A DNA stretch of 64,000 nucleotides from Halomarina halobia (GTDB lineage Archaea; Halobacteriota; Halobacteria; Halobacteriales; Haloarculaceae). Every line of letters starts with the position of its first letter. Position 1 is the first letter of the stretch. The notes beneath the pieces were generated by a model. The model was not told the origin of the DNA, did not search any database, and saw only the letters and a list, made by a program, of their open reading frames with translations. The position numbers were made by a program, and so were the translations under genes. This document shows, piece by piece, positions 1-64,000 of the stretch. The DNA is taken from the NCBI RefSeq assembly GCF_029338575.1, contig NZ_CP119992.1:992001-1056000 (forward strand), given 5' to 3'.

Positions 1-92
1 TCCACGGCGATCCCGAGGGCTTCGCCGACAGCGACGCGCTCGCGAACGCCTACGGCGCGAACCAGCGCCAGCTCCACCACGATCACCCGTGA
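1..92 (+). CDS. Metal ABC transporter ATP-binding protein, C-terminal end (partial)
   Basis: The window opens inside a gene. Reading from base 3, the last 29 codons end in a His/Asp-rich tail (LHHDHP) and a TGA at 90-92. The start codon of the next gene, a metal-type ABC permease, overlaps this stop (GTGA at 89-92), so the pair is translationally coupled and this is most likely the ATPase of a Zn/Mn importer (ZnuC-like). The His-rich tail fits a metal transporter. None of the ATPase motifs lie inside the window, so the assignment rests on the neighbour and the overlap. Confidence 0.6.
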   Translation, partial: HGDPEGFADSDALANAYGANQRQLHHDHP

Positions 93-1081
93 CCGCGCCG
101 ACGCTCCTCGCGGCGCTCGCCGCCCCCGGGCCCCTGGAGGCGCTGTTCGACCGGGCGCTGTCGCTGTTCGGCGGGGTATCGTGCGCCGCCGGCCGCGTCG
201 CGATCGGCGGCGACGTCTTCTGCGCGGGCTACATGCAGCAGGCACTGCTCGCGGGCCTCTGCGTCGGCGTCATCGCGCCGCTCATCGGGACGTTCCTCGT
301 CCACCGGCGGCTGGCGTTCATCGGCGACACGCTCGCACACACGGCGTTCGCGGGCGTCGCCGTCGGCCTGCTCCTCGGCGCGAGCCTCGACGCGCCCGTC
401 TCGCCCTACGCAGCCGCGCTCGTCGTCGCGGTCCTCTCGGCGCTGCTCGTGCAGGCCATCGCGGAGTACACCGACGCCTACGGCGACGTGGCGATGGCGA
501 TCGTCCTGTCCGGGGGGTTCGCGCTCGGGACCGTCCTGATGAGCCTCGACAGTGGCGGCCTCTCGGTCGGCATCACCGACTACCTCTTCGGGAGCCTCTC
601 GCTCGTCACCCGCGCGAACGTCGGCCTGCTGGTCGTCCTCACGCTGATCGTGGTCGGTGCGGTCGCGCTCGCGTACCGGCCGCTCGTCTACCTCACGTTC
701 GACGAGACGGCGGCGCGCGTCGCGGGCGTGAACGTCCGTCGCCACGAGCGGCTGCTGGTCGTCCTCACCGCGCTGGTCGTCGTCGCCGCGATGCAGATCA
801 TGGGCGTCATCCTCGTCGCCGCGATGCTCGTCGTCCCGGTCGCCGCGGCGGCGCAGGTCGCGACGAGCTTCCGCCAGTCGCTCGCTCTCTCGGTCGTCGC
901 CGCCGAACTCGCCGTCGTCTCCGGCATCGTCGTCTCGTACTACTTCGGCCTCCAGGAGAGCGGCATCATCGTCCTCATCGCCATCGGGGTGTTCGCGTTC
1001 GCCGCTGCCGCCGCCCGAATCGGGGTCCCCGAGCGGGCGGCCTCACTCCTCCGCGAGGTCGACGACCGCCGCGTCCGCTAG
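89..1081 (+). CDS. znuB: Metal ABC transporter permease (ABC-3/ZnuB family)
   Basis: This 330-residue integral membrane protein carries the ABC-3 permease pattern: about eight hydrophobic segments, an early region GTFLVHRRLAFIGDTLAHTA (about 68-87) typical of ZnuB/TroC-type permeases, and a later MGVILVAAMLVVPVAAAAQ stretch (about 238-256). It would form the membrane channel of a Zn(II) or Mn(II) importer; the metal cannot be told from sequence. It starts with GTG overlapping the stop of the ATPase gene. The last 39 bp overlap the 3' end of the opposite-strand YbaK-like gene, so the two transcripts converge through each other. Confidence 0.9.
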   Translation: MTAPTLLAALAAPGPLEALFDRALSLFGGVSCAAGRVAIGGDVFCAGYMQQALLAGLCVGVIAPLIGTFLVHRRLAFIGDTLAHTAFAGVAVGLLLGASLDAPVSPYAAALVVAVLSALLVQAIAEYTDAYGDVAMAIVLSGGFALGTVLMSLDSGGLSVGITDYLFGSLSLVTRANVGLLVVLTLIVVGAVALAYRPLVYLTFDETAARVAGVNVRRHERLLVVLTALVVVAAMQIMGVILVAAMLVVPVAAAAQVATSFRQSLALSVVAAELAVVSGIVVSYYFGLQESGIIVLIAIGVFAFAAAAARIGVPERAASLLREVDDRRVR

Positions 1082-1549
1082 CTCCCGGAGCGTCTCGGGG
1101 GCGATCGGGAACACCGCGTCGGGCGTCCCCGCCGCGGCCCACACCGTCCCGTGATCGACGAGCGTCTCGTCCAGGTAGACGGGGACCGCCTCGTCGTGAC
1201 AGAACGGGGGGACCCCGCCGATGGACCATCCGAGCGTCTCCCGGATGGCGACCGGATCGGCCATCCCGGTCGCCGACGGGTCCACGTCCCGGAGGGCCGC
1301 GACCTTCCCCATGTCGACGCGGTTCGCGCCGCTCGTCACACAGACGACTAGGTCCTCGCCCGCGCGAACGGCGATGGCGCTCGCGATCTGGGCGACATCG
1401 CAGCCGACCGCCCTCGCGGCGTCGGCCGCCGTCTTCGTCCCGTCCTCGAACTCGTTGACGTCGGGGTCGAAGTCGTATCGCTCTCTGGCGCAGTTCCGAA
1501 ACTCCTCGGCGCGCGGGTGCATGTGGCGTCCGGAGACCGCCACCGTCAT
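1043..1549 (-). CDS. YbaK/prolyl-tRNA editing (ProX-like) deacylase
   Basis: A 168-residue protein (M-T-V start at 1549; a second in-frame ATG at 1522 begins MHPRAEEF and is also possible). It matches the YbaK/aminoacyl-tRNA-associated domain: a conserved Lys in EDGTKTAADAA, a GCDVAQIASA helix, the strand LVVCVTSGANRVD and the late signature IGGVPPFCHD. Family members hydrolyse mis-acylated tRNA (Cys-tRNAPro or Ala-tRNAPro) in trans in the cytoplasm. The 3' end overlaps the ZnuB gene by 39 bp tail-to-tail. A much longer open frame upstream to 2614 is only an antisense shadow of the lipoprotein and following gene. Confidence 0.85.
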   Translation of the reverse strand: MTVAVSGRHMHPRAEEFRNCARERYDFDPDVNEFEDGTKTAADAARAVGCDVAQIASAIAVRAGEDLVVCVTSGANRVDMGKVAALRDVDPSATGMADPVAIRETLGWSIGGVPPFCHDEAVPVYLDETLVDHGTVWAAAGTPDAVFPIAPETLRELADAAVVDLAEE

Positions 1550-1696
1550 AGCCTTGATGGATACGCTGTCCGCCGAACGTCCGTACCGACTGTCGACGCT
1601 CGGGGTGCGAACGTCGCGAAAGCGGTACCGCCTACAGCATACGACGACCGTTCCATCCGCCACAAGGGGTTTCATGTTGGACGTTGACGGCGCGGT

Positions 1697-2215
1697 ATGA
1701 ACCGACGAACAGTACTCGGCGCGCTCACGGGCGGCGTGACGGCCGCGCTCGCGGGATGTCTGGGCGGAGACGACGCCGACGGCGACGCCAACGGGACGAA
1801 CGACTCGAACGGTACCGGCGGGTCGAACGGGACGAACGGCACGAACACCACGAACGGGACCGACGGGGGAGCGTCCTCGATCACCGGAGAGCAGTTCCAG
1901 GCGCAGTCGGCTAACTGCGGTACGGAGGACCAGAGCGCCTCCGTCTCGTTCCCGCGAGACGGTCAGGTGAAGGTAAAGGGCGTCATCACCGGGGCGGATC
2001 AGTGTCACAGCGCCCGGCTGGGTGACGTCAGCGTCGAGGGCGGCACGCTCACCGTGTCCGTGGAGACGTACGTTCCCGAGGAGATGGCGAACCGGACGTG
2101 CGGCGACTGCGTCGTCGACATCGAGTACCAGGCGTCGTTCGCGTTCGACGGGACGGCCCCCGAGCGCGTCGTCGTGACGCACGACGGCGAGCGGGTGGCG
2201 ACGGGCGAGCGATGA
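1697..2215 (+). CDS. Secreted lipoprotein, haloarchaeal, unknown function
   Basis: 172 residues. The N-terminus is a twin-arginine lipoprotein signal (MNRRTVLGALTGG... followed by lipobox LAGC with Cys21). It continues with a low-complexity linker rich in Gly, Asn, Asp and Thr (about 24-60, NGTNGTNT-type repeats) usual for haloarchaeal surface lipoproteins, and a C-terminal domain of about 100 residues with four Cys (around CGTE, CHSA and CGDC). The paired Cys suggest disulfides outside the cell. It is expected to be exported folded by Tat and anchored in the membrane. I do not recognise the folded domain, and no function is assigned. Confidence 0.8.
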   Translation: MNRRTVLGALTGGVTAALAGCLGGDDADGDANGTNDSNGTGGSNGTNGTNTTNGTDGGASSITGEQFQAQSANCGTEDQSASVSFPRDGQVKVKGVITGADQCHSARLGDVSVEGGTLTVSVETYVPEEMANRTCGDCVVDIEYQASFAFDGTAPERVVVTHDGERVATGER

Positions 2216-2317
2216 GGGGCCGTGGTGACGGACGGGCGGTGACGGAGGGGCGATAGGCGGCCGCGACTCGGCCGTCGACGCGGCGCTGTTTTTGGTCCGG
2301 CGCGACGAACGAAGCGT

Positions 2318-2695
2318 ATGCCCGATGCACTCGACGGCGCGTTCGACGCGGCGGTCGTCGCGCGGATCGCCGACGCGGAGGACCTCTCGGTGGACGCGCT
2401 GTGGGACGGCCTCCGCGCCGTCCAGGACGCGGCGGCGCGACACGTCGGAATCGACGGCCTCGTCTACGAGTGGCGGACCGCGTTCCGCGAGGATCCGCTC
2501 GTCGCGCGGACGCCGGAGGCCTACGCACTGCTCGTCGAGCCGCGCGTGTGGGACGACTTCGCCGACCGCTGCGGGTTCGACGACCGGATCCGCGGAGCGG
2601 TGATGGCCGTTCACGACGCGCAGGTGCGGCGCGACGTCGCGGCCCGCGACGATGAACTCCTGGGGGGCGAGCCCCTCCTGCTGGCCCGCGCGTGA
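2318..2695 (+). CDS. Conserved hypothetical protein, mostly helical
   Basis: A 125-residue soluble acidic protein beginning MPDALDGAFD. It has no signal peptide, membrane segment or Cys motif; predicted helices cover most of it, with aromatic residues clustered at VYEWRTAF and PRVWDDFADRCGF. A TATA-like TGTTTTTGG lies about 28-30 nt before the ATG, which fits a leaderless transcript. The composition is that of a normal haloarchaeal gene. I do not recognise a family. It stands alone between the lipoprotein and dpsA. Confidence 0.65.
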   Translation: MPDALDGAFDAAVVARIADAEDLSVDALWDGLRAVQDAAARHVGIDGLVYEWRTAFREDPLVARTPEAYALLVEPRVWDDFADRCGFDDRIRGAVMAVHDAQVRRDVAARDDELLGGEPLLLARA

Positions 2696-2768
2696 GTCGC
2701 GGGCGCGTCGACGAACCCGCCGGTGTTTTCTCCCGCGCGTAATAATGCGCGTATTCGAGAAAGGAGTT

Positions 2769-2784
2769 TTTGGCTTCCCAAAAT
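2769..2784. promoter_or_regulatory. Inverted repeat upstream of dpsA (TTTTGG-N4-CCAAAA)
   Basis: A perfect 6-bp inverted repeat with a 4-nt spacer (TTTTGGCTTCCCAAAA) lies about 21 bp upstream of the likely TATA element CTTTAAG (2806-2812) and 54 bp before the dpsA ATG. It differs from the TTAGGC-type iron boxes elsewhere in this window, so a different regulator (for example an oxidative-stress factor) may bind. Both the site and the dpsA promoter sit in an unusually AT-rich stretch. Confidence 0.45.
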
Positions 2785-2838
2785 AATCTTCCCATGGCGG
2801 AAATCTTTAAGTAGGGCGCGCACGACGCTAGAACTGAG

Positions 2839-3387
2839 ATGAGCACTCAGAAAGAGGCGATACGGCAGCCGGCGGACGAGGTAGAGGAGAACGCGCTGCG
2901 CATCGACAAGGATCGTTCGGAGCAGATCATCGACGCGCTCAACACGGACCTCGCGAACTCGTACGTCCTGTATCATCAGCTCAAGAAGCACCACTGGAAC
3001 GTCGAGGGCTCCGAGTTCCTCGATCTCCACCGCTTCCTCGAGGAGGCCTACGAGACCGTCGAGGAGGGGGCGGACGTGATCGCAGAGCGGGCGCAGGCCC
3101 TCGGCGGCGTCCCGGTCGCGGGACCGTCCAACCAGGAGGAGCGCGCCACCGTCGAGTTCGAGGGCGAGGACGTCTACGACATCCGCACCTCCCTCGAGAA
3201 CGACCTGGCGATCTACGGCGACATCATCGAGTCGCTCCGCGATCACATCGAGCTCACCAACAACCTCGGCGACTACACGACCGAGGAGCAGCTCCGCGGG
3301 ATCCTGGTCGAGGTCGAGGAGGACGCCCACCACATCGAACACTACCTCGAGGACGACACACTGGTGCTCGAAGAGGCGACGCACTAG
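2839..3387 (+). CDS. dpsA: DpsA, DNA-protecting ferritin-like iron storage protein
   Basis: 182 residues, the usual length for haloarchaeal DpsA. The Dps ferroxidase pattern is intact with exact family spacing: His52 (in HHWNVEG), His64, Asp79 and Glu83. The protein forms a 12-subunit cytoplasmic cage that oxidises and stores iron and consumes peroxide. An extended N-terminal arm (1-30) and acidic C-terminus (HHIEHYLEDD) are typical of the archaeal branch. A TATA-like CTTTAAG lies about 30 nt before the ATG, indicating leaderless mRNA; the upstream inverted repeat at 2769-2784 is a candidate operator. Confidence 0.95.
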   Translation: MSTQKEAIRQPADEVEENALRIDKDRSEQIIDALNTDLANSYVLYHQLKKHHWNVEGSEFLDLHRFLEEAYETVEEGADVIAERAQALGGVPVAGPSNQEERATVEFEGEDVYDIRTSLENDLAIYGDIIESLRDHIELTNNLGDYTTEEQLRGILVEVEEDAHHIEHYLEDDTLVLEEATH

Positions 3388-3474
3388 CGCGTCGCGTTCA
3401 TCCCCGTTCTTTTGTTGACGGTCCGTTACGGCCCGAGCGGTCGCGCCCGCGCGGCGCGACCGGCGCGACGGCGG

Positions 3475-3618
3475 TTATCGATCGACGTCGACGACGAGAT
3501 CGGTCGCGATCCACCCGTCGGGGTTCTTCGATTCGGTGAAGACGGTCCGCTCGGGTGACGTACAGTGCGCTGTGACGTATCGCTCGACTGACTCGGGGCT
3601 CGGTGCCGGTGCTGCCAT
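3475..3618 (-). CDS. 47-residue protein under an iron box
   Basis: A short open frame of 47 codons, beginning MAAPAPSPESVERY and ending ATDLVVDVDR before TAA at 3475-3477. The middle (TVFTESKNPDGWIATD) looks like the compact folded part of the many short haloarchaeal beta-rich proteins; there is one Cys. A perfect 14-bp TTAGGC-TC-GCCTAA palindrome lies 9 bp upstream of the ATG, between it and a TATA-like CTTTTAG on the minus strand. That arrangement gives a leaderless transcript blocked by an iron-dependent repressor. Existence is supported by the promoter and coding-like composition; the function is unknown. Confidence 0.6.
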   Translation of the reverse strand: MAAPAPSPESVERYVTAHCTSPERTVFTESKNPDGWIATDLVVDVDR

Positions 3619-3626
3619 TACCCGGA

Positions 3627-3640
3627 TTAGGCTCGCCTAA
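3627..3640. promoter_or_regulatory. DtxR/IdeR-type iron box
   Basis: TTAGGCTCGCCTAA is a perfect palindrome of TTAGGC/GCCTAA with a 2-nt centre. It matches the core of the two sites before the siderophore operon (12405-12422 and 12441-12458) and the DtxR/IdeR/Idr-type consensus. It sits between the TATA-like element and the ATG of the 47-residue gene, where a bound repressor would cover the transcription start. Confidence 0.75.
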
Positions 3641-3662
3641 AGGCTAAAAGATTTTGGTCGGC

Positions 3663-4349
3663 CTAGAGCGGGAGCCAGTCGGTGCTGATGTCCTCCTCGT
3701 GGAGGTGCCAGCGCTGCTCCGTGGCGGTTCGCGGCGTCTCTCCGTTTTCGCTGGGGATGTGCAGTTCGCGGAGTTCGATGGTGGCGTCGAACAGCGGCTT
3801 GAGGCGTTCGACCACTCCGTTGTCGGGATCGACGGGAAGGTGTGCGTGACACATCCCGTTCGCGTCGAGCGTGGCGTCGATGACGCCGTCGAGGAACGAC
3901 ACGACGTCGTCCTCGTCGTAGCCCTCGAGCAGCGGGCGGAGCGAGTCGATGCAGACCCGGAGCTCCGCGGACTCGAGCCCGTCGGCCGCGGCGTCGAACT
4001 CGTCGATCGTCCCGCGGACCTCCGCCTCGAGCGTCCCGAGCGTCGGCGGGAGTCCCGGCGACGCGGTGGTCGCGGCCGCCACGCTGCGCGTGGCCGGCCG
4101 CCGGTCGAACAGCTCGAATTCCCCCTCCTCGCGGTCCCCCGACGGGACGCGCACGTCGAGTTCCGGCGGTCCGTCGGTGAGCACCACCACCCGACGGCGC
4201 TCGCCGTCACCGTCCTCCCCGAGGAGCCGCCGACACGCCGAGAGGTGCGACCGGCCGCAGGCCGAACCAACGACGAGCAGGCTGCTCCCCTGGCGCTTCA
4301 TCGCTGCGAGCGCCTGCGCGAATGCACCTGCCCCGGTCTCAGTTGTCAT
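3663..4349 (-). CDS. HTR-like (DUF7504-type) haloarchaeal protein
   Basis: 228 residues. The N-terminal half resembles the haloarchaeal HTR-like/DUF7504 family: FAQALAAMKRQGSSLLVVGS followed by a helix (SACRRLLGED) and a strand RRRVVVLTDG, as in a degenerate P-loop or KaiC-like core without a clear Walker A. A variable middle is followed by PVDPDNGVVERLKPLFDATIELR and the C-terminal RWHLHEEDISTDWLPL, where the family ends. These proteins are often near signalling genes, but no reaction is known. It lies 44 nt upstream of the iron-box gene on the same strand, yet that gene has its own promoter. Confidence 0.7.
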   Translation of the reverse strand: MTTETGAGAFAQALAAMKRQGSSLLVVGSACGRSHLSACRRLLGEDGDGERRRVVVLTDGPPELDVRVPSGDREEGEFELFDRRPATRSVAAATTASPGLPPTLGTLEAEVRGTIDEFDAAADGLESAELRVCIDSLRPLLEGYDEDDVVSFLDGVIDATLDANGMCHAHLPVDPDNGVVERLKPLFDATIELRELHIPSENGETPRTATEQRWHLHEEDISTDWLPL

Positions 4350-4479
4350 ACCTATTCTTTCGTATATTCGTAGTAGGGATATAATAAGGCTTCTGGCGTG
4401 GCTCCGGAAACTAGTGCCACGCTACACGATAGCACGAAGGCGTCGACACTGGTTTGGCGGGCGGCGACCAACGCCCGCC

Positions 4480-5229
4480 ATGACCGACCGGGACGACCTC
4501 CCCGCGCTCCTCGACGACCTCTCTGCCACGCTCGACGAACTCCGCGCGGAGCTCGAGGCGGACGGCGCCGAGCGGCGGGCGGATCGCGGGCCGGAGGCAC
4601 GCGACCGGACGCCGTGGCGACGGAGCCGCCACGCGGCGCGACCGCGCCCGGGAGAGTTCCTCCGCTTCACGGAGGAGTACACCATCCCGACACTTATCTC
4701 CTTTCTGGAAGCGAACATCCGCGCGCTCGAACTCCTCCGCGGCGTGCTCAGGCTGACCGGCGGGCGAGGTCTCCCCGCGACCGACCGCGACGACGAGCGC
4801 GTCACGACGGCGGGCAGGCGCGCGCTCGACGGCGTCGACGCCGTCCTCGCCGACCTGCAGGACGCCCTGGAGGCTCGCCCCACCGACGAGAACGCGCGCG
4901 ACCTGCTCGACGACGCCCGCTCCCTTCGCCGGGAGATCGACGGCGCGATCGGCGGACGCGCCGACGAGCGCCGCGTCGACCGCGACCGACGCCCACGGCG
5001 CGAACCGACCGACGCGATCTCCATCGCCGTGACCGACGAGACGGCGGACGGCGGTGACGGGAACGAGGGCGAGGATCCCGACGGGCCCGAGGTAGACGTG
5101 GACGCCGAGCTCGACGCGATCAGACGGGAGGTCCGTCCGGACGAGGACGACGGGGCGTCCCCGGACGCCTCGGAACGACCGAGCCGTCGGCGTGCGCGAG
5201 ACGACGACGAGGACCGAGACGGGTCCTAG
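4480..5229 (+). CDS. Haloarchaeal coiled-coil protein with an in-frame dispersed repeat at its C-terminus
   Basis: 249 residues from ATG 4480. An N-terminal helix (DDLPALLDDLSATLDELRAE) leads into a conserved core RPGEFLRFTEEYTIPTLIS and LEANIRALELLRGVLRLTGG, which I associate with a conserved haloarchaeal domain of unknown function (DUF7547-like). Then come long charged helices and a disordered acidic/basic tail. Residues 221-241 (DEDDGASPDASERPSRRRAR and on) are encoded by a 64-bp segment that recurs at 58345-58408 inside the acyl-CoA ligase, about 91% identical and in the same frame. This tail is probably an insertion, not part of the fold. Confidence 0.7.
   Translation: MTDRDDLPALLDDLSATLDELRAELEADGAERRADRGPEARDRTPWRRSRHAARPRPGEFLRFTEEYTIPTLISFLEANIRALELLRGVLRLTGGRGLPATDRDDERVTTAGRRALDGVDAVLADLQDALEARPTDENARDLLDDARSLRREIDGAIGGRADERRVDRDRRPRREPTDAISIAVTDETADGGDGNEGEDPDGPEVDVDAELDAIRREVRPDEDDGASPDASERPSRRRARDDDEDRDGS
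5140..5203 (+). repeat. Copy A of a 64-bp in-frame dispersed repeat
   Basis: This 64-bp stretch matches the minus-strand copy at 58345-58408 at 58 of 64 positions by manual alignment. The core is a near-palindrome, GGCGTCC-CC-GGACGCC. Both copies are read in the same frame as ...ASPDASER.S.RRARD, although the host genes are unrelated. This is the behaviour of a protein-coding mobile repeat comparable in principle to Rickettsia palindromic elements. Confidence 0.7.
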
Positions 5230-5348
5230 GTCCGTCGTCTCGCGGACGGGAGTGCGCCGCGTCGACGTGCTGATAGTGATACGCCGTGCGACGGCGGGAC
5301 GAGGACCGCCTCGGCGTGATTCAAGGTGGAGCCTCCGGCCTCAAGTCG

Positions 5349-5424
5349 AGAGGGACCTACGGTCCCTCTGACCATTCGAACGGGCGCTTCGCGCCCGTGA
5401 GAAGAGACCGAGGCGCGGAGCGCC
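5349..5424. repeat. Array of three short hairpins with 3-nt loops
   Basis: Between two convergent genes lie three successive perfect hairpins: 5349-5369 (AGAGGGACC, loop TAC), 5380-5398 (ACGGGCGC, loop TTC) and 5412-5424 (GGCGC, loop GGA). The remaining intergenic bases 5230-5348 and 5425-5445 show no gene. The array may act as a two-way terminator or be one of the palindromic repeat clusters found in haloarchaeal genomes. Confidence 0.6.
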
Positions 5425-5445
5425 GAGGGAGTAGGGTAGGGTGGT

Positions 5446-5805
5446 TTACACGGGTTCGAAGCGGTAGCCGTCCCAGGGCTGGCTGTCGGGCTCGCGGATC
5501 CCGGCACCCGGCTCGCGCAACTCGTCGACGTACACGGGTCGAACCTCGTCGCCGATGTCCACCTCGTCGGTGGTGAGTTGCCCGAGCGCGCGAACGGGTT
5601 CGCCGTCGACGTCGAACTCGACGATCGCGAGGTGGTTGGGCGCGCGCACGCCGGGCGGGGTGGCGGTGCTCGTCGTCCAGGTGACGACCGTCGCGGTGTA
5701 CTCGCTCAGGTCGACGGCCCCGACGGGCTCGCTGCCGTCGGGGCCGACGGGGTGACCGGGGTAACTGAGGCTGCCGTCGGCGTAGCGGACTGCCTCCATC
5801 GTCAT
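5446..5805 (-). CDS. OB-fold (DUF35-type) partner subunit of the thiolase
   Basis: 119 residues, start ATG 5805 overlapping the thiolase stop (ATGA, 5802-5805). The protein matches the OB-fold acyl-CoA-associated domain: a leading GSLSYPGHP, a VVTWTTSTATPPGVRAPNHL strand pair, then LAIVEFDVDGEPVRALGQL and VDIGDEVRPVY. In haloarchaeal thiolases a small OB-fold subunit of this kind pairs with the catalytic subunit and is needed for activity. Members often carry a zinc ribbon; none is seen here. It ends the SDR-pccB-pccX-thiolase operon. Confidence 0.85.
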   Translation of the reverse strand: MTMEAVRYADGSLSYPGHPVGPDGSEPVGAVDLSEYTATVVTWTTSTATPPGVRAPNHLAIVEFDVDGEPVRALGQLTTDEVDIGDEVRPVYVDELREPGAGIREPDSQPWDGYRFEPV

Positions 5806-6956
5806 CCCGCCACCTCCATGATCGTGGTGATGACGCAGTTGCCGAACCCGCCGACGTTGCAGCAGAGGCCGACCTCGGCGTCGACCTGCCGGGGACCCGC
5901 CTCGCCGAGGAGTTGCTCGTAGATCTCGTATCCCTGCGCCACGCCGCTCGCGCCGAGGGGGTGACCCTTCGACTTCAGACCGCCGGAGGTGTTGATCGGG
6001 AGGTCGCCGTCGCGCTCGGTGACGCCCTCCTCGACCGCCTCCCACGCGCGACCCTTCTCGAAGAAGCCGAGATCCTCGCTCTGGAGGAACTCGAGGATGG
6101 TGAACATGTCGTGTAACTCGGCGACATCGATGTCCTCCGGTCCGTAACCCGACATCTCGTAGGCGATCTCGCCGCTGTCGACGACGCCGCCCATGGTGGT
6201 CGGGTCGGCGCGCTCGTGGACGACGTGCGTGTCCGTCGCGCCGCCGATCCCCGCGATCCGGACGTAGTCGTCGGTGTACTCCTCGGCCACCTCGACGGGG
6301 CAGAACAGCAGCGCCGCGCTCCCGTCGGTGATCGGACAGAAGTCGTACAACCGGAGGGGGTCGGCGACGACCGGCGAGTCGAGGACGGTCTCGAGGTCGA
6401 CCTCCTTCCGGAACTGGGCGTGGGGGTTGTCCACGCCGTTCCGGTGGTTCTTCACGGCGACTTTCGCCAGGCTCTCGCGGGGCGCGTCGTACGTGTCGAG
6501 GTAGAGTCTCGCGGTCAGTCCCGCGAAACTCGGGAGGGTGACCCCCTGCTTGTACTCGACGGGGTGGGTGATCGAGGCGATGACGTCGGTCGCCTCGCCG
6601 GTCGACCGGTGGGTCATCTTCTCGCCACCGACGAGCAGCGTCATGTCGCTCGCCCCGCTCGCGACCGACTGCCACGCCGCGTACATCCCCGCCCCGCCGG
6701 AGGAGGAGGTCTGATCCACGCGCTGGGCGTAGGCCGGGAGCGCCCCGAGGTCGTGCGCGAGGGCGTTCATGATGCCCGTCTGCCCCTCGAACTCGCCGCT
6801 CGCCATGTTCGAGACGTAGACGTGATCGAGGTCGTGCGGGGCGACACCGGCGTCGTCGAGGCACTCCTTGCCGGCCTGCGAGAGGAGTTCGAGGATCCAC
6901 TCCTCGCGCTGGCCGAACTGGGTCATCGACGCACCGATGAGGGCGACGTCTGTCAT
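5802..6956 (-). CDS. Haloarchaeal-type beta-ketothiolase, catalytic subunit
   Basis: 384 residues from ATG 6956. The thiolase fold is clear: the nucleophile loop DQTSSSGGAG (81-90), the AELHDMF motif in place of the usual NEAF, GHPLGASG near the C-terminus and NVGGFGN at the end. The nucleophile position is Ser84, not Cys, giving the Ser-His-His arrangement reported for haloarchaeal thiolases. The reaction is condensation or cleavage of 3-ketoacyl-CoA, such as acetoacetyl-CoA or 3-ketovaleryl-CoA. The OB-fold partner follows with a 4-nt overlap. With the SDR and carboxylase upstream, it could feed polyhydroxyalkanoate or act in beta-oxidation. Upstream lies the hairpin leader. Confidence 0.92.
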   Translation of the reverse strand: MTDVALIGASMTQFGQREEWILELLSQAGKECLDDAGVAPHDLDHVYVSNMASGEFEGQTGIMNALAHDLGALPAYAQRVDQTSSSGGAGMYAAWQSVASGASDMTLLVGGEKMTHRSTGEATDVIASITHPVEYKQGVTLPSFAGLTARLYLDTYDAPRESLAKVAVKNHRNGVDNPHAQFRKEVDLETVLDSPVVADPLRLYDFCPITDGSAALLFCPVEVAEEYTDDYVRIAGIGGATDTHVVHERADPTTMGGVVDSGEIAYEMSGYGPEDIDVAELHDMFTILEFLQSEDLGFFEKGRAWEAVEEGVTERDGDLPINTSGGLKSKGHPLGASGVAQGYEIYEQLLGEAGPRQVDAEVGLCCNVGGFGNCVITTIMEVAG

Positions 6957-7105
6957 CGCCGACCCCCTGCCGCCTCTTGGGGCGGCAGAACACCGGAGGC
7001 GAGGACTGTCACGTCGCTCATCGCCGACCCTCCGCCGTCTCGTGTGACGGCGTACCACCGGAGGCGACGATCGTCGCGGCGCTCACGGCTCTCCTCCGTT
7101 GGAGG
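6957..7105 (-). promoter_or_regulatory. Tandem hairpin/micro-ORF leader before the thiolase
   Basis: On the minus strand two units start at 7086 (GTG) and 7021 (ATG), with the thiolase ATG at 6956: an exact 65-bp period. Each unit is a 22-codon open frame ending in GRR and a TGA that overlaps the next start (ATGA). Each contains a hairpin at the same register (7033-7052, 7 bp; 6967-6988, 8 bp; both 6-nt loops). Two base pairs differ between the units and both changes are compensatory. The first start has GGAGG six bases before it, sequestered in CCTCC-AAC-GGAGG (7105-7093). Both units carry GCCTCCGG, able to pair with a Shine-Dalgarno. This looks like an RNA regulatory leader or coupled micro-ORF relay. 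Confidence 0.6.
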
Positions 7106-7216
7106 GCGACGGTTCGTCTAGACTATCTGTTATCTTCCGATCACACATGGTGTTCTTCGTGAGGCGGTGATGCAGTTCGTATCGTGATAAGTGTTGGCAG
7201 CGACGGCCGGGGGTGG

Positions 7217-7555
7217 CTACCGCAGGCGACGCGCCCGCCCGGCCATCTTCCACTCCTCGCCCCGCCGCACCGATCGGGGGAGGTCGGACCGACGGCGGCA
7301 GCTGTAGCGTCCGGCGAGCGCCCAGCGATCGACGGAACTGGGTCCGTCGTCGTGGGCGGCGGCCGCCGCCGTTCGTTCGTCCTCGAGGTGCGCGCCGACG
7401 GCGCACGCGAGCGCCGCCGCCTCGCGGTCGGTGGCCGTCTCGGGGATCGTCACCGTCGTCTCCCCGGCGTCCGTCCGGATGTCGATGCTCCAGGTGTGGG
7501 TGTCGACGTCGAAGTCGAGGTCGACGTCGGTTTCGGTGTGTGCGTGGGCGGACAT
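7217..7555 (-). CDS. pccX: PccX-like small subunit of propionyl-CoA carboxylase
   Basis: 112 residues. The layout fits the small third subunit (PccX) described for the Haloferax mediterranei enzyme: an acidic N-terminus, a helix with alternating Ala/Glu ([20 protein letters not shown]), and a C-terminus with repeated basic/aromatic motifs [10 protein letters not shown] and [13 protein letters not shown]. It starts 4 nt after the pccB stop, so the two are cotranscribed. PccX is needed for activity of the archaeal complex; its structural role is unknown. A separate biotin-carboxylase/carrier subunit (PccA) is required but is not in this window. Confidence 0.8.
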
Positions 7556-7559
7556 AGCG

Positions 7560-9131
7560 TTACAGTGGGATGTTTCCGTGGTCCTTCGGCGGTCGATCCG
7601 CGCGCTTCCGGTCCAGCAGCGCGAGGTCCTCGACGAGCCGCTGGCGCGTCTGCTTCGGTTCGATGACGTCGTCGAGGTAGCCACGCTGGGCGGGCTTGTA
7701 GGGGTTGGCGAACTCCTCGCGGTACTCGTCCATCAGCTCCTCGCGGCGCGCCTCGGTCCGCTCGGTCGCGGCGAGTTCCTCGCGGTAGAGGATGTTCACC
7801 GCGCCGCGCGGTCCGAGGACGGCCATCTCCGCGCCCGGCCAGGCGTAGTTGACGTCCGCGCCGAGTTCCTTCGAGCCCATCACGATGTACGCGCCGCCGT
7901 ATGCCTTGCGCGTGATGACGGTGAGCAGCGGGACCGTCGCTTCGGAGTAGGCGTAGATGAGCTTCGCGCCGTGTTTGATGATCCCGTTGTGCTCCTGGTC
8001 GGTGCCGGGCATGAAGCCGGGCACGTCCACGAACGTCAGGATCGGGAGGTTGAACGCGTCGCAGAAGCGCACGAACCGCGCGCCCTTCTGGCTCGCGTCG
8101 ATGTCGAGCGTCCCCGCGTTCGCCCGCGGCTGGTTCGCCACGATGCCCACCGGTCGCCCGTCCATCCGGGCGAAGCCGACGACCAGGTTGCGGGCGTAGC
8201 CCCCGTGGACCTCGAAGAGCGTCCCGTCGTCGACGAGCTCCTCGAGGACGTTCGTCACGTCGTAGGGTTTCTTCGGCTCGTTCGGGACGATGTCGTCGAG
8301 CGCGTCGCACGACCGGTCGGGGTCGTCGTACGGTTCGACGCGCGGCGGGTCCTCGAGGTGGTTCGCTGGCAGGTACGACAGGAGGTGCCTGATGTCGTCG
8401 AGCGCGTCCTCCTCCGAGGAACAGGTCACGTGCGCGACGCCGCTCTTCGAGGCGTGCGGGCGCGCGCCGCCGAGTTCGTCCTTCGATATCTGCTCGCCGG
8501 TGACCGTCTCGATGACGTCCGGGCCGGTGATCATCATGTGGCTGGTGTCGTTCACCATGACGGTGAAGTCCGTCAGTGCGGGCGAGTAGGTCGCCCCGCC
8601 CGCGCACGGACCCATGATGGCCGAGATCTGCGGGATGAGACCGCTGGCCTCGGTGTTGCGCCGGAAGATGCGCGCGAAGCCGACCAGCGAGTCGACGCCC
8701 TCCTGGATGCGCGCACCCGCGGAGTCGTTGAGCCCGACGATGGGGACGCCCGCGTCCATGGCCATGTCCATCGCCTTGCAGATCTTGTCGGCGACCGCCT
8801 CGCCGACCGACCCGCCGAGGACGGTGAAGTCGTGGGCGAACACGAACACCGGGCGGCCGTCCACCTCGCCGCGGCCGGTCACGACCGCGTCGCCCGGGTA
8901 GCGCTTCTCGGCCATGTCGAAGTTGGTCGACTGGTGCTCGACGAAGGTGTCGATCTCTCTGAACGTACCTTCGTCGAGGAAGTACTCGACGCGCTCGTGG
9001 GCGGTCAGCTTCCCCTTCGCGTGCTGTCTGTCGATGCGCTCCTGGCCCCCACCCTGCCGGGCGGCCTCGCGCCGACGCCGAAGCTCCTCGACGGGGTCGG
9101 CGGATTCGGTGCGCGGGACCTCCTGACTCAT
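7560..9131 (-). CDS. pccB: Propionyl-CoA (acyl-CoA) carboxylase carboxyltransferase subunit
   Basis: 523 residues, normal for PccB. Two carboxyltransferase halves are seen: the N-terminal half with [14 protein letters not shown], the [14 protein letters not shown] oxyanion region and [16 protein letters not shown]; the C-terminal half with [38 protein letters not shown] and [19 protein letters not shown]. It moves CO2 from carboxybiotin to propionyl-CoA or acetyl-CoA, yielding methylmalonyl- or malonyl-CoA. The SDR gene ends one nt upstream and pccX begins four nt downstream. Specificity (propionyl versus acetyl) is inferred from PccX and the context. Confidence 0.93.
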
Positions 9132-9132
9132 G

Positions 9133-9876
9133 TTACCACTCCATGCCGCCGTTGACGGCGAGGATCTGTCCGGTCATGTAGCTCGACTCCTCGCCCGCCA
9201 GGAACCGCACGATCCCGCAGACGTCACCGACCTCCGCGAACCGCCGGAGGGGGATGCGCTCGACGATCTTCTCCCGGACGCGCTCGGGGACGTCCTCGAG
9301 CATGTCGGTCTGGACGAACCCGGGCGCGACGCAGTTGGCGGTCGACCCCGAGCGGGCCATCTCCAGCGCGATCGTCCGCGTGAACCCGAACAGGCCGCTC
9401 TTGGTCGTCGCGTAGTTGGCCTGGCCGTAGTTCCCCTGCTGGCCGACGACGCTCGAGATGTTGACCAGCCGGCCGTGTTCGGCCTCGAGCAGGTCGTCGA
9501 AGAAGACCTTCGTGCAGTTGAACACGCCACCGAGGTTCACGTCCATCACGCGGTCCCAGTCCTCCCGCGTCATGTTCGCGAACTTCCGGTCGACAGTCAG
9601 TCCGGCGTTGTTCACGAGCACGTCGACGTCGCCGAACGCCCGACGGACGTCCTCGGCCATCCCCTCCACCGAGCCGAGGTCGCTCACGTCGGCCTGTACC
9701 GCGATCGCCCGTCCGCCCGCGTCCTCGATCTCGTCGACGACGTCGTAGGCCTCCGCCTCCGAGGAGCGGTAGTTGACGACGACGTCAGCGCCCTGTTCGC
9801 CGAGTTCGATCGCGATGCCCTTCCCGATACCGCGCGATGCGCCGGTGACGACGCACGTCTGTGTTTCGAGTGTCAT
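9133..9876 (-). CDS. SDR-family 3-oxoacyl/acetoacetyl-CoA reductase (PhaB/FabG-like)
   Basis: 247 residues. The classical SDR layout is complete: TGASRGIGKG nucleotide motif (12-21), NYRSS after beta-2 (an NADPH-preferring pattern), NNAG (about 88-91), catalytic Ser in NISSVVG, YATTK active site (Tyr-x3-Lys) and a C-terminal VNGGMEW. It is the first gene of the SDR-pccB-pccX-thiolase operon, so reduction of acetoacetyl-CoA to 3-hydroxybutyryl-CoA for polyhydroxyalkanoate is the simplest reading; a fatty-acid FabG-type role cannot be excluded. No PHA synthase is in the window. Confidence 0.88.
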   Translation of the reverse strand: MTLETQTCVVTGASRGIGKGIAIELGEQGADVVVNYRSSEAEAYDVVDEIEDAGGRAIAVQADVSDLGSVEGMAEDVRRAFGDVDVLVNNAGLTVDRKFANMTREDWDRVMDVNLGGVFNCTKVFFDDLLEAEHGRLVNISSVVGQQGNYGQANYATTKSGLFGFTRTIALEMARSGSTANCVAPGFVQTDMLEDVPERVREKIVERIPLRRFAEVGDVCGIVRFLAGEESSYMTGQILAVNGGMEW

Positions 9877-10268
9877 TGTTTCGTCTGTTTTGTCGACCGC
9901 ACACGCGCGATCTCCAAGGTCACCCGATGGCCGGAACCGGGAACGACGGTGAACGCGCGCGCCGTTAGTTCGAGGTCACGACGACCCTGATGAAAGCCTT
10001 GTCCTAATATTGCCTAGTAGATTTTGGCGAGTGTATATACATCATGTCGACGTGCGACACTGGGTCGGTAATCGCCCTACAGAGCTACCAAAGAGCCACA
10101 ATAGTATAACTGTATGTCATAGTACACCACACTGAATATGAGCGAATGATGACACTCTCCTGCCACGAACCGGCAGCTGACGGCAATATTCGCTGCCGTC
10201 GGTACGTACTATTTACGTGGTAATATCACGGGATGTTATCTGAAACAATCGCCGTCGTGACGCACTGA
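9877..10268. other. AT-rich intergenic region upstream of the acyl-CoA operon
   Basis: This 392-bp stretch is clearly poorer in GC than its flanks, notably 9990-10260. No convincing open frame was found. It holds TATA-like elements (TAATATT near 10006, GTATATAC near 10033) and an inverted repeat GACGGCA/TGCCGTC at 10179-10200 with an 8-nt loop, which may terminate the upstream minus-strand gene ending at 10269. The promoter of the operon starting at 9876 should lie here. Confidence 0.5.
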
Positions 10269-10547
10269 TTACAGTTCGACGCGGATACCGACCCCGGGTA
10301 CGCGGAGGGTGGTGCACCCGGTGGTCCGCCGCCGGTCGACGGCCGCGGCCACGTGAACCGCGACGACGCCGGCCGAGAAACTGGCCGCGGCGAGCGCCGC
10401 GAGCGCCGGGTAGCTCACCACCCACAGAACGACCGGCACCACGAGAGCCACCGCGAAGGCGACGAGGATGGTACGGCCGTCCGGCGTCTCCGGGATCGGC
10501 GGATACGGTACGTTGGTTCGGCCGGCGGTGGATCGGGGCGATCTCAT
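10269..10547 (-). CDS. Small membrane protein, unknown
   Basis: 92 residues from ATG 10547 (a TTG at 10577 would add ten). The order is a short polar, proline-rich N-terminus (TNVPYPPIPETPDGRT), two adjacent hydrophobic helices (about 27-45 and 47-65) and a basic C-terminal tail with one Cys. It is probably a two-helix membrane hairpin. No family was recognised. It is followed by an AT-rich region with a hairpin and probably forms its own transcript. Confidence 0.55.
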   Translation of the reverse strand: MRSPRSTAGRTNVPYPPIPETPDGRTILVAFAVALVVPVVLWVVSYPALAALAAASFSAGVVAVHVAAAVDRRRTTGCTTLRVPGVGIRVEL

Positions 10548-10634
10548 CACGGATGGAGAGGCGATCGCTTGAAGCAAAACTGTAATCTGAAATTTATTTA
10601 TGTAGGTGATCGTACCGAAGTCCGCTTCGGTAAC

Positions 10635-11531
10635 CTATCCGACCGCTTCGTGGCGGACCTCGCGGACGACGAGGTCCTCGTCCATGGTGACGCGCAGCGT
10701 CTCTCCGTCGAGCGTGATCGCCACCTCGACGCGCCACGAATCTGTATCCAGGACGGTCACCGCCTCGTCGGAGACACACCAGTCGAGCGTCCAGTAGGGC
10801 GTCAGTCCGAGGTCGATCCCGTGGTCGCGGTGGAACGCGACGACATCCGACTGATCGAGCAGGCGCAGGCCGACCGCCGAGCAGAGCCGGTGGTTACACT
10901 GTTCGCAGACGTGGTCCGCGCGCAGTCCGTCGCCGAGACAGCAATCTCCCTCGCTCACGAGGACGGTCCGCATCCGGCCGCTGCACTCCGGGCAGACGCC
11001 GTCCGCCGCGAGGCAGTGGAGGTGGCGCACGCGCTGGTCGAACGCCCGGGCGATCTCCTCGGTCGTCCGGTCGTTCAGCCCGCCCGGCGGGAAGGAGTAC
11101 CTCCCGTGTCGCCGCTCGCAGTCGGCGCAGACGATGGCGAGCATCTCGTCGTCGTATCGGGCCTCGAGCGTTCCGTCGCACCAGAGACACGACCCCTCGA
11201 CCGGGAACGGCTCGACGTGAGGGTGTTCGTTGAACGACCCCGCGAGGACCGCCTGCACCACCTTCGTGCCCGCGTGGCGCAGGTCGTAGCCGTCGTCGGT
11301 GCGCAGGACGAACTGGTCGGTTAACTTCCCGAGGTGGTAGTTGAACCGCGCGCTGTCGCGCATTCCGACCATCTCCCGCAGCCGTGAGAACCGCACCGGT
11401 CGCTCCTCCGCCCGCCAGAGCGCCTCCAGGATCGAGAGGCGCGTCTCGTTGGCGACGATAGAGAACGCCTCCGCCGGGGCGACGCAGTCCGCACACTCCC
11501 GAATGCTCGGCTCCGCCTCGCTTTCGCTCAT
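10635..11531 (-). CDS. Winged-helix transcriptional regulator with zinc-ribbon C-terminus
   Basis: 298 residues from ATG 11531 (GTG 11537 is an alternative). Residues about 10-90 form an ArsR-like winged helix (AFSIVANETRLSILEALW, then SARFNYHLGKLTDQFVLR). The remainder is the haloarchaeal extension with several CxxC knuckles: CLWC, CADC, CPEC and CEQC, probably binding structural zinc. Such proteins are common in haloarchaea and regulate unknown genes. The neighbour TMEM175-like gene diverges from it, with 140 bp between them, so it could be a target, though no operator was identified. Confidence 0.85.
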   Translation of the reverse strand: MSESEAEPSIRECADCVAPAEAFSIVANETRLSILEALWRAEERPVRFSRLREMVGMRDSARFNYHLGKLTDQFVLRTDDGYDLRHAGTKVVQAVLAGSFNEHPHVEPFPVEGSCLWCDGTLEARYDDEMLAIVCADCERRHGRYSFPPGGLNDRTTEEIARAFDQRVRHLHCLAADGVCPECSGRMRTVLVSEGDCCLGDGLRADHVCEQCNHRLCSAVGLRLLDQSDVVAFHRDHGIDLGLTPYWTLDWCVSDEAVTVLDTDSWRVEVAITLDGETLRVTMDEDLVVREVRHEAVG

Positions 11532-11671
11532 ACCCACAGATAGGTGTCAGGTACGGTAAAACTCTAGCTTAAGCGGGTTTCTGTAACAGAATCGATGTTT
11601 CCGGGCCGCCGATCGGCCGCTCGCTGTCATCGGGGAGACACGATAAGCCGCGCGACGACCAATCGGGTGGT

Positions 11672-12286
11672 ATGCCACGCCTGCGGACCGTCGGCGGCGA
11701 GGGGGTCGACCGGCTCAACGCCATCAGCGACGGGATCTTCGCTATCGTGCTGACGCTGCTCGTCCTCCAGTTCGAGGTCCCGGACGTCCCTCCGTCGGAA
11801 CTCGGGGGCGCGCTGCGCGCGATGCGGCCGCTGTTCGTCAGCTACCTCCTCAGTTTCTTCGTCGTCGGCCTCTACTGGGTCGTCCACCACAACCTGTTCC
11901 GACAGATCGTCCGTCACGACCGCGTGCTGCTCTATCTCAACCTCCTGTTCCTCCTCTCGGTGTCGTTTATGCCCTTCCCGACGGAACTCATCGGGACCTA
12001 CGATACGCGCCTCGCGTGGACGCTCTACGCGCTCAACTTCATCGCCATCGGCGTACTCATGACCGCCATCTGGCAGTACGCCGCGTCGAGCGGGTACGTC
12101 GCCGACGTGATCACCCCGCTCGACGCGCGCCTCCTCACCCTCCGCGGGCTGATCAACCCCGCCGTCTTCGCCGCCTCGATCGCCGTCAGCGCGGTGAACC
12201 TCGACGCGGCCTACCTGGTGCCGTTGCTCATCGTCCCCCTCCAGGTGCTCTGGGCGCGGACGTACGGTCGCTCGAACGACGGGTGA
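11672..12286 (+). CDS. TMEM175-family (DUF1211) potassium channel-like protein
   Basis: 204 residues, six hydrophobic segments as in prokaryotic TMEM175. The signature in the first helix is RLNAISDGIFAIVLTLLVLQ (14-33), where the family has R-x3-F-S-D; here the Phe is Ile. A second feature is the HHNLFRQI loop after helix 3. Family members form tetrameric K+ channels lacking the P-loop filter. A potassium route makes sense in a high-K+ cytoplasm, but flux direction and gating cannot be inferred. It diverges from the winged-helix regulator. Confidence 0.85.
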   Translation: MPRLRTVGGEGVDRLNAISDGIFAIVLTLLVLQFEVPDVPPSELGGALRAMRPLFVSYLLSFFVVGLYWVVHHNLFRQIVRHDRVLLYLNLLFLLSVSFMPFPTELIGTYDTRLAWTLYALNFIAIGVLMTAIWQYAASSGYVADVITPLDARLLTLRGLINPAVFAASIAVSAVNLDAAYLVPLLIVPLQVLWARTYGRSNDG

Positions 12287-12404
12287 GATCGGTCGGAGGA
12301 ACGTCGCGACGGCCGTCGACGGCGGTTTGACGCCTCCTCACCGGAGTATTTCTTCTCCGAGAGGACCCGATGGTAAGAACCATACTGCAGGGGCTCACAT
12401 TACT

Positions 12405-12422
12405 TTTTAGGCCATCCTAAAA
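12405..12422. promoter_or_regulatory. Iron box 1 before the siderophore operon
   Basis: TTTTAGG-CCAT-CCTAAAA, 7-bp perfect arms around a 4-nt centre. It lies 36 bp (centre to centre) upstream of iron box 2, so two regulator dimers could bind with a few helical turns between them. It matches the DtxR/IdeR-type core TTAGGN4CCTAA. Confidence 0.75.
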
Positions 12423-12440
12423 CCGGTACAGTTTTCAATG

Positions 12441-12458
12441 TTTTAGGCTAGCCTAAAA
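12441..12458. promoter_or_regulatory. Iron box 2 before the siderophore operon
   Basis: TTTTAGGCTAGCCTAAAA is an 18-bp perfect palindrome, the strongest of the three iron boxes here. It ends 5 bp before the ATG at 12464 of a short leader frame and 25 bp before the ATG at 12484. A DtxR/Idr-type repressor loaded with Fe(II) would block the promoter, giving siderophore synthesis only in iron shortage. Confidence 0.85.
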
Positions 12459-12463
12459 CTCGT

Positions 12464-12538
12464 ATGTCGGAACACAGAGATCGATGCGTCCGGACGACGA
12501 CTGCGACGACGGTTTCGAACGGAGGTATCGACCCGTGA
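12464..12538 (+). CDS. Possible 24-codon leader ORF of the siderophore operon
   Basis: ATG at 12464 opens a 24-residue frame (MSEHRDRCVRTTTATT...) whose TGA overlaps a GTG in the frame of the aminotransferase (GTGA, 12535-12538). That GTG is preceded by GGAGG at 12521-12525 with 9-nt spacing. The ATG lies just after iron box 2, as expected for a leaderless transcript. It may couple translation into the operon. The alternative is chance: the frame overlaps the annotated aminotransferase start. Confidence 0.3.
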   Translation: MSEHRDRCVRTTTATTVSNGGIDP

Positions 12539-13893
12539 GCTACCAGGAGGCGTCGAACGCCGGGTTGCTCGACCAGCAGGCGCGCCGGGAGTCGAGCGCG
12601 CGGACGTACCCGCGTCACCTCCCGTTCGCGATCCGCGAGGCCCGCGGGGTCACCGTCGTCGACATGGACGGCGAGGAGTACTACGACTGTCTCGCGGGCG
12701 CGGGGACGCTCGCGCTCGGGCACAACCACCCGGTCGCCGTCGAGGCGATGGAGCGCGCGCTCGACGAGCGCCGCCCCCTCCACACGCTCGACATCACCAC
12801 GCCGGGGAAGGAGGCGTTCGTCGACCGGCTCTTCGAGAGCCTCCCCGACGAGTTCGCCGAGCGGGCCCGCGTGCAGTTCTGCGGGCCCGCGGGGACGGAC
12901 GCGGTCGAGGCCGCCCTCAAGCTCGTGAAGACCGCCACGGGCAGGGGGAGCGTCCTCGCCTTCCGTGGCGGCTACCACGGGATGACCAACGGCGCGCTCA
13001 GCCTCACGGGCGACACCGACCCCAAGGAGCCGCTCTCCGGGCTGATGCCCGGCGTCCACCACCTCCCCTACCCCGCGGACTACCGCTGCCCGTTCGGGAT
13101 CGGCGGCGACGAGGGCGCGCGCACGGCCGCGCGTTACGTCGAGCGCCTGCTCGACGACCCCGGACGCGGGATCACCGACCCCGCGGGGATGGTCGTCGAA
13201 CTCGTCCAGGGCGAGGGCGGCGCGGTCCCCGCGCCCGACGGGTGGACCCGCGAGATCCGCCGGATCACCCGCGAGCGCGACGTCCCGCTCGTCGTCGACG
13301 AGATCCAGACTGGCCTCGGGCGCACCGGCGAGCTGTACGCCTTCGAGCACGCGGGCATCACGCCCGACGTGATCACGCTCTCGAAGGCGATCGGCGGCGG
13401 CCTGCCGCTGGCCGTCGTGGTCTACGACGAGCGCCTCGACGCGTGGGAGCCGGGCGCGCACGCCGGCACCTTCCGCGGCAACCAGCTCGCCATGGCGGCG
13501 GGCGAGGCGACGATCGAGTACGTCCTCGAACACGACCTGCACGAGCGCGCGGCCGCGATGGGCGCGCGCCTGCGCGACCGCCTCGAAGCCGTTTCGGGGA
13601 GCCACGACGCCGTGGGCGACGTGCGCGGCCGCGGGCTGATGCTCGGAGTCGAGTTCGTCGATCCCACCGCCGATCCCGACGAGGTCGGCAGCTACCCCGC
13701 CGACGGCGACCTCGCGGAGCGGGTTCGCGCGGCGTGCTTCGACCGGGGGCTCGTGATCGAACTGGGCGGCCGCCACGGCGCGACCGCGCGGTTCCTTCCC
13801 CCGCTGGTCGTCACCCGCGAGGACGTGGACGCCATCGCCGACCGGTTCGAGGAGGCGGTCGAGGCGGCCGTCGCGAGGGGGGTGCCCGCATGA
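12484..13893 (+). CDS. dat: Diaminobutyrate-2-oxoglutarate aminotransferase
   Basis: 469 residues. A class III PLP aminotransferase: ESSARTYPRHLP at the N-terminus, GPAGTDAVEAALKL for phosphate binding, RGGYHGMTNGAL, VDEIQTGLGRTG with Asp272, and LSKAIGGGLPL with the PLP lysine 301. It converts aspartate semialdehyde to L-2,4-diaminobutyrate, the first committed step to 1,3-diaminopropane. The start chosen is ATG 12484. A GTG at 12535 has a much better Shine-Dalgarno (GGAGG) and directly precedes the conserved part, so it is a serious alternative that would shorten the protein by 17 residues. The stop overlaps the next start (ATGA). Confidence 0.92.
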   Translation: MRPDDDCDDGFERRYRPVSYQEASNAGLLDQQARRESSARTYPRHLPFAIREARGVTVVDMDGEEYYDCLAGAGTLALGHNHPVAVEAMERALDERRPLHTLDITTPGKEAFVDRLFESLPDEFAERARVQFCGPAGTDAVEAALKLVKTATGRGSVLAFRGGYHGMTNGALSLTGDTDPKEPLSGLMPGVHHLPYPADYRCPFGIGGDEGARTAARYVERLLDDPGRGITDPAGMVVELVQGEGGAVPAPDGWTREIRRITRERDVPLVVDEIQTGLGRTGELYAFEHAGITPDVITLSKAIGGGLPLAVVVYDERLDAWEPGAHAGTFRGNQLAMAAGEATIEYVLEHDLHERAAAMGARLRDRLEAVSGSHDAVGDVRGRGLMLGVEFVDPTADPDEVGSYPADGDLAERVRAACFDRGLVIELGGRHGATARFLPPLVVTREDVDAIADRFEEAVEAAVARGVPA

Positions 13894-15413
13894 GCGGCGT
13901 CCCCGACTACGCCGACGGCCGCACGACCGCCGAGACGCTCTTCCTCGGTGGCGAGGGGAGCGCAGAGGCCTACCGGACGGCGATGCGGATCGCCGAGGAG
14001 GCGGTCGTCGAGACGATCGTGGAGGGCGACGCCCCCTACTCGGGTCGCTCGCCGGAGCGGCTGCGCGCCCGGCTCGCGGACCTCGAGTGCCTCCCCGAGG
14101 AGGGCGTCGGGTTCGAGCGCGCCGTCCGGGGGGTCTCCGACCTCGTGCTCGCGGACTCGGTGAACGTCTCCCATCCGGCCTGCGTCGCCCACCTGCAGTG
14201 CCCGCCGCTCGTCCCCTCGCTCGCGGCGGAGGCGATGCTGACCGCGACGAACCAGTCGCTCGACTCCTGGGATCAGAGCCCCGCGGCGTCGGTGCTCGAG
14301 GAGCGCTTCGTCGGCCGTCTCGCGGAGCTGTTCGGCTACGGCGAGGACGCCGACGGCGTCTTCACGGGCGGCGGGACGGCGTCTAACTTCCTCGGCCTGC
14401 TGCTGGCGCGCAACCGCCACCTCGCCGAGGAGCACGGCCGGGACGCGCGGCGCGACGGCCTCCCGCCGGAGGCGGCCGACCTCCGGATCCTCTGCTCCAC
14501 GGCGGCGCACTTCACGGCCGAGCAGGCCGCCGCCCACCTCGGACTGGGCGAGCGGGCGGTCGTCGAAGTCGAGACGGACGACGACTACCGGCTGTCGCCG
14601 GCGGCGCTCGACGCGGCCCTCTCCCGCCTCGACGCCGACGGCCGGGAGCCGTTCGCGCTCGTCGGCACCGCCGGGACGACCGACTTCGGCAGCGTCGATC
14701 CGCTCGACGCGCTGGCGGATCGCGCGGAGGAGCGCGGCCTCTGGTTCCACGTCGACGCGGCGTACGGCGGCGCGCTCGCGCTCAGCGACCGCCACCGCGA
14801 CCGGCTGGCGGGGATCGAGCGGGCGGACTCCGTCGCGGTGGACTTCCACAAGCTGTTCTACCAGCCGATCAGCTGCGGGCTGTTCCTCCTGCGCGACGGC
14901 GACGACTACCGCCACGTGGCGCGCAACGCCGCCTACCTCAACCCGGAGGGCGACGACGCGGCCGGCGTCCCGAACCTCGTCTCCAAGTCTACCCAGACCA
15001 CCCGCCGGTTCGACGCGCTGAAGCCGCTCGTCGCGTTCCGCACCCTCGGCCGCCGCCGCCTCGCCGCGCTCGTCGAGTACACCCTCGACCTCGCGGACGA
15101 GGTGGCCGCCCGGATCGCGGCCGACCCGGACCTCGAACTCGCGACCGAGCCGGCGCTCAACGCGGTCGTCTTCCGCTACGTCCCGTCGTCCGCCGCCGGC
15201 GACGGCGGTCGGGCCGACCGCATCAACGAGTCGATCCGCGACGCGCTGCTCGCCGAGGGCGACGCCGTGCTCGCGCGCACCGAGGTCGGCGGGCGAACCC
15301 ACCTCAAGTTCACCCTGCTCAACCCCCGAACGACGGTCGAGGACGCGGAGGGGATCCTCCGTCGAGTGACGGCGCTCGGCCGCGACCTCGACGCCGCGGA
15401 GGTGGGCCGATGA
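13890..15413 (+). CDS. ddc: L-2,4-diaminobutyrate decarboxylase
   Basis: 507 residues, group II PLP decarboxylase. Visible features: NVSHPACVAHLQCPPLVPSL (92-111), substrate and fold motif DSWDQSPAASVLE, GVFTGGGTASNFLGLL, the HVDAAYGGALAL motif with the PLP-pairing Asp289, and the PLP lysine 321 in VDFHKLFYQP. It produces 1,3-diaminopropane from diaminobutyrate, as in rhizobactin 1021, schizokinen and acinetobactin-type precursor pathways. Both flanking junctions are ATGA overlaps (13890-13893 and 15410-15413). Related aromatic or glutamate decarboxylases share the fold, but the operon fixes the substrate. Confidence 0.93.
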   Translation: MSGVPDYADGRTTAETLFLGGEGSAEAYRTAMRIAEEAVVETIVEGDAPYSGRSPERLRARLADLECLPEEGVGFERAVRGVSDLVLADSVNVSHPACVAHLQCPPLVPSLAAEAMLTATNQSLDSWDQSPAASVLEERFVGRLAELFGYGEDADGVFTGGGTASNFLGLLLARNRHLAEEHGRDARRDGLPPEAADLRILCSTAAHFTAEQAAAHLGLGERAVVEVETDDDYRLSPAALDAALSRLDADGREPFALVGTAGTTDFGSVDPLDALADRAEERGLWFHVDAAYGGALALSDRHRDRLAGIERADSVAVDFHKLFYQPISCGLFLLRDGDDYRHVARNAAYLNPEGDDAAGVPNLVSKSTQTTRRFDALKPLVAFRTLGRRRLAALVEYTLDLADEVAARIAADPDLELATEPALNAVVFRYVPSSAAGDGGRADRINESIRDALLAEGDAVLARTEVGGRTHLKFTLLNPRTTVEDAEGILRRVTALGRDLDAAEVGR

Positions 15414-17263
15414 GGGGCGAGACCGGGGAGACCGCCGGCGGGGTCGAGGAACCGACGACCGCGTCCGGGGAGGCGATAGACGCGGGCGCGGTCGCGCGCG
15501 AGGCGACGCGCACCGCCTTCCTCAACTGCTACCTCCGCGAGGCGGGCGGCGAGTTCGTCAACGCCCAGGGGACGCCGATCGACGCCCCCGAGAGCGGCCT
15601 CGTCGCCCGGTGCGGACTCGAACGGCTGGGCGTCGAACTGCTGACGCCGGTGGCCTACCGAGCGCCGACGGGCCGCCACCTCTTCGACGGGCCCACCCGC
15701 GCCCGCTTCGGCGGCGGGGAGCCCGTCGAGTGCGACTACGCGACGCTCGCCGCGCTCGTCGTCCGCGACCTCTCGCTCGCGCGCGACGGCGCGGGCGACG
15801 AACTGCTCCGCCGCGTGCTCCTGAGCTGCCGGAACGTGGAGCGCTTCGTCGAGGCGCGCGCGGACGACGAGGAGCGCCTCTACGGGCTCGACTTCGACCT
15901 GCTCGACGCGGAGCAGTCGCTCGTCTTCGGCCACCTGCTGCACCCCACGCCGAAGAGCCGACAGGGGATGTCCCCCCGCGAGGAGGGGCGCTACGCCCCG
16001 GAGCTCCGCGGGCGCTTCCCGCTCTACTACGTCCGCGCCGACCCCGACCTCGTCGTCCACGACTCGGCGCGCGACGAGAGCGCCGTCGAGTGGGTGAAGC
16101 GCGAGCTCCGCTCGGATCCCGAGGTCCCCGACGAGTTCGTCGCGGAGCACGTCGAGAGCGACGACGCGCTCCTTCCGCTCCACCCGTGGCAGGCCCGCCG
16201 CCTGCTCGACCGGCCCGCGGTGGGCGAACTGGTCGAGGCGGGGCGGCTCGAACCGCTCGGCGAGGTGGGCCGCGCGTTCGCCCCCACCACGTCGGTGCGC
16301 ACGCTCTATCACCCCGACGCCTCGTTCATGGCGAAGGGGTCGCTCGACGTGCGCATCACCAACTCCCGCCGGGTGAACAAGCGCCCCGAGCTGGACCGCG
16401 GAGTCGCCGTCTCCGAGCTGCTCGACACCGAGCTCGGCGACGACCTCGCCCGGGAGTTCCCCGACTTCGGCGTGGTACGCGACCCCGCGTACCTCACCCT
16501 CGACGTGGACGACGGGCGCGACGCCCCCGAGTCCGGCTTCGAGGTCGTCCTCCGGGAGAACCCCTTCCGCGGGGACGACGCGCGGAGCGTCGCGCCGGTC
16601 GTCGCGCTCTGTCAGGACCGGATCGGCGGGGGGCGCTCCCGGCTGGGTGCGGTCGTCGCCGCGCTCGCCGACCGAGAGGGTCGGTCGTTCGACGCCGTCG
16701 CCGAGGAGTGGTTCCGCCGCTACCTCGCGATCTCGGTGCGCCCGCTGCTCTGGCTCTACCTCGAGCGCGGGATCGGCCTCGAGGCCCACCAGCAGAACAG
16801 CCTCCTCCGGCTCGACGGCGGCTATCCCGACGCGTTCTACTACCGCGACAACCAGGGGTACTACTTCCCCGAGGCGATCTACGGAGAGGTGGATCGGCTC
16901 CTGCCGGGCGTCGGCGAGCGCGCCGACACGATCTGTCCGGACGCCGTCGCCGACGAGCGGATCCGCTACTACGTCGTGCTGAACAACGCCTTCGGCGTCG
17001 CGAACGCCCTCGGCGTGGCGGGCGCGGACGAGCGCCGCCTGCTGGCCGCCCTCCGCGAGGAACTGGAGCGGGCGACCGAGTACGACCGTCCCACCTCCTC
17101 GCTGGTGACGAGTCTCCTCTCGGAGCCGACGGTGCCGTGCAAGGCGAACCTGCTCACCCGGTTCCACGACATGGACGAACTCGTCGGGTCGCTCGACGAC
17201 CAGTCCGTGTACGCCGAGATCGAGAACCCCCTCGTGACGGAACCCGAGGTGTCCGTCGAATGA
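15410..17263 (+). CDS. iucA: IucA/IucC-family NIS siderophore synthetase (IucA-like)
   Basis: 617 residues, usual NIS synthetase length. Recognisable motifs: GHLLHPTPKSRQGMSP for substrate/ATP contact, LLPLHPWQ, the RTLYHPDASFMAKGSLDVRI region with ITNSRRVNKR, LEAHQQNSLLRLDGG, and the C-terminal FerC-like KANLLTRFHDMD. It adenylates a carboxylate of citrate and joins N-acetyl-N-hydroxy-1,3-diaminopropane. It shows only modest similarity to the second synthetase at 19227, consistent with the two acting on different citrate carboxylates, as RhbC and RhbF do. Overlaps flank both ends. Confidence 0.93.
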   Translation: MRGETGETAGGVEEPTTASGEAIDAGAVAREATRTAFLNCYLREAGGEFVNAQGTPIDAPESGLVARCGLERLGVELLTPVAYRAPTGRHLFDGPTRARFGGGEPVECDYATLAALVVRDLSLARDGAGDELLRRVLLSCRNVERFVEARADDEERLYGLDFDLLDAEQSLVFGHLLHPTPKSRQGMSPREEGRYAPELRGRFPLYYVRADPDLVVHDSARDESAVEWVKRELRSDPEVPDEFVAEHVESDDALLPLHPWQARRLLDRPAVGELVEAGRLEPLGEVGRAFAPTTSVRTLYHPDASFMAKGSLDVRITNSRRVNKRPELDRGVAVSELLDTELGDDLAREFPDFGVVRDPAYLTLDVDDGRDAPESGFEVVLRENPFRGDDARSVAPVVALCQDRIGGGRSRLGAVVAALADREGRSFDAVAEEWFRRYLAISVRPLLWLYLERGIGLEAHQQNSLLRLDGGYPDAFYYRDNQGYYFPEAIYGEVDRLLPGVGERADTICPDAVADERIRYYVVLNNAFGVANALGVAGADERRLLAALREELERATEYDRPTSSLVTSLLSEPTVPCKANLLTRFHDMDELVGSLDDQSVYAEIENPLVTEPEVSVE

Positions 17264-17856
17264 CCGACCCCCGCGCCACGGTGGCCGCGAGCTACGACTT
17301 CCAGCGCCGCGAGGAGGCGATCGGGCGGACGATCTCGTTCCGTCGGGCGGCGCTCGACCGCGACCTCGGGCGGCTCCACGCCTGGCTCAACGAGCCCCAC
17401 GTCCTGCCGTACTGGCGACTCGACCACCCGCTGCCGCGCTTCCGCGACGCGCTGGTCGAGAAGCTGGCCGACGACCACCTCACGCCGTACGTCGGCTGCC
17501 TCGATCACGTCCCGATGAGCTACTGGGAGTCCTACTGGGCGGCCGACGACCACCTCGCGTCGTACTACGACGCCGACCCGACCGACCAGGGGATCCACCT
17601 GCTGATCGGTCCGCCGGAGTACGTCGGGCGGGGGTACGCGATCCCGCTCCTCCGCGCCATGACCGAGTTCCAGTTCACCCACCACGAGACCGACCGGATC
17701 GTCACCGAACCGGACGCGCGCAACGGGGCGGCGATCCACTGCTTCGAGCGCTGCGGCTTCGAACCGGTCCGCGAGTTCCGGTTCGAGGAGGAGGACAAGG
17801 ACGCGCTCCTGATGGTCTGCGAGCGCGAGCGGTTCGAGTCGGAGGTGCTCGGATGA
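17260..17856 (+). CDS. iucB: GNAT acetyltransferase of siderophore synthesis (IucB-like)
   Basis: 198 residues. It belongs to the acyltransferase family acting on N-hydroxylated diamines: RRAALDRDLGRLHAWLNEPHV near the N-terminus, the PMSYWESYWAA strand-turn, GIHLLIGPPEYVGRGYAIPL for the CoA pyrophosphate, and DARNGAAIHCFERCGFEPV. It should acetylate N-hydroxy-1,3-diaminopropane to the hydroxamate. It is translationally coupled to both neighbours by ATGA. The normal N-terminal extension seen in some bacterial IucB proteins is short here. Confidence 0.9.
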   Translation: MTDPRATVAASYDFQRREEAIGRTISFRRAALDRDLGRLHAWLNEPHVLPYWRLDHPLPRFRDALVEKLADDHLTPYVGCLDHVPMSYWESYWAADDHLASYYDADPTDQGIHLLIGPPEYVGRGYAIPLLRAMTEFQFTHHETDRIVTEPDARNGAAIHCFERCGFEPVREFRFEEEDKDALLMVCERERFESEVLG

Positions 17857-19220
17857 GCGCCGCCGAACCCGTTCGGGACCTCGTGGGCGTCGGGATCGGC
17901 CCGTTCGACCTCGGGCTGGCCGCGCTGCTCGACGGGGCGGACGCCGACGCGGACGCCGTCTTCCTCGACCGGAAGCCCGAGTTCCGCTGGCACGGCGGGA
18001 TGCTCATCGAGGGGACCACCCTCGAAGTCCCGTTCCTCGCGGACCTCGTGACGCTCGCGGACCCCACCAGCCCCCACAGCTACCTCAACTACCTCCGGGA
18101 GCGCGACCGGCTGTACGAGTTCTACTTCTACGAGACGTTCCAGATCCCACGGCGCGAGTACGACGCGTACATGCGGTGGGTCGCCGAGCGCCTCGACTCC
18201 TGCCGGTTCTCGCGGGAGGTGACGGCCGTCGAGTACGACGACGATCGCGAGGTGTTCGAGGTTCGCGCCCGGAACCCCGAAACTGGCGAGCGCCACCGCT
18301 ACCTCGCCCGCGACCTCGTGCTCGGCGTGGGGAGCGTCCCCTACGTCCCGGAGGCGTTCCGCGACCTCCCCGACGCCGACGTGTTCCACACGGCGTCCTA
18401 CCTCGACCGCCGCGAGCGCTGCCTGGACGCCGACGCGATCACCGTCGTCGGGTCGGGCCAGAGCGCGGCGGAGGTGTTCCTCGACCTGCTCGAACGTCAA
18501 CCCGAGCGCGACTACCGCCTCGACTGGCTCACCCGCTCCGACGGGTTCTTCCCGATGGAGTACTCGAAGCTCGGCCTCCAGCACTTCACGCCGGAGTACG
18601 TTCGGTACTTCAACTCGCTCCCGCAGGAGACCCGAGACGAGGTGCTCCCCGAGCAGGACCTGCTGTACAAGGGGATCGACCCGGAGACGAACGATCGCAT
18701 CTACGAGACCCTGTACGAGCACTCGATCGAGCGCGACCCCGACGTGGGCCTGCTGGCGATGACCGAGGTGCGGGGGATCGAGCCGTCGGCCGACGGCCCG
18801 CACCGCTACCGCCTCGCCTGCGAGCAGCGCCAGGAGGGGACGCGCTTCGAGCACGGCGCGGACGCGGTCGTCCTCGGCACGGGCTACCACCGGCCGACGC
18901 CCGAGTTCCTCGCGCCGCTCGAACCGCGCATCCGCCGCGACGAACGGGGCCGCCCGCGGATCACCGAGGACTACCGCGTCGAACTCGACGGCGCGGCCGG
19001 GCGGGTGTTCGTCCAGAACGCCGAACTCCACACCCACGGCGTCGGCGCGCCGGACCTCGGCCTCGGCACCTACCGCAACAGCGTCATCGTGGAACAGCTG
19101 CTCGGCGAGGCGGTCTACCCCGTCGACCGGGACACCGTCTTTCAGGACTTCGGCGTCGAGCAGTTCCTGTCAGACTCCCCCGCCCAGGGGCGAACCGACC
19201 ACCCGATCCAGGAGGACTGA
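17853..19220 (+). CDS. iucD: Flavin-dependent diamine N-monooxygenase (IucD-like)
   Basis: 455 residues, class B N-hydroxylating monooxygenase. The FAD motif is GVGIGPFDLGLAALL (12-26). Next come RWHGGMLIEGTTLEVPFLADL and DPTSPHSYLNYL (substrate/NADPH region), a second Rossmann motif VVGSGQSAAEVFLDL, and the C-terminal ATGY-like LGTGYHRP. It hydroxylates one amine of 1,3-diaminopropane using NADPH and O2. It starts with ATGA overlapping iucB and leaves a 6-nt gap to iucC. The substrate is inferred from the operon; lysine- and ornithine-specific relatives look alike. Confidence 0.92.
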   Translation: MSAAEPVRDLVGVGIGPFDLGLAALLDGADADADAVFLDRKPEFRWHGGMLIEGTTLEVPFLADLVTLADPTSPHSYLNYLRERDRLYEFYFYETFQIPRREYDAYMRWVAERLDSCRFSREVTAVEYDDDREVFEVRARNPETGERHRYLARDLVLGVGSVPYVPEAFRDLPDADVFHTASYLDRRERCLDADAITVVGSGQSAAEVFLDLLERQPERDYRLDWLTRSDGFFPMEYSKLGLQHFTPEYVRYFNSLPQETRDEVLPEQDLLYKGIDPETNDRIYETLYEHSIERDPDVGLLAMTEVRGIEPSADGPHRYRLACEQRQEGTRFEHGADAVVLGTGYHRPTPEFLAPLEPRIRRDERGRPRITEDYRVELDGAAGRVFVQNAELHTHGVGAPDLGLGTYRNSVIVEQLLGEAVYPVDRDTVFQDFGVEQFLSDSPAQGRTDHPIQED

Positions 19221-19226
19221 TCCGAG

Positions 19227-21122
19227 ATGTCAGACGCACACGCACCCGAGACGGAATCCGACGCACAGATCCCCGAGACCGACGACCCGCTGCCCGAACC
19301 GCTCGCCGACGCGCTCGACGCCGACGTGTGGGAGACGGTCGGGACGAACCTGCTCGAGAAGATGCTGGCGGAGTTCGCCTACGAGGGGCTGATCGACCCG
19401 ACCGTCGTCGGGCGCGCGGGCGAAGTGGAGGGCGAGAGCGGGGACGACGCCCGCGATGGGATCGACACCTACCGCCTGACGCTCGACCGCGCGTCCTACC
19501 GCTTCCGCGCCGAGCGTCGACTGTTCGACGGCTACCGCGTCCTCCCCGGCTCGGTCGAGCGCTACGACGGCGAGTCGTGGGAGCCGGCGACCGATCCCAT
19601 ACGGTTCGTCCGCGACGCGCGCGAGCACGTCGGCATGGACGGAATGACCGCCGGACACCTGGTCCGCGAGTACAACCACACGCTCCTCGCGGACGCCCAC
19701 ATAGAGGCGCGGCGGCGCGAGCGCGAGGGGAACCTCCTCGACCTTAGCTACGCCGAACTGGAGGGCGAGATGGGCGGCCACCCGTGGATCACGTACAACA
19801 AGGGCCGCATCGGGTGGAGCTACGACGACTACCGGCGGTACGCCCCCGAGCGCAAGCGGCGCGTGCGCCTCTCGTGGCTCGCCGTCCGGCGCTCCGAGGC
19901 GACGTTCGCGGCCGTCTCCGACCTCGACTACGGGACGCTCGTCCGGGAGGAACTGGGCGACGCGCACGACGAACTCATCCGGACGCTCGAACGCGCGGGC
20001 CGCGACCCCGAGGACTACTACCTCCTGCCGGTCCACGACTGGCAGTGGGAGAACAGCGTCGTCCAGCTCTTCCCGGCGCAGATCGCGGCGGGCGACGTCG
20101 TTCCGCTGGGCGAGGGGCCGGACGAGTACCTCCCGATGCAGTCGATCCGGACGTTCGTCAACGTCTCGGACCCCGAGAAGCGCAACGTGAAGCTCCCGAT
20201 GCGCATCCTCAACACGCTCGTCTACCGCGGGCTCCCGGGCGAGCGCACCGAGGCCGCGCCGCTCGTCACCGAGTACGTGAAGCGCGTCCGCGACGGGGAC
20301 CCGTTCCTCCGCGAGGAGTGCGAGCTGATCCTGCCGGGCGAGGTGGCGGGGCTCAACTACGACCACCCCGACTTCGCGGCGATCGAGGGGTCGCCGTACC
20401 AGTACGACGAGTTGCTGGGCTGCGTCTGGCGCGAGAGCGTCGAGTCGCTCGTCCGCGACGACGAGCGCCCCGTGACGCTCGCCGCGCTGCTCCACGTGGA
20501 CGCCGACGGGACGCCCTTCGTCTCGAAGCTCGTCGAGCGGTCGGGGCTGTCGCTGGAGGAGTGGCTCGACGAGCTGTTCGGCGTCGTCCTCCCGCCGCTA
20601 CTGCACTACCTGTATCGCTACGGGACGGCGTTCTCCCCGCACGGCGAGAACGCCATCCTCGTGCTCGACGAGGAGTGCGTCCCGACCCGCCTCGCCGTCA
20701 AGGACTTCGTGGACGACGTGAACGTGAGCGAGCATCCGTTACCCGAACTCGCCGACCTGCCGCCGGAGCTCGACGCCGTGCTCCGGACGGAGCCGCCGGA
20801 GGGGCTCTGTCAGTTCGTCGTCGCGGGGCTGTTCGTCGGCGTCTTCCGCTACCTCTCTTCGATCCTCACCGAACATCACGGGTACGAGGACGCGCAGTTC
20901 TGGACGCAGGTCCGGGGGGCGGTCGAGGACTACCAGGCGCGCTTCCCCGAACTGGAGGAGCGGTTCGCGCTCTTCGACCTCCTGCGGCCGGAGTTCACGA
21001 AGCTCTGTCTCAACCGCAACCGGATGCTCGACTACGGCTACGCCGACGCCGACGGCAGGCCCCACGCCTCCGAACACGGCACCGTCGGCAACGCGCTGTA
21101 CGAGGTCGCGCGCGAGGACTGA
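19227..21122 (+). CDS. iucC: IucA/IucC-family NIS siderophore synthetase (IucC-like)
   Basis: 631 residues. Motifs include LVREYNHTLLADAHIEA, GHPWITYNKGRIGWSYDDY, the ATP-binding LLPVHDWQWENSV, YLPMQSIRTFVNV, KLPMRILNTLVYRGL, GTAFSPHGENAIL and LCLNRNRML. This is the RhbF/IucC type that completes the second amide bond on citrate. It ends the six-gene operon. The likely product is schizokinen or a close dihydroxamate; no dedicated siderophore exporter or uptake system was seen nearby, so transport must be encoded elsewhere. Confidence 0.92.
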   Translation: MSDAHAPETESDAQIPETDDPLPEPLADALDADVWETVGTNLLEKMLAEFAYEGLIDPTVVGRAGEVEGESGDDARDGIDTYRLTLDRASYRFRAERRLFDGYRVLPGSVERYDGESWEPATDPIRFVRDAREHVGMDGMTAGHLVREYNHTLLADAHIEARRREREGNLLDLSYAELEGEMGGHPWITYNKGRIGWSYDDYRRYAPERKRRVRLSWLAVRRSEATFAAVSDLDYGTLVREELGDAHDELIRTLERAGRDPEDYYLLPVHDWQWENSVVQLFPAQIAAGDVVPLGEGPDEYLPMQSIRTFVNVSDPEKRNVKLPMRILNTLVYRGLPGERTEAAPLVTEYVKRVRDGDPFLREECELILPGEVAGLNYDHPDFAAIEGSPYQYDELLGCVWRESVESLVRDDERPVTLAALLHVDADGTPFVSKLVERSGLSLEEWLDELFGVVLPPLLHYLYRYGTAFSPHGENAILVLDEECVPTRLAVKDFVDDVNVSEHPLPELADLPPELDAVLRTEPPEGLCQFVVAGLFVGVFRYLSSILTEHHGYEDAQFWTQVRGAVEDYQARFPELEERFALFDLLRPEFTKLCLNRNRMLDYGYADADGRPHASEHGTVGNALYEVARED

Positions 21123-21269
21123 TCCCGCCGGAATTCGCCGCGGCCATCGTTTCTACCCCCGCCTTCATCTCACTCGAAAACACATCACAGCGAGAAACGA
21201 TGACGGTCTATCACAACACGTGACACGGATTTCGGGGGACTCAAATACGTCCCGCTGAATCCGACGGTA

Positions 21270-22691
21270 ATGAGCGAACGAGAGACGTGGTCGACCAACC
21301 TGGGGTTCGTGCTCGCGGCGATCGGGAGCGCGGTCGGGTTGGGCAACATCTGGCGGTTCCCGTGGCTCACCGCCGAGAACGGGGGGAGCGCCTTCCTCGT
21401 CGTCTACCTCGGGTTGATCGTGCTGATAGGGGTACCGGGGCTGATCGCGGAGTTCGTGATCGGCCGGCGCGGGCGGCGCGATCCCGTCGGGGCGTTCCGC
21501 GCGCTGTCGGACTCGCGGTGGTGGCCGTTCGTCGGCGTCTACGCCGTCGGGACGACGATGCTCATCCTCACCTTCTACTCCGTCGTCGGCGGGTGGATCC
21601 TCCGGTACGCGGTCGGCAGCCTCACCGGGGCGTACTTCGCGGACCCGGGGGCGTACTTCGAGTCGGTCGCGTTCGGCCCGAGCGCGGTCGCCGCCCACCT
21701 CGTCTTCCTCGCGATCGTCGGGGCGATCATCGCCGCGGGCGTGGGCGACGGCATCGAGCGCTCCTCGAAGGCGATGATGCCCGCCATCGCGGTCCTGCTC
21801 GTCGGGCTGGCGGCCTGGGCGTTCACCCTTCCCGGCTCCGCCGGCGGCTACGAGTTCTTCCTCGCGTTCGACGTGGGGACGCTCCGGGCCAACTTCCTCG
21901 ACGTGCTCGGCCCCGCCGCGGGGCAGGCGCTGTTCACCCTCTCGGTCGGCGCGGGGTCGATGCTCACCTACGCCTCCTACCTCGGGAGCGACGAGTCGCT
22001 CCCGGGCGACGCCACCGTCATCGCGGTGGCGAACACGGCGATCGGCGTGCTGACGGGGCTGGTCGTCTTCCCGCTGCTCTTCTCGCAGGGGCTGCCGGCC
22101 GGCAGCGGCGGGGAGGGGGCGCTGTTCTACGCGCTCGCCGAGGCGTTCGTGACGCTGCCCGCGGGCGGGATCGTGGCGACGCTGTTCTTCGGCGTCGTCC
22201 TGCTCGCCGCGGTGTCGAGCGCGATCAGCATGCTCGAAGCGCCAGTCGCCTACCTCGTCGACGAGCACGGCGTCGGCCGGCGGCGGGCGACCCTCGGCGT
22301 CGTCGCCCTGCTCGCCGCGACGGGGTCGCTGACGGCGCTCGAACCCGCCGCGTTCGGCCTGCTCGCGGGCACGCTCGCCGACCTCGCGCTCACGATCGGG
22401 CTGCTCGCGTTCGTCGTCTTCGTCGGGTGGGTGCTCGGCCGGGACGCGGTCGCGGAGTTCCGCTCCGGGACGGGCGCGTCCGTCGGCGCGCTCGCCGAAC
22501 CGTGGCGCGCGCTCGTCGCCTGGGTGCTCCCGGCGTTCCTCGCGTTCACCCTCCTCACGAGCGTCGCCTCGCTCGCGGGCGTCTCGCTCGGGCTCGAACT
22601 CAGGCTCGCGCTGACCGTGGGCGCGCTGCTCGCGCTGCGCACGCTCGTCGGCGCGGGACGCGAGCGGACGCCGCTGGTGGACGCGGACTGA
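21270..22691 (+). CDS. Sodium-dependent transporter, SNF/NSS family
   Basis: 473 residues and about 11-12 membrane helices. The NSS signature is at the N-terminus: SNL-like STNLGFVLAAIGSAVGLGNI followed by WRFPWLTAENGGSAFLVVY, which contains the unwound helix 1 and Na+ ligands of the LeuT fold. Further on are GMP-like LIGVPGLIAEFVIGR and the FTLSVGAGSMLTYASYL helix 6/7 region. It couples Na+ entry to uptake of a small amine or amino acid; the substrate is unknown. It ends 3 nt before the convergent nhaC stop. The upstream gap from the siderophore operon shows no iron box. Confidence 0.92.
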   Translation: MSERETWSTNLGFVLAAIGSAVGLGNIWRFPWLTAENGGSAFLVVYLGLIVLIGVPGLIAEFVIGRRGRRDPVGAFRALSDSRWWPFVGVYAVGTTMLILTFYSVVGGWILRYAVGSLTGAYFADPGAYFESVAFGPSAVAAHLVFLAIVGAIIAAGVGDGIERSSKAMMPAIAVLLVGLAAWAFTLPGSAGGYEFFLAFDVGTLRANFLDVLGPAAGQALFTLSVGAGSMLTYASYLGSDESLPGDATVIAVANTAIGVLTGLVVFPLLFSQGLPAGSGGEGALFYALAEAFVTLPAGGIVATLFFGVVLLAAVSSAISMLEAPVAYLVDEHGVGRRRATLGVVALLAATGSLTALEPAAFGLLAGTLADLALTIGLLAFVVFVGWVLGRDAVAEFRSGTGASVGALAEPWRALVAWVLPAFLAFTLLTSVASLAGVSLGLELRLALTVGALLALRTLVGAGRERTPLVDAD

Positions 22692-22694
22692 CGG

Positions 22695-24137
22695 TCAGTC
22701 GGCGGTCGACGCCCCGTCCTCCGTCGCCACGCTCGCCGGGCGGACGCCGCGGATCGCCGCGGCGAACAGCACCAGCGGCGAGAGGAGCCCGAAGAAGTAG
22801 TACGGCGCGTAGGCGAGCGTCTCGACCCCCGTGACGCCGAGGACGAACACGGCCCCGGCGTGCCACGGGAAGAGCGCGCCGGTCGGGGTGCCGGCGGACT
22901 CGATGGCGCTCGACAGGTCGCGCGACCGCAGGCCGAGCCCGTCGTAGACGTTGCGGAGGGTCATTCCCGGCACGACGATGCTCATGTACTGCTGGGCGGT
23001 GAGCGCGTTCGTCGCGAGCGCGCTCACGCCGGTCGCGGCGATGAGGCCACCCGTGCTCTCGACTCCCGCCGCGAGCCGGTGGGCGAGCACCGCGAGCACG
23101 CCCGTCGATTCGAGGAGGCCGCCGAGCGAGAGCGCCGCGACGACGACCGCGACGGTCCACGCCGAGGCGGAGAGGCCGCCGCTCGCCAGCAGTTCGTTGA
23201 CGAGGTCCATCCCCGTCTCGGGGCCGGTCCCCGACATGAAGACGGTCCACGCGTCGACGAACGACCGACCCTGCAGGGCGACGGTCGTGCCGACGCCGGC
23301 GAAGACGCCCGCCAGGAGCGTCGGGAGCGCCGGGACGCCGTAGAGCGCGAGGCCGAAGGTGACCGCGAGCGGGAGGAACGCGAGCGGCGTGATCGCGTAC
23401 GTCCCCACGAGGGCGCTCTGGATCCCGGCGACGCGGCCGGCGGGGATCGCGCCGTCGAACCCCAGCCCGAGGAGCGCGTAGCCGAGCACCGCGAGGCCGA
23501 ACGCCAGGGCCGTCCCCGCGCGCATCGCCCGGATGTGCTCGTAGAGGTCGGTGTTGGTGACGGCGGCGGCGAGGTTCGTCGTGTCCGACAGCGGCGACTG
23601 CTTGTCGCCGGCGTAGGCCCCCGACAGGATCGCTCCGACGGTCACCGGCGCGGGGACGCCGAGGCCCGACCCGATGCCGACGAACGCGACGCCGAGCGTC
23701 CCCATCGTGGTCCACGACGACCCGATGGCGAAGGCGACGACCGCGGCGAGCAGCGCCGTCGCCGGCAGGAATACCTGCGGCGAGAGCAGCGCGAGCCCGT
23801 AGTACATCAGCGAGGGGATGGTCCCCGCGCTGATCCACGTCGAGATCAGCGCATAGATGATAAACAGGATGAGGATCGCCTGCAGCCCCATCCGAAGGCT
23901 CCGGGCGACACCGTCGTAGAGGTGCTCCCACGACCACCCGAGGACGTAGCGTCCGAGCAGTCCGACGAACGCGATACTCCACACGAGCGGGACGTGCGGG
24001 TCGAGGCCGAGCAGGGCCGACCCGACTCCCAGGAAGCCGACGAGGGCGATCACCGGCAGCAGCGCGACGCCCAGCGACGGACGGCGGGACGGATCTATCT
24101 CCTCGTACCCACGAGGCGCGAATCGTTCGCTCTCCAT
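22695..24137 (-). CDS. nhaC: Na+/H+ antiporter, NhaC family
   Basis: 480 residues with about 12 membrane segments. The NhaC signature is clear: GSSWTTMGTLGVAFVGIGSG, followed by GAILSGAYAGDKQSPLSDTT with acidic Asp in the transport core, and near the C-terminus a second TNALTAQQYMSIVVPG segment. It exports Na+ in exchange for H+ and supports pH and salt homeostasis. A TATA-like TTTAAT lies about 27 nt before the ATG, indicating a leaderless transcript. It converges with the NSS symporter gene with only 3 nt between stops. Confidence 0.92.
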   Translation of the reverse strand: MESERFAPRGYEEIDPSRRPSLGVALLPVIALVGFLGVGSALLGLDPHVPLVWSIAFVGLLGRYVLGWSWEHLYDGVARSLRMGLQAILILFIIYALISTWISAGTIPSLMYYGLALLSPQVFLPATALLAAVVAFAIGSSWTTMGTLGVAFVGIGSGLGVPAPVTVGAILSGAYAGDKQSPLSDTTNLAAAVTNTDLYEHIRAMRAGTALAFGLAVLGYALLGLGFDGAIPAGRVAGIQSALVGTYAITPLAFLPLAVTFGLALYGVPALPTLLAGVFAGVGTTVALQGRSFVDAWTVFMSGTGPETGMDLVNELLASGGLSASAWTVAVVVAALSLGGLLESTGVLAVLAHRLAAGVESTGGLIAATGVSALATNALTAQQYMSIVVPGMTLRNVYDGLGLRSRDLSSAIESAGTPTGALFPWHAGAVFVLGVTGVETLAYAPYYFFGLLSPLVLFAAAIRGVRPASVATEDGASTAD

Positions 24138-24385
24138 TACCGCGGTGTATTACTTTTGGGCATTAAATCCTTACGAAGTATTCTCGACAAGCATTGCCGG
24201 GGGCTGTGACGCGGGTTCGGCGACGGCTCCGATCGCGAACGCCGCCGGCGCGCTCGTTGCCGTCCGCCGATCGAGCCCGCCGTGAACCGATCGGAACGTT
24301 TGGACGGTCGTCCGTCGCGTCTGTCGGGATAAACTCACAGTCTCAAGCGAGCGATTTTTAGTGGTGTGTTTCGGACTGCCGCGGT

Positions 24386-24526
24386 ATGCAGATGAGCGCC
24401 ATCGACTGGATCGGGCTGGTCGGCCCGTACGCCCTGTTCTTCCTGATGCTGATCGCGTACTACGTCCTTGAGGGACGCCGCGAGCGGCGGCTGCGCCGCG
24501 AGTACGGGGGGGACGATGCAAGCTAG
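24386..24526 (+). CDS. Small accessory protein of the SSS symporter
   Basis: 46 residues, a single hydrophobic helix (DWIGLVGPYALFFLMLIAYY) followed by a basic tail (EGRRERRLRREYG). Its last 11 bp overlap the start of the PutP-like symporter (ATG 24516), which fits a small partner subunit that assembles with it. Short one-helix proteins in this position are common before SSS transporters in archaea. A TATA-like TTTTTAG lies about 27 nt before the ATG, so this gene begins the operon as a leaderless transcript. Confidence 0.75.
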   Translation: MQMSAIDWIGLVGPYALFFLMLIAYYVLEGRRERRLRREYGGDDAS

Positions 24527-26207
24527 CGGCATCGCGGGGACCGCGGGACTCTGGGTGCTCGCCACGTTCGGCGCGTACCTCCTCGTGCTCGTCGGCATCG
24601 GGCTCTGGTCCTCCAGGTTCATGGACGACGTGGGCGACTACGTCATCGGCGGGCGGCAGATCGGGCCGGTCGTCACCGGCTTCTCCGAACGCGCCTCCGA
24701 GATGAGCGGCTGGCTCACGCTCGGCGTCCCGAGCGACGCCTTCAGCTCCGGGATCATCGCGTTCTACAACGGACTGGGGATGATCCCGGCCGACCTGTTC
24801 GCGTGGGCCGGCATCGCCAAGCGCCTGCGCAAGTACACCGAGATCGTCCGCTCGGTCACGCTCCCCACCTTCTTCGAGACCCGCCTCGGCGACGAGACGG
24901 GCTACGTCAAGGGCATCTCGTCGGTCGTGCTGATGCTCTTCGAGGGGGGATACGTCGGCGCGCAGATCGTCGCCGCGGGCGTCCTCCTGCAGGTGCTCAC
25001 GGGGGTCGCCGACTGGGTCGGCATCCTCGTCGGCGGGGTCATCGTCGTCGGCTACACGATGCTCGGGGGCTACTTCGCGGTCGCGTGGTCCGACTACTTC
25101 CAGGGGGCGATCATCCTCGTCGCGTTCATCATCCTACCGGTGATCGCGTTCACGAACTACGGGCTCCCGTTCGACGAACTCGCGAGCGTGGGAGGCGGAT
25201 CGCTCACGAGCGTCACCGCCGGCCTGACCGGCTGGGCCGCCGTCTTCGCCATCGTCAGCTACGCCGCGATCGGGCTGGGCGTCCCCGGAAACCCCCACAT
25301 CATGGTGCGGTTCATGGGCATCGACCGCGTGCGGAACATGCGGCTGGCGGCGCTCGTCGCGCAGCTGTTCATGTTCGTCGCGTACATCGGCGCTGCGCTG
25401 GTGGGGCTGTACGCCCTCGTCGCGTTCGGCCAGGGGGCCGACCTCGGGCAGAACAAGGTGATGCCCCTGCTCACGCTCGAACTCGTCCCGGGAGTCGTCG
25501 CGGGCGTCATCCTCGCGGCGGCACTGGCGGCGATGATGTCGAGCGCCGACTCCCAGCTGCTCGTCGCGACGAGCGCCGTCGTGGAGGACGTCTACCACGG
25601 CTTCTTCAACCAGGAGGCGACCGACGCCCAGCTCGTGCGCTACTCGCGGATCGTCACCGTCCTCCTCGGCGCGGCCTCCATCGCCTTCGCCTTCCTCGCC
25701 AAGAACACGCCCGTCTACACGCTCGTGCTCGACTACGCGTGGGGCGGCCTCGGGGCGTCGCTCGGCCCGACGGTCATCGCCACGCTGTGGTGGAAGCGCG
25801 TCACCGCCGAGGGCGCGGCGGCGAGCATGGTCGTCGGCGCGACGACGATGATCACGTGGACGCAACTGCCGACGATCCTCGACGCGGTCGGCCTCATGCC
25901 GCCCGAGAGCGCGGGGTTCCTCTACGGGCTCGTCGGCGTCTACGGCCTCTTCCCGGCGTTTATCCTCTCGACGCTGACGCTGATCGTCGTCTCGCTGCTG
26001 ACCACGCCCCCCTCGGGCGTCGACGACCAGTTCGACATCTTCGACAAGCCGCTGTCGGCGGTCGTCGGCCAGCGGGCGTCGGGGTCGCCCGACTACGTCA
26101 CCGACGGGGGGCGCGTCGAGCCCATCGCCGTCACCGAGACCGACGCCATCCGCGCGCACGTCGCGGCCGCGGACTACTGGCGCGACGGTTCGCGCGACGA
26201 TGAGTGA
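24516..26207 (+). CDS. putP: Sodium:solute symporter (SSS/PutP-like)
   Basis: 563 residues from ATG 24516, about 13 membrane helices with the LeuT-like SSS fold. Early motif DYVIGGRQIGPVVTGFSERA, then SEMSGWLTLGVPSDAF, GLGVPGNPHIMVRFM, and the Na2-site AALAAMMSSADSQLLVATSA. Those residues are diagnostic for proline/pantothenate-type carriers; the arrangement is closest to PutP. It imports proline or a similar compatible solute with Na+. The small one-helix gene overlaps its start. Its 3' end overlaps the next gene by 8 bp. A TTG-initiated upstream extension is possible but unlikely. Confidence 0.9.
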   Translation: MQASGIAGTAGLWVLATFGAYLLVLVGIGLWSSRFMDDVGDYVIGGRQIGPVVTGFSERASEMSGWLTLGVPSDAFSSGIIAFYNGLGMIPADLFAWAGIAKRLRKYTEIVRSVTLPTFFETRLGDETGYVKGISSVVLMLFEGGYVGAQIVAAGVLLQVLTGVADWVGILVGGVIVVGYTMLGGYFAVAWSDYFQGAIILVAFIILPVIAFTNYGLPFDELASVGGGSLTSVTAGLTGWAAVFAIVSYAAIGLGVPGNPHIMVRFMGIDRVRNMRLAALVAQLFMFVAYIGAALVGLYALVAFGQGADLGQNKVMPLLTLELVPGVVAGVILAAALAAMMSSADSQLLVATSAVVEDVYHGFFNQEATDAQLVRYSRIVTVLLGAASIAFAFLAKNTPVYTLVLDYAWGGLGASLGPTVIATLWWKRVTAEGAAASMVVGATTMITWTQLPTILDAVGLMPPESAGFLYGLVGVYGLFPAFILSTLTLIVVSLLTTPPSGVDDQFDIFDKPLSAVVGQRASGSPDYVTDGGRVEPIAVTETDAIRAHVAAADYWRDGSRDDE

Positions 26208-26709
26208 GCGCGCCGGGGCGGCGAGACCGGCGGGGGCGGCCGGAACCCGCCACGACGCCGTCGACCTCGACGTCATCCCGCCAGCGGTGGGCCGCGGGGA
26301 GGTGGCGTCGACCGGCCGGGTGGGCTGCGTGGCCTACCCCTACCGGGTGTACGACGCCGAGTCGAGCATGGACCGGCCCGTCCTCGGCGAGCGCGTCGCC
26401 GGCTACGTGGTGAGCGTCGACCGGGTGCGGCGGCTGGCGCTCCGCGCGGACGTGTTCCCGACGATCGAACCGCGCACGGTCGAGGACGCGCTCGTCCTCC
26501 CGGCCGGCGTCACGGACGAGCAGGCGCGGGAGAAGGCCCGCGAGGCGGTGTTCAACTGGACGCTCAGGAAGTACTCGCCGCTCGACCCGCCGAAGATCGC
26601 GTTCACCCGCCACGCGGACGCCTACAAGCTGTTCTGGCTCGCCGAGCGCGACGGCGGCGACGTCATCGTCGACAGCGTCCGCGGCGACGAACGGCCGCTC
26701 GACGACTGA
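26200..26709 (+). CDS. Conserved hypothetical protein cotranscribed with the symporter
   Basis: 169 residues, soluble. It starts inside the symporter gene (ATGAGTGA overlap). After a disordered N-terminus the body has beta-strands VGCVAYPYRVYDAESS and YVVSVDRVRRLALRADVFPT, and helices around TDEQAREKAREAVFNW. The second half (LDPPKIAFTRHADAYKLFWL) could bind a ligand or partner. Coupling to the symporter suggests a linked role, but no family is recognised. Confidence 0.75.
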   Translation: MSERAGAARPAGAAGTRHDAVDLDVIPPAVGRGEVASTGRVGCVAYPYRVYDAESSMDRPVLGERVAGYVVSVDRVRRLALRADVFPTIEPRTVEDALVLPAGVTDEQAREKAREAVFNWTLRKYSPLDPPKIAFTRHADAYKLFWLAERDGGDVIVDSVRGDERPLDD

Positions 26710-26789
26710 CCGGCCGGCCGCTTCCGATCCGGGGCGGAATCCGAACCGGGATAGAAACCGGTAGGTGGGGGACGGCCCGACGACCCGGC

Positions 26790-27758
26790 ATGGTCGGAAA
26801 GCTCGACGCCGACGCGCTCGCCCGCCTCGTCCTCGGCCGGACGGGCGCGGACGACCCCGCGGTGGTACAGGGACCCGCCTACGGCGAGGACACCGCCGCC
26901 ATCGACCTCGGCGAGACGACGCTCGTCGTGAACTCGGATCCGATCTCCTTCGCGGGCGACGGGATCGGGGCGCTCGGCGTGCACGTCGCCTGCAACGACG
27001 TGGCCGCGTCCGGCGCGCGCCCGCGCTGGCTGACGAACGTCTGTCTCCTCCCCGACGCCGACCCGGAGACGCTCGACGCCATCACCGCGGAGGTGGACGA
27101 CGCGGCCGCGGCGCTCGACGTGAGCGTCGTCGGGGGCCACGCCGAACACGCCCCCGGCGTCGACCACCCCGTCCTCTCGCTCACCTGCATGGGCGTGACC
27201 GACCGCTACGTCCCGACGGGCGGCGCTCGACCGGGAGACGCCGTCCTCCTGACGAAGGCCGCGGGCGTCGAGGCGACGGCCGTCCTGGCGGCCGACTTCG
27301 AGGAGGAACTCCGCGAGGGCGTCGACCGCGCGACGCTCGACGCCGCGCGGGCGTTCGCCGACGAGGTGAGCGTCGTCCCGGAGGCGACCGCCCTCGCGCC
27401 GCTCGCCACCGCGATGCACGACCCGACGGAGGGCGGCGTCCTGACGGGGCTGGTCGAACTCGCGCTCGCCTCCGACGTCGCGGTCGACGTGGACCGCGAC
27501 GCGATCCCCGTCCGTCCGGAGACGGCGGAGGTGTGCGCGGCGGCGGGCGTGGACCCCCTTCGGACGTTCGGCTCCGGGGCCCTCCTGGCGACGGTCCCGG
27601 CCGACGAGGCCGACGCCGCGCTCGACGCGGTCCGGGAGCGCGGCGTTTCCGGAGCGGCGATCGGGGAGGTCCGAGCGTCCGACGCGGCGGGCGTGACCCT
27701 CGACGGGGAGACGATCAAGGAGGCCCCGCGGGACGACCTCTACCGCCTCTGGGAGTGA
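26790..27758 (+). CDS. AIR synthase-related protein (HypE/PurM-like fold)
   Basis: 322 residues. The AIR-synthase N- and C-terminal domains can be traced: YGEDTAAIDLGETTLVVNSD (metal-ATP loop), GALGVHVACNDVAASGARPR, VVGGHAEHAPGV, then GDAVLLTKAAGVEATAVLA and the second-domain motif ATAMHDPTEGGVLTGLVEL with FGSGALLATVP near the end. These belong to HypE-like ATP-dependent enzymes of unknown reaction; the hydrogenase partners typical for true HypE are not nearby. It lies 80 bp after the putP operon. Confidence 0.88.
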   Translation: MVGKLDADALARLVLGRTGADDPAVVQGPAYGEDTAAIDLGETTLVVNSDPISFAGDGIGALGVHVACNDVAASGARPRWLTNVCLLPDADPETLDAITAEVDDAAAALDVSVVGGHAEHAPGVDHPVLSLTCMGVTDRYVPTGGARPGDAVLLTKAAGVEATAVLAADFEEELREGVDRATLDAARAFADEVSVVPEATALAPLATAMHDPTEGGVLTGLVELALASDVAVDVDRDAIPVRPETAEVCAAAGVDPLRTFGSGALLATVPADEADAALDAVRERGVSGAAIGEVRASDAAGVTLDGETIKEAPRDDLYRLWE

Positions 27759-27821
27759 GGGTCGAATTCGGGTTCCGTATCGCGAAGTACGGTGTACGTG
27801 GGGCGCGACGTTCGGCGACAG

Positions 27822-27839
27822 ATCTTAGATATCTAAGAT
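27822..27839. repeat. 18-bp perfect palindrome
   Basis: ATCTTAGATATCTAAGAT is perfectly self-complementary with no spacer, in an otherwise GC-rich surround 64 bp downstream of the AIR-synthase-like gene. It could be a regulator operator for the tandem promoters that follow, or part of a terminator. No copy was noticed elsewhere in the window. Confidence 0.6.
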
Positions 27840-27922
27840 TCAAACCCCGGTCCCGACGTCCGCCTCGATCGTGGTGCCCCGTCGCGTAACTACTCGTCCC
27901 CCGGACATGACCGCCCGCGCAG

Positions 27923-28074
27923 CAAGAACCGCGCGAGCACGAACTATTATTATAAATAGTGAGGAAGTCGCGAACGCCGACCGCTGCCATCCCTCCGGCA
28001 AGAACGACGACGGGGACAACCTTTATTATAAATCGTGAAGAATAGGCGATCGCAGACGCAACAGACGCCGTCGG
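27923..28074 (+). repeat. Two tandem 76-bp units carrying TATA boxes
   Basis: CAAGAAC at 27923 and 27999, and TTATTATAAAT at 27947-27957 and 28023-28033, recur with an offset of exactly 76 bp. The following GTGA-GAA and GCGA-CGC are conserved too. Each unit contains a strong TATA-like element in an AT-rich patch, so the duplication may provide two promoters for the gene at 28103. From 27840 to 28102 no convincing gene was found, though a 43-codon frame at 27907 crosses the repeat. Confidence 0.6.
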
Positions 28075-28102
28075 GGTCTCCCTGGCCGCGTCGCAGATCA
28101 CC

Positions 28103-28336
28103 ATGACCGACAACCACTACACGGACCAGGACGACGCGCCGCTCGTTCCCGAGCTGCCCCGCGAGATCGCGCCCGCCCGCACCGACGGCGGGCTCCGGTC
28201 GCGACCCGCGCAGGGCCGCCCGGGCAGACGCATCGCGTCCCGCCCGGCCGACACCACGTACGCCAGTGACCGAACGCGCGACACCGAGGAGATCGTTCCC
28301 TTCGTCGCGGACCTCACCGGCGGGTACGTGGACTGA
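28103..28336 (+). CDS. Hypothetical 77-residue protein
   Basis: The frame begins MTDNHYTDQDDAPLVPELPR and ends FVADLTGGYVD. The middle is Arg-rich and low in hydrophobic residues and is probably disordered, with a short acidic C-terminus. The start lies about 70 nt after the second TATA box of the tandem promoter region. It stands in a low-coding stretch, so it could be a genuine small gene or chance. No family was recognised. Confidence 0.45.
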   Translation: MTDNHYTDQDDAPLVPELPREIAPARTDGGLRSRPAQGRPGRRIASRPADTTYASDRTRDTEEIVPFVADLTGGYVD

Positions 28337-28413
28337 TACTGTCGGACGTACGCCCGTCGAGAATCTCGCCACCCCGGATGACGAGTCGCGTCACGACGGT
28401 ACGTCCGACAGTA
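28337..28413. repeat. 15-bp-arm inverted repeat with ACTGTCGG motif
   Basis: TACTGTCGGACGTAC at 28337-28351 is perfectly inverted at 28399-28413, leaving a 47-nt loop that itself contains CCGTCG/CGACGG. It begins right after the stop of the 77-residue gene. The GTCCGACAGTA arm resembles the arms at 57687-57763 and the promoter element at 60091-60102. From 28414 to 28698 I see no convincing gene. Confidence 0.7.
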
Positions 28414-28698
28414 CGACGCAGCCGGACGTCTTCTCGCGGGGACACAGTCACGGAGAGGCGACTACGAACGGCTCTGTGGCCGGACTCTCACCGTCGATAT
28501 GCACCCACACGTTCTCGGGGGGAGACGGAGGAACCCCCCGGCGGAGAGCCGCCTGGCGCGAGTCCGAGCGCCTCGAACCCCGGAGTGACGGCGTGACCTG
28601 AACGCGCCGCGAACTCACGCGAGGGACGTGCTCGGCCCGTGCAAGCACCTAACGTATCTCCTCTGGCCGCTAACCTCACAGTAACCGGAGTGACCAAG

Positions 28699-29091
28699 AT
28701 GAGGAACGTATCGTGTCACAAATGTGGCGCAACGATGGAGGGAGCGGAGCTACTGAGCCACATCAAGGCGTGTTCCGGGACGGAAACGGACGTCCCCACC
28801 GAGAGCACGTCGGGCCTCCAGTCCCGGCTTCGCACGAAGCGACGGTCACGGACGGCAACGGCGACTCGAGAGGAGGGACACGATCTGCACGGCGAGATCC
28901 GCCGACTGAAGCTCCGTATCGCCGCGCTGGAGCGGGAGCGGTCTGTCCACCGACTCGCCGACCGACCGATCCATGCGGCCCACACCCACCTGCAAGCCTG
29001 CGACATGTGCGGAACGGTAACGCACGCGTTCGATCCCGACGGCGTCCACGACTGTCCGGAGTGTAAACGCGGAATCCTGCGCGCGGTGTGA
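28699..29091 (+). CDS. Double zinc-finger protein with coiled-coil linker
   Basis: 130 residues from ATG 28699 (GTG 28690 three codons upstream is an alternative). Two metal sites are visible: an N-terminal CHKC...HIKAC finger (C-x2-C-x13-H-x3-C) and a C-terminal CDMC...CPEC ribbon. Between them lie a basic segment (LRTKRRSRTATATRE) and a helix EIRRLKLRIAALERER that may form a short coiled coil. This resembles a DNA- or RNA-binding adaptor; no operon partner is evident. Confidence 0.65.
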   Translation: MRNVSCHKCGATMEGAELLSHIKACSGTETDVPTESTSGLQSRLRTKRRSRTATATREEGHDLHGEIRRLKLRIAALERERSVHRLADRPIHAAHTHLQACDMCGTVTHAFDPDGVHDCPECKRGILRAV

Positions 29092-29225
29092 TCGGTACGA
29101 CCGCGAGAAAATCGTATAGCGATATGCGGTGTACGTGTCGCGGTACTCGTCCGTGAAGAAGTACGGAAACGACGCAGTGCGGGCGGAGGGGCCGGGATCC
29201 CAGACCGAGGAGCGGGGCCGTGGCG

Positions 29226-29939
29226 TCACCCCTTCCACTCGCCCGGCTGTTCGCCGTGGAACTCGCCCATCGCCTCGCGCCGTTTCGGCCAGTAGGCGAT
29301 CGTCAGGAGAGCGGCGTAGTAGAGCGCGACGCCGACCGTGACGGCGATCCCGGGAATCCCCGGCACGGCGGCGGTCTCAGTCCACGCCTCCCCGGGGACG
29401 AAGACCGTGATTCGGTACGTCCACGCGGCCAGGAGAACCGCGAGCAGCGGCAGATACACCCGACGAAGCCTGCGCGCGACGGCCTCGCGGGTCGTGACCT
29501 TCAACGTGGGCACTCGAAGGTCGTCGCTGATCTCCGCGCGCCACTCGGTACGCTCTGCCCCCCTCGGGTCGAAGGCGTTGGCGAACAGGTTCTCCTCGAT
29601 CATGCGGACCCGCGCCCGCGTCGCGTCGAACGTCCGGTAGCGCCGCACGTCGAACAGCAGGAACATCGTCATCGCCCCCATGCCGACGAGAAGGAAGTGC
29701 GGCGGCCGATCCGCGCTCTCTAACGAGAGCGCCAACAGCGCGACCAGGACGGCGATCGCCCAGTCGACCGTGAGGTCCATCCGGTCCAGCAACGACTTCA
29801 TGATCGAGACCTCGCCGCGGTAGTAGTGGGGCATCAACGCGAGGAACCGCTCGGGATCGTCCGCGACTTCGCTCGCGACTTCGCGGGCGTCGCGATCCCC
29901 GGCGTCGAAGTCCGTGGGTTCGATCGATTCGCCAGTCAT
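29226..29939 (-). CDS. DUF2270 integral membrane protein
   Basis: 237 residues. DUF2270 hallmarks: an N-terminal soluble segment ALMPHYYRGEVSIMKSLLDR followed by two helices (DWAIAVLVALLALSL; FLLVGMGAMTMFLLFDVRRY), the polar loop RTFDATRARVRMIEENLFAN, and two C-terminal helices separated by an extracellular loop. The C-terminus is basic then acidic. The function of the family is unknown. The two ends of the loop (RARVRMIEENLFANAF) are its most conserved part. The gene converges with the double zinc-finger gene. Confidence 0.9.
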   Translation of the reverse strand: MTGESIEPTDFDAGDRDAREVASEVADDPERFLALMPHYYRGEVSIMKSLLDRMDLTVDWAIAVLVALLALSLESADRPPHFLLVGMGAMTMFLLFDVRRYRTFDATRARVRMIEENLFANAFDPRGAERTEWRAEISDDLRVPTLKVTTREAVARRLRRVYLPLLAVLLAAWTYRITVFVPGEAWTETAAVPGIPGIAVTVGVALYYAALLTIAYWPKRREAMGEFHGEQPGEWKG

Positions 29940-30292
29940 GCGTCACAGTAGCGGACGACCGACGATAACGTTGCACTCTCCATAGAAGCATCATTGCGGG
30001 AGTGACGAGTGGACCACCCGGCCCCGGACGCGACCGTTCGAGACGGTCCACGAAGTGACGAGCCAGTGGCGCGCCGAAGCCGCGGAGCGACGGCACCTCG
30101 TTCGACCCGAGCATCCGCGATTCGCCCCCGGGCGGTCGTAGAAGGTTATCATCATCGGTCGACCTAGTATCCTAGATTATCGACGAAAATAGTACTACAT
30201 GGACGAGTTCGAGAGACCCTCTGAAAGATATAAGGCTCATTATCGCTCGTCACGGGACAACGCTGATTATCCCTCACGGAGATAGACAGGTC
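29940..30292. other. Intergenic region before the DUF5805 gene
   Basis: This 353-bp gap separates two divergent genes. The part next to 29940 is GC-rich; a minus-strand frame begins MLGSNEVPSLRGFG but runs into the wrong frame of the DUF2270 gene and is not accepted. The part 30130-30290 is AT-rich and holds a TATA-like GATATAAGG (30226-30234) and CCTAGTATCCTAGATTATCG (about 30166-30185), a repeat-like sequence worth testing as a recombinase site. Confidence 0.45.
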
Positions 30293-30880
30293 GTGACCGA
30301 TGACGATGATCGCGCCGTGGTGAAGACGTACGTCCCACGCTATCAGAAGGAGGAGTGGGTCGATCACGCCGAGGCGCTGGACATGAGCCAGAGCGAGTTC
30401 GTCAGGACGATGGTGCAGGCGGGAAGGCGCGGGTTCGACCTCGACCCACCGGAGGGGGGTAACGAGGACGTCACCCCCGGGGGAGAACCCCTCGAGACCC
30501 GGCTCCTCGAACTTCTTCGGCGGGAGGAGTATCTCTCGTGGGACGAACTCCTTACTCACCTCGCGGGCAACGTCGAGGGTCGTCTCGACGACGCCCTCGA
30601 GGCGCTTCAGCGCGAGGGGCGCGTTCGGTACAGCGGTCGCCACGGCGGATACGCCCTCGTCGAGTCGAACGTCGGCGGGCAATCGTCGAGTTTCGCGGGT
30701 GATGGGTCGTCGGACCCGGTTCCGTCGAGCGGGGACCGCACTCGAGGTCGGCGTCGGGAACGAAGCCGGCGACAGGACGAGGAGGGGCACAGTCGCACGC
30801 GCGGACGGCGTCCATCGCATTCGCGCTCGGGGGACACGCACGCGTCGGACCGTCGCGGGAACGGCCACGACGGGCGATGA
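30293..30880 (+). CDS. DUF5805-type RHH/winged-helix protein with basic tail
   Basis: 195 residues from GTG 30293. Residues 8-45 (VVKTYVPRYQKEEWVDHAEA and MSQSEFVRTMVQAGRRGF) look like a ribbon-helix-helix DNA-binding domain. About 68-125 (LLELLRREEYLSWDELLTHL, then LEALQREGRVRYSGRHGGYA) look like a winged helix. The last 70 residues are basic and disordered, unusual in this acidic proteome, and may bind DNA non-specifically. The stop overlaps the start of the recombinase gene (ATGA, 30877-30880), so they are coupled; it is probably the recombinase accessory or directionality protein. Confidence 0.8.
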   Translation: MTDDDDRAVVKTYVPRYQKEEWVDHAEALDMSQSEFVRTMVQAGRRGFDLDPPEGGNEDVTPGGEPLETRLLELLRREEYLSWDELLTHLAGNVEGRLDDALEALQREGRVRYSGRHGGYALVESNVGGQSSSFAGDGSSDPVPSSGDRTRGRRRERSRRQDEEGHSRTRGRRPSHSRSGDTHASDRRGNGHDGR

Positions 30881-31908
30881 GCGGCGATCACACTGACGGG
30901 GAGGGAGATCCAGTCGAGTACTTCCTGCAGGACATAACCTACCACGGGCGCTCGGAGCGGACGCGAGCGGCCTACGAGCGGGTCCTTCGTCAGTTCGAGG
31001 CGTTCGTCGCCGACGGGGGGAGCACGCCCGAAAGCGCCGGACAGCGAGAGTGTCTCGCCTGGGTCCACTCGCTCCGCGGGGAGCACGCTCCGAGCACCGT
31101 CGCTACCTACGCGACGTACGTCCACCGGTTCTACGCGTACATGACGCAGGCCGGCGCGTTCGACGCGAACCCGATGGCGCTCGTGATGGCCGAGATGGAC
31201 GAGTCGATCGACACCGACCCGGAACGCCGCGAGATCAGCGTCCCGGCGATGCGCCAGTTCGTCGCCGACGTCACCCATCCGCTCGAACGCGCGGTCGTCC
31301 TGACGCTGCTAAAGACCGGAATGCGCGTCGGAGAGCTCTGTAACCTCGACCTGCGGGACGTCTCCCTCGACGCGCCGGTGGTCGGCGAGGCGTACTCGAT
31401 TCCCCCGCGCCCGCAACTCGACGGCCGGCCGAACTCGCTGTTCGTCGCGAGCGATCCCGCACGGGGAGTCGTCGTCAACGGCGAGGAGCGATCGGCCTCG
31501 AACAAACGCAAGCGCTCGACGGTGATCCCGATCGACGCGGAGCTCGGAGAGGCGCTCGTTCGCTGGCTGGCGATCCGCCCGAACGTGCGCTCCCCCGCCG
31601 AACCGCTGTTCGTCAGTACCGGCGAGGACTGGGGAGAACGGCTCACCCCCTCGCAGGTTCGAACGGTCGTAAAGCGTCACGCGGAGGCTCGAGGCTGGTA
31701 TCGATCGGGCGGGGGGGCAGAGGAGAACGTGACGCCCCACTACTTCCGGCACTTTTTCACGACGCACCTGCGCGACCGCACCGGCGACCGCGGGATCGTC
31801 AAGTACCTCCGCGGGGACGTGGCCGCCGACGTCATCGACACCTACACCCACAACTGGGGCGACCGCGTCCGCGAGGTATACGAGGCCAACGTCTACACGC
31901 TGACGTAA
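30877..31908 (+). CDS. Tyrosine recombinase/integrase (XerC/D-like)
   Basis: 343 residues. An N-terminal SAM-like core-binding domain (about 12-108) is followed by the catalytic domain. Visible active-site residues are Arg150 (TGMRVGEL), His288 and Arg291 (HYFRHFF) and the Tyr323 nucleophile (DTYTHNW). The second His/Trp position of the family (LGHxxxxT) reads RGD, so one catalytic residue is replaced by Asp314, as in some haloarchaeal integrases. It overlaps the DUF5805 gene by 4 bp. No phage genes flank it, so it may be a resident Xer-type enzyme or a relic. Confidence 0.9.
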   Translation: MSGDHTDGEGDPVEYFLQDITYHGRSERTRAAYERVLRQFEAFVADGGSTPESAGQRECLAWVHSLRGEHAPSTVATYATYVHRFYAYMTQAGAFDANPMALVMAEMDESIDTDPERREISVPAMRQFVADVTHPLERAVVLTLLKTGMRVGELCNLDLRDVSLDAPVVGEAYSIPPRPQLDGRPNSLFVASDPARGVVVNGEERSASNKRKRSTVIPIDAELGEALVRWLAIRPNVRSPAEPLFVSTGEDWGERLTPSQVRTVVKRHAEARGWYRSGGGAEENVTPHYFRHFFTTHLRDRTGDRGIVKYLRGDVAADVIDTYTHNWGDRVREVYEANVYTLT

Positions 31909-32237
31909 CGTTCGGAAAGCGTTCGAATCTGTTGGCTACGAGGCGACCGAGTCGTCCGTCGCGCGCACGACTCATAAACTTCATGTCGCGATATCAAATC
32001 CGGGTGAGGTAGCACTCCCCCGGATCAGCGAGCGATCGGGCCGGGCGCCGTTCCATTCGGCGATTACACGTCACCCCCTCGTCACTATCGTCGGTGCGGG
32101 ACGGTCCTTCGACGGGGAGCTTACACGCCGTAAGCGATTGACCTACGCGCGCACGTACCGCCGTATCGGAACATTTCGTGATCGGTTCTCCGAACGATCT
32201 CGCGCGAATCAATGATCCGCCGAACCCAGCCCCGCCG
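31909..32237. other. Intergenic region after the recombinase
   Basis: A 329-bp stretch between convergent genes. It contains a 7-bp hairpin ATCCGGG/CCCGGAT at 31998-32025 that may terminate the recombinase transcript. A 72-codon minus-strand frame (31994-32212) has no haloarchaeal bias and is not accepted. It could hold an attachment site, but no matching direct repeat was found within this window. Confidence 0.4.
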
Positions 32238-33215
32238 TCAGTCCTGTTGCGGAACGAACGGGCCGAACGAGGCCGTCTCGCGGGCGACCGTCGCGACCCG
32301 CAGGCCGGACGCGAAGAGGACCGCGATCGGCGACAGCGCGACCGCGATCACGACGCTCGTGACCAACAGGAGGGGGACGGGGTCGAGCGCCGCGTTCGGG
32401 GTGTTCCGGTAGACGAGAACGGTGAGTACGGCGATCAGAATCGAGAGGCTACCCGTGTACACGAGTCGACGCGAGAGTCGGGCGAGCGAGCGCTGCACGT
32501 AGAGCGTCTTGAAGTACTGGCGGGCGGCGTCGATCTCCTTCAGGAGTTCGAGCATCTCCTCGGTCGCCGCGCTCGCGGTATCGGAGAGCGCATCGCCGTG
32601 TACGACCCGGACGCGTCGGGTGAAGTAGAAGTACCACGAGTCGCGGTAGCGGACGACGGCCGAGAGTGCCTCGAACTCGGTTCGCGTCTCCTCCAGGGTA
32701 TCGATCGTCCGGTCGGTCTGCTCTATGAGGGACGGCACGTAGCGCTCGACGTCGCGGCGAACGTCCTCGTCGCGACGGACGAGTTCGTCCTCCCGGAGCG
32801 TCAGCGCTCGATCGCGCAGCGTCCGTAAGAGCACTCCCAGAAAGTCCGTGGGGACCGGTGAGGCGACGTCGGTCGCGGCGCGCTCCTCGACGGACTGTCG
32901 GAAGGCCACCGTCTCGTCCAACCGGTCGTAGAAGTTGCTGACCGAATCGAGCTCCCGGGAGAGGACGAGCTGGTTGAGCGCGATCACGACCGTGACGAGC
33001 GTGAGGATGCCGTTGACGATGCCGTTGAACAGCCACATCATCCGGTTCGTCTTCGTGACGTCGATCAGACCGACGAACCCGAACGCGAGCACGATCGCGA
33101 TCACGCCGACCAGCATGAGCCCGGCGACGGCCGACCGATTGCCGTCGAACAGGAACCACCACACGATGCGACTCCGCCGTGCGTAGTTCCGTCGGAACGT
33201 CCCCGATCGAGTCAT
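32238..33215 (-). CDS. Four-helix membrane protein with central coiled-coil domain
   Basis: 325 residues. Two N-terminal hydrophobic helices (VAGLMLVGVIAIVLAFGFVG; MWLFNGIVNGILTLVTVVIA) and two C-terminal helices (LSILIAVLTVLVYRN and LLLVTSVVIAVAL) enclose a long charged central region of about 170 residues, with helices such as DRTIDTLEETRTEFEALSAV and EEMLELLKEIDAARQYFKTL. The soluble part is probably cytoplasmic and dimerises. I do not recognise a family; the topology is shared by other archaeal membrane proteins of unknown function. Confidence 0.75.
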   Translation of the reverse strand: MTRSGTFRRNYARRSRIVWWFLFDGNRSAVAGLMLVGVIAIVLAFGFVGLIDVTKTNRMMWLFNGIVNGILTLVTVVIALNQLVLSRELDSVSNFYDRLDETVAFRQSVEERAATDVASPVPTDFLGVLLRTLRDRALTLREDELVRRDEDVRRDVERYVPSLIEQTDRTIDTLEETRTEFEALSAVVRYRDSWYFYFTRRVRVVHGDALSDTASAATEEMLELLKEIDAARQYFKTLYVQRSLARLSRRLVYTGSLSILIAVLTVLVYRNTPNAALDPVPLLLVTSVVIAVALSPIAVLFASGLRVATVARETASFGPFVPQQD

Positions 33216-33481
33216 GTCCTTCTCCGTCTTCGATTCGTCATCGCGACCGTTCGGCGGTGCGGGAGGCGGGACCGCCGGAACGTGCGGCTATGCCCGTAAA
33301 CAGCGACCTCGCGTCCGACCTCTCCGTCCCGGTCGGTGTCGTAGCGGCGCGCTCGTCAGCGAGACACGCCGCCGCGGGGTAAATATCCCCGTGTCCGTCG
33401 TCGGCACCGTTCGCCACTCTTGAGTGTCGAGCGGGCGGCCGCTCGACGGGCGGTCGGCGCGTCCGGGGCGCAGGACGGGAT

Positions 33482-34366
33482 CTAGCGGACGGTGAGTTCC
33501 GTCTCGACCGGCGAGAACGCCTCCTTCAGGCCGGCTTCGGCGGACGTCAGCTCGCGTCGGTTCTCGAGGAGGACGGTCTCGCTCGGGAAGAGGCGCTCGC
33601 CGAGGACGAGCCCGTGATCGCGCGCGGTCGACCCCGTGACGGTGACGTACACCCCGACTCCCGCGTCCGCGATGGCCTCCTCCTCCGTCTCCGACGCGGC
33701 GGGATAGCAGAACGAGACGTCCTCCGTGGCGCGCGTCCCGAGGACGGCCTCGACGAGGCGCTCGTAGCGGGGGGAGACGCACAGCGGACCGGCGTACCCC
33801 TCGACGAACGAGCGGTCGAGGTCGCCGTCGACCACCGCCGGCGTCGCGAGGAGCGTGTGGTAGACGGTGTCGCCGAGCCCGTTGACCACTCGAACGTCGG
33901 TGTCGCGGGGGTCGATGCGGCCGTTGACGGCCCCGATGTCGGAGAGCGGGTCGGGGTCGAGCGCGACCACCTCCTCCAGCACGAGGTCGGCGCTATCGAA
34001 GCCGAGGGCGAACTCGTGCTTGCGGAGCGCCCGGAACGGCTCCTCGCGGCCGACGAGCCGGAGGTCGTGGTCGCCGACGGGGACCGTGAGCGAGTCGAAG
34101 ACGACGCGCCGCGGGAGGCCCGCCCGCGAGTCGCGAAGCAGCGTGTACTCCGGGGCGTGCGGATCGTCGCTGTCGCTGTAGGCGGCGAGGCGCTCGTAGA
34201 TCGGCGTCTCGGTCTCCTGTGTGCCCTTCGTGATCGCCTTCTCGTAGCGGAGCGTCGAGATGACGTCGTCCGCGAGCGCCTGCTCGCCGGTCCGGGCGGC
34301 GAGGCGTTCGAGGACCGCCTCGAGCGGCCGCCCCTTCCGCGGAACGGCGACGCTGATGGTTGCCAT
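33482..34366 (-). CDS. HisG-like (ATP phosphoribosyltransferase-related) protein
   Basis: 294 residues. The beginning ISVAVPRKGRPLEAVLERLA resembles the PNKGR start of HisG, and the end AGVGVYVTVTGSTARDHGLV resembles HisG DVVSTGSTLREHGL, which binds PRPP and ATP. The middle diverges strongly. In place of the regulatory domain there is the tail LFPSETVLLENRRELTSAEA. True histidine synthesis is not implied, since other his genes are not nearby. It follows the coiled-coil gene by 38 nt on the same strand, suggesting one transcript. Confidence 0.7.
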   Translation of the reverse strand: MATISVAVPRKGRPLEAVLERLAARTGEQALADDVISTLRYEKAITKGTQETETPIYERLAAYSDSDDPHAPEYTLLRDSRAGLPRRVVFDSLTVPVGDHDLRLVGREEPFRALRKHEFALGFDSADLVLEEVVALDPDPLSDIGAVNGRIDPRDTDVRVVNGLGDTVYHTLLATPAVVDGDLDRSFVEGYAGPLCVSPRYERLVEAVLGTRATEDVSFCYPAASETEEEAIADAGVGVYVTVTGSTARDHGLVLGERLFPSETVLLENRRELTSAEAGLKEAFSPVETELTVR

Positions 34367-34404
34367 TGTCGGACGGTCACGCCGCGGGGATAAAACCCGA
34401 ACGA

Positions 34405-35703
34405 TCAGCCGTCGTTGTCGTCGTCGTTGTCCGCCGCGCCGAAGACGCGCGCCATGCGCTCGCGGAAGCCCTCGAACGCGTCGATCTCGGTCTCGACCTC
34501 GGCGACGCGCTCGTCGAGCGCGTCCAGCCGGTCGCCGACGGATTCGAGTTCGTCGGCGAGGGCGGCGAGGTCGTCGACGCGCGAGCGGAGGTCGTCCAGG
34601 TCCGCCTCGGCGACGGCGTCGCCGGCGACGGTCTCGATCCTCGCTTCGAGATCGGCGACAGTTTCGATCCTCGCTTCGAGGTCGGCGACGGTCTCGCGGA
34701 TCCGCTCCGCCTCCGACTCGACGCGCTCGACGCCGGATTCGACGTCGTCGACCCGGCCGGTCACCTCGCGGACGCCGTCGCGGTTCGAGGTCGAGCGGTC
34801 CTCGATGCTCCGGACGCGTCCCTCCAACGACTCCAGTTCCTCGCGCAGATCGGCGAGCAGCTGCTGGCCCTCGCCGTTCTCGTCGAGGAAGGCCTCGAGC
34901 GCGTCGGTGTAGGCGAGGAGGTCGCTCACGTCGACCTGCAGCCGCTCGATGCGGGCGTCGACGCTTCCCGTCGCGCCGCCGAGGTGCGACGCGAGGACGC
35001 TTTTCGTCTCGTCGTCGACGTTCCCCGCCTCGAGTTCGGCGGCGAGCGTCGCCGCGAAGCTACCGGCCGTGGGCGCGGCGACGACGTCGGAGCCGCCGTC
35101 CGCGTCGTCCTCCAAGATGTTCGGATCGACGAGCTGCAGGGGCTGGATCGGTTCGTCGTCCGCGTCGCCCTCCGTGCCCTCGTCGCTCTTCCCGTCCTCG
35201 CTCTCGGTGCTTCTCCCGTCCTCGCCCTCCTCGGCCTCGGCGCTCTTCCCGCCCCCGTCCTCCTCGCCCAGCCCCGGAACGGTGTCCGCGTCCCCGGAGA
35301 GCACGTCGCGGACGACCTGGGCGTTGTCGGGGAGGATCGCCGCCGCCGGGTCCATCGCCTCGAGGGTCGGTTCGACGAGGAACCGCTCGACCGAGTCGAG
35401 GTCGGCGGCGCGGAGGCCGTAGACTGTCGTGTACGTCTCGGCCGGGTCGAACCGCCGCTCGAAGACGAGTCGGTCGTCCTCGACGCTCCAGTAGTCCTCG
35501 CCGTACTCCGGATGGAACCCCACGTCGTCCGGGGAGACGCCGTCCGGCAGGTCGTCGACCAGTCGGACGGCGACCGGATCGTCGCGCGCGTTCTCGAGGG
35601 CGAAGGCGATCGCCGGGACGGAGAATTCGTCGGGCGCGAAGGACTTCTCCACCGAGATTCCCCCCTCCTCGACGGTGACGATGTCTGTCTCTGCGGCACT
35701 CAT
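34405..35703 (-). CDS. Acidic coiled-coil protein
   Basis: 432 residues from ATG 35703. Residues 1-110 form a compact N-terminal domain (EKSFAPDEFSVPAIAFALEN; VRLVDDLPDGVSPDDVGFHP) that looks like the haloarchaeal domain on surface or signalling proteins. A low-complexity acidic stretch (EEDGGGKSAEAEEGEDGRST) follows, then a coiled coil from about 265 to 420. In it TVADLEARIE occurs twice in tandem, from a 30-bp DNA duplication at 34631-34690. Upstream of the HisG-like gene and probably cotranscribed. Confidence 0.75.
   Translation of the reverse strand: MSAAETDIVTVEEGGISVEKSFAPDEFSVPAIAFALENARDDPVAVRLVDDLPDGVSPDDVGFHPEYGEDYWSVEDDRLVFERRFDPAETYTTVYGLRAADLDSVERFLVEPTLEAMDPAAAILPDNAQVVRDVLSGDADTVPGLGEEDGGGKSAEAEEGEDGRSTESEDGKSDEGTEGDADDEPIQPLQLVDPNILEDDADGGSDVVAAPTAGSFAATLAAELEAGNVDDETKSVLASHLGGATGSVDARIERLQVDVSDLLAYTDALEAFLDENGEGQQLLADLREELESLEGRVRSIEDRSTSNRDGVREVTGRVDDVESGVERVESEAERIRETVADLEARIETVADLEARIETVAGDAVAEADLDDLRSRVDDLAALADELESVGDRLDALDERVAEVETEIDAFEGFRERMARVFGAADNDDDNDG
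34631..34690 (-). repeat. 30-bp tandem duplication inside the coiled-coil gene
   Basis: Bases 34631-34660 and 34661-34690 are two adjacent copies of a 30-bp unit differing at only a few positions, encoding TVADLEARIE twice. A recent in-frame duplication adds a 10-residue unit to a coiled coil that is otherwise heptad-like, which shifts the register. Confidence 0.7.
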
Positions 35704-35757
35704 CGTTGACAGAATGTTCCGCCCACTGGTATTAAATGTATGTGGCCGCGCCCCCAA

Positions 35758-36588
35758 CTAGACGTCGGTCCGATCGCCGATCTCGCGGATCTCGACGCGG
35801 CGGGGCGCGTCGAAGCTCCGCGCGTGGTCGAACAGCGCCGTCGGATCCGCCGTCATCCCCCGCCACATGTCCCAGTGGGTCGGCTGGAGGCGGTCGAGGT
35901 CGAGTTGTCCGGCGGCCTCGACGATCATGTTCTCGTCGGAGTACCACCGCGTGCGCGTCGGTTCGCCCGTCTCCCGGTCCCGGATCATCCCGACGCTTCC
36001 GAAGGCGAGCACCCCGAGGTCGATGTCGTAGCGTTCCCCCACGTCCGCGAACGCCTCGCCGGGACGCGCGTCGCCGCCGTGGAAGAACGTCCGCCCCGCG
36101 TGCTCGATCACGTAGGAGACGGGGTGTTCGGCGTCGGGGTCGTTCGCCCCCTCGACGCGGACGGTCACCCCGCCCACCTCGAAGCTGTCGCCCTCGGTCA
36201 CCTCGACGAACCGGTCGTCGTCGAGGTCCCACTCGTCGATCCAGCCCTCGGTCTCGACCACGTCGAGGCCCGCGTCCGGCGCGTAGTAGGTCGCGTCCGT
36301 CCCCGCGATGATGGGTGCCTGACTCGGGCCGTGTACGTGGTCCGTGTGCTCGTGGGTGGCGAGGACGGCGTCCGCCTCGCGCACGTCCGCCGGGTCGAAC
36401 GGGACGGGGATCATCCGGACGGTCCGCGGCGGATCGCCCGTGCCGAGGTACGGGTCGACGAAGAGCGTCGTCCCGTCGCTCGCCTTCAGCACGAAGCCGT
36501 TGCAGCCGAGATACCAGACGGCCAGCCCGTCGGGGTCCGCGTCCTCGACGGCCCGGAGGAGCCAGTCGCCCCAGTCGGAGTGAACCAT
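35758..36588 (-). CDS. UlaG-like metallo-beta-lactamase-fold hydrolase
   Basis: 276 residues. It carries the UlaG/RomA-type MBL fold: YLGCNGFVLKASDGTTLFVD, VLATHEHTDHVHGPS with metal ligands (HEHTDH, about 78-83), FHGGDARPGEAFADVGERY as the second metal-site loop, and the late THWDMWRGM with a further His. The family hydrolyses phospholipid-like or lactone substrates (NAPE-PLD and L-ascorbate-6-phosphate lactonase are relatives). No pathway can be fixed from neighbours. The C-terminus is EIREIGDRTDV. Confidence 0.88.
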   Translation of the reverse strand: MVHSDWGDWLLRAVEDADPDGLAVWYLGCNGFVLKASDGTTLFVDPYLGTGDPPRTVRMIPVPFDPADVREADAVLATHEHTDHVHGPSQAPIIAGTDATYYAPDAGLDVVETEGWIDEWDLDDDRFVEVTEGDSFEVGGVTVRVEGANDPDAEHPVSYVIEHAGRTFFHGGDARPGEAFADVGERYDIDLGVLAFGSVGMIRDRETGEPTRTRWYSDENMIVEAAGQLDLDRLQPTHWDMWRGMTADPTALFDHARSFDAPRRVEIREIGDRTDV

Positions 36589-36731
36589 ACCGGGCGCTCT
36601 CTCGGGAGGGGGTTAGTTGTTCGCTTCGAGGTCGAGCGAACGGTCCGTCGGGTCGCCCTCCTCGTACTCCCGCGCGACCGGAGACGGCGCGCCACATCGA
36701 GGAGCGGATAACGGAGAATCGGGACGATCGC

Positions 36732-37145
36732 TCAGTCCTGGCAGCAGCCGCCGGCCTTCTCGCCGAAGTCGACGGCGAGCGGGGCCGAGATCATCTCGTT
36801 GAGCTCCTGAAACGTGAGTTCGAGGTCGGACTGCGCGCGGAGGAACTCGTTCATCGCGGGGATCTCGTGGAGTTCCTGCTGTGCGCGCTGGAGTTCGCGG
36901 AGGTCGTCGTTCGTCGCCGCGCCGGTCTGACGCGCGAGCATGAACTCCTCGCGGAGCCCCTCGAACTCCCGGATCTTCTCCTGGGCCTCCTCGCTCTCCT
37001 CGACCGCCGCCTTCGCCTCGGCGAACTCCCGGTACGCCGGAAGCTCGGAGATCGCCTCGCCGAACTCGGTCGCGAGGCGCGTGACCTCGGCCTCCGGCGT
37101 GCTCTCCCCCTCCGCGTCCGCGTCCGGCGTGGTTTCGATGCTCAT
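36732..37145 (-). CDS. YlbF/YmcA-family protein
   Basis: 137 residues. An acidic leader (1-22) is followed by the all-helical YlbF domain: TEFGEAISELPAYREFAEAK, EESEEAQEKIREFEGLREEF and FLRAQSDLELTFQELNEMIS. The C-terminal GGCCQD pair of cysteines may bind metal or an Fe-S cluster, as bacterial YlbF/YmcA/YaaT complexes bind [4Fe-4S]; in haloarchaea the role is unknown. The gene is alone on the minus strand, between the UlaG-like gene and the rubredoxin-like gene. Confidence 0.9.
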   Translation of the reverse strand: MSIETTPDADAEGESTPEAEVTRLATEFGEAISELPAYREFAEAKAAVEESEEAQEKIREFEGLREEFMLARQTGAATNDDLRELQRAQQELHEIPAMNEFLRAQSDLELTFQELNEMISAPLAVDFGEKAGGCCQD

Positions 37146-37315
37146 ACCCCGCCTTGGGACCGGTCGGGTTTAGGTGTGCCGAAGGCACCCCGGATCGTCA
37201 CCCCGGCTCCCGCGGAGCGGGGTGGCGCGCTCCGGACGGGCGCGCTCGACGCCGCCGGTCGTGTGGGATGCTACCGTCCACCAGTTTGATACTCCGTCCG
37301 CCCCTTCGTAGGGGC

Positions 37316-37612
37316 ATGGCACAGGAATCAGCGCCCATCGTCGTGAAGCCCGGACAGCCGATCTTCGACCGCGACGGCAACGAACTCGGCGTCATCCGGG
37401 GGCTCTCGGAGGAGGGGTTCCGGGTGAGCACGCACGAGTCGGTCGATCACGTCGACCTCGAGCACGACCCCGGACACGAGTTCGGCGAGGGGTACCTCGT
37501 CTGGCGCTGCGCCGAGTGCGGCGAGGTCGGAGCGCTCAGTGACGGACTCCCCGACGCGTGTCCGGGCTGTGACGCACCCAAGGAGGAGCTCTACGCCTGG
37601 CTGGAGGACTGA
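37316..37612 (+). CDS. Rubredoxin-like zinc-ribbon protein with N-terminal PRC-like segment
   Basis: 98 residues. The first 55 form a PRC-barrel-like strand set (VVKPGQPIFDRDGNELGVIR). Then CAEC...CPGC (Cys65, 68, 82, 85) is a rubredoxin-like zinc ribbon ending PKEELYAWLED. The pattern matches small haloarchaeal DUF7130-type rubredoxin-like proteins. It probably binds Zn or Fe in the cytoplasm. It lies 54 nt upstream of dph2 on the same strand, possibly cotranscribed. Confidence 0.8.
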   Translation: MAQESAPIVVKPGQPIFDRDGNELGVIRGLSEEGFRVSTHESVDHVDLEHDPGHEFGEGYLVWRCAECGEVGALSDGLPDACPGCDAPKEELYAWLED

Positions 37613-37666
37613 GCACGACTCCGGCGAACCACACAGGTTAACCGCGCGGAGCCACTCGTCCCGGCA

Positions 37667-38716
37667 ATGAGTCAGGAGTCGGAGTTCTCCGGGGGCGACC
37701 TCCGCGACACGGGCATGGCCCTCAAGCACGACCGGGAGTGGGACTACGAACTGGAACGGATCGTCGAGGCCGTCGAGGAGCGCGACGCGAAGAAGGTCGG
37801 CCTCCAGTTCCCCGAGGGGCTGAAGCGCCGCGGCCCGGCCGTCGCCGACGACCTGCGCGACCTGCTCGCGGACGACGTGCGCGTGCTCATCTCCGGGCAG
37901 CCGTGCTACGGCGCGTGCGACCTCGACACCTACCTGATGCGCCGGACGGACGTGTTCGTCCACTTCGGCCACTCGCCGATGAAGGAGTCGGAGAAGATCA
38001 TCTACGTCCCGCTGTTCTCGAACGTGGCCGTCACGCCCATCGTCGAGGAGGCGCTGTCGGAGCTCGCCGCCCCCGAGGAAGACCCCGAGGTCGGCCTCGT
38101 CACGACCGCCCAGCACATGAACCGGTTCGACGAGATGCGCACCTTCCTCGAGGAGCGCGGCTACGAGGTCCACACCCGCCGCGGCGACGACCGCCTCACC
38201 CACGAGGGGCAGGTGCTCGGCTGCAACTACGCGAGCGCGGACGTCGGCGCGGACCAGGTGCTCTACGTCGGCGGCGGGAAGTTCCACCCGCTCGGCCTCG
38301 CCATGGAGCACCCCGAGAAGCGGGTCGTCATCGCGGATCCGGTGAACAACGTCGTCACGATCGCCGACACCGAGACGTTCCTCAAGCAGCGCTACGGCGC
38401 GGTCCACCGCGCGATGGACGCGGAGACGTGGGGCGTGATCTTCTGCACGAAGATCGGCCAGGGGCGCTGGGAGGTCGCTACCGACATCGTCGAGGAGAAC
38501 GAGAACGCCTACCTCCTGACGATGGACGAGGTGACCCCCGACAGGTTGCGGAACTTCGGCTTCGACGCCTTCGTCAACACCGGCTGTCCGCGCATCACGA
38601 CCGACGACGGCCCGCGCTTCCACAGGCCGATGCTCACCCCCGGCGAGTACGAGATCGCCGTCGGGAACGAACCTCTCGACTCGCTCTCCTTCGACACCTT
38701 CCACGGGACCTGGTGA
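37667..38716 (+). CDS. dph2: Diphthamide biosynthesis enzyme Dph2
   Basis: 349 residues, archaeal Dph2 length. The three [4Fe-4S] cysteines are in place: Cys84 (QPCYGACDL), Cys186 (LGCNYAS) and Cys307 (NTGCPRI), with the expected spacings of 102 and 121. The radical enzyme transfers the 3-amino-3-carboxypropyl group of SAM to a His of elongation factor aEF2. LQFPEGLKRRGP near residue 47 is the N-terminal signature. An additional Cys80 lies close to Cys84. It follows the rubredoxin-like gene. Confidence 0.94.
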   Translation: MSQESEFSGGDLRDTGMALKHDREWDYELERIVEAVEERDAKKVGLQFPEGLKRRGPAVADDLRDLLADDVRVLISGQPCYGACDLDTYLMRRTDVFVHFGHSPMKESEKIIYVPLFSNVAVTPIVEEALSELAAPEEDPEVGLVTTAQHMNRFDEMRTFLEERGYEVHTRRGDDRLTHEGQVLGCNYASADVGADQVLYVGGGKFHPLGLAMEHPEKRVVIADPVNNVVTIADTETFLKQRYGAVHRAMDAETWGVIFCTKIGQGRWEVATDIVEENENAYLLTMDEVTPDRLRNFGFDAFVNTGCPRITTDDGPRFHRPMLTPGEYEIAVGNEPLDSLSFDTFHGTW

Positions 38717-39063
38717 GGTCCCGCACCGACGCCAGCCCGATCCGTAATCGGGCGGTCCGCTTCGCTGCCGAAGACGATTCGGCGACGCGACGCGCGCGGG
38801 AACGCGACACGATCAGCTTCGAGCGTTCGCCGGATGAGCACCCACGAGGGACGGGCCTGACGGGGGCGACCGCTCGACGAGCGAGGCCCCGCACGCCGGC
38901 AGCGAACCGCGCTGCGCACGCCTCCGGCGTGCGGGGGCGTTCGAGGCAGTCACGTCGGAGATCCCGACTCGGGTACTCGTATCTGAAGAGTACTCGATCG
39001 GGGAGTGCGAAGGTTGACGGGCGCGACGAACCAACCGTAGACGGGAGACACGGGTGAGTCACG
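38717..39063. other. Intergenic region with a strong hairpin downstream of dph2
   Basis: 347 bp with no accepted gene. At 38887-38899 and 38924-38936 lie CCCCGCACGCCGG and its exact complement, separated by 24 nt: a 13-bp stem likely to fold as a terminator or to belong to a palindromic repeat family. The AT-richer end (38975-39060) carries the promoter of the following gene. Confidence 0.55.
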
Positions 39064-40212
39064 ATGGTGAAGAACATCACTGCGGCGCAACTGGCTGAGC
39101 GGATCGACGCCGACGAACGGTTCGCGCTGATCGACACGCGGCCGGAGGACAGCTTCGAGGCGTGGCACGTGCGGGGTGCGAGGAACGTCCCGTACGACCC
39201 GCGCGAGGGGGTGAGCGAGGAGCAGTTGGACGAGGTCGACGCGCTCGTGGACGACCGACCGGTCGTCACCATCTGCGGGAAGGGGTTGACCTCGACGCCG
39301 TTCGGGTTCGAACTCGACGAGCGCGGCTACGACGACGTGTCGGTCGTCACAGGCGGCATGGAGGAGTGGAGCAAACTCTACGAGGTCGTCCCCGTCGAGA
39401 CGGCGAACGACGACCTCGTCGTCCGGCAGGTCCAGCGCCGGGCGAAGGGCTGTCTCGGCTACGTCGTCGGTTCCGAGCGGGCGGAGGAGGCCGTCGTGGT
39501 CGACGCGACCAGACAGACCGATCGGTTCAAGGTCGCCGCGCAGGACGCGGGGCTGTCCATCGGACGGGTGCTCGACACACACGTCCACGCCGATCACATC
39601 TCCGGGAGCCCGGCGCTCGCCGAGGAGGTCGGCGTCCCCTACCGGCTGGGCGAGCACGCGCGGGAGCGGGGCGTCGAGTACGAGTACGAGCCGCTGTCGG
39701 ACGGCGAGGTCGTCGAACTCGGCGACGTCGAGATCCAGGCCCTCCACGTGCCGGGGCACACGACGGAGATGGTGAACTACCTCGTGGACGACGAGTTGCT
39801 CCTGACGGGGGACACGCTGTTCGTCGACTCGGTGGGGCGGACGGAGCTCCAGTTCGGGGAGGAGGACGCCGCTCGCGGTGCCGAGCTACTGTACGACTCC
39901 CTCCACGGGACCATCCTCGAGTTGCCGGACGACACGCGGGTTCTGCCGGGACACCTCGCGGTCACGAGCGACGGCCGCTACGAGAACGGCTCCCCCGGCG
40001 ACCCGCTCACGGCGCGTCTCGGCGACCTCCGCGAGGAGATCGAGGTCCTCCGGCTCGACGAGGAGGCGTTCGTCGAGCGGCTGACCGAGAACGCGCCGGA
40101 GAAACCGCCGAACTACGAGACGATCATCGCGATCAACACCGGGAGAGAGACCGTCGACGACGAGGGCGAGGCGACCGAACTCGAACTCGGCCCGAACAAC
40201 TGCGCCGCCTGA
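39064..40212 (+). CDS. Rhodanese-metallo-beta-lactamase fusion (persulfide dioxygenase/sulfurtransferase)
   Basis: 382 residues. An N-terminal rhodanese domain (about 1-105) carries the active Cys71 in TICGKGLTS. The MBL domain (about 120-350) carries THVHADH (172-178), the metal-binding motif of the ETHE1/persulfide dioxygenase class, and VPGHTTEMVNYLV. The enzyme probably moves sulfane sulfur on the rhodanese Cys and oxidises persulfide, usually of glutathione or another thiol, to sulfite. It ends in LGPNNCAA, the same tail as the second fusion at 43510. It stands alone, about 3.3 kb from the sulfur gene set. Confidence 0.9.
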   Translation: MVKNITAAQLAERIDADERFALIDTRPEDSFEAWHVRGARNVPYDPREGVSEEQLDEVDALVDDRPVVTICGKGLTSTPFGFELDERGYDDVSVVTGGMEEWSKLYEVVPVETANDDLVVRQVQRRAKGCLGYVVGSERAEEAVVVDATRQTDRFKVAAQDAGLSIGRVLDTHVHADHISGSPALAEEVGVPYRLGEHARERGVEYEYEPLSDGEVVELGDVEIQALHVPGHTTEMVNYLVDDELLLTGDTLFVDSVGRTELQFGEEDAARGAELLYDSLHGTILELPDDTRVLPGHLAVTSDGRYENGSPGDPLTARLGDLREEIEVLRLDEEAFVERLTENAPEKPPNYETIIAINTGRETVDDEGEATELELGPNNCAA

Positions 40213-40349
40213 GGGGTAGCGTGCGACGCCGCCGGAGTCGCGGCGGCCCCCGCTCACCGACGGGAGGGACGCGGGGATCGCATCGGAGACCGATCGTTCA
40301 CGACTCCCTGTCCGAAGCCATAGAAACGCCGGGACCGTAGCCCCCGGAC

Positions 40350-40889
40350 GTGAGCACTGACTGGAGAGCGAGCGTCCGTACTCGGCGCGAGGAGAAGGAC
40401 GAGTACTTCCGATCGTATCCGCACTCGCCGATCCCCGAGGACGAACGGGATTCGTTCGACGGACTGTCGTACTATCCCGTAGACGGGACGTATCGGTTCG
40501 AGCTGCAGCTCGACGAACACGACGGGAGGGAGACGGTGACGGTCGGGACGAGCACCGGCGGCGAGAGCGACTATCTCCGCTGGGGCGAATTCCGATTCGA
40601 GGTCGGCGGCGAAGAGGCCACCCTCCGGGCGTACAAGGGCGATCCCGACGACGACCGGTTGTGGGTACCGTTCCGCGATTCGACCAGCGGCGAGGAGACC
40701 TACGGCGCGGGGCGCTACCTCGATCTGGAGGCCGATACCCACCGCACCGACGACGGCACGTGGATCCTCGATTTCAACGAGGCGTACAACCCGACCTGCG
40801 CGTACTCGGAGCGCTACGAGTGCCCGCTCCCGCCGACGGAAAACTGGCTCGACGTCCCGGTCGAAGCGGGGGAGAGGACGTACCGCTAG
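40350..40889 (+). CDS. DUF1684 family protein
   Basis: 179 residues from GTG 40350. The family signature is clear: RREEKDEYFRSYPHSPIPED, FDGLSYYPVDGTYRFE, LRAYKGDPDDDRLWVPFRD, then YGAGRYLDLEAD and the strong C-terminal DFNEAYNPTCAYSERYECPL, with the conserved PTCAYSERYxCPxPPxxNxL motif. The protein is predicted to be a beta-rich cytoplasmic or peripheral protein of unknown function. No operon partner is evident; the DNA from 40213 to 40349 shows nothing. Confidence 0.9.
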   Translation: MSTDWRASVRTRREEKDEYFRSYPHSPIPEDERDSFDGLSYYPVDGTYRFELQLDEHDGRETVTVGTSTGGESDYLRWGEFRFEVGGEEATLRAYKGDPDDDRLWVPFRDSTSGEETYGAGRYLDLEADTHRTDDGTWILDFNEAYNPTCAYSERYECPLPPTENWLDVPVEAGERTYR

Positions 40890-40956
40890 CGACGGGGCCT
40901 CAGCCGCCGGGATCGGTGTATAGACCGTCGTTCGGGCGGAGCACCGTCGCGGGCGG

Positions 40957-42213
40957 TCACTCGGCCAGGTCGGCGTACGCGTACGGGATCCGCGCGTACG
41001 TTATCGCGTTACCGACCAGCGCGCCGGTAGTCGTGTACTCGTCGACGGCGTGCACCGTGTCGGTCCCGAGGGCGAACTCGACGGTCGGAATCCCCGCCCG
41101 TCGGAGCTTCTTCGCGTCGCCGCCGCCGGTCGCGCTCCGTCGGTACACCCGTCCGCCGGTCACGTCTTCCGCGACCGCCGTCACGGCTTCGACGAGCGGA
41201 CTGTCGATCGCCTCGGCGGTACCGACGCTCCACGAGATGTCGGTCAGTGTCACGCCCTCGCACCCGTCTACACACTCGCGGACGTCGGAGAGCACGTCGG
41301 GCGTGTACACTCCCGCGGTCAACCGGATGTCGATCTCGGCGCGCGCGGACTGCGGAACGCTGTTGATCGCCTCGCCGCCCGCGATCCGTCCGAGATTGAT
41401 CGTCGGATATTCGAACAGTCGACGCGCCGTCGATTCGCCCATCATCGGTTCGTAGTACTCGACGGACTCGTCGACGATCCGCTCTATCGCGGGAACGATC
41501 GTCAGCGCCCGCGTCCCGAGCCCCCCTCGCAACTCGGTGACGGCGTCGTACAGCCGATCGATCGCGTTCACGCCGAGCATCGGCCGCGAGCCGTGTGCGG
41601 CCTCCCCGCGGGCCTCGAGCGTCAGCCAGATGCTGCCGCGATCGGCGACCGTCACTGAATGGCGACCCTCCTCGCAGGTCGGTTCGCCGATGACGCACGC
41701 GTCGGCCCGGATTCGGTCCACGTCGAGGAGGGCCGGCAGGCCGGCGTCGCCGCCGATCTCCTCGTCGCTGACGAGGGCGAAACGGAGAGTGACCGGCGGC
41801 GTCGTCCCCGTTTCGACGTACGCGCGAGCGGTCGCCAGCATCGAGGCCACCGCGCCCTTCATGTCCGTGGCACCGCGGCCGTACAGCCGATCCCCGTCGC
41901 GCCCGCCCAGCGGGTCGCGGGTCCACTCGTCGGCGTCGAAGGGGACGGTATCGACGTGACCGTTGAAACAGAGCGCGCGGTCGCGTTCCCCCGGCAGCGT
42001 CGCGAGGAGGTTCGGCTTCGCCGGATCGACGGCGTACCGGGCCGTCGGCAGTCCGAGCGCCTCGAAGCGGGCGTCGAGCCAGTCGACTATCTCGCGGGTC
42101 CGCCCGGGCGGGTTCTGCGTGTCGAACTCGAGGAGTTCTCGCGCGCGAGTGACGAGGTACTCTCGACGCTCGCGCAGGAACGTCACCGGCGGTTGGGGTG
42201 TCGGGGGATCCAT
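40957..42213 (-). CDS. M20-family peptidase/deacylase (ArgE/DapE type)
   Basis: 418 residues. Zinc-peptidase motifs: NGHVDTVP (His and Asp ligands), GATDMKGAVASMLA with the second metal Asp, SDEEIGGDAG with the catalytic Glu, and the dimerisation domain AHGSRPMLGVNAIDRL. The C-terminal metal His sits in TDTVHAVDEY. It removes an acyl or peptide group from an amino acid, like ArgE, DapE or carboxypeptidase G2. The substrate is not determined; no lysine or arginine pathway genes flank it. Confidence 0.9.
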   Translation of the reverse strand: MDPPTPQPPVTFLRERREYLVTRARELLEFDTQNPPGRTREIVDWLDARFEALGLPTARYAVDPAKPNLLATLPGERDRALCFNGHVDTVPFDADEWTRDPLGGRDGDRLYGRGATDMKGAVASMLATARAYVETGTTPPVTLRFALVSDEEIGGDAGLPALLDVDRIRADACVIGEPTCEEGRHSVTVADRGSIWLTLEARGEAAHGSRPMLGVNAIDRLYDAVTELRGGLGTRALTIVPAIERIVDESVEYYEPMMGESTARRLFEYPTINLGRIAGGEAINSVPQSARAEIDIRLTAGVYTPDVLSDVRECVDGCEGVTLTDISWSVGTAEAIDSPLVEAVTAVAEDVTGGRVYRRSATGGGDAKKLRRAGIPTVEFALGTDTVHAVDEYTTTGALVGNAITYARIPYAYADLAE

Positions 42214-42362
42214 CGGCGCTCGTAGAGCCTACGGGACGCGTCCCGATACGTCTCTTCCCGCTCGCGGCCGTACGGGTAGCCGCCGGCAGAGCGCGGCCTT
42301 CATGCGGGCTCGGCGTGCGATTCGACACCCCGTGATGGAGTAGTCGACCGACGCGGCATCCG

Positions 42363-42947
42363 CTAGACGAGCAGTTGGACATCGGCGTCCGCCATGGCCC
42401 GAATCGCCGTGGCGGCACCGACGCCGGTGGTGACGCCGTCGTAGAAGTCGTCCTCGTCGTATCCCATCAGGTCGATCGTCACCTGGCAGGCCTGGAACTC
42501 GACGCCCATCTCCAGTGAGGTCTCGAGGAGTTCCTCGATGCTGGCGGTGTCGTTGTCCTCGATCCGCCTCTCCATCATCTTCGTCGTCACGCTGTCCATC
42601 CCGGGGAGCGCACCGATCGCGTTCGGCACCGGCACGTTGGGATTGCCGACCGAACTCAGCTTGAGGTTCTTCGAGCGCTCCTCGTGGAGGACGTCGAGCC
42701 CCCAGAAGGTGTGAAACACCGTCACCTCCCACCCGAAGGCGGCGGCCGTGCTCGCGAGGATGAGCGGCGGGTACGCCATGTCGAGCGTGCCCTTCGTCGC
42801 GATGATCGACATCTTCGGTTGTCCGCCGTCGTCCTCAGTGCGGAGGTCGGCGAGTTCCGACTCGAGTTCCTCGATGCGGGACTCTAGCGCGGCCACGTCG
42901 GCGTCGGACGTCGCGTCGGTCGGCGGTGTGGGCGTGTCAGAGCTCAT
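42363..42947 (-). CDS. DsrE/DsrF-like (DrsE family) sulfur-carrier protein
   Basis: 194 residues. After a helical, coiled N-terminus (about 17-38) the DsrE fold follows: SIIATKGTLDMAYPPLILAS, TVFHTFWGLDVLHEERSKNL and QACQVTIDLMGY with Cys154 as the likely persulfide carrier. It should accept sulfane sulfur from TusA (43063) or the rhodanese fusion and deliver it onward. It forms a minus-strand operon with tusA and a tiny frame between them. A peripheral or membrane-near role has been inferred for similar archaeal proteins. Confidence 0.88.
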   Translation of the reverse strand: MSSDTPTPPTDATSDADVAALESRIEELESELADLRTEDDGGQPKMSIIATKGTLDMAYPPLILASTAAAFGWEVTVFHTFWGLDVLHEERSKNLKLSSVGNPNVPVPNAIGALPGMDSVTTKMMERRIEDNDTASIEELLETSLEMGVEFQACQVTIDLMGYDEDDFYDGVTTGVGAATAIRAMADADVQLLV

Positions 42948-42949
42948 GA

Positions 42950-43057
42950 TCAGACATCGAACACCCGGTCGGCGTCGTCGAGTTCGTCGAGGGGGTTCGT
43001 GGCCATCGCGGGGCTATTCGGGCTGTCGTCGGGAACGGTGATCGCGATCTCGTCCAT
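42950..43057 (-). CDS. 35-residue hypothetical protein in the tusA operon
   Basis: ATG 43057 to TGA 42950, starting MDEIAITVPDDSPNSPAMAT and ending DDADRVFDV, acidic and proline-containing. It sits 5 nt after the tusA stop and 2 nt before the DsrE-like start, filling the gap exactly, which favours a real coding unit. The function is unknown; it may be a linker in the tusA-dsrE transcript. Confidence 0.45.
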   Translation of the reverse strand: MDEIAITVPDDSPNSPAMATNPLDELDDADRVFDV

Positions 43058-43062
43058 CGATC

Positions 43063-43305
43063 TCACTCCGTCCTGCGGACGTAGTGCCTGTACACGTCGT
43101 CGCCCTCCGCTTGGTCGAGGAGTTCGACGCCGTCGGTGCTCTCGGCCCAACCGGCGATGTCGCTCACGCTTCCGGGGTCCGTCGCGATGACCTCGAGGAC
43201 GTCGTCCGCGGCGAGCCGGTCCACCGCCCGCTTGGTCTTGACGACGGGCATCGGGCAGTTCTGTCCTTTGACGTCGAGCGTCTCCGTCACGTCGTGCTGC
43301 GTCAT
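43063..43305 (-). CDS. tusA: TusA-family sulfur carrier
   Basis: 80 residues from ATG 43305. The CPMP motif with Cys17 (DVKGQNCPMPVVKTKRAVDR) and the C-terminal AESTDGVELLDQAEGDDVYR are typical of the small TusA/SirA fold. It accepts sulfane sulfur and passes it to partners such as DsrE. The gene begins an operon with the DsrE-like gene and diverges from the fusion gene at 43510. A TATA-like TTTTAC (43341-43346) and a candidate operator at 43361-43379 lie before it. Confidence 0.93.
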   Translation of the reverse strand: MTQHDVTETLDVKGQNCPMPVVKTKRAVDRLAADDVLEVIATDPGSVSDIAGWAESTDGVELLDQAEGDDVYRHYVRRTE

Positions 43306-43360
43306 GGTATTGACTTCACCACCCAATATCGGAGCCGGAGGTAAAAGCGTATCGTCGGAA

Positions 43361-43379
43361 GTTCTAAATTTGCACACAA
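43361..43379. promoter_or_regulatory. Operator half A of the divergent sulfur promoters
   Basis: GTTCTAAATTTGCACACAA. The complement of the sequence at 43444-43462 is GTTCTATATGTGCACAATA, so the two are a near-exact inverted pair, 65 bp apart. Half A lies about 15-17 bp upstream of the TATA-like element of tusA, a position suited to an activator. Confidence 0.6.
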
Positions 43380-43443
43380 CTGTATCCCCAATATCCTCGT
43401 TTCAGAGGTATTGAGCGGTTTTATGCGGCTACAGCGCGATTGA

Positions 43444-43462
43444 TATTGTGCACATATAGAAC
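43444..43462. promoter_or_regulatory. Operator half B of the divergent sulfur promoters
   Basis: The mirror copy of 43361-43379 (14 of 19 positions agree after inversion, including GTTCTA and GCACA), positioned about 15 bp upstream of the TATA-like TTATCT (43477-43482) for the fusion gene at 43510. Both promoters may respond to the same sulfur-responsive factor. Confidence 0.6.
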
Positions 43463-43509
43463 TACTATGCAAAGCCTTATCTGGAGCGCGTCGTTAGCCA
43501 CGAGTGACG

Positions 43510-44691
43510 ATGACCGACGAAACCCTCACCGACTCTGAAGGAGACGTCGAATCGATCGCCCCCGAGAGACTGAAGGAGCGCATCGACGGCGGCGAGGAGG
43601 TGTTTATCCTCGACGCGCGCTCGGAGGGGGACTTCGAGGAGTGGCGCATCGGCGGCGAGACCGTCGAGGTCGTGAACTACCCGTACTTCCAGCTGCTGGA
43701 CGGAATCCCCGAGGACCTGCTCGCGGAGCTTCCCGACGACCGGGAGATCACGGTACTCTGTGCGAAGGGCGGGGCGAGCGAGCTAGTCGCCGAGCACCTC
43801 GAGGCGGAGGGCTACGACGTCAATCACCTCGAACGCGGGATGAAGGGCTGGGCGCGCGTCTACGAGTACGCGGAACTCGACGTCGACGCCGACGCCACGG
43901 TCGCCCAGTACCGGCGGCCGTCCAGCGGCTGTCTGGCGTACCTCGTCGTCTCCGACGGGGAAGCCGCCGTCGTCGACCCGCTCCGCGCGTTCACGGAGGA
44001 GTACATCCAGGACGCACGTACCCTCGGTGCCGAACTCGCGTACGCGCTCGATACGCACGTCCACGCGGATCACGTCTCCGGCGTCCGCGACCTCGCCGAG
44101 GAGACCGGCGCGACGGCGGTTCTCCCCCGACCCGCCGCCGACCGGGGCGTGACGTACGACGTCCCCTACGAGACGGTCGCGGACGGCGACACCCTCACCG
44201 TCGGCGAGGTCGAGATCGAGGTCGTCCACACGCCCGGGCACACGACCGGCATGACCGCGTACGGGGTCGGAAACGTCCTGTTCACGGGCGACGGACTCTT
44301 CACGGAGAGCGTCGCCCGACCCGACCTCGAGGATCCCGAAGCCGCGAGGAACGCGGCGCGGACGCTCCACGAGAGCCTCCACGGGAAGGTCCTGACCCGG
44401 CCCGACGACGCGATCGTCGCGCCGGCGCACTTCAGCGACGCCGCGACCTCCGACGACGACGGCACCTACACGGCCGAACTCGGCGATCTGATGGAGCGGA
44501 TGGACGCGCTCTCGATGGACGAAGACGAGTTCGTCGAGTTCGTCGTCTCCGACATGCCCCCGCGTCCCGCCAACTACGAGGGGATCGTCGCCACGAACCT
44601 CGGACGGCAGTCGCCCGACGACGAGGAGGCGTTCGAGCTCGAACTCGGCCCGAACAACTGCGCGGCCAGCGAGGGAGCGCTGACGAACTGA
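43510..44691 (+). CDS. Second rhodanese-metallo-beta-lactamase fusion
   Basis: 393 residues from ATG 43510 (a GTG two codons upstream is possible). The rhodanese domain has Cys84 in VLCAKGGAS. The MBL domain has THVHADH (182-188) and HTPGHTTGMTAYG. The two halves are those of the protein at 39064, and both end in LGPNNCAA, but they diverge elsewhere and probably have different substrates. It is likely leaderless, with its TATA about 30 nt upstream. The YeeE-like transporter follows one base later, so sulfur entry and persulfide oxidation are linked. Confidence 0.92.
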   Translation: MTDETLTDSEGDVESIAPERLKERIDGGEEVFILDARSEGDFEEWRIGGETVEVVNYPYFQLLDGIPEDLLAELPDDREITVLCAKGGASELVAEHLEAEGYDVNHLERGMKGWARVYEYAELDVDADATVAQYRRPSSGCLAYLVVSDGEAAVVDPLRAFTEEYIQDARTLGAELAYALDTHVHADHVSGVRDLAEETGATAVLPRPAADRGVTYDVPYETVADGDTLTVGEVEIEVVHTPGHTTGMTAYGVGNVLFTGDGLFTESVARPDLEDPEAARNAARTLHESLHGKVLTRPDDAIVAPAHFSDAATSDDDGTYTAELGDLMERMDALSMDEDEFVEFVVSDMPPRPANYEGIVATNLGRQSPDDEEAFELELGPNNCAASEGALTN

Positions 44692-44692
44692 G

Positions 44693-45187
44693 ATGGACGC
44701 GCTCACGCCCTCGGTCGCGCTCGCAGAGCTCTTCCCGCGGGGAATCCTGCCGTATCTCCTCGGCGGATCGCTCGTCGGCCTCGGGGCCGCGGTCATCTAC
44801 CTCGGGACGGGGATCATCGCCGGGGCGAGCACGTTCCTCGAGTCGACGCTGTCGTACGTCTCGGACGTCCCGCGGTTCAACCGCTTCGCGTACGTCCGGT
44901 CGCGTGGCTGGCGGCTCGTGTTCACCGCGGGCATCGTCAGCGGCGCGGCGATCTGGGGGATCGTACTGAACCCCGGGACCTGGACGACCGAGGTCCAGTG
45001 GTGGCGGCTGCTGGGCGGCGGGTTCCTCGTCGGCGTCGGCACGCGCCTCGGCAAGGGCTGCACCTCGGGCCACGGCGTCTACGGGATCGGCTCGCTGTCG
45101 AACACGTCGCTCGTGAACGTCGCGACCTTCCTCGCCGTGGCCATCGGGACCGCCCAGCTCGTCCGGGCGCTGGGGGTGACGCCGTGA
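44693..45187 (+). CDS. YeeE/YedE-type sulfur transporter, N-terminal half protein
   Basis: 164 residues with four or five membrane helices. The family motif GKGCTSGHGVYG, with its sulfur-handling Cys, is present, after GGGFLVGVGTRL. It represents half of the fused bacterial TsuA-type thiosulfate/sulfane-sulfur channel, so it pairs with the downstream gene at 45184, which overlaps by 4 bp (GTGA). The product sits in the cytoplasmic membrane and supplies sulfur to TusA/DsrE. Confidence 0.9.
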   Translation: MDALTPSVALAELFPRGILPYLLGGSLVGLGAAVIYLGTGIIAGASTFLESTLSYVSDVPRFNRFAYVRSRGWRLVFTAGIVSGAAIWGIVLNPGTWTTEVQWWRLLGGGFLVGVGTRLGKGCTSGHGVYGIGSLSNTSLVNVATFLAVAIGTAQLVRALGVTP

Positions 45188-45648
45188 GTGAAAGCGAACG
45201 GCGTCCGCTGTTCCTGGCCGTGATCTACCTCGGGGGGCTGCCCTTCGGCTTCGGCCTCGCGATCAGCGGGATGGCCCGGCCGGAGGTCGTGCTGGACTTC
45301 CTCCAGTTCGAGGACTTCGGCCTTCTGTTCGTCATGGGCGGCGCGGCGGTCGTGACCGGGATCACCGTCGCCGTCGCCACGGGCTCCTTCGACCGCGCGC
45401 CGCTGACTGCGCGCGAGTACACGCGCCGGACCAGGGAGTTCGACCGCAACGTCGTCGTCGGCGGGACGATCTTCGGCGTCGGCTGGGGGCTCTCGGGCGT
45501 CTGTCCGGGTGCCGCCTACGCGAGCGTCGGGATCGGGAACTACCCGATCCTGTGGGCCGTCGCGGGGATGTTCCTCGGCGCGTACGCCCAGGGGTACTGG
45601 CGGACCGTCCGGGCGTCGAGGTCCGCTGCGGTGGCGACGGACGACTGA
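45184..45648 (+). CDS. YeeE/YedE-type sulfur transporter, C-terminal half protein
   Basis: 154 residues from GTG 45184. Hydrophobic helices start with LFLAVIYLGGLPFGFGLAIS and carry FGVGWGLSGVCPGAAYASV, whose GxCPG motif has the second conserved Cys. Together with the preceding gene it makes one pseudo-symmetrical YeeE unit. A polar loop (REYTRRTREFDRN) separates the helices. The operon of fusion protein, YeeE-1 and YeeE-2 ends here. Confidence 0.9.
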   Translation: MSESERRPLFLAVIYLGGLPFGFGLAISGMARPEVVLDFLQFEDFGLLFVMGGAAVVTGITVAVATGSFDRAPLTAREYTRRTREFDRNVVVGGTIFGVGWGLSGVCPGAAYASVGIGNYPILWAVAGMFLGAYAQGYWRTVRASRSAAVATDD

Positions 45649-45919
45649 CCTCCCCGGTACGCCATCCGGGCGAACGCGCGACTGTCGACACCGTCGCCCG
45701 ATCCGGCAGGGGTCTTATCGAACCGAGGGTCTACCCGGCCGGCGATTCCACGTGGTGTCGTTCCTCCCGCTCTACGGGGCCGGTGAGGGACAGACCGCGA
45801 CGGTCGCGGGGCGCATCGGCAACGCACGCGCCTCGACGCACCCTTCCGGCGGCGACTCCCCGTCGCCGTCCCGGAGCACGTCGCCGCCGTGGCGTCGGTC
45901 GCGACCGTGCGCTGACCGC

Positions 45920-46864
45920 TCACCCCGAGTAGAACGCCTCCTCGAGATCCGCGGCGACGTCGTCGAGCGCCTCGTCCGCGGCGTCGAGGTAGTCCGGGAG
46001 GCTCACGAAGCCGTGGATCATCCCCTCGTAGTGGTAGTCGGTGACCGGAACCTCCGCCTCGGCCAGGCGGTTCGCGTACTCGCGGCCCTCGTCGCGCAGC
46101 GGGTCGAACCCGGCGGTGACGACCGTCGCGGGCGGGAGGCCGGAGAGGTCGCGCGCGAGCAGCGGCGCGGCGTACTCGTTGCGCTGGTCCGCGGCGCGGG
46201 CGACGTACCGCTCGTAGAACCACGCCACGCTCTCGCGTTCGAGGAAGTACCCCTCGCCGTTCTCCTCGTAGCTGTCGAAGTCGTGGACGACCGGGGAGGC
46301 GACGGCGGGGTAGACGAGCACCTGTCGGGCGATCTCCGGCCCGCCGCGGTCGCGCGCCATGAGCGTCGCCCCGGCGGTGAGGTTGCCGCCCGCGCTGTCG
46401 CCCCCGACGGCGATCCGCCCGGGGTCCACGCCGACGGTGTCGCCGTGCGCCGCGGTCCACTCGACGGCTGCGTAGGCGTCGTCGAGGGCGGCCGGGAAGG
46501 GGTGTTCCGGCGCGAGGCGGTAGTCGACGCTCAGGACGGCGCAGCCGACGCGGTTCACCAGCCCCCGACAGACGTCGTCGACGGTGTCGAGGCTGCCGAT
46601 GACCCAGCCGCCGCCGTGGAGGTAGACCAGCGCGGGGTGCGGGCCCTCTCCCTCGGGGAGGTAGAGCCGGACCGGGACGTCCTCGTCCGGACCGGGGATC
46701 GAGAAGTCGGCCACGTCGCCGACCGGTTCCGGGTCCTCGTTGGCGAAGAACGATTCGAGCGCGTCGCGGGCGCTCGGAACCGACAGCGCGTACGTCGGCG
46801 GCCGCGGGATCGAGTCGAGGAGGTCGAGGACGGCCTGCGCCTGCGGATCGGGTTCGCGGGACAT
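45920..46864 (-). CDS. Alpha/beta-hydrolase of the hormone-sensitive lipase (HSL) family
   Basis: 314 residues from ATG 46864 (GTG 46879 is an alternative). The oxyanion motif is HGGGWVIG (83-90) and the nucleophile GDSAGG (155-160, Ser157). The Asp is in GFDPLRDEG and the His in GMIHGFVSL. It hydrolyses carboxyl esters of short or medium chain length. Cytosolic, with no signal peptide. The 271-bp gap beyond its 3' end shows no accepted gene. Confidence 0.93.
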   Translation of the reverse strand: MSREPDPQAQAVLDLLDSIPRPPTYALSVPSARDALESFFANEDPEPVGDVADFSIPGPDEDVPVRLYLPEGEGPHPALVYLHGGGWVIGSLDTVDDVCRGLVNRVGCAVLSVDYRLAPEHPFPAALDDAYAAVEWTAAHGDTVGVDPGRIAVGGDSAGGNLTAGATLMARDRGGPEIARQVLVYPAVASPVVHDFDSYEENGEGYFLERESVAWFYERYVARAADQRNEYAAPLLARDLSGLPPATVVTAGFDPLRDEGREYANRLAEAEVPVTDYHYEGMIHGFVSLPDYLDAADEALDDVAADLEEAFYSG

Positions 46865-46955
46865 GGCCGTAACTGGCACACTGCCGACTTAACTCTCAGC
46901 GAGAATACGCGGCGGGAGAAAAGTCATATACTTCGATACGTATTGTGACGCAATC

Positions 46956-47828
46956 ATGGATGACGCGCGGGCGACCGGCAGTCTCGTGGCGTGGTATCGA
47001 CGACACATCGGCGAACCGGAGCGGCGCGTGGACGTCTACCTCGGGTTCGCGCTGTTCTTCGGCGGGCTCGGGCTCGGCCTCTCGGGGCTCGCGCTGTTCG
47101 TCTACGAGGGGACGCTCCCGGGGCCGGGGAAGACGTACTGGTTCCGCGAGATCGCGTTCGCGGTCGGCGCGAGCGGGCTCCCGACGCTCCTGCTCGGCGT
47201 CACCGTCCTGCTCCCCGTGGAGCGGCGGGCGCGGTACGCCGCGCTGGGCGGCGCGACGATCTGTCTCGTCGCCGTCGCCCTGTTCGTGGGCACCTATCCC
47301 TACCAGTGGGACGTGCGCGGGGGACCCGACTACAGCGTACAGGGCGTGGGCATCTACGCGGTCGGGCTGGTCGCCGTCGTCGCGGCGACGGCCGCGGCGC
47401 TGGTCAGTTACCACGTCGAACGGGCTCTGCCGACAGAGAGCGGAGACGAGACGTCCCCGGATCCGGAGGTGCCCGACGAGCAGGTCCGGCACGACATCGA
47501 CGACGCGCTCGCGAGCGCCGAGCTCTCGTGGGGCGGGGTGCGAAAGGTAGAGACGCAGCGGATACAGTTCGGCGAGTCCGCGGCGACGGAGTCGATCGAT
47601 CGGTCCGGTCTCGAGGGCGTCGCGCCGACATCCCACCGTTCGGAGGGGGTGGACGGCGCGGTCGCGGGGCTGAAGCGGCTGCGCGGAAACGAGGACCGGA
47701 CGGCCCGCGGCGGTGGGACGGACGATCAGACGGCGGCGCTGCGACAGCTTCGCGAGCGACAGGCGTCGGGGCCGGAGACGCCGCCGTCGCTCGTCGAACG
47801 TCTCAGGGGACTGTTGCGGCAGGGATAG
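46956..47828 (+). CDS. DUF7139-like membrane protein with long cytoplasmic tail (CdpA-like layout)
   Basis: 290 residues. An N-terminal membrane module of about four helices (VYLGFALFFGGLGLGLSGLA to GIYAVGLVAVVAATAAALVS) is followed by a 135-residue charged, low-complexity cytoplasmic tail that ends in SLVERLRGLLRQG, a likely short helix. The layout is that of haloarchaeal proteins with an N-terminal DUF7139 module; the cell-division FtsZ anchor CdpA has this organisation, but the identity of this copy is inferred. It lies beside the actin homologue at 47919, which fits a cytoskeletal role. Confidence 0.72.
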   Translation: MDDARATGSLVAWYRRHIGEPERRVDVYLGFALFFGGLGLGLSGLALFVYEGTLPGPGKTYWFREIAFAVGASGLPTLLLGVTVLLPVERRARYAALGGATICLVAVALFVGTYPYQWDVRGGPDYSVQGVGIYAVGLVAVVAATAAALVSYHVERALPTESGDETSPDPEVPDEQVRHDIDDALASAELSWGGVRKVETQRIQFGESAATESIDRSGLEGVAPTSHRSEGVDGAVAGLKRLRGNEDRTARGGGTDDQTAALRQLRERQASGPETPPSLVERLRGLLRQG

Positions 47829-47918
47829 GCCAGATAGTCATTGATTAATTACAATCACCCTATCGTTATGTTCTCTATCCACAGTAAGTTTATTACGCTG
47901 TAGTGATACGGCCCGACT

Positions 47919-49010
47919 ATGGCAAAGGGGCTAGACGTCGGCACGATGAACATCATCTCGGGGAAGCAGGACGCGGAGGAGACGGTGTTCGTACAGCAGC
48001 GCAACTCGTTCGTCGAGATCGAGTACTCGGACATGGCGGAGCAGATGCTCTCGCGGAGCGACGTCCTCCACATCCGGAAGGACGACGCGGTGTACGTCGT
48101 CGGCGACGACGCGCTCAGCTTCGCGAACATCTTCAAGCAGGAGACGCGCCGCCCGATGCGGCGGGGCATCCTCTCGAGCGACGAGAAGAGCGCCATTCCG
48201 ATGATGAAGCTCATCATCGAGCAGGTGGCGGGGGAGCCGACCCGGCCGGGCGAGCGCATCCACTACTCGGTTCCCGCCGACCCCATCGACTCGGACGTCT
48301 CGGTGCTCTACCACCAGAAGACGCTCGAGTCGTTCCTCGGCGACGCCGGGTACGACCCCGAACCGATCAACGAGGGGATGGCGGTCATCTACTCCGAACT
48401 CGCGGACAACAACTTCACCGGCCTCGGCATCAGCTTCGGTGCGGGCATGACGAACGTCTGTCTCGCCTACTACGCGGTGCCCGTGATGACCTTCTCTATC
48501 GCCCGCGGGGGCGACTGGATCGACGAGCAGGCCGCGCGGGCGACGGGCAAGCCCATCGACAAGGTCACCTCCATCAAGGAGGACGACTTCGAACTCGACT
48601 TCCGCACGGACGTCGGGGGCGTCGAGGGCGCGCTCGCCATCTACTACGAGAACCTGCTCGACTACGTCATCGAGAACATCACCCGCGAGGTGGACGAGGA
48701 GGACATCGAGGAGGGCCTCGACGTGCCCGTCGTCGTCACGGGCGGCACGTCGAGTCCGCGCGGCTTCGAGGCGCTATTCGCGGACCACCTGGAGGACGCG
48801 AACATTCCGTTCTCCATCAGCGACGTGCGCAGCGCGCGCGAACCGCTCTACAGCGTCGCCCGCGGCGCGCTCGTCGCTGCCCGGAGCGAGGAGGCGGAGG
48901 AGGGAAGCGGCTCTCCGAACCGGAGCGAAGCGGTCGAGCGATCCGTCTCGGACGGCGAGTCAGAGGGGGACGCGGACGCGGAGGAGGAAGCCGCCTCGGC
49001 GGAGAACTAA
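47919..49010 (+). CDS. Actin/MreB-like protein of the haloarchaeal salactin type
   Basis: 363 residues. Actin-fold motifs: phosphate-1 region [10 protein letters not shown], the second phosphate loop [40 protein letters not shown], and adenosine-binding [13 protein letters not shown]. Archaeal salactin and volactin share this start and form dynamic filaments. A TATA-like TTTATTACG about 30 nt before ATG suggests a leaderless mRNA. The C-terminus (about 325-363) is acidic and low complexity ([20 protein letters not shown]), probably disordered. The stop overlaps that of the opposite zinc-ribbon gene. Confidence 0.85.
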
Positions 49011-49177
49011 CCGCCCCGGCGGAAACGCGCGAGCGCTGCCTCCCAGCTCTCGCGCTCCCGTCGCTCGCTCCTGTGCTCCACCGTCACGCCCAGGTAGCCG
49101 CAGGCCCGACAGGCCAGCGCCGTCTCCCCGTCGAGGGCGTACCGTTCGAGTGTCGAGTCGCACCGCGGACAGGTCAT
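49007..49177 (-). CDS. Small CPxC/CxxC zinc-ribbon protein
   Basis: 56 residues, [20 protein letters not shown] then [10 protein letters not shown], with two CxxC knuckles for one zinc, and a basic helical tail ([19 protein letters not shown]). It belongs to the haloarchaeal micro-zinc-finger group. The stop codon (TAG) overlaps the TAA of the actin gene by four bases (CTAA). Members can act in motility or envelope traits; the exact role is unknown. Confidence 0.75.
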
Positions 49178-49299
49178 GGTACCCGATAGGTCCCGGGGAA
49201 GATGAATCTATCCGACGGGGAACGAACGAAGGAGGAAGAGCGGACGGGTGGAAAGGACGGATGGAAAGCCTTGTTCGCGCGCGCGCCGTCCCGACCGGC

Positions 49300-49926
49300 A
49301 TGGCGCGACGCACGCTCGAACGCGCGCTCGAATCGGTCGCGGGGTTCGACGACCCGCGCGTCGAGTGGGAGCAGTACCCCACGCCCGCGGACGTCGCCGC
49401 CCACCTCGTCCACCTCGCGTCCCTGCGGGGCGATCTCGGAGGGACGACCCTCGACCTCGGGTGCGGGACGGGGGTGCTCGCCCTCGGGGCGGCGCTCGCG
49501 AGCGCGGAGACGGTAGTCGGGGTGGACCGGGATCCGGCGGCGCTCGCGGTCGCCCGCGGGAACGCGACACGCCTGGACGCGGCGGCGCGCGTCGAGTGGG
49601 TGCTCGCCGACGCGACCCGACCGCCGATCTGTCTCAACTCACGCTCGCGGCCCGTGACCGTCCTGATGAATCCGCCGTTCGGGGCGCAACGCGGGAACCG
49701 CCACGCCGACCGCGCCTTCCTCGCCGCCGTCGCGGAGGTCGCCGACGTCTCCTACTCGATCCACAACGCGGACAGTCGGGAATTCGTCGAGGCGTTCGCC
49801 GCGGACGAGGGCGGCGAGGTCACCGACGCCTTCGCGGCCGCCCTCGACGTGGACCGGCAGTTCGACTTCCACGGGGAGGCCCGGCGGACCATCGAGACGG
49901 AGGTCTACCGGATCGAGTGGCGGTGA
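49300..49926 (+). CDS. METTL5-like SAM-dependent N6-adenine methyltransferase
   Basis: 208 residues from ATG 49300; a start at 49261 would add 13 residues (MESLVRARAVPTG), but the conserved part begins at MARRTLERALES. The motif-I loop is DLGCGTGVLALGA, followed by GVDRDPAALAVARGNA and the NPPF motif in TVLMNPPFGAQRGNRHADRA. The WEQYPTPADVAAHLV motif before motif I is characteristic of METTL5-type rRNA or tRNA adenine methyltransferases. It would methylate an RNA adenine N6 in the ribosome. Confidence 0.88.
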   Translation: MARRTLERALESVAGFDDPRVEWEQYPTPADVAAHLVHLASLRGDLGGTTLDLGCGTGVLALGAALASAETVVGVDRDPAALAVARGNATRLDAAARVEWVLADATRPPICLNSRSRPVTVLMNPPFGAQRGNRHADRAFLAAVAEVADVSYSIHNADSREFVEAFAADEGGEVTDAFAAALDVDRQFDFHGEARRTIETEVYRIEWR

Positions 49927-49927
49927 C

Positions 49928-51556
49928 TCACCCCTTCGTCGCCACCCGGACCCGCGAGTCGGCCGTCGTCGCGTAGACGCGGTCCTCCTCGCGCACGAAG
50001 GTGAGGTTCCCGGCGCTCGTCGTCGCGTTCTCGCGGGGGATCGGGGCCGATCCGAGGGCCCGTCCACCGCTCTCGACGCGCAGCGCGAACGGCTCGCCGG
50101 GGACGAGCGTGACCGTCCGCCCCTCGACGGTCGGTTCGGCACGAACCGACGGGCTGACGTAGGCGAGCTTGCGCCGGTCGCCGTGCTCGAAGTGGACGGT
50201 GTAGGTCGTCTCGTTGCCGACGGCGCTCCAGGCGGTCCGGTTGACGGTGATCGCCTCACGCCAGCCGAGGCCGCCGACGTAGATCCGGCGCGTCCCGTCG
50301 TGGGCGAGGCGGTCCTCCGGGACCACCTCCCACCAGATGTTGCGCTCGGGGCTGACGACGATGACGCCGCTCGCGTTGACGGCCGTCTCCCCCCTGAACG
50401 CTGGAACGTCGACCGCGGAGACGTACTGATTGGGGACGCCCTCCGCGTAGAAGACGGTGTAGTCGCCCACCGAGAGGCTGTTGTCCTCGTTCACGCCCAC
50501 CGCCGCGTCCGCGACGACGAAGAGGTTGAACGGGATCGCGACGAGCGCGAGCGCCAGCACGATCGCCACCACCAGCCCGAACGAAGCCTCCCGCGAGGAG
50601 AGATCGAGGCGTTCGACGAGCGGCGCATCGCTCGCGCGCGCGGCGGACGCGACCACGAGGGCGACGGCGAACGCGAGCGTCACGCCGACGGCGCGGTAGA
50701 GCGTGTACTGCCCGCCGCCCCGCGGGAGGTAGATCGCCCAGAGCCCCTGGGAGACGACGAACAGCAGGACCCCGAGCCAGACGCGGGCCGCCGACGGGCG
50801 CTCGTCCCGGAGGTCGAACAGGAGCGCGCCGAGCAGCGCGCCGGTGAACAGCCCGAACGCGTGGCCCTGCACGGCGATGTCGGCCCACCACGGCGTGACG
50901 TAGGTGGAGTGGCCCCCCTGCGTGAACGCCGGCATCCGGATCGCGTTGTAGCCGAGCGAGAGGAGGTCGCCGACCAGCAGCGCGACGAGGGTGCCGATGG
51001 GGTAGCGGAGCAGCGCGAACCCCGCGAGGGCGAAGACCACGCCCGAGAAACCGATCGAGGGACCGAGCGCGAAGATCCCCGTCAGGACGCCGACGAGCAG
51101 GGCCGCGGCGACGAACGCGCCGACGCGGACGAACGGGTTCGTCCGCCATCCGGTGAACGTCTGCGCGCCGCGCTCCCGAGGGTAGTGCCCCCACGCGTAC
51201 TCGGCGACCGTCCCGAGCGTCAGCGTCGCGATCAGGTTCCCGAGCAGGTGGTCGAAGCTCGCGTGCGCGAACGGGGAAACGAGCACGCCCACCGGGTAGA
51301 AGTACGACCACGAGCGGTACGGGATGACCGTCGGCGCGTACGGGTGTGCGAGGCCGTCCTGGACGAACAGGTAGACCCCGGCGACGAACGCCGAGACGGC
51401 GAGCGTTCCCCACGGAACGCCGAGCAGGAGTCTGCGTCGGACCGAGTGCCGCAGGTCGCCGTCGACGAACGTGCGGAGCGCGAGGAGCGAGGCTATCGCG
51501 GCGACGACGAGAAGGAGCCGCTGGAGGAGGAGCCAGTACCAGTCGAGAGCCGCCAT
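49928..51556 (-). CDS. Rhomboid-family intramembrane serine protease
   Basis: 542 residues. The core has HASFDHLLGN (98-107), the catalytic Ser171 in GFSGVVFALAGF and His232 in VQGHAFGLFTG, separated by membrane helices as in rhomboids. An N-terminal two-helix extension precedes the core and a roughly 190-residue C-terminal domain (about 355-542, GVNEDNSLSVGDYTVFYAEG and beta-rich segments) probably lies outside the membrane. The archaeal size is larger than bacterial GlpG. The natural substrate is unknown; it starts at ATG 51556. Confidence 0.9.
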   Translation of the reverse strand: MAALDWYWLLLQRLLLVVAAIASLLALRTFVDGDLRHSVRRRLLLGVPWGTLAVSAFVAGVYLFVQDGLAHPYAPTVIPYRSWSYFYPVGVLVSPFAHASFDHLLGNLIATLTLGTVAEYAWGHYPRERGAQTFTGWRTNPFVRVGAFVAAALLVGVLTGIFALGPSIGFSGVVFALAGFALLRYPIGTLVALLVGDLLSLGYNAIRMPAFTQGGHSTYVTPWWADIAVQGHAFGLFTGALLGALLFDLRDERPSAARVWLGVLLFVVSQGLWAIYLPRGGGQYTLYRAVGVTLAFAVALVVASAARASDAPLVERLDLSSREASFGLVVAIVLALALVAIPFNLFVVADAAVGVNEDNSLSVGDYTVFYAEGVPNQYVSAVDVPAFRGETAVNASGVIVVSPERNIWWEVVPEDRLAHDGTRRIYVGGLGWREAITVNRTAWSAVGNETTYTVHFEHGDRRKLAYVSPSVRAEPTVEGRTVTLVPGEPFALRVESGGRALGSAPIPRENATTSAGNLTFVREEDRVYATTADSRVRVATKG

Positions 51557-51624
51557 GGGTACCGTCCGACGTGGACCGTCTTAATTACGAGTGACGGGGG
51601 GCGTGATCGCCGGGGACGCCCGAC

Positions 51625-52707
51625 TCAGAGGGGTTCCTCCCCGTCGATGATGCGCCGGGCGCGGGTCGCCAGTTGCGGGACGCCCTCGCGCATCTTCGGG
51701 TACATCGGATCGTCCGAGTTACCCTCGAGGTAGCGACGGAAGAACATCTCCCCGAGCCCGGCGAGCTTGTAGACCGCGAGCGTCCGGTAGAAGCGGTCCT
51801 CCTCCTCGCCGTAGGTGACGCCGGTCCGCGCCTCGTAGCGCTCGACCAGTTCGCGGCGGGTCGGGTAGCCCTCGCGGGTCATGAACGTCGAGGTGAGCGT
51901 GTCCGTCGCGTCGGGTGGGGCGGGGTCACCCTCGTCCCACCAGTAGGAGAGCATCCAACCCAGGTCGGTGAGCGGGTCGCCGAGCGTGCTCATCTCCCAG
52001 TCGAAGACGGCGACGATCTCGGGGTCGTCGCCGGGGCCGTACATGACGTTGTCGAGCTTGTAGTCGCCGTGGACGAGCGCGGTGGGCGCGTCGTCCGGGA
52101 CGTTGTCGGAGAGCCACTCCATCACGCCGTACAGTTCGGGCACCTCGCGCTCCTCGGCGGTGACGTCGAACGCCCACATGAGCTGCTCGGACCAGCGCTT
52201 AACCTGTCGCTCGGTGAACCCGGGCGGGTAGCCGAGGTCGTCGAGCCCGACCGCCTCGTAGTCCACCCCGTGTATGATGGCGAGCGTGTCGACGAGTTCC
52301 TCGCCGACCCGCCGTCGCGCGTCCGGCGTCGCGAACCGGTCGGGTTCGTTCCCCCGGAAGACGTCCCCCTCGACGCGCTCCATGACGTAGAAGTCGCTGC
52401 CCATGATCGCGTGGTCGTCGCAGGCGAGGACCGTCCGCGGGAGCGGCACGTCGGTCCCCTGGAGGGCATCGACGACGCGGTGTTCCCGGAGCACGTCGTG
52501 GGCGTTCTCCGCGATCTCACCCGGCGGCGGCCGCCGGATGACGAGCTCGCGCTCGCCCCACGTGACGAACAGCGTCTCGTTCGAGTGGCCCTCCCTGTGG
52601 TGTTCAACGTGGAACTCCGCCGCGGGACCGAGCTCCGCCTCGAGGTAGTCCGCGAGCCGGTCGGGATCGACGATGCGCTCGAAGTAGTCCTCGCTACCCT
52701 CGCTCAT
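51625..52707 (-). CDS. APH-type phosphotransferase (ACAD10/11 kinase-half, LvaA-like)
   Basis: 360 residues, aminoglycoside-phosphotransferase fold. It has EGHSNETLFVTWGERELVIR, the HxD-type motif VHGDYKLDNVMYG (213-220 core) and the metal motif FDWEMSTLGDPLTDLGWML (236 onward). This is the subgroup found as the N-terminal half of human ACAD10/11 and as LvaA in levulinate degradation, phosphorylating the 4-hydroxyl of an acyl-CoA. The divergent acyl-CoA dehydrogenase gene matches the other half of those proteins. The substrate chain length cannot be told. Confidence 0.85.
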   Translation of the reverse strand: MSEGSEDYFERIVDPDRLADYLEAELGPAAEFHVEHHREGHSNETLFVTWGERELVIRRPPPGEIAENAHDVLREHRVVDALQGTDVPLPRTVLACDDHAIMGSDFYVMERVEGDVFRGNEPDRFATPDARRRVGEELVDTLAIIHGVDYEAVGLDDLGYPPGFTERQVKRWSEQLMWAFDVTAEEREVPELYGVMEWLSDNVPDDAPTALVHGDYKLDNVMYGPGDDPEIVAVFDWEMSTLGDPLTDLGWMLSYWWDEGDPAPPDATDTLTSTFMTREGYPTRRELVERYEARTGVTYGEEEDRFYRTLAVYKLAGLGEMFFRRYLEGNSDDPMYPKMREGVPQLATRARRIIDGEEPL

Positions 52708-52839
52708 GTGACAGACCTCCCATTGTTCACGATCTCGCGGTGCGAGTACGAATAAGTTTGCGCTCGAACGACATCCGTCGAACAGCGTTCAGCGATGATC
52801 GACCTATCCATTTACAATGGTGTACCCGTAGTTGCGGGT

Positions 52840-54048
52840 ATGGAGTACCACGACTCACCGGAGGCGAAGGAACTCAGAGATCGCGCGGGCGAGTTCATGA
52901 GCGAGGTCGTCGTCCCGACCGAACGCGAGTACCAGCGCGAGGGATCGGTCCCCGACTCCGTCGTCGCCGACCTCCGCGAGGAGGCCCGCGACCGCGGCGT
53001 CTACTGCCCGCAGATCGGCGAGGAGTGGGGCGGAATGGGCGTCGCCTTCAGGGATGTCCTCCCGCTGTTCGAGGAGGCGGGGCGGTCGATCCTCGGCGCG
53101 CCGGCCATGCGCGTCGCCGCGCCGGACGAGGGGAACATGCACACGATCGAACTGGTGGGCACCGAGGAGCAGAAGGAGGAGTACCTGAAGCCGCTGGTCG
53201 CCGGCGACATCGTCTCGGCGTTCTCGATGACCGAGCCCAAGCAGGGTGCGGGCTCCGATCCCAAGATGATGCGGACGACCGCCCGCAAGGAGGGTGACGA
53301 GTGGGTGATCGACGGCCACAAGTGGTGGACCACCCAGGGGAGCGAGGCCGACGTGCTGATCGTCATGGCGCGCACCGACATGGACGCCCACCCCTACGCC
53401 GGTACGTCGCTCTTTCTCGTCCCCGCCGACGCCGACGGCGTGAATATCGTCCGCGACATCCCCCACCTCGGACAGGGCCTCATCCACGAGAGCCACGCCG
53501 AGATCGAGTACGACGGCGTGCGAATCCCCGAGGAGAACCTGCTCGGGGAGCTGAACGAGGGGTTCACGCACGCCCAGCAGCGCCTCGGTCCCGCCCGGCT
53601 CACCCACTGCATGCGCTTTACCGGCATGGCGACGCGCGCGCTCGACATCGCGAAGGCGTACATGGCCGACCGCGAGGCGTTCGACTCGACGCTCGACGAG
53701 AAGCAGTCCCAGCGGTTCAAGGTAGCCGACCACGAGACGCGGCTGCACGCGACGCGGACGATGGTCCGCCACGCCGCCCGCGAGATCACCGAGGGCGGCG
53801 AGGCGCGCATCCCCGTCTCGATGTGCAAGGTGTTCGCCGCGAACACCGCCCAGGAGGCCATCGACTTCGCCCTGCAGTCCTGCGGCGGCGCGGGCATCAG
53901 CCGCGACCTCCCCATCTCCGACTTCTACCAGGCGGTGCGGGCGTTCCGCATCGTCGACGGCGCGGACGAGGTCCACAGGCGCGTCATCGCCCGCGACGCC
54001 TTCGAGGAGGTGGCGGAGGGCGAACTGGAGAACCTCCCCGAGTTCTGA
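52840..54048 (+). CDS. Acyl-CoA dehydrogenase, ACAD11/LvaC-like half
   Basis: 402 residues from ATG 52840 (ORF start 52795 would add 15). It shows the acyl-CoA dehydrogenase fold: EEWGGMGVAFRDVLPLFEEA, FSMTEPKQGAGSDPK for FAD/substrate, WVIDGHKWWTTQGSEADV, LGPARLTHCMRFTGMATRAL, and CGGAGISRDLPISDFYQAVR. The catalytic-Glu position of ordinary ACADs reads VDGADEVHR, so Asp replaces Glu, as in the ACAD10/11 group. A 13-bp palindrome CCATTTACAATGG (52808-52820) overlaps its TATA. It probably removes phosphate from 4-phospho-acyl-CoA made by the kinase. Confidence 0.88.
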   Translation: MEYHDSPEAKELRDRAGEFMSEVVVPTEREYQREGSVPDSVVADLREEARDRGVYCPQIGEEWGGMGVAFRDVLPLFEEAGRSILGAPAMRVAAPDEGNMHTIELVGTEEQKEEYLKPLVAGDIVSAFSMTEPKQGAGSDPKMMRTTARKEGDEWVIDGHKWWTTQGSEADVLIVMARTDMDAHPYAGTSLFLVPADADGVNIVRDIPHLGQGLIHESHAEIEYDGVRIPEENLLGELNEGFTHAQQRLGPARLTHCMRFTGMATRALDIAKAYMADREAFDSTLDEKQSQRFKVADHETRLHATRTMVRHAAREITEGGEARIPVSMCKVFAANTAQEAIDFALQSCGGAGISRDLPISDFYQAVRAFRIVDGADEVHRRVIARDAFEEVAEGELENLPEF

Positions 54049-54207
54049 GAGCGCCACGTCTCCTCACGGGGCGACCGCCCGTGAACGGGCGATCCGGGGA
54101 GCCCGGCACCGTCGATACCCCCGCCGCTCGATAGTTCCTGATCGGGAACAGTCCGCACCGCCGAGGTCCGCCCGCGCTCTTTTGCGGGCGCGTCCCCTTG
54201 CGCGCAC

Positions 54208-54954
54208 ATGGACGAGGACGAACTTCGATTCGCGGCGGGCGCGCTGGCCGACGCGGAGCGCGCGGTCGCGATGACGGGCGCGGGGGTGAGCACCGCCTCG
54301 GGCATCCCCGACTTCCGCGGACCGGACGGCGTCTGGACGCGCTACGACGCGGAGGACTTCCACATCAGTCGCTTCGAGGCCGACCCCGAGGGGTTCTGGG
54401 ACGACCGCATCGCCCTCGTCGAGGAGCTGTACGGCGACGGCCGCGAGCCAAACCGCGCCCACGAGGCGCTCGCGGCGCTCGAACGCGAGGGCCACATCGA
54501 GGGCGTCATCACGCAGAACGTCGACGGACTCCACCAGGCGGCCGGGAGCGACCGCGTCGTCGAACTCCACGGCAACGGCGAGCGGGTCGCCTGCGTGGAC
54601 TGCGGCGCGACCGACGGCCTGGACGCGGCGCGGGCCGACGACCTCCCGCCGCGCTGTCGGCGTTGCGGCGGCCTCCTGAAGCCCGACGTGGTGCTCTTCG
54701 GCGAACAGCTGCCCGACTACGCCTGGTATCAGGCCCACGCGATGGCCCAGCGCGCGGACGCCGTCCTCGTCGTCGGATCGTCGCTGTCGGTCGAACCCGC
54801 CGCCAGCCTGCCCCGCGAGGCCGCCGCGCGCGGCGCGACGCTCGTCGTCGTCAACCGGGAGCGCACCGCCCTCTCGGGGCGAGCCGAGTACGACTTCCGC
54901 GCGGACGCGACCGAGGCACTCCCACGCATCCGCGACGCTCTCGCGGACTACTAA
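54208..54954 (+). CDS. Sir2-family NAD-dependent protein deacylase
   Basis: 248 residues. The Rossmann motif is TGAGVSTASGIPDFRG (23-38), ITQNVDGLH (101-109) follows, His121 in ELHGN is the catalytic base, and Cys129, 132, 150 and 153 form the Zn site. It removes acyl groups from Lys using NAD+. In archaea the targets include chromatin protein and acyl-CoA synthetase; the acyl-CoA gene cluster next to it makes the latter attractive but it is unproven. It starts at ATG 54208, about 160 nt after the acyl-CoA dehydrogenase. Confidence 0.93.
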   Translation: MDEDELRFAAGALADAERAVAMTGAGVSTASGIPDFRGPDGVWTRYDAEDFHISRFEADPEGFWDDRIALVEELYGDGREPNRAHEALAALEREGHIEGVITQNVDGLHQAAGSDRVVELHGNGERVACVDCGATDGLDAARADDLPPRCRRCGGLLKPDVVLFGEQLPDYAWYQAHAMAQRADAVLVVGSSLSVEPAASLPREAAARGATLVVVNRERTALSGRAEYDFRADATEALPRIRDALADY

Positions 54955-54988
54955 TTATTTGTAATCGGAGCGCCTGTTCTGTCCCACC

Positions 54989-55390
54989 ATGGGCTACGAG
55001 ATCGTCCATACCGACGACGTGCCGCTCACCGACCTCTCGCGGGTCGAGGAGATACCGCCGGACCTCGACATCCGTCCGATCGACGAGGCCCTCGAGACGG
55101 AGAACCTGAAGGTGAAACTCTGGTACTTCGAACCCGGCGAGGAGATCCAGTACCACGCCCACGCCGAGCAGGAGGAGCTGTACTACATCCTCAAAGGGAC
55201 GTTCTCGCTCAAGGTCGGTGAGTCCGGTGAGGAGGAGATCGTCGAGGCCGGGCCGGGGACGTTCTACGCCGCCGGGCCGATGACGGGCCACGGTCACCGG
55301 AACGTCGGCGACGAGCAGGGGGTCGTCCTCGCGCTCGGCGCGCCGGCGGTCGACGATCCGGGGCTCGACCCCCACAGCCTGGACGAGTAG
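54989..55390 (+). CDS. Cupin-domain protein
   Basis: 133 residues. Conserved cupin-1 and cupin-2 motifs: EIQYHAHAEQEELYYILKGT, with His ligands and Glu, and AAGPMTGHGHRNVGD. The protein is a single beta-barrel, cytosolic and probably metal-binding. The function is not determined; small cupins serve as epimerases, dioxygenases or sensors. It follows the Sir2 gene by 34 nt. Confidence 0.88.
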   Translation: MGYEIVHTDDVPLTDLSRVEEIPPDLDIRPIDEALETENLKVKLWYFEPGEEIQYHAHAEQEELYYILKGTFSLKVGESGEEEIVEAGPGTFYAAGPMTGHGHRNVGDEQGVVLALGAPAVDDPGLDPHSLDE

Positions 55391-55399
55391 TCTAGGCGA

Positions 55400-55558
55400 T
55401 CAGTTCCCGCGGGACGACCGCGCCTGGCGTATCTCCGCGCCGTCGCGTAACTTGTCCTCACACTGCGGGCAGACGCGGACCGACTCCATCCCCTCCGGGG
55501 CGAACACTCGTACGTACGCTTCCGTCACAAACGACTCGCAGTTCTGGCACCTCGGCAT
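55400..55558 (-). CDS. DUF7563-type micro-zinc-finger protein
   Basis: 52 residues, MPRCQNCESFVTEAYVRVFA then VRVCPQCEDKLRDG. The CxxC...CxxC arrangement and the VTE-(x)n-RVF motif are typical of this haloarchaeal micro-protein family. Convergent with the cupin gene, 9 nt between stops. It binds one zinc; biological role unknown. Confidence 0.75.
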   Translation of the reverse strand: MPRCQNCESFVTEAYVRVFAPEGMESVRVCPQCEDKLRDGAEIRQARSSRGN

Positions 55559-55623
55559 CCTCTCCGAGGGTTTCTCACCGCCCTATAAATAGGTGTGTCA
55601 CTCGGAATGGAATGACAGGGCGG

Positions 55624-55869
55624 TCACGTCGCGCCGTAGGAGCGTTCGAGGTAGTCGACGATGTTCGCGCTCTCCGACATCGTGAGCCCGCGCTCGTCGT
55701 CGACGAGCACCGGGACCGCGCGCTGGCCGGAGACGCGCTTCACCTCGTTTCGCTTCGAGTGCATCCCCTCGACCCAGACGCTCTCGAAGTCGAGGTCGAG
55801 TTCGTCGAGTTCGTCGACCACCAGTTCGCAGTACGGACAGCCCTCCAGCCGGTAGAGCGTTCGCGTCAT
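55624..55869 (-). CDS. Glutaredoxin-like/GST-N-domain protein
   Basis: 81 residues. The thioredoxin fold is obvious: LYRLEGCPYCELVVDELDEL with a CPYC redox site (11-14), AVPVLVDDERGLTMSESANI and VDYLERSYG. The TVP-like cis-Pro (AVPVL) and SESANIVDYL correspond to the GST-N/glutaredoxin substrate site. It reduces disulfides or mixed thiols. It lies next to a redoxin-like gene transcribed oppositely. Confidence 0.9.
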   Translation of the reverse strand: MTRTLYRLEGCPYCELVVDELDELDLDFESVWVEGMHSKRNEVKRVSGQRAVPVLVDDERGLTMSESANIVDYLERSYGAT

Positions 55870-55945
55870 GACCGGTCAGAGGGGCCCCAGTGGTAAAAAC
55901 CCTCACGACCGCGGGCTTTTCCTTCGCCCCGACGAGAGGTGTGCC

Positions 55946-56416
55946 ATGCCACCGACCCCCGGCGACCGCGCCCCCGACTTCGAATCGCTGCTCTGCACCG
56001 GCGAGACGTTCCGCTCGACGCGCCTCTCCGCGGCGTTCGACGGCGGGGGCGTACTCGTCTTCTCGGCGTTCGCGTTCTCCGCCATCGCGGAGAACTGGTG
56101 GAAGCGCTACGACCGCGCCGGCTGGGACGAGTTCGACGTGCCCGTCCTCGGCGTCAGCCGGGACGGCCCCTACGCCGTCAACGCCTTCGTCCGCTACCTC
56201 GACAGCCCGTTCCGGATGTTCGCGGACGTGGACGGCGCGGCGAGCGAGGCGTACGACCTCCTCACCCCGCGGTCGGGGATGGCGAACGCGTCGACGCCGA
56301 TGCGGGCCGTCTTCGTCGTCGACGAGGAGCGGACCGTCCGCGACGCGTGGGTGGCCGACGACTGGATCTCGCCCGTCCCGCGCGAAGCGGTCGAGGAGGC
56401 GGTCGCCGAGCTGTAG
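55946..56416 (+). CDS. Redoxin/peroxiredoxin-fold protein lacking the peroxidatic Cys
   Basis: 156 residues. AhpC/TSA fold with PGDRAPDFESLLCTGETFRS, the loop VLVFSAFAFSAIAENWWK (37-54), then PVLGVSRDGPYAVNAFVRY and MRAVFVVDEERTVRDAW. The position normally holding the peroxidatic Cys (T-x-x-C) is Ala48 (FSAIA), and the only Cys is Cys17 near the start. It is therefore probably not a normal peroxidase; a binding role is possible. It starts at ATG 55946, divergently from the glutaredoxin gene. Confidence 0.85.
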   Translation: MPPTPGDRAPDFESLLCTGETFRSTRLSAAFDGGGVLVFSAFAFSAIAENWWKRYDRAGWDEFDVPVLGVSRDGPYAVNAFVRYLDSPFRMFADVDGAASEAYDLLTPRSGMANASTPMRAVFVVDEERTVRDAWVADDWISPVPREAVEEAVAEL

Positions 56417-56435
56417 CGCCCGGTTCGGACTGCGA

Positions 56436-57659
56436 CTACCGGAGGCCCATCTGCTTCGCGATGGTGTTGAGCTGTATCTCGTCGGTACCCTCGACGATCC
56501 GGAGGATCCGGGCGTGGTGCAGCGCGTCCATGAAGGGATTGTCCTCGCTCAGGCCGTTGCCGCCGTGGACCTGCACCGTCGCGTCCGCGACCTCCCAGAG
56601 CGCCCGCGTGGCGAACCACTTGAAGATCGAGGAGTCCTCGATCGCCTCTCGGCCCTCGTCCATCTTCCAGGCGAGCCTATACCCCGCCGCGTCGGCCGCG
56701 TAGCTCTTCGCCCGCCCCGCCGCGAGCTTGTGCGAGACGCCCTGAAACGCCCCGATCGGCCGCCCGAACGCCTCCCGATCCCGCGCGTACGCCGTCGCCC
56801 GGTCGAGGAGGAACTCGGCTCCCCCGACCGCCTCCGCGCCCAGCTCCATCCGGCCGAGCGAGAGAAAGCCCATCGCCTCGTAGAACGCCTCGTCCGGCGT
56901 CCCGAGCACGCGGTCGTCGCCGAGGCGCACGTCGTCGAGGTGGACCTCGGCCTGCCGACCGACGGAGCCGACGGCGTTGTTGAGGCTCCCGACCTCGTAC
57001 TCCTCGCGCTCGACGAGGAAGCAGGTGATCCCGCCGTAGCGTCCGGCCTCCTCCCGCGGGGTCGTCCGCGCGAACACCTGCAGGAAGTCGGCGTAGGGGG
57101 CGTTCGTGATCCACTGCTTCGTACCGTTCAGCACCCACTCGTCGCCGTCGCGCTCGGCGCGCGTCGCCATGGCCGGCGAGTCTGAGCCCGCCGCGGGCTC
57201 CGTCTGCGCGAACCCGGCGGACTTCTCGGCGCGCATCGTCGGCTCGAGGTACCGCTCGACCTGCTCGCCCTCCGCCTGGAGGAGCAGCGGCTTCGGCCCC
57301 TCCGGCCCCGCGAGGACGTGCCGCGACAGGCCGGGACCGTGGCTCGCGACGTGCTTCTTCGCGCGGTACCACGTCACGTTCGAGACGCCCTCGCCGCCCG
57401 CCTCCTCCGGCATGTTCATGGCGTAGAAGCCCGCCTCGGCGCTCCGCCGGCGGATCTCCTCGATCGCCTCCACCACCTCCGGGACGAGGCGGCCGTCCGC
57501 CTCGTGGCGCAGGCGCGGGTTCGACCACGTCTCGCCCAGGTCGTCCGAGAGCGTCGCCACCTCCCGCTCGATGAACTCGTCGAGGCTAGATCGGATGAGC
57601 CGCCACTCCTCGGTCGTCTCGAAGCTCACGCCCGACGACGGCGCGTCCTGTGTTGCCAT
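56436..57659 (-). CDS. Acyl-CoA dehydrogenase
   Basis: 407 residues. The fold is typical: GFYAMNMPEEAGGEGVSNVT, AGFAQTEPAAGSDSPAMAT, WVLNGTKQWITNAPYADFL, AFGRPIGAFQGVSHKLA, and HGGNGLSEDNPFMDALHHAR. The catalytic Glu is present in RIVEGTDEIQ near the C-terminus. It oxidises acyl-CoA to enoyl-CoA with FAD and passes electrons to ETF. The promoter is the shared GGCCGACAGTATA element, the TATA lying 29 nt before the ATG. It is likely leaderless and cotranscription with the upstream ligase is not needed. Confidence 0.93.
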   Translation of the reverse strand: MATQDAPSSGVSFETTEEWRLIRSSLDEFIEREVATLSDDLGETWSNPRLRHEADGRLVPEVVEAIEEIRRRSAEAGFYAMNMPEEAGGEGVSNVTWYRAKKHVASHGPGLSRHVLAGPEGPKPLLLQAEGEQVERYLEPTMRAEKSAGFAQTEPAAGSDSPAMATRAERDGDEWVLNGTKQWITNAPYADFLQVFARTTPREEAGRYGGITCFLVEREEYEVGSLNNAVGSVGRQAEVHLDDVRLGDDRVLGTPDEAFYEAMGFLSLGRMELGAEAVGGAEFLLDRATAYARDREAFGRPIGAFQGVSHKLAAGRAKSYAADAAGYRLAWKMDEGREAIEDSSIFKWFATRALWEVADATVQVHGGNGLSEDNPFMDALHHARILRIVEGTDEIQLNTIAKQMGLR

Positions 57660-57686
57660 ACCTCGACGTTCGGGCGGGGAGACTTA

Positions 57687-57763
57687 TACTGTCGGCCGTC
57701 CGTCTCTACCGACTGGTCGGTGCCGGAGTGCCGACGACCGTGAGACGCGGACGGCCGACAGTA
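57687..57763. repeat. 16-bp-arm inverted repeat before the acyl-CoA dehydrogenase
   Basis: TACTGTCGGCCGTCCG at 57687-57702 is exactly inverted at 57748-57763. GTCTC/GAGAC extends it inward past a 2-nt bulge. One arm overlaps the TATA box of the acyl-CoA dehydrogenase gene (TATAAG on the minus strand, 57688-57683). It is positioned as an operator, or as a terminator of the preceding ligase gene. Confidence 0.65.
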
Positions 57764-57820
57764 GAGCGCCGCGTGTCCCCGCCGTCACGCCCCGACCAGA
57801 CCCGGCTCGCTCGGACCCGG

Positions 57821-59509
57821 TTACGCCTCCTCCCGCTCTCCCTCCAGTACCACGTCGTCGTACTGCTCGCGCAGCACGCGCTTGTTGAACTTCCCGGTCG
57901 AGGTGCGTGGGATCGCGTCGAGGAACTCGATCGCGTCGGGGAGCCACCACGAGGGGAAGCGCTCGGCGAGGTGCTCGCGCAGTTCGTCCGCGGAGGCGTC
58001 CGCGCCCTCGCGGAGGACGACGCACGCGAGGGGGCGCTCCTGCCACTTCTCGTGGTCGACGGCGATGACGGTCGCCTCCGCGACGGCGTCGTGGGCCATC
58101 AGTTCGTTCTCCAGTTCGACGCTGGAGATCCACTCCCCGCCGGACTTGATCACGTCCTTCGTCCGGTCCTTGACGTCGACGTACCCGTGTTCGTCCATCG
58201 TCGCGATGTCGCCCGTCCGGAGCCACCCGTCCTCGGTGAACGACTCGCGGTTCGCGTCCGGCCGGTTGTGGTACTCCCCGACCACCCACGGGCCGCGGAC
58301 CTGGAGGTCCCCCATCGACTCGCCGTCGCGGGGGACGTCGTTCCCGTCTCGCGCACGCCGTCCGCTCGACCGTTCCGAGGCGTCCGGGGACGCCTCGCCG
58401 TCCTCGTCGCGGATCCGAACCTCGATCCCGGGGACGGGCATCCCCGCCGTCGCGCGGTAGCGGTACCGCTCCTCGGCCGGGAGGTCCCGCAGTTCCTTCC
58501 GGAGCGTGCTGAGCGTCGCCAGCGGGGTCGTCTCGGTCATCCCCCACCCCTGGATGATCGGCGCGTCGTAGCGCTCGTCGTACCTCCGGATGAGGGACTC
58601 GGGCGGGGCGCTCCCGCCGACGGTCAGGCGGTCGATGTTAGAGATGTCGACCTCCGGGTGCTCGTCGAGGTACTCGGCCATCTCCAGCCAGATCGTCGGG
58701 ACGGCCGCCGAGACGGTCACCTCCTCGTCCGCGATGAGTTCCGCGACCGATCCGGGATCGGTGTGGACGCCCGGGAGGACCTGCTTCGCGCCGACGAGCG
58801 TCGCGGCGTAGGGCAGCCCCCACCCGTTGGCGTGGAACATCGGGACGACGGGGAGGACGACGTCCGACTCGCTCACGCCGTTGGTGTCGACGTGTCCGCA
58901 CATCAGGCTGTGGAGGTAGACGGCGCGATGGGTGTAGGCGACGCCCTTCGGCTTCCCCGTCGTCCCCGAGGTGTAGCACATCCCGCACTCGTCCCGCTCG
59001 TCGACCTCGGGCCAGTCGTACTCCGTCGGGTAGTCCGCGACGAGGTCCTCGTAGGCGATCACGGGGTCGAGGGAGGTCTCGGGGACCTCGTCGGCCAGCA
59101 CGACGTACCGCTCTACGGTCTCGAAGGCGTCGGCGTTGGCCTCGACCTTCTCGACGAACGCCGGATCGACGAACAGCACCCGGTCCTCGGCGTCGTTCAC
59201 GATGTACTGGAAGTGTTCGTCGGGCAGGCGCATGTTGCACATGTGGATCGACCGGCCGGAGCACGGCGGTGCGAAGTACAGTTCGAGGTGGCGGTAGTCG
59301 TTCGCCGCGACGGTGGCGACCCGCTCGCCCCGCTCGACCCCGAGGTCGTCGAGCGCGTGCGCGAGCCGGCAGATCCGAGCGTGAGCGTCCGCGTAGGTGT
59401 ACCGGTGGAGGCTCCCGTCCGGTCGCTTCGTTACGATCTCGCGGTCGGGAAAGAGGTCGACCGCGCGGTCGAGCAACCCGGTGACGGTGAGTTGGACGTC
59501 CATCATCAT
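57821..59509 (-). CDS. Acyl-CoA synthetase/AMP-dependent ligase with an in-frame repeat insertion
   Basis: 562 residues from ATG 59509, the first of three successive ATG codons. The AMP-binding motifs are complete: YTSGTTGKPKG (179-189), MFHANGWGLPYA, GWGMTETTPL, DGWLRTGDIATMDEHGYV, DRTKDVIKSGGEWISSVELE and the C-terminal RTSTGKFNKR with the catalytic Lys. It activates a medium- or long-chain fatty acid to acyl-CoA. Residues 371-393 (GEASPDASERSSGRRARD...) lie in a loop normally about 20 residues shorter and are encoded by the dispersed 64-bp repeat. An inverted GTGTG-ATTG-CACAC site (59520-59533) precedes the start. Confidence 0.92.
   Translation of the reverse strand: MMMDVQLTVTGLLDRAVDLFPDREIVTKRPDGSLHRYTYADAHARICRLAHALDDLGVERGERVATVAANDYRHLELYFAPPCSGRSIHMCNMRLPDEHFQYIVNDAEDRVLFVDPAFVEKVEANADAFETVERYVVLADEVPETSLDPVIAYEDLVADYPTEYDWPEVDERDECGMCYTSGTTGKPKGVAYTHRAVYLHSLMCGHVDTNGVSESDVVLPVVPMFHANGWGLPYAATLVGAKQVLPGVHTDPGSVAELIADEEVTVSAAVPTIWLEMAEYLDEHPEVDISNIDRLTVGGSAPPESLIRRYDERYDAPIIQGWGMTETTPLATLSTLRKELRDLPAEERYRYRATAGMPVPGIEVRIRDEDGEASPDASERSSGRRARDGNDVPRDGESMGDLQVRGPWVVGEYHNRPDANRESFTEDGWLRTGDIATMDEHGYVDVKDRTKDVIKSGGEWISSVELENELMAHDAVAEATVIAVDHEKWQERPLACVVLREGADASADELREHLAERFPSWWLPDAIEFLDAIPRTSTGKFNKRVLREQYDDVVLEGEREEA
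58345..58408 (-). repeat. Copy B of the 64-bp in-frame dispersed repeat
   Basis: The minus-strand copy of 5140-5203, differing at 6 of 64 bases by manual alignment. It contains a perfect palindromic core, GAGGCGTCC-CC-GGACGCCTC. It lies in frame in the acyl-CoA ligase, in a surface loop outside the catalytic motifs. Confidence 0.7.
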
Positions 59510-59634
59510 GGCACGTGGCGTGTGATTGCACACCGATGGCATAGGTGTTCGCCCGGCGGCCGGCGACGCCCGCACCCGGCCCGTACCCGGACCGCGCTCG
59601 TTCCGGCTCCGCCCCTCGACACCGGCGCGTCGCT

Positions 59635-59982
59635 CTACGCCAGCGCCTCGTACGACGTGAACCCGATGAAATCGGGGTCGTCGGTCAGGAGCGGGTCGAG
59701 CAGCGCCTCCCACTCACGCCAGCGCTCGGGGTACGCCTCCGGCGGCTTCGGGTCCCCGGGCGGTCCCCAGAGCGCCTCCCACGCCTCGCGGTCCTCGTAG
59801 GTCCAGATCGCGGCGTACTCCCCCTCGCGGTCGCCCTTGATCCCCCGGAGGAACCGGCGGTCGACGAGTCCGGGGAGGTCGAACAGCCCCCGCCGTTCGG
59901 CCGCCTCGACGGCCGCCTCGAAGTCGGCCGGGTCGGCGTCGGGCGCGAGTTCGTACTCGTGGACGCTGACGACGCGTGTCAT
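59635..59982 (-). CDS. EthD/NIPSNAP-like small protein
   Basis: 115 residues from ATG 59982. The dimeric alpha/beta-barrel pattern is SVHEYELAPDADPADFEAAV, then RRFLRGIKGDREGEYAAIWT and YPERWREWEALLDPLL. Such proteins dimerise in the cytoplasm and may bind a small substrate; they accompany oxidation genes. A long minus-strand frame up to 62046 overlaps the CoA transferase and F420 gene antisense and is a shadow. Confidence 0.75.
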   Translation of the reverse strand: MTRVVSVHEYELAPDADPADFEAAVEAAERRGLFDLPGLVDRRFLRGIKGDREGEYAAIWTYEDREAWEALWGPPGDPKPPEAYPERWREWEALLDPLLTDDPDFIGFTSYEALA

Positions 59983-60090
59983 GATCGGAGGAACGCGGCC
60001 CGACGTCGTAGTCCTCCCGGCCGGGCGCGTACCGTCGGCGGCGACGAGACGGACGGCGCGGCATCGTCGGACGCCGTCGTTCGGCGGCCG

Positions 60091-60106
60091 CGGCCGACAG
60101 TATATG
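60091..60106 (+). promoter_or_regulatory. Promoter element shared by two acyl-CoA genes
   Basis: CGGCCGACAGTATATG, with TATATG at 60101-60106, exactly 29 nt before the CoA-transferase ATG. The minus-strand element at 57698-57683 (GGCCGACAGTATAAG) is at the same 29-nt distance from the acyl-CoA dehydrogenase ATG. The identical 13 nt GGCCGACAGTATA includes the TATA box, so a common factor or basal signal is suggested. Confidence 0.55.
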
Positions 60107-60129
60107 AGCCCCGCGGCCGGAGTCGCCGC

Positions 60130-61290
60130 ATGGACCTCCGCGACATCCGCGTGCTCGACCTGACGCGACTGCTCCCCGGCCCCTACGCGACCCAACTGCT
60201 CGCCGACATGGGCGCGGACGTGGTGAAGATCGAGGACACGGGTGCCGGCGACTACGCCCGAGACATGGAGCCGACGACCGACCGCGGCGTGGGCGCGGTG
60301 TTCGACGCGGTGAACAGGGGCAAGCGGAGCGTCGCCGTCGACCTCAAGCGGGAGGGCGGCCGCGAGGCGTTCTACGCGCTCGCCGAGGAGGCCGACGCCG
60401 TCATCGAGGGGTTCCGACCGGGCGTCGTCGATCGCCTCGGCGTCGACCACGACACGCTCCGCGCGCACAACCCCGGGATCGTCTACTGCTCGCTCACGGG
60501 CTACGGCCAGACCGGGCCGGAGGCCGACCGCGCGGGCCACGACATCAACTATATCGGACGCGCGGGCCTGCTCGACGCGACGCGCGCCGGCCCGGACGCC
60601 CGGCCGGTGGTGCCCGGCTACCAGGTGGCGGACCTCGCGGGGGGCCTGTTCGCCGCCTTCGGCGTCGTGAGCGCCCTGCTGTCGCGCGAGCACACCGGCG
60701 AGGGGACGTACGTCGACGTGGGGATGGCCGACGTGGTGCTGTCGTTCTCGCAGTCGCTCGCGTCCCAGTCGCTCGCGGGCGACGACCCCCGGCCCGGCGA
60801 GACGCCGCTCACGGGCGGCTACCCCTGGTACGACGTCTACGAGGCCGCCGACGGCGAATACGTCACCCTCGCCGCGCTCGAACCGCAGTTCTGGCGGGCG
60901 TTCTGTGAGGCGGTCGGCCGCGGGGATCTGATCGACGCGCACATGACCGAGGATCCGGACGAACTCGCGGCGCTGCGGGAGGCGCTCGCCGACGTGTTCC
61001 GGACCCGCCCGCGCGGCGAGTGGGTGGAGGCCTTCCGCGGCGTGGACGGCACCGTCGACGGGGTCTACTCCCCCCGGGAGGCCGTCCGCGACCCGCAGTT
61101 CGAGGCCCGCGGGATGATCGAGCGCGGCGACGGCGCGCCACCCCGCCTCGGCTTCCCCGCCGTCGCCGACCTCCCCGACGGCGACGAGCGGGTGCCCGGC
61201 CACGGCGAGCACACAGACGAGGTGCTGCGCGGGGCCGGACTCGCCGCGGAGCACGTCGCCGCCCTCCGGGAGACGGGCGCGGTGAAGTGA
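60130..61290 (+). CDS. CaiB/BaiF-type (class III) CoA transferase
   Basis: 386 residues. The family start is DIRVLDLTRLLPGPYATQLL, GADVVKIE follows, VNRGKRSVAVDLK marks the CoA-binding loop, and the catalytic Asp138 is in RAGHDINYIG. The C-terminal part has GYPWYDVYEAADGEYVTLAA. The enzyme moves CoA between carboxylic acids, here probably a fatty or aromatic acid or an alpha-methyl acyl-CoA (racemase relatives share this fold). The promoter is the shared element at 60091. Confidence 0.92.
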   Translation: MDLRDIRVLDLTRLLPGPYATQLLADMGADVVKIEDTGAGDYARDMEPTTDRGVGAVFDAVNRGKRSVAVDLKREGGREAFYALAEEADAVIEGFRPGVVDRLGVDHDTLRAHNPGIVYCSLTGYGQTGPEADRAGHDINYIGRAGLLDATRAGPDARPVVPGYQVADLAGGLFAAFGVVSALLSREHTGEGTYVDVGMADVVLSFSQSLASQSLAGDDPRPGETPLTGGYPWYDVYEAADGEYVTLAALEPQFWRAFCEAVGRGDLIDAHMTEDPDELAALREALADVFRTRPRGEWVEAFRGVDGTVDGVYSPREAVRDPQFEARGMIERGDGAPPRLGFPAVADLPDGDERVPGHGEHTDEVLRGAGLAAEHVAALRETGAVK

Positions 61291-61365
61291 TCGAGGGGGC
61301 CGAACGCGTAGACGATCAGACGGTGCGAGTGACCCTTTATGTACCTGCGCCCGGACGGTGGTAGC

Positions 61366-62346
61366 ATGCACCTCGGCGTCCTCGTTCCGGCGACCGTCTC
61401 CGACCCGACCGACTTCGCGATCCGCGCGGAGGAACTGGGCTACGACTCCGCGTGGGTCCCCGAACTCTGGCACGAGAGCGCGATCGTCAGGCTCGCCGAC
61501 GTCGCCGCGCGGACCGACCGCATCGAACTCGGGACCGCCATCGTCAACGTCTACTCGCGCACGCCCGCGGTCCTCGCGATGACCGCGGCGACGCTCGACC
61601 GCGTCTCGGACGGCCGGTTCACCCTCGGCGTCGGGACGAGCACGAGGAAGGCGATCGAGGACCTCCACGGGATGGAGTGGGACGACCCGAACCCCGTCCG
61701 CCGCGCTCACGAGTGTATCGAACTGACGAAGCAGTATCTCGCCGACGACGGGCGCGTGAACTACGACGGCGAGGTGTTTCACGCCGCCGACTTCCCCGCG
61801 CTCGGCGCGGACGTACCGATCTACCACGCGGCGCTCGGGAAGGCGAACCGCCGGGTCGTCGCCCGCCTCTGCGACGGCTGGATCCCCCACAACGTCCCCT
61901 TCCGCGACCTCCCCGAGGCGTTCGAGTACGTCGCGGAGCACGCGGAGGAGGCGGGCCGCGACCCCGACGACATCGCCGTCGCGCCCTACGTCCCCGCGTG
62001 CGTCAGCGACGACGGCGAGGAGGCCCGCCAGCGGGTGCGCGAGCACCTCGCCTACTACGTGGGCAACGGCAGGGGGTACGAGCGGGCGGTCGCCCGGCGC
62101 TTCCCCGAGGACGCGGAGCGGGTGGCGACGCTGTGGCGCGGCCGCGACCGCGGCGAGGCGGTCGCGGCCGTCACCGACGAGATGGTGCGGGCGCTCGGCG
62201 TCGCGGGCGACGGGGAGGAGGCGCGCGAGCAGTTGCGCGAGGTCGCGGCGGTCGACGTCATCGACCGGCCGCTCGTCACCATCCCGAACGGCGCGGGCGA
62301 CCTCGCCGAGCGGACGATCGAGGAACTGGCCCCGGAGCGGCTGTAG
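61366..62346 (+). CDS. F420-dependent luciferase-like (LLM) oxidoreductase
   Basis: 326 residues from ATG 61366; an upstream in-frame ATG at 61339 lies within the TATA-like element CCTTTATGTA. The LLM-barrel features are MHLGVLVPATVSDPTDFAIR, AEELGYDSAWVPELWHESAI, RIELGTAIVNVYSRTPAVLA and RFTLGVGTSTRKAIEDLHGM. F420-type coenzyme is likely since haloarchaea make F420. It probably reduces or oxidises an unsaturated intermediate. It is 75 nt after the CoA transferase, with its own promoter. Confidence 0.88.
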   Translation: MHLGVLVPATVSDPTDFAIRAEELGYDSAWVPELWHESAIVRLADVAARTDRIELGTAIVNVYSRTPAVLAMTAATLDRVSDGRFTLGVGTSTRKAIEDLHGMEWDDPNPVRRAHECIELTKQYLADDGRVNYDGEVFHAADFPALGADVPIYHAALGKANRRVVARLCDGWIPHNVPFRDLPEAFEYVAEHAEEAGRDPDDIAVAPYVPACVSDDGEEARQRVREHLAYYVGNGRGYERAVARRFPEDAERVATLWRGRDRGEAVAAVTDEMVRALGVAGDGEEAREQLREVAAVDVIDRPLVTIPNGAGDLAERTIEELAPERL

Positions 62347-62939
62347 GGCGCTCGGGGATTCGGCGACGGAACCGCCTCTCGAGACGGGTCCGGCCGCCGA
62401 CGAGCGGTCGCGATTCGGGCACGAGCGGGTTTGGTTTTAGGAACGTTTCAACCACCAGTCACAAGTACTATTGCCGTCTGCGGTGTGGACTCGAACAGGG
62501 GCGTAGCCGGGGCTCGCTCGCTACGGCGCGTCTGCAGAAATCGTCGCACAGCCGACGGCACAGCGTTCGGATGGCACACGAACCCGCCGGCGTGCGAAGC
62601 GTCGTGTCGGCACACGAGAGGGCGATCGCCCGGTGTAGGCGTCCCCTACCACCCGCGGTCACGCGGTCGGACTCGGAACGATGGGTGATGATTTCGGACC
62701 GGACCGAGTCGAACCGCGATCGCGTCCTATCGGCGCGTAGGGATCTCGCCCCTGTATCCAGGGAACCAGCGGACACTTGAGAGTCTTTTGGTTTATCAGC
62801 CCACGTAACTGACGGGCCATCCGGAATAACCGTAGAACCTGACCGTATCGGACGTGCGGTACTCCCCGCGGAGGAGTTCTCGACCCGGCCGCGGCGAGTG
62901 GGGAAGGCGTTTTGTCCGTGACCCGCCAAGGTGAGGGGG
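62347..62939. other. 593-bp region with no recognisable gene
   Basis: No frame here has haloarchaeal codon character. The 85-codon plus-strand frame at 62431 and the 170-codon minus-strand frame at 62468 lack acidic bias and any motif. The stretch holds GGGCGATCGCCC near 62623 and a possible hairpin GTAGG/CCTAC. It could be a decayed gene or contain a non-coding RNA; nothing specific was recognised. The AT-rich end near 62770-62830 probably carries the promoter of the CapA gene. Confidence 0.4.
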
Positions 62940-63935
62940 ATGTCGGGGAGGGGACGGATCGGACTGACGGGCGACGTCATGCTCGGCCGGACGGTCGACG
63001 AGCGTCAGCGTCACCGTCCCCCCGAGGCCGTCTGGGGAACCGCTCTCGATCGCCTGCGGGGGCTCGACGGACTGATCGTCAACCTCGAGTGCTGCCTCTC
63101 GACGCGCGGGGAGCGCTGGACGCGCACGTACCGCCCGTTTCACTTCCGGGGCGATCCCGGCCGGGCGATCCCGGCGCTCGACGCCGCGGGCGTCGACTGC
63201 TGTGCGCTCGCGAACAACCACGTCCTCGACTTCGGGGAGGTGGCCCTGGAGGACACCCTCGATCACCTCGACGCGGCGGGCATCGCCCACGCGGGCGCGG
63301 GGCGGGACGTCGACGCGGCGCTCGCCCCCGCCCGCGCGGCGATCGGCGGCCTCGACGTCGCGGTCGTCTCGTTCACCGACAACACGCCGGAGTACGCCGC
63401 CACGGAGGACGCGCCGGGGACGGCTCACGTCGAGATCGACGTCGGAAACGACGACACCCGTGATCGCGTGGCGGAGGCGCTGTCCCGGGCGAGGGAGCCC
63501 GCCCCCGACCTCCTCGTCGCGTCGCTCCACTGGGGACCCAACATGGTCGAGGAGCCCCCACCGGCGTTCGAGGCGTTCGGCCGCTGGCTCGTGGACCGGG
63601 GGGTCGACCTCGTCCACGGCCACAGCGCCCACGTCTTCCACGGGGTCGAGGTGTACGACGGCGCGCCGATCCTCTACGACGCGGGCGACTTCGTCGACGA
63701 CTACGCCGTCGACCCCGATCTCAGGAACGACCGGAGCTTCCTGTTCGAGGTCCGCACGGACGCGGACGCGGCGATCGAAGAGGTCCGTCTGCTCCCCACG
63801 GAGATCCGCGACTGTCGCGTCCACGAGGCGCGCGGCGACGCCGCTCGCTGGTGCCGCGAGCGCATGCGCGAACGCTCCGAGCCGTTCGGCACCGAGTTCG
63901 AGCGGGACGGCGAGGGACTCGTCGTCGCCGTGTGA
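62940..63935 (+). CDS. CapA-family (poly-gamma-glutamate synthesis type) metallophosphatase-like protein
   Basis: 331 residues from ATG 62940 (GTG 62931 is an alternative). Metallophosphoesterase-fold motifs: GLTGDVMLGRTVDERQ, LDGLIVNLECCLSTRG, FHFRGDP, CALANNHVLDFGEVALEDTL, LHWGPNMVEEP and VDLVHGHSAHVFHGVEVYDG with DAGDFVDDY. Family members act in cell-wall or polymer synthesis or as general phosphatase-like hydrolases. No capsule genes are nearby. No signal peptide is visible, so it appears cytoplasmic. Confidence 0.9.
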   Translation: MSGRGRIGLTGDVMLGRTVDERQRHRPPEAVWGTALDRLRGLDGLIVNLECCLSTRGERWTRTYRPFHFRGDPGRAIPALDAAGVDCCALANNHVLDFGEVALEDTLDHLDAAGIAHAGAGRDVDAALAPARAAIGGLDVAVVSFTDNTPEYAATEDAPGTAHVEIDVGNDDTRDRVAEALSRAREPAPDLLVASLHWGPNMVEEPPPAFEAFGRWLVDRGVDLVHGHSAHVFHGVEVYDGAPILYDAGDFVDDYAVDPDLRNDRSFLFEVRTDADAAIEEVRLLPTEIRDCRVHEARGDAARWCRERMRERSEPFGTEFERDGEGLVVAV

Positions 63936-63971
63936 CGATCGGACGACGCGACGCCCTCGGCGAACCGTTCC

Positions 63972-64000
63972 TCACAGCTCCTCGGTTCGGACCAGAAGCG
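63972..64000 (-). CDS. Possible C-terminal end of a minus-strand gene (partial)
   Basis: The last bases, read on the minus strand, give LLVRTEEL and a TGA at 63974-63972. The acidic ending is compatible with a haloarchaeal gene that enters from the right edge. Only eight codons are visible, so this is a weak call. Confidence 0.25.

Follow-up and report, generated by a model that had tools for sequence, protein, structure and literature searches.

Tandem 65-nt hairpin repeats at gene starts in Halomarina: an apparently undescribed dispersed family and a possible translational relay

The leader of a thiolase gene in Halomarina halobia contains two tandem 65-bp units (minus strand, 7086-7022 and 7021-6957) which, as we conclude from their recurrence and fold, are members of a small Halomarina family of dispersed 65-nt hairpin modules. 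Coordinates refer to the window, the whole stretch of 64,000 nucleotides that was analyzed (contig NZ_CP119992.1, positions 992,001 to 1,056,000). This dispersed hairpin repeat is apparently previously undescribed, and comparison between loci indicates that its stems belong to a family located at several genes, rather than to the thiolase alone. The evidence that decides against chance is the recurrence of the unit with covarying stems. We lean towards interpreting the modules at gene starts as self-contained links of a translational relay.

The thiolase leader is organized as a chain of short overlapping reading frames on the minus strand. A TATA-like box (ACTTATC, 7186..7192) lies 44 nt 5′ of the first chained ATG (7148), which opens a starter micro-ORF of 21 codons (MCDRKITDSLDEPSPSNGGEP, 7083..7148) without a Shine-Dalgarno sequence. 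This third chained ORF, located 5′ of unit 1, had escaped the earlier note on this DNA; its stop overlaps the GTG of unit 1 (GTGA). The starts at 7086, 7021 and 6956 follow each other at exact 65-bp steps, as had been noted, but the start at 7086 is a GTG, not an ATG. The micro-ORFs of unit 1 (VSAATIVASGGTPSHETAEGRR, 7018..7086) and unit 2 (MSDVTVLASGVLPPQEAAGGRR, 6953..7021) are 22-codon frames, as previously described, whose TGA codons overlap the ATG of unit 2 and of the thiolase, respectively, and their peptides are identical at 11 of 22 positions. The thiolase itself (Thiolase_N and Thiolase_C_1, 384 aa, 5802..6956) is followed on the same strand by its OB-fold partner (OB_ChsH2_C, 5446..5805), whose ATG at 5805 overlaps the thiolase stop (ATGA, 5802-5805). 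This last overlap was also missed at first, and it extends the overlap chain through the operon. The 65-bp array is found independently by Tandem Repeats Finder (6946-7085, 2.2 copies, 78% matches).

Each unit contains an inner hairpin at the same register, at the positions first noted: 7 bp in unit 1 (7033..7052, minus strand; CGCCGTC/ACACGA/GACGGCG, loop ACACGA) and 8 bp in unit 2 (6967..6988, minus strand; CTGCCGCC/CCAAGA/GGCGGCAG, loop CCAAGA). The two stem pairs that differ between the units are compensatory, as the earlier note had claimed. The full predicted fold of unit 1 (7021..7067) adds an outer stem (7067-7063:7025-7021), which includes the first base of the next start, and a pairing of CC 7061-7060 with GG 7029-7028 of the Shine-Dalgarno sequence. 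That of unit 2 (6956..7002) consists, besides the inner stem, of an outer stem (7002-6998:6960-6956) that takes in the A of the thiolase ATG and of CC 6996-6995 paired with GG 6964-6963. The Shine-Dalgarno sequence of the unit 2 start (GGAGGG, 7028..7033, duplex -10.0 kcal/mol) and the similar AGGGGG of the thiolase start (6963..6968, -10.3 kcal/mol) are both mostly paired in the predicted fold, with mean unpaired probabilities of 0.07 and 0.11 for their regions. A GGAGG (7097-7093) and a CCTCC (7105-7101) are present as had been reported, but the minimum-energy fold pairs this CCTCC elsewhere, and not with the GGAGG as proposed. The fold of the 171-nt leader has a z-score of -2.43, with 3 of 200 shuffles equally good.

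A first covariance model was built from three thiolase units, and its matches elsewhere were then read locus by locus, which revealed more units with 65-bp spacing at other loci. The hairpin is missing at most orthologous thiolases, and the unit is present at other Halomarina genes. A second model identifies 17 units in three of the eight Halomarina genomes, with no further matches at E<=0.01. There are 2-8 copies per genome in these three species, in arrays of 1-3 units with 65-bp spacing. Arrays precede the thiolase in the window genome (2 units) and in Halomarina sp. BND7 (G004; 1 unit), a FAD-dependent oxidoreductase gene in the window genome (3), G004 (1) and G005 (2), and an NAD-epimerase-like gene in the window genome (3) and G004 (1). 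Two further arrays, of 3 units and at least 1 unit, are located immediately 3′ of two glmS genes of G004. Covariance models found no units outside Halomarina in 146 genomes of the family or 293 of the order, under strict filters by which only part of the first-look candidates was scored per genome, so that diverged copies could be missed. Weak, low-score matches of models R1 and R3 in other genomes were taken as noise, and the R1 matches that were read (L141-L145) hold no arrays. A viral source was rejected, as there is no phage match and none of the 53 viral contigs with the sequence pattern matches the covariance model; for a plasmid source, the only match is G004's own plasmid.

Covariation in the alignment of these units is strong. 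Across 15 units, standard pairs fill 95.8% of the inner-stem cells, and 7 of 8 pairs have changed on both sides; for the full fold of the nine units with distinct inner stems, the values are 94.8% and 10 of 15 pairs. These counts overstate the number of independent events, since the copies are related by descent and by gene conversion between loci. No shuffle attains the pairing percentage or the covariation score of the inner stem, a slide by one column reduces its pairing to ~30%, and 0 of 500 shuffles match the full fold. RNAalifold, given the alignment alone, recovers the same fold, including the outer stem and the CC:GG pairing on the Shine-Dalgarno sequence. At its end, the outer stem pairs the first base of the following start codon, which faces T in ATG units and C in GTG units, or T in two of the latter (U-G). 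An alternative outer pairing (CCGGTG/CGCCGG, columns 10-15:45-50) displays clearly less covariation than columns 3-8:46-51 and was discarded. In a comparison of strands, wobble pairs comprise 7 T-G versus 4 C-A/A-C cells. For the thiolase unit of G004, a competing fold dominates the prediction, and the inner stem has a probability of 0.07. Replication could also restore pairing in the absence of selection, through hairpin templating.

All seven gene-start arrays display unbroken 4-nt stop-start overlaps from an upstream start into the host gene. The chain survives a 66-nt unit in which two frames fuse, and it is also kept where the first unit is without a start and is entered in frame from a starter ORF. 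The overlaps are of the lengths found in termination-reinitiation coupled cistrons (4, 1 or 8 nt), being 4 nt throughout with one of 8 nt (G005), and the Shine-Dalgarno sequence is located inside the end of the upstream frame, as expected of such cistrons. An ATGA overlap arises automatically if the second codon begins with A. Every chained start has a Shine-Dalgarno sequence, which is generally absent at first starts; duplex energies range from -5.6 to -10.4 kcal/mol at chained starts and from +1.0 to -5.6 at first starts, with a median of -3.1 in other genera, and shuffles indicate that this strength partly represents G-richness. Differences between units are distributed about evenly over the codon positions (32, 45 and 41), without third-position excess, which argues that the peptide is not conserved as such. 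Together with the covariation across 15 units, the lack of codon-position bias bears out the earlier impression that the RNA structure is more conserved than the peptide.

These features (covariation, chained overlaps in all gene-start arrays, Shine-Dalgarno sequences at chained starts and no codon-position bias) support the translational relay that had been suggested for the thiolase leader. A ribosome would start on the starter ORF near the transcript 5′ end, behind a haloarchaeal promoter, or arrive from the upstream gene. It would then translate the short frame through the module hairpin, thereby opening it, terminate on the TGA overlapping the next start, and reinitiate there via the just-exposed Shine-Dalgarno sequence. 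The folded module, with its outer stem on the first base of the start, CC:GG on the Shine-Dalgarno sequence and the inner stem, would keep the start closed to independent initiation. As a unit spans one stop-start overlap to the next, the gene should stay coupled at any copy number (1-3), and since coupling is then independent of copy number, copies may spread to such junctions and multiply there in tandem while the gene stays on. The copy number may also tune the yield of the gene. For overlapping gene pairs of Haloferax volcanii, translation of the second gene strictly requires that of the first, Shine-Dalgarno motifs within the first gene often help reinitiation, and reinitiation is strict at 4-nt overlaps and abolished by a 22-nt gap (PMC6728339, PMC10666635). 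By this rule, inserting 65 nt with no frame to bridge them should silence the downstream gene, and exactly such a bridging frame can be read in the units.

The strongest rival explanation is that the family is a selfish or neutral palindromic repeat (MITE-, REP- or BOX-like) tolerated at gene boundaries, with the chained frames as the survivors in operons. It would have spread by recombination or by some transposase, and the hairpin would serve mobility or persist by hairpin-templated repair. We regard this as a serious possibility, although on balance the less likely one. The copies are dispersed, tandem and low in number, and their number differs between orthologues, as expected of such a repeat, but covariation links the outer stem to the first base of the start, the Shine-Dalgarno sequence is paired in the consensus fold, and the chain is kept in 7/7 gene-start arrays. 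The glmS arrays (L136, NZ_CP100459.1 ~41,221-41,423; L139) also speak for a neutral repeat. They follow the stop codons of two diverged paralogues in G004, in reverse orientation, with an extended outer stem and without start codons (GTG changed to GGG). The hairpin is therefore not dependent on translation, and as such hairpins exist without a relay role, the family may also be no more than a selfish repeat, tolerated wherever the chain stays intact. The glmS arrays are a possible 3′-end or stability element; no arrays were seen at the other glmS genes examined. An IS200-type transposase-like ORF, recognized by eye, lies ~240-700 nt from the single-unit glmS array (L139), beside a partial unit, and is likewise consistent with a mobile origin. 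Against this, covariance-model searches elsewhere in the genomes found no other copies near insertion sequences and no transposon end bearing the structure.

Empty sites are found at two of the host loci. The stop of the gene upstream of the epimerase directly overlaps the epimerase start in genome G001, where there is no array, and this is precisely the junction occupied by the arrays in G004 and the window genome. In G002 and G006, an intact upstream creatininase gene overlaps the FAD gene. In array-bearing species, a 5′ stub of the creatininase is evident in G004, less of it remains in the window genome, and none can be recognized in G005 (L134, L138, L140); a TATA-like motif precedes the start of the stub, or of the short ORF replacing it, by 29-30 nt, and the frame is still that of the chain to the FAD gene. 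The target-site comparison shows ~16 nt of the local start repeated, and the epimerase copies are non-identical, with no clean duplication. The outer stem amounts to an inverted repeat. In the window genome, the arrays at the FAD and epimerase genes (L134 and L135, ~10 kb apart) have an identical stem order, A-B-A, and in array-bearing species the first 20 nt of these two host genes are nearly identical and much like the units. The common gene starts and stem order imply that sequence moved between the two loci, a transfer also expected of a neutral repeat, and point to gene conversion between L134 and L135 and to protein N-termini that would be derived from units.

Most thiolases of other haloarchaeal genera are leaderless, with a TATA-like motif at a median of 30 nt before the ATG in 77 of 99 loci, and as a rule they lack an upstream frame. 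All eight Halomarina species have a short upstream ORF or ORF chain ending on the thiolase start, and in all eight a TATA-like box 31-44 nt before the first chained start serves this short ORF. Every upstream ATG in these eight leaders is chained by strict 4-nt overlaps to the thiolase start, save one in G005 whose frame overlaps the next start by 8 nt. The chance of such chaining in dinucleotide shuffles is 0.13-0.38 per species, or ~6e-4 over five lineages taken as independent. As the leaders vary in length from 14 to 192 nt and hardly align, the upstream frame has been kept through many length changes. The leader of G005 (L011) contains a nine-codon frame, MRDATEGRR*, that looks like the 3′ end of a unit and could have been left by a deletion; by eye, remnants in the G005 and G003 leaders are suggestive, without support from the covariance model.

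The earlier note had proposed an RNA switch controlling the thiolase/OB-fold pair, and had named the absence of the stems from orthologous loci as the finding that would count against it. This absence is largely what is observed, and a switch specific to the thiolase was rejected: the hairpin unit occurs at the thiolase of the window genome (2 copies) and G004 (1), and neither the other six Halomarina orthologues nor any other genus searched has it. A ligand-responsive riboswitch or leader-peptide attenuator specific to this operon would account for the structured leader, the sequestered Shine-Dalgarno sequence and the short ORFs, but we consider it very improbable, given that the fold is present at unrelated genes and that there is neither a conserved peptide nor a run of regulatory codons. 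The unit matches no Rfam family at the gathering threshold (only 15.4 bits versus a cutoff of 181.5), which agrees with the earlier view that it is not a known riboswitch class and leaves a ligand sensor unsupported. A plain, functionless tandem duplication of the gene start with an accidental stem match, suggested by the 65-bp direct repeat, by the thiolase-like beginning of unit 2 and by the single unit of the sister species, is scarcely credible and is refuted by the covarying stems of units dispersed at unrelated genes in three species.

Coupling by termination and reinitiation with fold-dependent starts is a known type of mechanism, and families of short palindromic repeats are known as well (BOX, PMC3049150; REP, PMC3733652; Rickettsia elements, PMC10969869), whereas our search of the literature found no repeat whose units each form a link of a translational relay. 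The units resemble haloarchaeal genes coupled at 4-nt overlaps (PMC6728339, PMC10666635) in their ATGA/GTGA overlaps, intragenic Shine-Dalgarno sequences and expected dependence on a translated upstream frame. However, the upstream "genes" here are 22-codon hairpin modules, tandem and dispersed, with no peptide constraint. BOX elements of Streptococcus pneumoniae are likewise built of hairpin modules, with a core repeated in tandem a variable number of times; they lie near genes and can alter downstream expression (PMC3049150). In contrast, the Halomarina units are archaeal, GC-rich and of very low copy number, have overlap-to-overlap frames, and show no end modules like boxA or boxC. GTAG/CGTC-tagged REP sequences (PMC3733652) share stems of 6-9 bp, complementary changes between subfamilies and grouped copies, but the aligned Halomarina units carry no GTAG or CGTC tag beside the stem and are 65-nt, head-to-tail and fixed in spacing. 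Rickettsia palindromic elements, as described in PMC10969869, are similar as short palindromic repeats that leave the host reading intact after insertion; they insert in frame inside proteins, whereas each Halomarina unit terminates with a TGA and starts another frame.

The repeats could represent a new class of element: dispersed tandem arrays in which each unit forms a complete relay link (start codon, hairpin, Shine-Dalgarno sequence and overlapping stop). Such an element would insert and multiply at stop-start junctions with coupling kept, and its copy number would set translation. We offer this proposal only tentatively and consider it rather unlikely. Reinitiation within haloarchaeal operons relies on stop-start overlaps. 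A repeat that brings its own overlap-to-overlap frame would show how DNA can enter and amplify at such junctions without silencing a gene, and the chains would allow the number of serial reinitiation steps per ribosome to be measured. The genus-wide shift from a leaderless thiolase to one with a starter ORF would provide a natural experiment on the origin of mini-cistrons, as would the creatininase decayed to an in-frame stub.

Two minor observations concern the region upstream of the thiolase leader. A small ORF (7217-7560) after the carboxyltransferase gene has no Pfam match and may resemble the small subunit of haloarchaeal propionyl-CoA carboxylase. Between 7160 and 7148, the position aligned with 7160 is an ATG in six other Halomarina species, ACG here and GCG in G004, and the start codon in the window is shifted 12 nt downstream of this site with the frame unchanged.
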